From Candidatus Latescibacterota bacterium (GTDB taxonomy: Bacteria; JAAXHH01; JABIQT01), in contig JABIQT010000256.1 in assembly GCA_018667995.1 (NCBI GenBank), positions 1 to 10,768 on the forward strand: DNA of 10,768 nt, given 5' to 3'. Both the position numbers and the translations under genes were made by a program. Shown one piece after another: positions 1 through 10,768 of the stretch (the stretch's first letter is position 1; every line of letters starts with the position of its first letter). The notes under the pieces are model-generated. The model was not told the origin of the DNA. It made no database searches and saw only the letters and a program-made list of their open reading frames with translations.

Positions 1-18
1 CCGTTTATTCATGTTGGG

Positions 19-36
19 ATGCCAGCTACGCGGCAT
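19..36 (-). terminator. Hairpin just past the TPR-peptidase gene
   Basis: On the minus strand, about 15 nt past the TAA stop of the TPR-metallopeptidase gene, ATGCCGC pairs with GCTGGCAT around a GTA loop; one T is bulged, giving 7 paired bases. No run of T follows, so this is at best a weak or Rho-assisted terminator. Position fits the end of a transcript. The call is inferred from structure and place only. Confidence 0.3.
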
Positions 37-51
37 TCTCCGTCGGACCTA

Positions 52-2676
52 TTACCTTTCCATCGCGTCCAGCAGTATCTCTTGAGCTTCCCCAAAATTG
101 GGTGCAATTTTGAGTGCGGACAATGCGGAATTCCTGGCGTCCGATCTCCGACCTGCCGCCAGGTAGACCCGAGCGAGATTGTAGTGGGCTGCGGCCAGAT
201 CGGTGGTCTCGATCTTCAGCGCCGCCGTGAATTCCGTTATGGCTTTGTCGTATTGTTGGATGCGTTCATAGGCACGACCGCGCATGTTGCGGACCGAGGA
301 GTCAAATGGATTGATCATCGTCGCCTTCGAAAGGACCTCTATCAGCTCATTGTTCTGTCCCTTGCTCTCGTAGATAGCAGCCAGGCCCTTACATGTTTCT
401 ATGTCATCCTCATCGATTGCCAGGAGCGCCTCCATCTCGACAACCTGCCCGTCAATGTCACCGTTCTTCTGGTAAATCTCAGACAGTAATTCATAGGGAT
501 TGCCGGGATGAATGTATCTCGGCAATAACTCTCTGGCCTTTTTCAGTAACTGAACAGCCTCGAATTCCTGTCCATCCGCAATTAGTACACGACCAAGATA
601 GAGGTGGGCATAAAAGCTGCCAGGATTCGCAGCGATTTCGGCCCGCAAATCTGCCTCAGAGAGTTGCTTGCCAGTAGCGGCTGAGAATCGGATAGCCTTC
701 CGTGTGTCCTGCGTAATCTCATCGGCATATTCTGCAAATGCCTGATCAAAATCATCGAAGCTGATCTTGAAGGTGTCCTCGATAACCTGGTCGGTAGACT
801 TCTCCTTTTCATAATTCGTCAACATACGCCGAATTGCCTCAAAGCCATACTTTTCAACAATGAACTCTACGGCAATAGACGCTTGATAGTAGGAGAGGAT
901 TACCTGCTCGGCAGATTTCGGCCTGGTGAATCCACTATTCAGGTCGCTGATTTTCAACAGTTCGCCGCGTTCGGCAGCATGCGCGAATTCAAGGGACAGG
1001 TCAATGTCCCACTCAGGCCGTGCAATGCGAGCCTCATAGACGGCAATACCTTCTGCCAACCAGCGGGGAATACGATTTCTAGTCATTTGTAGGTGTATTA
1101 CATGAGCAAACTCATGCCATAGCGTCTGGCCCCAATTAAATGAACCTACCGGTCTAGCCTTGGGCGAATCCGCTACGACGACCTCTCCGAAGCAAACTCC
1201 CAACAGTGCCCCTGCTCCCGGGAGCCCTGAAATTCTCACGGCAAAATCGTTGTGCTGTGGGAACAGCTCGACCAGGATAGGGCGTTCTGGTTCGAAGCCG
1301 TAACGCGGGGAAACTGTCCTATGTGCTTCTTCCAATAGCTCCAGGGCCAATTTACCATATACCGGATCTTCGTCTTTATCCAGTTTGAGTATGAAGTGAT
1401 CACTTTTGTGGGTCGTGTATTTGTCGATGGAATCAAAGAGATTCAATGTGTTTAGTGTCCATACATTGTATGAATCACCATCGAATGCTTGATCGAGGAA
1501 CTCGCGAGCCTCCTCCTCCCGGCCCACACGCGATAGATTTACACCGAGGCCCGAGTATGCAGACCACAGTTCTGGATCCAGCTCTATGGCTGTGCGCCCC
1601 ATTTCAATGGCTTCGACAAATCGATATCGCCTCGACAGATTGTCGGCAACGGTTGAGTAGAGTTGGCCATAGGCTGGATTGACGCTTAGAACACGAGCTA
1701 CCTGAGTGTCGAAATCGTCCTCGCGTCCCATCGCATGGTAACAGGCAGCTAGAAGCGAACGCGTCTCTGCAGATTTGGAGTTGACCTCGAGGGCAGTCAA
1801 AAGCTGTTCTATGGCTGCTTCGTATTGCTCATCATCGAGGTAAAGACGAGCCAGAAGATTCCGTGCTTCCATCAGGGCTGGATTGATTTCAAGCGCTTTC
1901 CTGGCATTGGCTTCGGCAACGGAAGTTCTGCTCTCAGAAAGGGCATCTGCCAAACCGGCTAAGGCCGGCGGATAGGAGGGGTCAATCTTTAGAGCGTCCT
2001 CGAATGTCAATGTAGCATCTTTTCGATTGTACTTTTCGAGAAACAGCTTACCCCATGCCACATAGGCATCGAGATGATCTCCAGGAAGGTTAATTGCCTC
2101 CTGAAAAAGTCGGTTAGCGTCACGAAATCGCGACAGATACTTTGCCGCCAGCGCAGCATCGAGCACACCAGCTTGGCCGTCGCGGTTTCCACTCTGATAG
2201 AGGCGCATTACGGACTCGAATTCGGAACGGGCCTCGGATTTTCGGCCGGTGTCCAACAGAAGACGCCCTAGTCGCAGGTGAGAGATGCTCTTCGCTTGCG
2301 GTAGCGACACGGCCTTCTTCAGCAGAAGTTCAGCCTCGTCGTAGTTACCTTGCAGAATCAGCAAATGTCCGAGGGAAGACATTGCTGCACTTGAGGAATC
2401 ACTTTCGGTAACGGCGATTCTCGCCTGTTCCTCAGCTTCACTGTATTTCCCAACGATCTGATAGGCACGTATCAGTTGGTCTCTCAGCTGCGCGTCGGCT
2501 TGTCCATTCTCAACTTCCGCAAGGTATCCCTGGATATCCTGCTCGTATTGGGCCCGTGCCGCTGCGGTTTCGACTGCATCTTCACGGTCGTCGGGGCGCT
2601 GTCCCAGCGCATTACAGCTCCACGCTATGTTAACCGCGACAAGTAGGCCAAGAATTGATATTCGTGTTTGCGACAT
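52..2676 (-). CDS. Exported TPR protein with central HEXXH metallopeptidase (peptidase MA-like) domain
   Basis: This 874-residue protein starts with an export signal: basic residues, then a hydrophobic stretch at about 8-24, ending near A-L-G. Residues ~45-410 and ~690-870 are tandem tetratricopeptide repeats, which act as protein-binding scaffolds. Between them lies a zinc-peptidase core with HEFAH at 521-525 and the third ligand E542 in W-L-A-E-G, followed by A-V-Y-E. That is the HEXXH...E gluzincin arrangement of the peptidase MA-like families. The zinc and catalytic residues are intact, so an active extracytoplasmic protease is likely; the substrate is unknown. The C in A-W-S-C (near residue 21) is a poor lipobox, so signal peptidase I cleavage is favoured. 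The ATG has no Shine-Dalgarno sequence; an in-frame TGA lies three codons upstream, so no longer start exists. The gene follows comEC on the same strand after 162 bp and could be co-transcribed. Confidence 0.85.
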   Translation of the reverse strand: MSQTRISILGLLVAVNIAWSCNALGQRPDDREDAVETAAARAQYEQDIQGYLAEVENGQADAQLRDQLIRAYQIVGKYSEAEEQARIAVTESDSSSAAMSSLGHLLILQGNYDEAELLLKKAVSLPQAKSISHLRLGRLLLDTGRKSEARSEFESVMRLYQSGNRDGQAGVLDAALAAKYLSRFRDANRLFQEAINLPGDHLDAYVAWGKLFLEKYNRKDATLTFEDALKIDPSYPPALAGLADALSESRTSVAEANARKALEINPALMEARNLLARLYLDDEQYEAAIEQLLTALEVNSKSAETRSLLAACYHAMGREDDFDTQVARVLSVNPAYGQLYSTVADNLSRRYRFVEAIEMGRTAIELDPELWSAYSGLGVNLSRVGREEEAREFLDQAFDGDSYNVWTLNTLNLFDSIDKYTTHKSDHFILKLDKDEDPVYGKLALELLEEAHRTVSPRYGFEPERPILVELFPQHNDFAVRISGLPGAGALLGVCFGEVVVADSPKARPVGSFNWGQTLWHEFAHVIHLQMTRNRIPRWLAEGIAVYEARIARPEWDIDLSLEFAHAAERGELLKISDLNSGFTRPKSAEQVILSYYQASIAVEFIVEKYGFEAIRRMLTNYEKEKSTDQVIEDTFKISFDDFDQAFAEYADEITQDTRKAIRFSAATGKQLSEADLRAEIAANPGSFYAHLYLGRVLIADGQEFEAVQLLKKARELLPRYIHPGNPYELLSEIYQKNGDIDGQVVEMEALLAIDEDDIETCKGLAAIYESKGQNNELIEVLSKATMINPFDSSVRNMRGRAYERIQQYDKAITEFTAALKIETTDLAAAHYNLARVYLAAGRRSDARNSALSALKIAPNFGEAQEILLDAMER

Positions 2677-2745
2677 AGGACGAAGTCATTCGTTAGGCAG
2701 ATCGGTGTAGACGAAAACAGGCCGCGAACAATAGCGTGTAGTGAC

Positions 2746-2790
2746 TCAGGCCGGAGTAGCCTGTTAGAATCACGCGCGTTCGTGGCCTGA
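2746..2790. repeat. Inverted repeat in the gap between comEC and the TPR gene
   Basis: TCAGGCC at 2746-2752 is matched by GGCCTGA at 2784-2790, and a smaller nested pair CAGGC/GCCTG spans 2747-2763. On the plus strand a T-rich run follows (from 2791), but no plus-strand gene ends here. On the minus strand it lies between the comEC stop and the TPR gene start and could be a processing or attenuation structure. The 162-bp gap shows no clear promoter otherwise. Function unproven. Confidence 0.3.
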
Positions 2791-2838
2791 CTTTGTTTTT
2801 CTTACTATTCTTAATTAGAACGGCCTCTACTTGGCCAG

Positions 2839-5403
2839 CTAATTCAGAGTCAATCTATCAGAGCCAAAGATAGAGTGAGTGGGAAAATGTGTCAAGAAAA
2901 TACTGGCCAATGCCGCCGCCGGTGTGAGCCACCTTTCGCGAGGATTGAAGCTTATCATGGGTGTTATCTCGAAGTCAAATCCGTCAGTACGAATCGTTAT
3001 GGCCCCGTGTCGATCCGTACGAAATACGTCGGCCCCATATTCTCTATACCGACCTACGACCTCAGGCGCAGGATGCCGAAACTTATTCCTGACTCCCACG
3101 GAGATGATGACCGCCTCAGGATTTACTGCCTCCATGAAAGCGGGTGTGCTTGATGTTCGGCTCCCGTGGTGACCTGCCTTAAGGATTGTGCTCCTGATAT
3201 TGCCATCACGAATCATGATCGCGCGTTCAGCTTCTTCTTCGGCATCTCCAGTCAGTAACAGACTGAAGTCACGATAGACCAGTTTCATTACGACCGACGC
3301 GTTGTTCGCACCGTGGCTTGGTGGATTGTGGGCAAATGCTGGGTCGGGATGCAGGAAAAAGACCTTTACGGGGTCATGGTCGAATAGGGTGTCGCCAGAG
3401 GATACCGCTCGAACCGGTACACCATGCTCGGCAGCTACCCTCCTCCAATACTGATAGTATCGCGATTCCGGTTCAACGCCGCCATTTATGATCTCTCCGA
3501 TACTGACAGCACCTACAATAGCGGGCAAGCCACCGTAATGGTCAGTGTGTGGATGTGATACAACAACGCTGTCGATATGACGAATTCCACTGGCCCTCAG
3601 ATATGGAACAATTGTCCGCGAACCGGCATCAAAGGAAGGACTGGCTGGTCCGCCATCGATCAACATGGTATATCCGTCTGGATAACGGAGCAGAATAGAG
3701 TCTCCCTGTCCCACATCAATCATCGTAATGACCAGATCGTCTGAATTGCTCGAGCGTATGAGAGCAATGAGCGCGATAGCTGACAGCACGATCCCTCCCG
3801 CTATATACCTATGTCGCATCTTAACGGGAAAGACCAACAGTAGCAATATCGAGTAATATATTACCATACCTGCCATCGAGGGTCTCGAAACTAGGATAAG
3901 GGCACCTGGGAATGATGCGAAGAATGTGGAAGCAGTGATCATGCCCTCAAGCGAAACCCAATTAGCGGCGCCAAAGAGTGAGGCAAGACCTGCGCTGACG
4001 GGATCGGCGAATACGGAAAGCACACCCAATGTAGTAGCCAGGAATACTAATGGTCCAATCACCAGATTCGCCAGGGAAGCCATAAGCGCAGTCTGAAAGA
4101 AGGAATAGGCGATAATGGGCATAGTCCCTATCTGAGCTGCGATTGAGACGGCGAACCCATCTCGGATCCATCGGATCCACCATGCCGAAGACATCTGAAT
4201 TGAAGTCGGGAGTATGCTCTTGAGCCTTTCATATCCCACGACAATGGCGAAGGTCGCTACAAATGAGAGTTGGAATCCCAGGGCGAATATCGCCTGAGGC
4301 CATATGACAAGTATCAGGACTGCAGCGACACAGAGGATATTGACCGAGTCTGACTGTCGGTCCAGAAGATCTCCAACCAGAAGGAGTCCAGCCATAAGTG
4401 AGGCCCTAATGACAGACGGTGTGAGATTAGTAATAAACGCGTACATGACTAGAAGGAGAATTGTAACAGACACGGTAGCAGGTCGCGGCAGACGCAGCAG
4501 TGCGAAGAGAGTCATGCAGATCAGAGTGATGATCCCTACATGTAGTCCGGAGACGGCAAGAATGTGGGTCAGTCCGATCGAGGTAAACGCGGCTAATAGG
4601 TCATCAGGAAGCTGTCTTCTCTGGCCAAGAAGAATGCCTTTCATCAATGCCGCGTGGGTCCCTGTCAGAGTTCGGTCAATTGTACTTTCTATATGAAGTT
4701 TCAAAGGTCGAATAACAGACCCGTGAAAGGAGGATGCATTTGTGGATTTGAGTATGGTGTAGTTGGCCGGTTTTCGGATGCTCGTGAGAACATAAATGCC
4801 TTGCCCGGAGTAGTAGGACCACGCATCAAAACCACCACGATTTCTGGCAGGGGAGGGACTTCGCAGACGTGCTGTGACCGCGATCAGGTCGCCGGATTTC
4901 CCGGGCGCGAGATCCCCATCCAGTCGAACCAAAAGGAGCCCGACTGCCGGTAGGGCAGATTGCCTATTGGCTGGTATAATGGAATCGGCAGAAACGGTCA
5001 CCAATGCGTAAGCGGACCGAATATCTGGCTCTTTTACAATGTGGCCTTTGATCAACGCTGGCTCGTTCTGGCCGGAGTAGCGAGCAATATGATGTCCCGG
5101 TACGGTACGAGTCTGCACAACGTACCAAAATGCGCCTGAGGCAGACAGCATCCCGCAAAGGCAAAAGCTGGCGACGCAATCATACTTCGAGAAGTTCCTC
5201 TTCTGTAACAGAGTGACGAGGGCCAACAGAGCTACAGAACGGAAGTAGAATCCCGGTGATAGCGAAGAATAGTGCCCGAGGAGAAGTCCAGATATATAGC
5301 AGATAGAAACGACTAGAGCGGGGCGTCGCATAAAGTGTTGATCCAGATTGCCTCTGACCGAGATGATGCGCTGTCTATACGGACGGAGGAACTGCAAAAA
5401 CAT
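2839..5403 (-). CDS. comEC: ComEC/Rec2 competence protein, DNA-uptake channel
   Basis: ComEC forms the inner-membrane pore that carries single-stranded DNA into the cytoplasm during natural transformation. The 854 residues follow the full family layout: N-terminal membrane segments (~28-80), a soluble DUF4131/OB-like domain (~85-215), the multi-pass Competence domain (~265-540, with the stretch T-H-I-L-A-V-S-G-L-H typical of the family), then a metallo-beta-lactamase-like domain (~555-800). The latter shows D-V-G-Q-G-D at 563-568, the metal motif HPHTDH at 617-622, L-L-L-T-G-D, and G-H-H-G-S around 744-748. Key residues are all present and length is normal, so the gene looks functional. Start choice is open: ATG at 5403 has a TATAAT 8 nt upstream and no Shine-Dalgarno, whereas M25 (codon at 5331) begins M-R-R-P-A, which resembles usual ComEC N-termini. 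The gene begins 9 nt after the stop of the sulfatase pseudogene. Confidence 0.95.
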   Translation of the reverse strand: MFLQFLRPYRQRIISVRGNLDQHFMRRPALVVSICYISGLLLGHYSSLSPGFYFRSVALLALVTLLQKRNFSKYDCVASFCLCGMLSASGAFWYVVQTRTVPGHHIARYSGQNEPALIKGHIVKEPDIRSAYALVTVSADSIIPANRQSALPAVGLLLVRLDGDLAPGKSGDLIAVTARLRSPSPARNRGGFDAWSYYSGQGIYVLTSIRKPANYTILKSTNASSFHGSVIRPLKLHIESTIDRTLTGTHAALMKGILLGQRRQLPDDLLAAFTSIGLTHILAVSGLHVGIITLICMTLFALLRLPRPATVSVTILLLVMYAFITNLTPSVIRASLMAGLLLVGDLLDRQSDSVNILCVAAVLILVIWPQAIFALGFQLSFVATFAIVVGYERLKSILPTSIQMSSAWWIRWIRDGFAVSIAAQIGTMPIIAYSFFQTALMASLANLVIGPLVFLATTLGVLSVFADPVSAGLASLFGAANWVSLEGMITASTFFASFPGALILVSRPSMAGMVIYYSILLLLVFPVKMRHRYIAGGIVLSAIALIALIRSSNSDDLVITMIDVGQGDSILLRYPDGYTMLIDGGPASPSFDAGSRTIVPYLRASGIRHIDSVVVSHPHTDHYGGLPAIVGAVSIGEIINGGVEPESRYYQYWRRVAAEHGVPVRAVSSGDTLFDHDPVKVFFLHPDPAFAHNPPSHGANNASVVMKLVYRDFSLLLTGDAEEEAERAIMIRDGNIRSTILKAGHHGSRTSSTPAFMEAVNPEAVIISVGVRNKFRHPAPEVVGRYREYGADVFRTDRHGAITIRTDGFDFEITPMISFNPRERWLTPAAALASIFLTHFPTHSIFGSDRLTLN

Positions 5404-5411
5404 CGTATGCT

Positions 5412-5417
5412 ATTATA
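5412..5417 (-). promoter_or_regulatory. Candidate -10 box for comEC
   Basis: On the minus strand a perfect TATAAT lies 8 nt before the comEC ATG at 5403 and contains the TAA stop of the sulfatase pseudogene. No good -35 box lies at 16-18 nt (CCATTG or CATTGG are the best). Transcription from it would begin almost at the 5403 ATG, giving a leaderless message, or leave a leader of about 70 nt if M25 is the true start. Confidence 0.35.
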
Positions 5418-6835
5418 GCAAGTTGGGTTGTTCCCAATGGAGAGGCCTGTCAAAGTCAACACCTAGCCCGGGCCTACTGTGCCCCTGAGCAACTATTCGG
5501 GAAAGATCATCTGTCAATCTAGCGACAAGATCGCGTCGGTACTCGTAGAGGTCGTTCTCCTCCGCTATATCGGTATGAAGGTCGTACAACTAAATGGTGG
5601 AGAACCAAGTTCTAACGCAGCCTCATCGATAGAGTTACTCCACCCGCAAGACCCCGGGCAGAATTCCAGTTTCCAGTTGCCCTACCAAATCGAGAACATA
5701 GCCGTGATTGATTGTTGTACCGCCGCCGTTCGCTGGGAGTCGCCGACCGCCGTATTTCCAGTAAAAAGAGGCACGGTACTGATGGTGTAGGCACCAGTGT
5801 TTTCAGGCGAATGAGTACTTGGAATCTCTGCAATTATTACCATAAAATCTGTGAGACAGATGGTTACATCACAGGTTGTTGCCGCCGGGACCGCCTCCAG
5901 GCACCTGACCACGTATGGAATTCCGTGGACACCCTCGAAGGTACCGGCCCTATGACCGCGAAAGTGGTAACTGGGGGGGATGTTCTTATGGATGCAGGAA
6001 TTCGACATCTGCCATTGGTGAACAACCGTTGTCACTCGCAAATATGAAGAGATTATTCTCGGCGAGACCGGGTCAGTTCTTTGACGATCTGTCCGACTGA
6101 CCAATCGCCCTGAGGTAGAAGTCGGCATAGCTGTTTAGACCACTTCGGCCTCTGAGGTCGGCCATGGCGACGAGGGGTGTATGCGGTGCACTAGATGGTA
6201 AATATAAGAAGAGTGTGTTCGTAGAATCAGATCGAATAGAGATATTCTCTATTGCGCGTTCCGTGATATCCGATAGTACGCCCACTGCAGCATATCATGA
6301 TGTGCCGGACCAGGGCGGTTTGGCTCCAGGAACGCATTAATTTCATTGGGCACGCCCATGAACCGGCCATCCTCTATCTACACATAAGGCGCATATCTAG
6401 GGACGTGGAAATCCCAAAGAACCGGCCAAACCCCATTGAGTTGGGACCATTCTGGATCAACCCAGTCCAATCAACGTTTGTTTCGCTTTCGTCACCGACG
6501 GCAGACCGCCGTCGATGGTTGGCAAATTCGTACCCATATGCCACTTACCGAAACAAGCAGCTGCTATCACACACAGTACGCCACTCTTCATCGGAGTGCG
6601 CCAACAGTATCGTCTGGGCATCAGCGGATACCGAGATGACGTGCAAACTGACGAGCAGGCATGAGCATTTGTGAATACCATGCCCTGTCTGGCGATCTGA
6701 TCAAGGTATTATGTTCGAATCCGAGATTCATGGTTAGGGCGGATCAGGTCACCGAATCCCATGTCGTCAACCAGGATAAATACCATGTTCGGTCGAGAAT
6801 AGTCCGCTCGGACGGAAACTGTTTGACTCGTTCAT
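5413..6835 (-). pseudogene. Degraded arylsulfatase (type I sulfatase) pseudogene
   Basis: No open frame survives here, but a sulfatase can be read in order by changing minus-strand frames. N-terminal metal site R-P-N-M-V-F-I-L-V-D-D-M-G-F-G-D (~6735-6792); formylglycine region C-S-S-V-C-T-S-S-R-Y (6628-6657); G-K-W-H-M-G (6532-6549); N-G-P-N-S-M-G-F-G-R-F-F-G (~6425-6463); F-L-Y-L-P-S-S-A-P-H-T-P (~6175-6215); F-A-S-D-N-G-C-S-P-M-A-D (~6005-6045); a T-F-E-G-V-H-G-I-P segment (~5905-5945); W-K-L-E-F-C-P-G-S-C-G-W-S (~5635-5675); and L-Y-D-L-H-T-D-I-A-E-E-N-D-L-Y to the stop (5413-5590). Breaks include a TAA at 6709-6711 and at least five frame changes. About 30 residues usually found between the G-V-L and G-K-W-H motifs are missing. 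The signature C-x-P-S-R reads C-T-S-S-R, and the following T-G-R is P-R-R. Neighbouring genes are intact, so random sequencing error is an unlikely cause. The apparent start is ATG 6835 after TGAGG. Confidence 0.88.
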
Positions 6836-6887
6836 CCTCAGAAGACGCCGTCGAGGATGGAGCGTCGCTTGAACGTTAATGAATCAC

Positions 6888-6915
6888 AAAAAAAGGACTC
6901 GATATAGCCGAGTCC
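6888..6915 (-). terminator. Rho-independent terminator after the ABC ATPase gene
   Basis: Read on the minus strand, GGACTCG pairs perfectly with CGAGTCC (6915-6909 with 6901-6895) around a 7-nt loop and is followed at once by seven T. It lies 33 nt past the stop of the ABC ATPase gene, so it should end that transcript before the sulfatase remnant. This is the clearest intrinsic terminator in the window. Confidence 0.85.
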
Positions 6916-6947
6916 AGTCAAAGTATCATGCCACTAGGATGCTAACT

Positions 6948-7652
6948 CTAATCAGTAGTCACGACTACTTCATCCAACGCAACTTCGCCATCATGTAATT
7001 TGACTACGCGTCTGCTATGGCCAGCTATGTCTTCTTCGTGCGTTACAAGAATAATCGTATGGCCGTCATCATTGAGACGATCGAATACTGCCATGATCTC
7101 CTCACCGGTCTTGCTGTCCAGATTTCCGGTCGGCTCATCGGCAAGGATTATAGACGGTTCATTCACAAGTGCTCTGGCAATCGCCACTCTCTGTCGTTGC
7201 CCTCCAGACATCTCGTTGGGCTTGTGATGTACGCGATCACCCAAGCCGACTGATGACAGGGCCTGCATTGATCTTTCTCGTCGTACTTTTCCGGGTACCC
7301 CGCGGTAGATCAGGGGCAATTCTACGTTGTGAAGTGCATCGGCACGGGGCAGCAGGTTGAAGGTTTGAAACACGAATCCAATTTCCCGATTTCGTACATG
7401 TGCCAACTCGTCATCGGACATTTGACTTACCTGCTTGCCGTTAAGTTCGTATCCGCCGCTTGTAGGAGAATCAAGACAACCGATGATGTTCATCAGAGTA
7501 GATTTTCCTGAGCCGGAAGGACCCATAATGGCGACATACTCTCCCTTTTCAATGATTAACGAAACTCCACGAAGGGCCCGTACCTCTTCCATACCCATCT
7601 GATATGTCTTCTCCAGATCGGTGACGTAAATCATATGCTGATTCTGTGTCAT
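6948..7652 (-). CDS. MacB/LolD-type ABC transporter ATP-binding protein
   Basis: A 234-residue cytoplasmic ATPase of the family that drives MacB, LolCDE and FtsX-like permeases, which move lipoproteins, peptides or antimicrobials by mechanotransmission. All motifs are present: Walker [10 protein letters not shown] at 44-52, Q-loop Q96, signature MSGGQ at 148-152 (usually LSGGQ), Walker B I-I-L-A-D-E-P at 168-174 with catalytic E173, D-loop near N177-L-D, and switch H205. The segment [10 protein letters not shown] is typical of this subgroup. Length is normal. No permease or periplasmic adaptor gene is next to it: downstream is a terminator and a pseudogene, upstream a 193-bp gap and the MshEN gene. 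It must pair with a permease elsewhere or be a remnant. The ATG at 7652 lacks a Shine-Dalgarno, and an in-frame TGA sits three codons upstream; M7 (codon at 7634) is an alternative start. Confidence 0.92.
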
Positions 7653-7674
7653 AGGAAGGACTCACTGGATCTCG

Positions 7675-7695
7675 GTACCGGCTGTGCTCCGGTAC
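7675..7695. promoter_or_regulatory. Perfect hairpin in the leader of the ABC ATPase gene
   Basis: GTACCGG (7675-7681) and CCGGTAC (7689-7695) form a 7-bp perfect stem with a 7-nt loop, 22 nt before the ABC ATPase ATG. It could be an operator dyad or an RNA hairpin in the leader. The rest of the 193-bp gap (7653-7845) holds no gene or convincing promoter that I can see. Confidence 0.35.
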
Positions 7696-7845
7696 TTCAC
7701 GGCCTTGACTGAATCATGGTGAAGATGCCATGAAGTAAACAACCGAAACAGGGATATTGCTGCATCGAACACTCCATGCTAGAAACCATGTGCGACATAG
7801 TGTTCGCTTAATTCGGGTAGCCGTTCAAATCACTTAGATACAGGA

Positions 7846-8037
7846 TTAACCCGCCATCTCTTCCATCTGAATCTTAACTATTTCATCGCGTTGTAGGCGA
7901 TCCAGAAAGCCAAGTCTTACGGCCGTTTCGCCCAATCGTTCCACGCCCTTTTTCTGTTGGCCTAGAGCATTCTCCAATTGATCGTCTGTAATAAAGCCTT
8001 CATCTACCATAATCTCGCCAATGCGTCTGCGCGTCAT
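7846..8037 (-). CDS. Stand-alone MshEN domain protein, putative cyclic-di-GMP receptor
   Basis: The 63-residue product consists almost only of an MshEN (T2SSE_N) domain, normally the N-terminal regulatory part of type II secretion and type IV pilus ATPases, where it binds cyclic di-GMP. The family pattern is two 24-residue motifs, R-L-G-x2-hydrophobic pair-x2-G ... L-x3-L-x2-Q, joined by five residues. Here motif 1 runs R5-Q28 (R5, G7, G14, L21, L25, Q28), the linker is 29-33, and motif 2 runs R34-Q57 (R34, L35, G36, G43, V54, Q57). Spacing matches exactly. The only weak position is R50 in motif 2, where a leucine is usual. No ATPase domain follows: a TAA ends the frame after A-G, and the next 190 bp are non-coding. 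The ATG has a good ribosome binding site, AAGGGAG, 8 nt upstream. Family membership is clear; cyclic-di-GMP binding is inferred. It is divergent from the redoxin gene. Confidence 0.8.
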   Translation of the reverse strand: MTRRRIGEIMVDEGFITDDQLENALGQQKKGVERLGETAVRLGFLDRLQRDEIVKIQMEEMAG

Positions 8038-8060
8038 TGTGCCTGCTCCCTTCCGACCGA

Positions 8061-8080
8061 GTAATCAGATGTATGATTAC
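8061..8080. promoter_or_regulatory. Operator-like dyad GTAATCA-N6-TGATTAC
   Basis: GTAATCA (8061-8067) and TGATTAC (8074-8080) are perfect inverted copies separated by GATGTA. The site is 23 bp upstream of the MshEN start codon, just outside its ribosome binding site. Geometry (arms with a 6-bp gap) resembles binding sites of homodimeric regulators such as CRP/FNR-family proteins. As RNA it could instead form a hairpin in the MshEN leader. Confidence 0.5.
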
Positions 8081-8117
8081 TGGTTAACTGCCCATGGAAA
8101 TTATTGACAAATCCGAA

Positions 8118-8154
8118 TAGTATATAATCTACTATGCCGGTAGTACATTGGCAA
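8118..8154. promoter_or_regulatory. Possible divergent promoter core with three TAGTA-type half-sites
   Basis: TAGTA (8118-8122), its inverse TACTA (8130-8134) and TAGTA again (8141-8145) sit about one helical turn apart. They surround a TATAAT (8123-8128) on the plus strand, preceded by weak -35 options near 8101-8109. On the minus strand TTGCCA (8154-8149), 17 nt, then TAGATT (8131-8126) is a possible promoter for the MshEN gene. Individual boxes are imperfect, so this is a tentative call. Confidence 0.3.
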
Positions 8155-8216
8155 CACCCTTTTGAATCCTATCATCAGAGTCTGTGGAGTCCAAGCGCCC
8201 TTGCACGTGGGCCGTA

Positions 8217-8245
8217 TTGACAAACGAAGTTAGTTTGAATATCTT
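8217..8245 (+). promoter_or_regulatory. Promoter for the redoxin gene
   Basis: A consensus -35 TTGACA (8217-8222), a 17-nt spacer and the -10 TATCTT (8240-8245) predict a transcription start near 8252. The resulting leader of about 45 nt contains the AAAGGA ribosome binding site of the redoxin gene. It also argues against any protein start upstream of 8252. Confidence 0.6.
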
Positions 8246-8280
8246 TTCAGTTCACTTAACAAAACCACTCTTTCAAACTA
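8231..8280. repeat. 9-bp inverted arms around the redoxin promoter
   Basis: TAGTTTGAA (8231-8239) abuts the -10 box and its exact inverse TTCAAACTA (8272-8280) lies just before the ribosome binding site, centres about 41 bp apart (near four helical turns). They could be paired operators, or an RNA stem if transcription starts farther upstream. Confidence 0.4.
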
Positions 8281-8297
8281 CGATAAAGGAACCGGAA

Positions 8298-8792
8298 ATG
8301 GCCGCACTTGAAGCAGGTGTAGCATCACCAGAGTTTACCCTTACAGACCTTGACGGTTCTGTCCGCAATAAAGAGGACCTCCACAGAAACGGGCTTATGT
8401 TCGCAGCGTTCTATAAAGTTGGCTGCGGAACATGCCAGTTTACGGCACCGTATCTTGAGAAATTCTATCAGGCCTATCAGGATAGAGAAGGATTCCAGTT
8501 TTGGGGGATATCCCAAGACAGTGTTGATGACACAAACTCATTTATGAATGAGTACGGTGGTACATTTCCAAATCTAATTGATGAGACTCATTGGGCATCT
8601 GCCGACTATGGGCTGACGAACGTACCGGCAATGTTTCTCGTAGATGAGTCGGGCCTGATCAAGGAGAGCTGCGTTGGATTTAGTAGGGACGACCTCAACC
8701 GGATGTCCCATTTAGTAGCGAATCACTTGGGTGTTGAACCCGAGGTAATATCGGATGCAAATGATGGGGCCCCAAGCTTGAAACCTGGCTGA
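8298..8792 (+). CDS. Thioredoxin-fold redoxin (AhpC/TSA-TlpA type)
   Basis: A 164-residue soluble protein of the peroxiredoxin/TlpA-like thioredoxin superfamily. It opens with the usual redoxin lead-in (G-x3-S-P-E-F-T-L-x-D-L-D-G at ~7-20), then a strand ending at V-G-C-G-T-C, the redox pair C43 and C46. W69-G-I-S-Q-D is the conserved strand-3 segment, and N-V-P-A-M-F-L-V-D holds the cis-proline P110. The CxxC pair suggests thiol-disulfide exchange or a two-cysteine thiol peroxidase activity; which one cannot be told. No signal peptide is seen, so it is probably cytoplasmic. The open frame extends upstream to 8184, but the ATG at 8298 is preferred: AAAGGA lies 7 nt before it, the fold begins here, and the promoter at 8217-8245 lies inside the extension. 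The C-terminus is a short acidic, proline-containing tail. The gene is divergent from the MshEN gene. Confidence 0.85.
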   Translation: MAALEAGVASPEFTLTDLDGSVRNKEDLHRNGLMFAAFYKVGCGTCQFTAPYLEKFYQAYQDREGFQFWGISQDSVDDTNSFMNEYGGTFPNLIDETHWASADYGLTNVPAMFLVDESGLIKESCVGFSRDDLNRMSHLVANHLGVEPEVISDANDGAPSLKPG

Positions 8793-8804
8793 GGATCCAA
8801 AGAG

Positions 8805-8823
8805 ACGGTCGGAGACCGACCGT
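8805..8823 (+). terminator. Hairpin after the redoxin gene
   Basis: ACGGTCGG (8805-8812) pairs perfectly with CCGACCGT (8816-8823) around a 3-nt AGA loop, 12 nt past the redoxin stop. The stem is strong, but no T run follows, so termination may be partial or Rho-aided. Confidence 0.55.
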
Positions 8824-8832
8824 ACTAATTGC

Positions 8833-8867
8833 GGCTTCAATCATCAAACAAACTGCAAGGCTTCAAT
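8833..8867. repeat. Direct repeat GGCTTCAAT upstream of lipA
   Basis: GGCTTCAAT occurs at 8833-8841 and again at 8859-8867, a shift of 26 bp. Both copies are upstream of the likely lipA promoter and might be regulator sites; chance is possible for a 9-mer pair. Confidence 0.25.
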
Positions 8868-8907
8868 GGAAATTTCGAGCAGTATATTGGGTCTTGTCGA
8901 TTCCTTA

Positions 8908-8913
8908 TATAAT
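8908..8913 (+). promoter_or_regulatory. Candidate -10 box for lipA
   Basis: A perfect TATAAT lies 44 nt before the lipA ATG, predicting a leader of about 38 nt that contains the GAAGGA ribosome binding site (8945-8950). No clear -35 is present at 16-18 nt, so strength is uncertain. Confidence 0.4.
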
Positions 8914-8957
8914 AATGAAAGAGCTTTCTATTGTCATACAGCTCGAAGGACCTATAA

Positions 8958-9890
8958 ATGCACCGCCCTGAATGGTTGAAAGTTAGACTTAAGCAAGGTC
9001 CGAATTTTACTGAACTAAGGCGACTTGTTAATGACAATCAGCTAAACACAATCTGTGAGAGCGCACAATGTCCAAATATCTGGGAGTGTTGGGAACAGCG
9101 AACGGCCACCTTCATGATACTTGGTGATGTTTGTACTCGTAGTTGCGGCTTTTGCGCGGTCAAAACTGGACGGCCCGACGCAGGACTAGATTGGGATGAA
9201 CCGGAAAGGGTTGCAAAGGCGGTGAAGCAACTTGGATTGAAGTTCGCCGTCATAACATCAGTAAACAGAGACGAACGCACCGACGGTGGTGCGCCAATCT
9301 TCGCGCGAACGATTAGAGAGATCAGAAGTTGCTGCCCGGATACCGGGATTGAAGTCCTTATTCCCGATTTCAAAGGATCCTATGAATCGTTAAGAATAGT
9401 GCTGAATGCGAAACCAGAATTGCTGAATCACAATTTAGAGACAGTCCCCCGTCTCTATAGAACCGTTAGGCCACAGGCAAAATACGAGCAGTCTATCGAA
9501 CTACTACGTAGAGCGAAGGAATATGGGGCAAGAACAAAAACAGGCATAATGGTCGGTCTTGGTGAATCCATGGATGAGATTCGTACTCTTATGGCAGATG
9601 TGGCAGGTATTCGTTGTGATATTTTAACTATCGGTCAGTATCTACAACCAACAAAATTACACTTGCCGGTAATACGGTACTATGAACCTGATGAGTTTTT
9701 ACAAATGAAAGCCTTTGGGGAAGAACTTGGAATACCGCATACAGAATCGGCTCCTCTGGTCCGCAGCTCGTACCATGCGGCGAATCAGGCTAATCTATTT
9801 GAAGCCCCGAAGGGATCACCTGTATCAAAACTGATTTCAATAGACCAAAACCCCAATGCCCCTAAAATCCCTACTGCAACCAAGTTATAA
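8958..9890 (+). CDS. lipA: Lipoyl synthase
   Basis: LipA is a radical SAM enzyme that inserts two sulfur atoms into the octanoyl chain bound to the lipoyl domains of 2-oxoacid dehydrogenases or the glycine cleavage H protein. The auxiliary 4Fe-4S cluster, the sulfur donor, is bound by C33, C38 and C44 (C-x4-C-x5-C). The SAM cluster is bound by C59, C63 and C66 (C-T-R-S-C-G-F-C). The C-terminal R-S-S-Y-H-A at 269-274 supplies the serine that completes the auxiliary cluster. T-A-T-F-M-I-L-G-D and L-N-H-N-L-E-T-V are further family signatures. Length (310) is normal, including a short polar tail after residue ~280. ATG 8958 has GAAGGA 7 nt upstream, and M-H-R-P-E-W-L-K is a usual LipA beginning. 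No lipB or H-protein gene is in the window; the neighbours are the redoxin gene and the rRNA operon. Confidence 0.97.
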
Positions 9891-9912
9891 TCGAACTGGC
9901 TATTGCAGTAGG
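9870..9912 (+). terminator. Long stem-loop spanning the lipA stop codon
   Basis: CCTACTGCAA (9870-9879) pairs perfectly with TTGCAGTAGG (9903-9912). Inside, CCAAGTT (9880-9886) can pair with AACTGG (9894-9899) with one bulged A. The lipA TAA (9888-9890) lies in the apical loop. No T run follows. Likely a transcript end or a 3'-protecting structure separating lipA from the rRNA promoter. Confidence 0.5.
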
Positions 9913-9965
9913 ACTAATACGCAACAATTAATTCGATTCATGCACACCTTTTGTAAGAAAACAGG

Positions 9966-9994
9966 TTGACACCCTATATGGCCTGCCCTATATT
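9966..9994 (+). promoter_or_regulatory. rRNA operon promoter
   Basis: Consensus -35 TTGACA (9966-9971), an exact 17-nt spacer and the -10 TATATT (9989-9994) predict a start near 10002. It precedes the antitermination leader and the 16S gene by the usual distance. Confidence 0.8.
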
Positions 9995-10004
9995 GTTTGA
10001 CTGT

Positions 10005-10037
10005 CAGTGCGGGGTAAGACCCGCTGTTCTTTGAAAA
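10005..10037 (+). promoter_or_regulatory. rRNA leader antitermination region: boxB-like hairpin then boxA
   Basis: GCGGG (10009-10013) pairs with CCCGC (10020-10024) around a 6-nt loop, followed at once by TGTTCTTTGAAAA (10025-10037), which closely matches boxA of rRNA leaders. Order boxB-boxA is the usual one; boxA recruits NusB/S10 for antitermination of the rRNA transcript. Confidence 0.7.
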
Positions 10038-10061
10038 CGAGATAGCGTGCACATGCTTTAT

Positions 10062-10093
10062 TGCAAGGCAGTAGCCCTTGCAGTTTGCAAGGG
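10062..10093 (+). promoter_or_regulatory. Alternative hairpins in the pre-16S leader
   Basis: CCCTTGCA (10075-10082) can pair with TGCAAGGG (10086-10093) around a GTT loop, or its CCTTGCA part with the upstream TGCAAGG (10062-10068). The two pairings exclude each other. They lie ~40 nt before mature 16S and may belong to leader folding or to the processing stem whose other half lies beyond the window. Confidence 0.5.
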
Positions 10094-10128
10094 ATTTGTC
10101 AGCAGGACCAAAGATTAAATTCTCATAT

Positions 10129-10768
<640 letters not shown>

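Follow-up and report, generated by a model that had tools for sequence, protein, structure and literature searches.

The window analysed here is a stretch of 10,768 nucleotides, an entire contig of a Candidatus Latescibacterota bacterium. On its minus strand, at 7846..8037 (stop codon included), lies the gene of a small free-standing MshEN_N protein of 63 residues, which was recognised by its open reading frame, its orthologues and a match to NCBIfam NF053729, and whose translation is MTRRRIGEIMVDEGFITDDQLENALGQQKKGVERLGETAVRLGFLDRLQRDEIVKIQMEEMAG. A Shine-Dalgarno-like AAGGGAG (8046..8052, minus strand) is found 8 nt ahead of the ATG, and GGAGG-type sites precede the start in each of three relatives, which bears out the preliminary description of a 63-residue frame with a ribosome binding site of its own. 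The two MshEN half-motifs of that description are likewise present. When compared with the consensus of PMC5013675, half-motif 1 runs from R5 to Q28 (7954..8025, minus strand) and half-motif 2 from R34 to Q57 (7867..7938, minus strand), each of 24 residues, with the five residues KKGVE as a linker. The key residues are in place in both motifs (R5, G7 and Q28; R34, G36 and Q57). Motif 1 had been called complete, which is not strictly the case, as I6 stands for L and M10 for L/V/I. In motif 2, R50 does replace a core leucine, but it is not the only departure, since A39 and V54 differ as well. The set of guanine-stacking leucines is therefore incomplete: I6 and V54 are conservative replacements, whereas R50 is not.

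The next gene downstream, in the window's genome and in the three relatives alike, encodes an orphan ABC transporter ATPase of the MacB/LolD-like type (6948..7652, minus strand; PF00005, 118.8 bits). The window and the relatives G011 and G013 share the order TPR/peptidase, ComEC, ABC ATPase and small gene on one strand, followed by a redoxin gene on the opposite strand; lipA comes after redoxin in the window and in G011, while the G013 contig ends there. The third relative, G001, keeps ComEC, the ABC gene and the small gene, which are then followed by nuo-like genes. In G010, which belongs to a genus without the small gene, ComEC and the ABC gene persist, and a sigma-factor-like ORF is situated between the ABC gene and redoxin. 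Two other parts of the window deserve mention. Between ComEC and the ABC gene there are 1.5 kb (5413-6880) with no plausible gene, where short minus-strand frames read, by judgement, like pieces of a sulfatase and have no Pfam match; as ComEC and the ABC gene are close neighbours in G011, G013 and G001, this stretch is possibly an insertion that has decayed. A 16S rRNA gene is cut off by the end of the contig (10129-10768), as is often seen in metagenome assemblies, and this gene is the only Rfam match in the window.

The orthologues are 61–63 residues long and 72–81% identical to the window protein (G011, 81%; G013, on contig CAJXCW010000103.1, 79%; G001, on JACQVL010000334.1 of Candidatus Latescibacterota, 72%). 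The start and stop regions are the same in all four genomes, none of which has ATPase-like sequence 3' of the small gene's stop codon. Differences from the window copy at codon positions 1, 2 and 3 number 12/5/38 in G011, 12/3/40 in G013 and 16/4/40 in G001; most pairs are saturated at synonymous sites, which precludes an exact dN/dS. This is a conserved, selected gene of 61–63 codons for amino acids. All four proteins retain the key R, G and Q residues, with one exception: in G013 the second-motif G at position 10 is replaced by S. Three of the four share R50, where G001 has I50, and an R recurs here in distant MshEN domains (7 of the 89 distinct copies have it, in a sample of loci that is biased to the best matches and includes these orthologues), so that R50 seems to be a stable variant and not a sign of decay. 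An origin from a phage or plasmid was considered and rejected: no relative was found in viral contigs, and matches of 33–34% came only from three unannotated phage records and one plasmid glycosyltransferase.

The family assignment relies on NF053729, a 53-position model of an MshE-related c-di-GMP motif domain with a curated cut-off of 38 bits. The search against the MshEN family proposed in the preliminary description gave a match above this cut-off (55.4 bits, E 3.8e-15), and the orthologues score between 54.6 and 58.9 bits; PF05157 ('MshEN') was not among the Pfam matches of the protein, and FumaraseC_C and DUF4388 matched below cut-off. Among solved structures, Thermus PilF and Vibrio cholerae MshE (5HTL) are closest in sequence, and phmmer aligns residues 3-50 to the latter with an E of 4.7e-9. 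AlphaFold2 with a shallow input of one or three sequences returned a hairpin and one long helix (pTM 0.47–0.51) and no four-helix bundle. The likeness to the MshEN_N part of V. cholerae MshE (PMC5013675) lies in the two 24-residue half-motifs and the 5-residue linker. However, the MshE bundle is a piece cut out of an ATPase, whereas the window protein is a whole protein in nature and carries A39, R50 and V54. The same holds for the assembly ATPases PilB, GspE and MshE in general, where MshEN is followed by the ATPase in one chain; the window protein has no ATPase part.

NF053729 is found in 317 of 384 genomes, and nearly all of the best matches listed belong to long frames, with several hundred residues each. 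When a profile was built from three of the free-standing proteins, scores of at least 77 bits were confined, among the matches listed, to members of this order, the next best being at about 51 bits. As these listings were ranked by score, free-standing proteins may also occur elsewhere. G011 has a second MshEN protein (L039, about 9588-9776 of the minus strand, G011:C118), readable as 63 residues from an ATG, MPAIHHRIGEIMV..., with 59.0 bits to NF053729, a 4-residue linker and R at the stacking position. In the distant genomes G296 and G138 there are MshEN-only proteins of about 120–126 residues with several half-motifs (L128, 2974-3372, minus strand; L129, 2502-2882, plus strand), which, judged by their sequences, are other free-standing forms of the domain. 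The 120-residue protein of G296 also has R at the stacking position and a matching IQMEE tail. Two short frames were not counted as analogues: one of 66 residues in G198 has DYYGAPWLK at its C-terminus, possibly the beginning of the next subdomain of an ATPase, and one in G296:C2 ends inside motif 2.

Whether such a protein can bind the ligand alone may be judged from studies of related domains. In PMC5013675, the isolated MshE bundle (residues 1-62) is reported to bind c-di-GMP at 0.35 µM, which means that the MshEN_N fold can work alone. The domains GSPII-A, -B and -C of Thermus PilF (PMC11731258, PMC12002112) have the same motifs, and trimmed N-terminal pieces can bind c-di-GMP alone. Unlike the 63-residue protein, they are located inside one ATPase, where a C-terminal subdomain affects binding. 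For GSPII-A, measurable binding depended on the R that starts motif 2 and the Q that ends each motif; a G at position 3 of motif 2 was required for high affinity, and replacing Leu by Ile at both motif-2 stacking positions caused only a 2.4-fold loss (PMC12002112). Both motifs of the window protein contain the R, G and Q that proved essential in that study, and binding of c-di-GMP would thus be expected. The affinity is uncertain, as motif 2 departs at A39, R50 and V54, and an effect of R50 on affinity, suggested in the preliminary description, is plausible.

The connection with c-di-GMP is strengthened by gene content in 16 genomes of the order, which are all those sampled from the phylum. 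NF053729 and GGDEF matches occur together in four (G000, which is the window's genome, G001, G011 and G013), and neither occurs in the other 12; HD-GYP (PF13487) is split in the same way. Presence of the small gene therefore exactly matches that of GGDEF and HD-GYP genes, although the 12 negatives (G002-G010, G012, G014 and G015) are one genus, g3, and the co-occurrence may reflect a single loss event. In 11 of 12 GGDEF domains examined, the active site GG[DE]E[FI] is kept and is preceded, at a distance of five residues, by an RxxD site. None of the 16 genomes gave an EAL match. PilZ was matched once each in G011, G013 and G015 and is absent from G000 and G001. The window's genome has no further NF053729 match, the small gene being a single copy. 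As it lacks PilZ and EAL matches as well, the 63-residue protein is its sole receptor candidate among the families tested; with a genome 85% complete, these absences are provisional. The 12 genomes of g3, without a match to GGDEF, EAL or HD-GYP, seem to have lost a c-di-GMP metabolism that relatives in the same family kept.

Taken together, the protein is probably a four-helix bundle of the MshEN_N type that occurs naturally on its own, binds one c-di-GMP molecule and acts in trans on a partner as a small receptor or adaptor. The ligand would be held between the two half-motifs, if fold and binding are as in MshE, and its binding would change the contact with a candidate partner, for example the linked ABC ATPase or an ATPase of a pilus or secretion system. 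The diffusible adaptor of the preliminary description is plausible. A parallel is offered by small PilZ-domain adaptors (PMC8389850, PMC10912698), in which a small separate protein acts on a partner in c-di-GMP pathways; the parallel is one of working only, since fold and binding motif are unrelated. Several points count against a receptor: R50 in place of a guanine-stacking leucine, the off-consensus A39 and V54, a co-occurrence that perhaps goes back to one event, and the AlphaFold2 models without a bundle.

The same motif 2 departures, with R50 inside the guanine-stacking cluster, could instead point to a bundle that has lost the binding of c-di-GMP and has a role in protein–protein contacts only, as do the N-terminal domains of XpsE and Xanthomonas citri PilB, which are degenerate. 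Degenerate MshEN domains are common (PMC8389850, PMC5013675). This reading is nevertheless considered unlikely, as the gene is absent from all genomes without GGDEF and the key R, G and Q are retained in the four orthologues, save for the serine of G013.

A special case of the adaptor is a local regulator that, when bound to c-di-GMP, controls the neighbouring orphan ABC ATPase, the two genes forming one unit. The pair stays on one strand in four genomes, including G001, where the other neighbours have changed. Consensus scans of the window revealed a candidate promoter (TTGCCA-17-TAGATT; 8126..8154, minus strand) about 90 bp ahead of the start codon, no terminator-like site in the gap between the two genes, and a terminator-like hairpin with a T-run after the ABC gene (6895..6915, minus strand). 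All such sites score only about two standard deviations over shuffles. A similar TTGCCA-17-TACATT is found at a similar distance upstream in G011, and by the same scan no such pattern was seen in G013 or G001. A two-gene transcript is therefore possible. On the other hand, the gap of 192–320 bp is wide for an operon, no terminator was seen after the ABC gene in G001, and G010 has the ABC gene without the small one. Control of this ATPase remains a rather improbable form of the adaptor.

It is very doubtful that the protein is a passive buffer of c-di-GMP without a partner, the titrator of the preliminary description. A binding domain with almost nothing else, encoded by a single gene copy in the window's genome, would suit this role, but buffering would need high expression, and the surface residues KKGVERLG and KIQM, which lie outside the ligand motifs, are highly conserved, suggesting a role beyond ligand binding. 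Hardly credible, and rejected, is a broken N-terminus of a PilB/GspE gene: the domain is usually the N-terminal part of such ATPases, but the boundaries of the gene are conserved across the four genomes with the same neighbours, no ATPase sequence follows, and substitutions fall mostly at third codon positions, so the frame is free-standing as originally proposed.

For the receptor or adaptor acting in trans, the ATPases of the window's own genome may be relevant. PF05157 has four matches there, each in an ATPase-like frame and covering its alpha/beta part. Two of these frames (C640 and C831:1387) begin without a bundle recognisable by a home-made profile, and contig ends truncate the remaining two. 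A split arrangement, in which the bundle would act in trans on the genome's own ATPases, is allowed rather than shown by these sequences. The wider proposal, that the c-di-GMP output of this lineage passes chiefly through one diffusible 63-residue MshEN_N protein that supplies in trans the bundle lacking in its pilus or secretion ATPases, is a speculative one with the odds against it.

The MshEN domain itself is known. In the literature searched, which was covered in part, no free-standing MshEN protein was found described, and the stand-alone architecture seen here is probably that of a c-di-GMP receptor. The protein gives genomes that have c-di-GMP synthesis genes and no PilZ match a defined candidate receptor. 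Should the protein bind c-di-GMP, it would be a receptor of very small size for this messenger, and the MshEN bundle, which is known from pilus motors and synthases as one of their integral parts, would also work as a separate protein.
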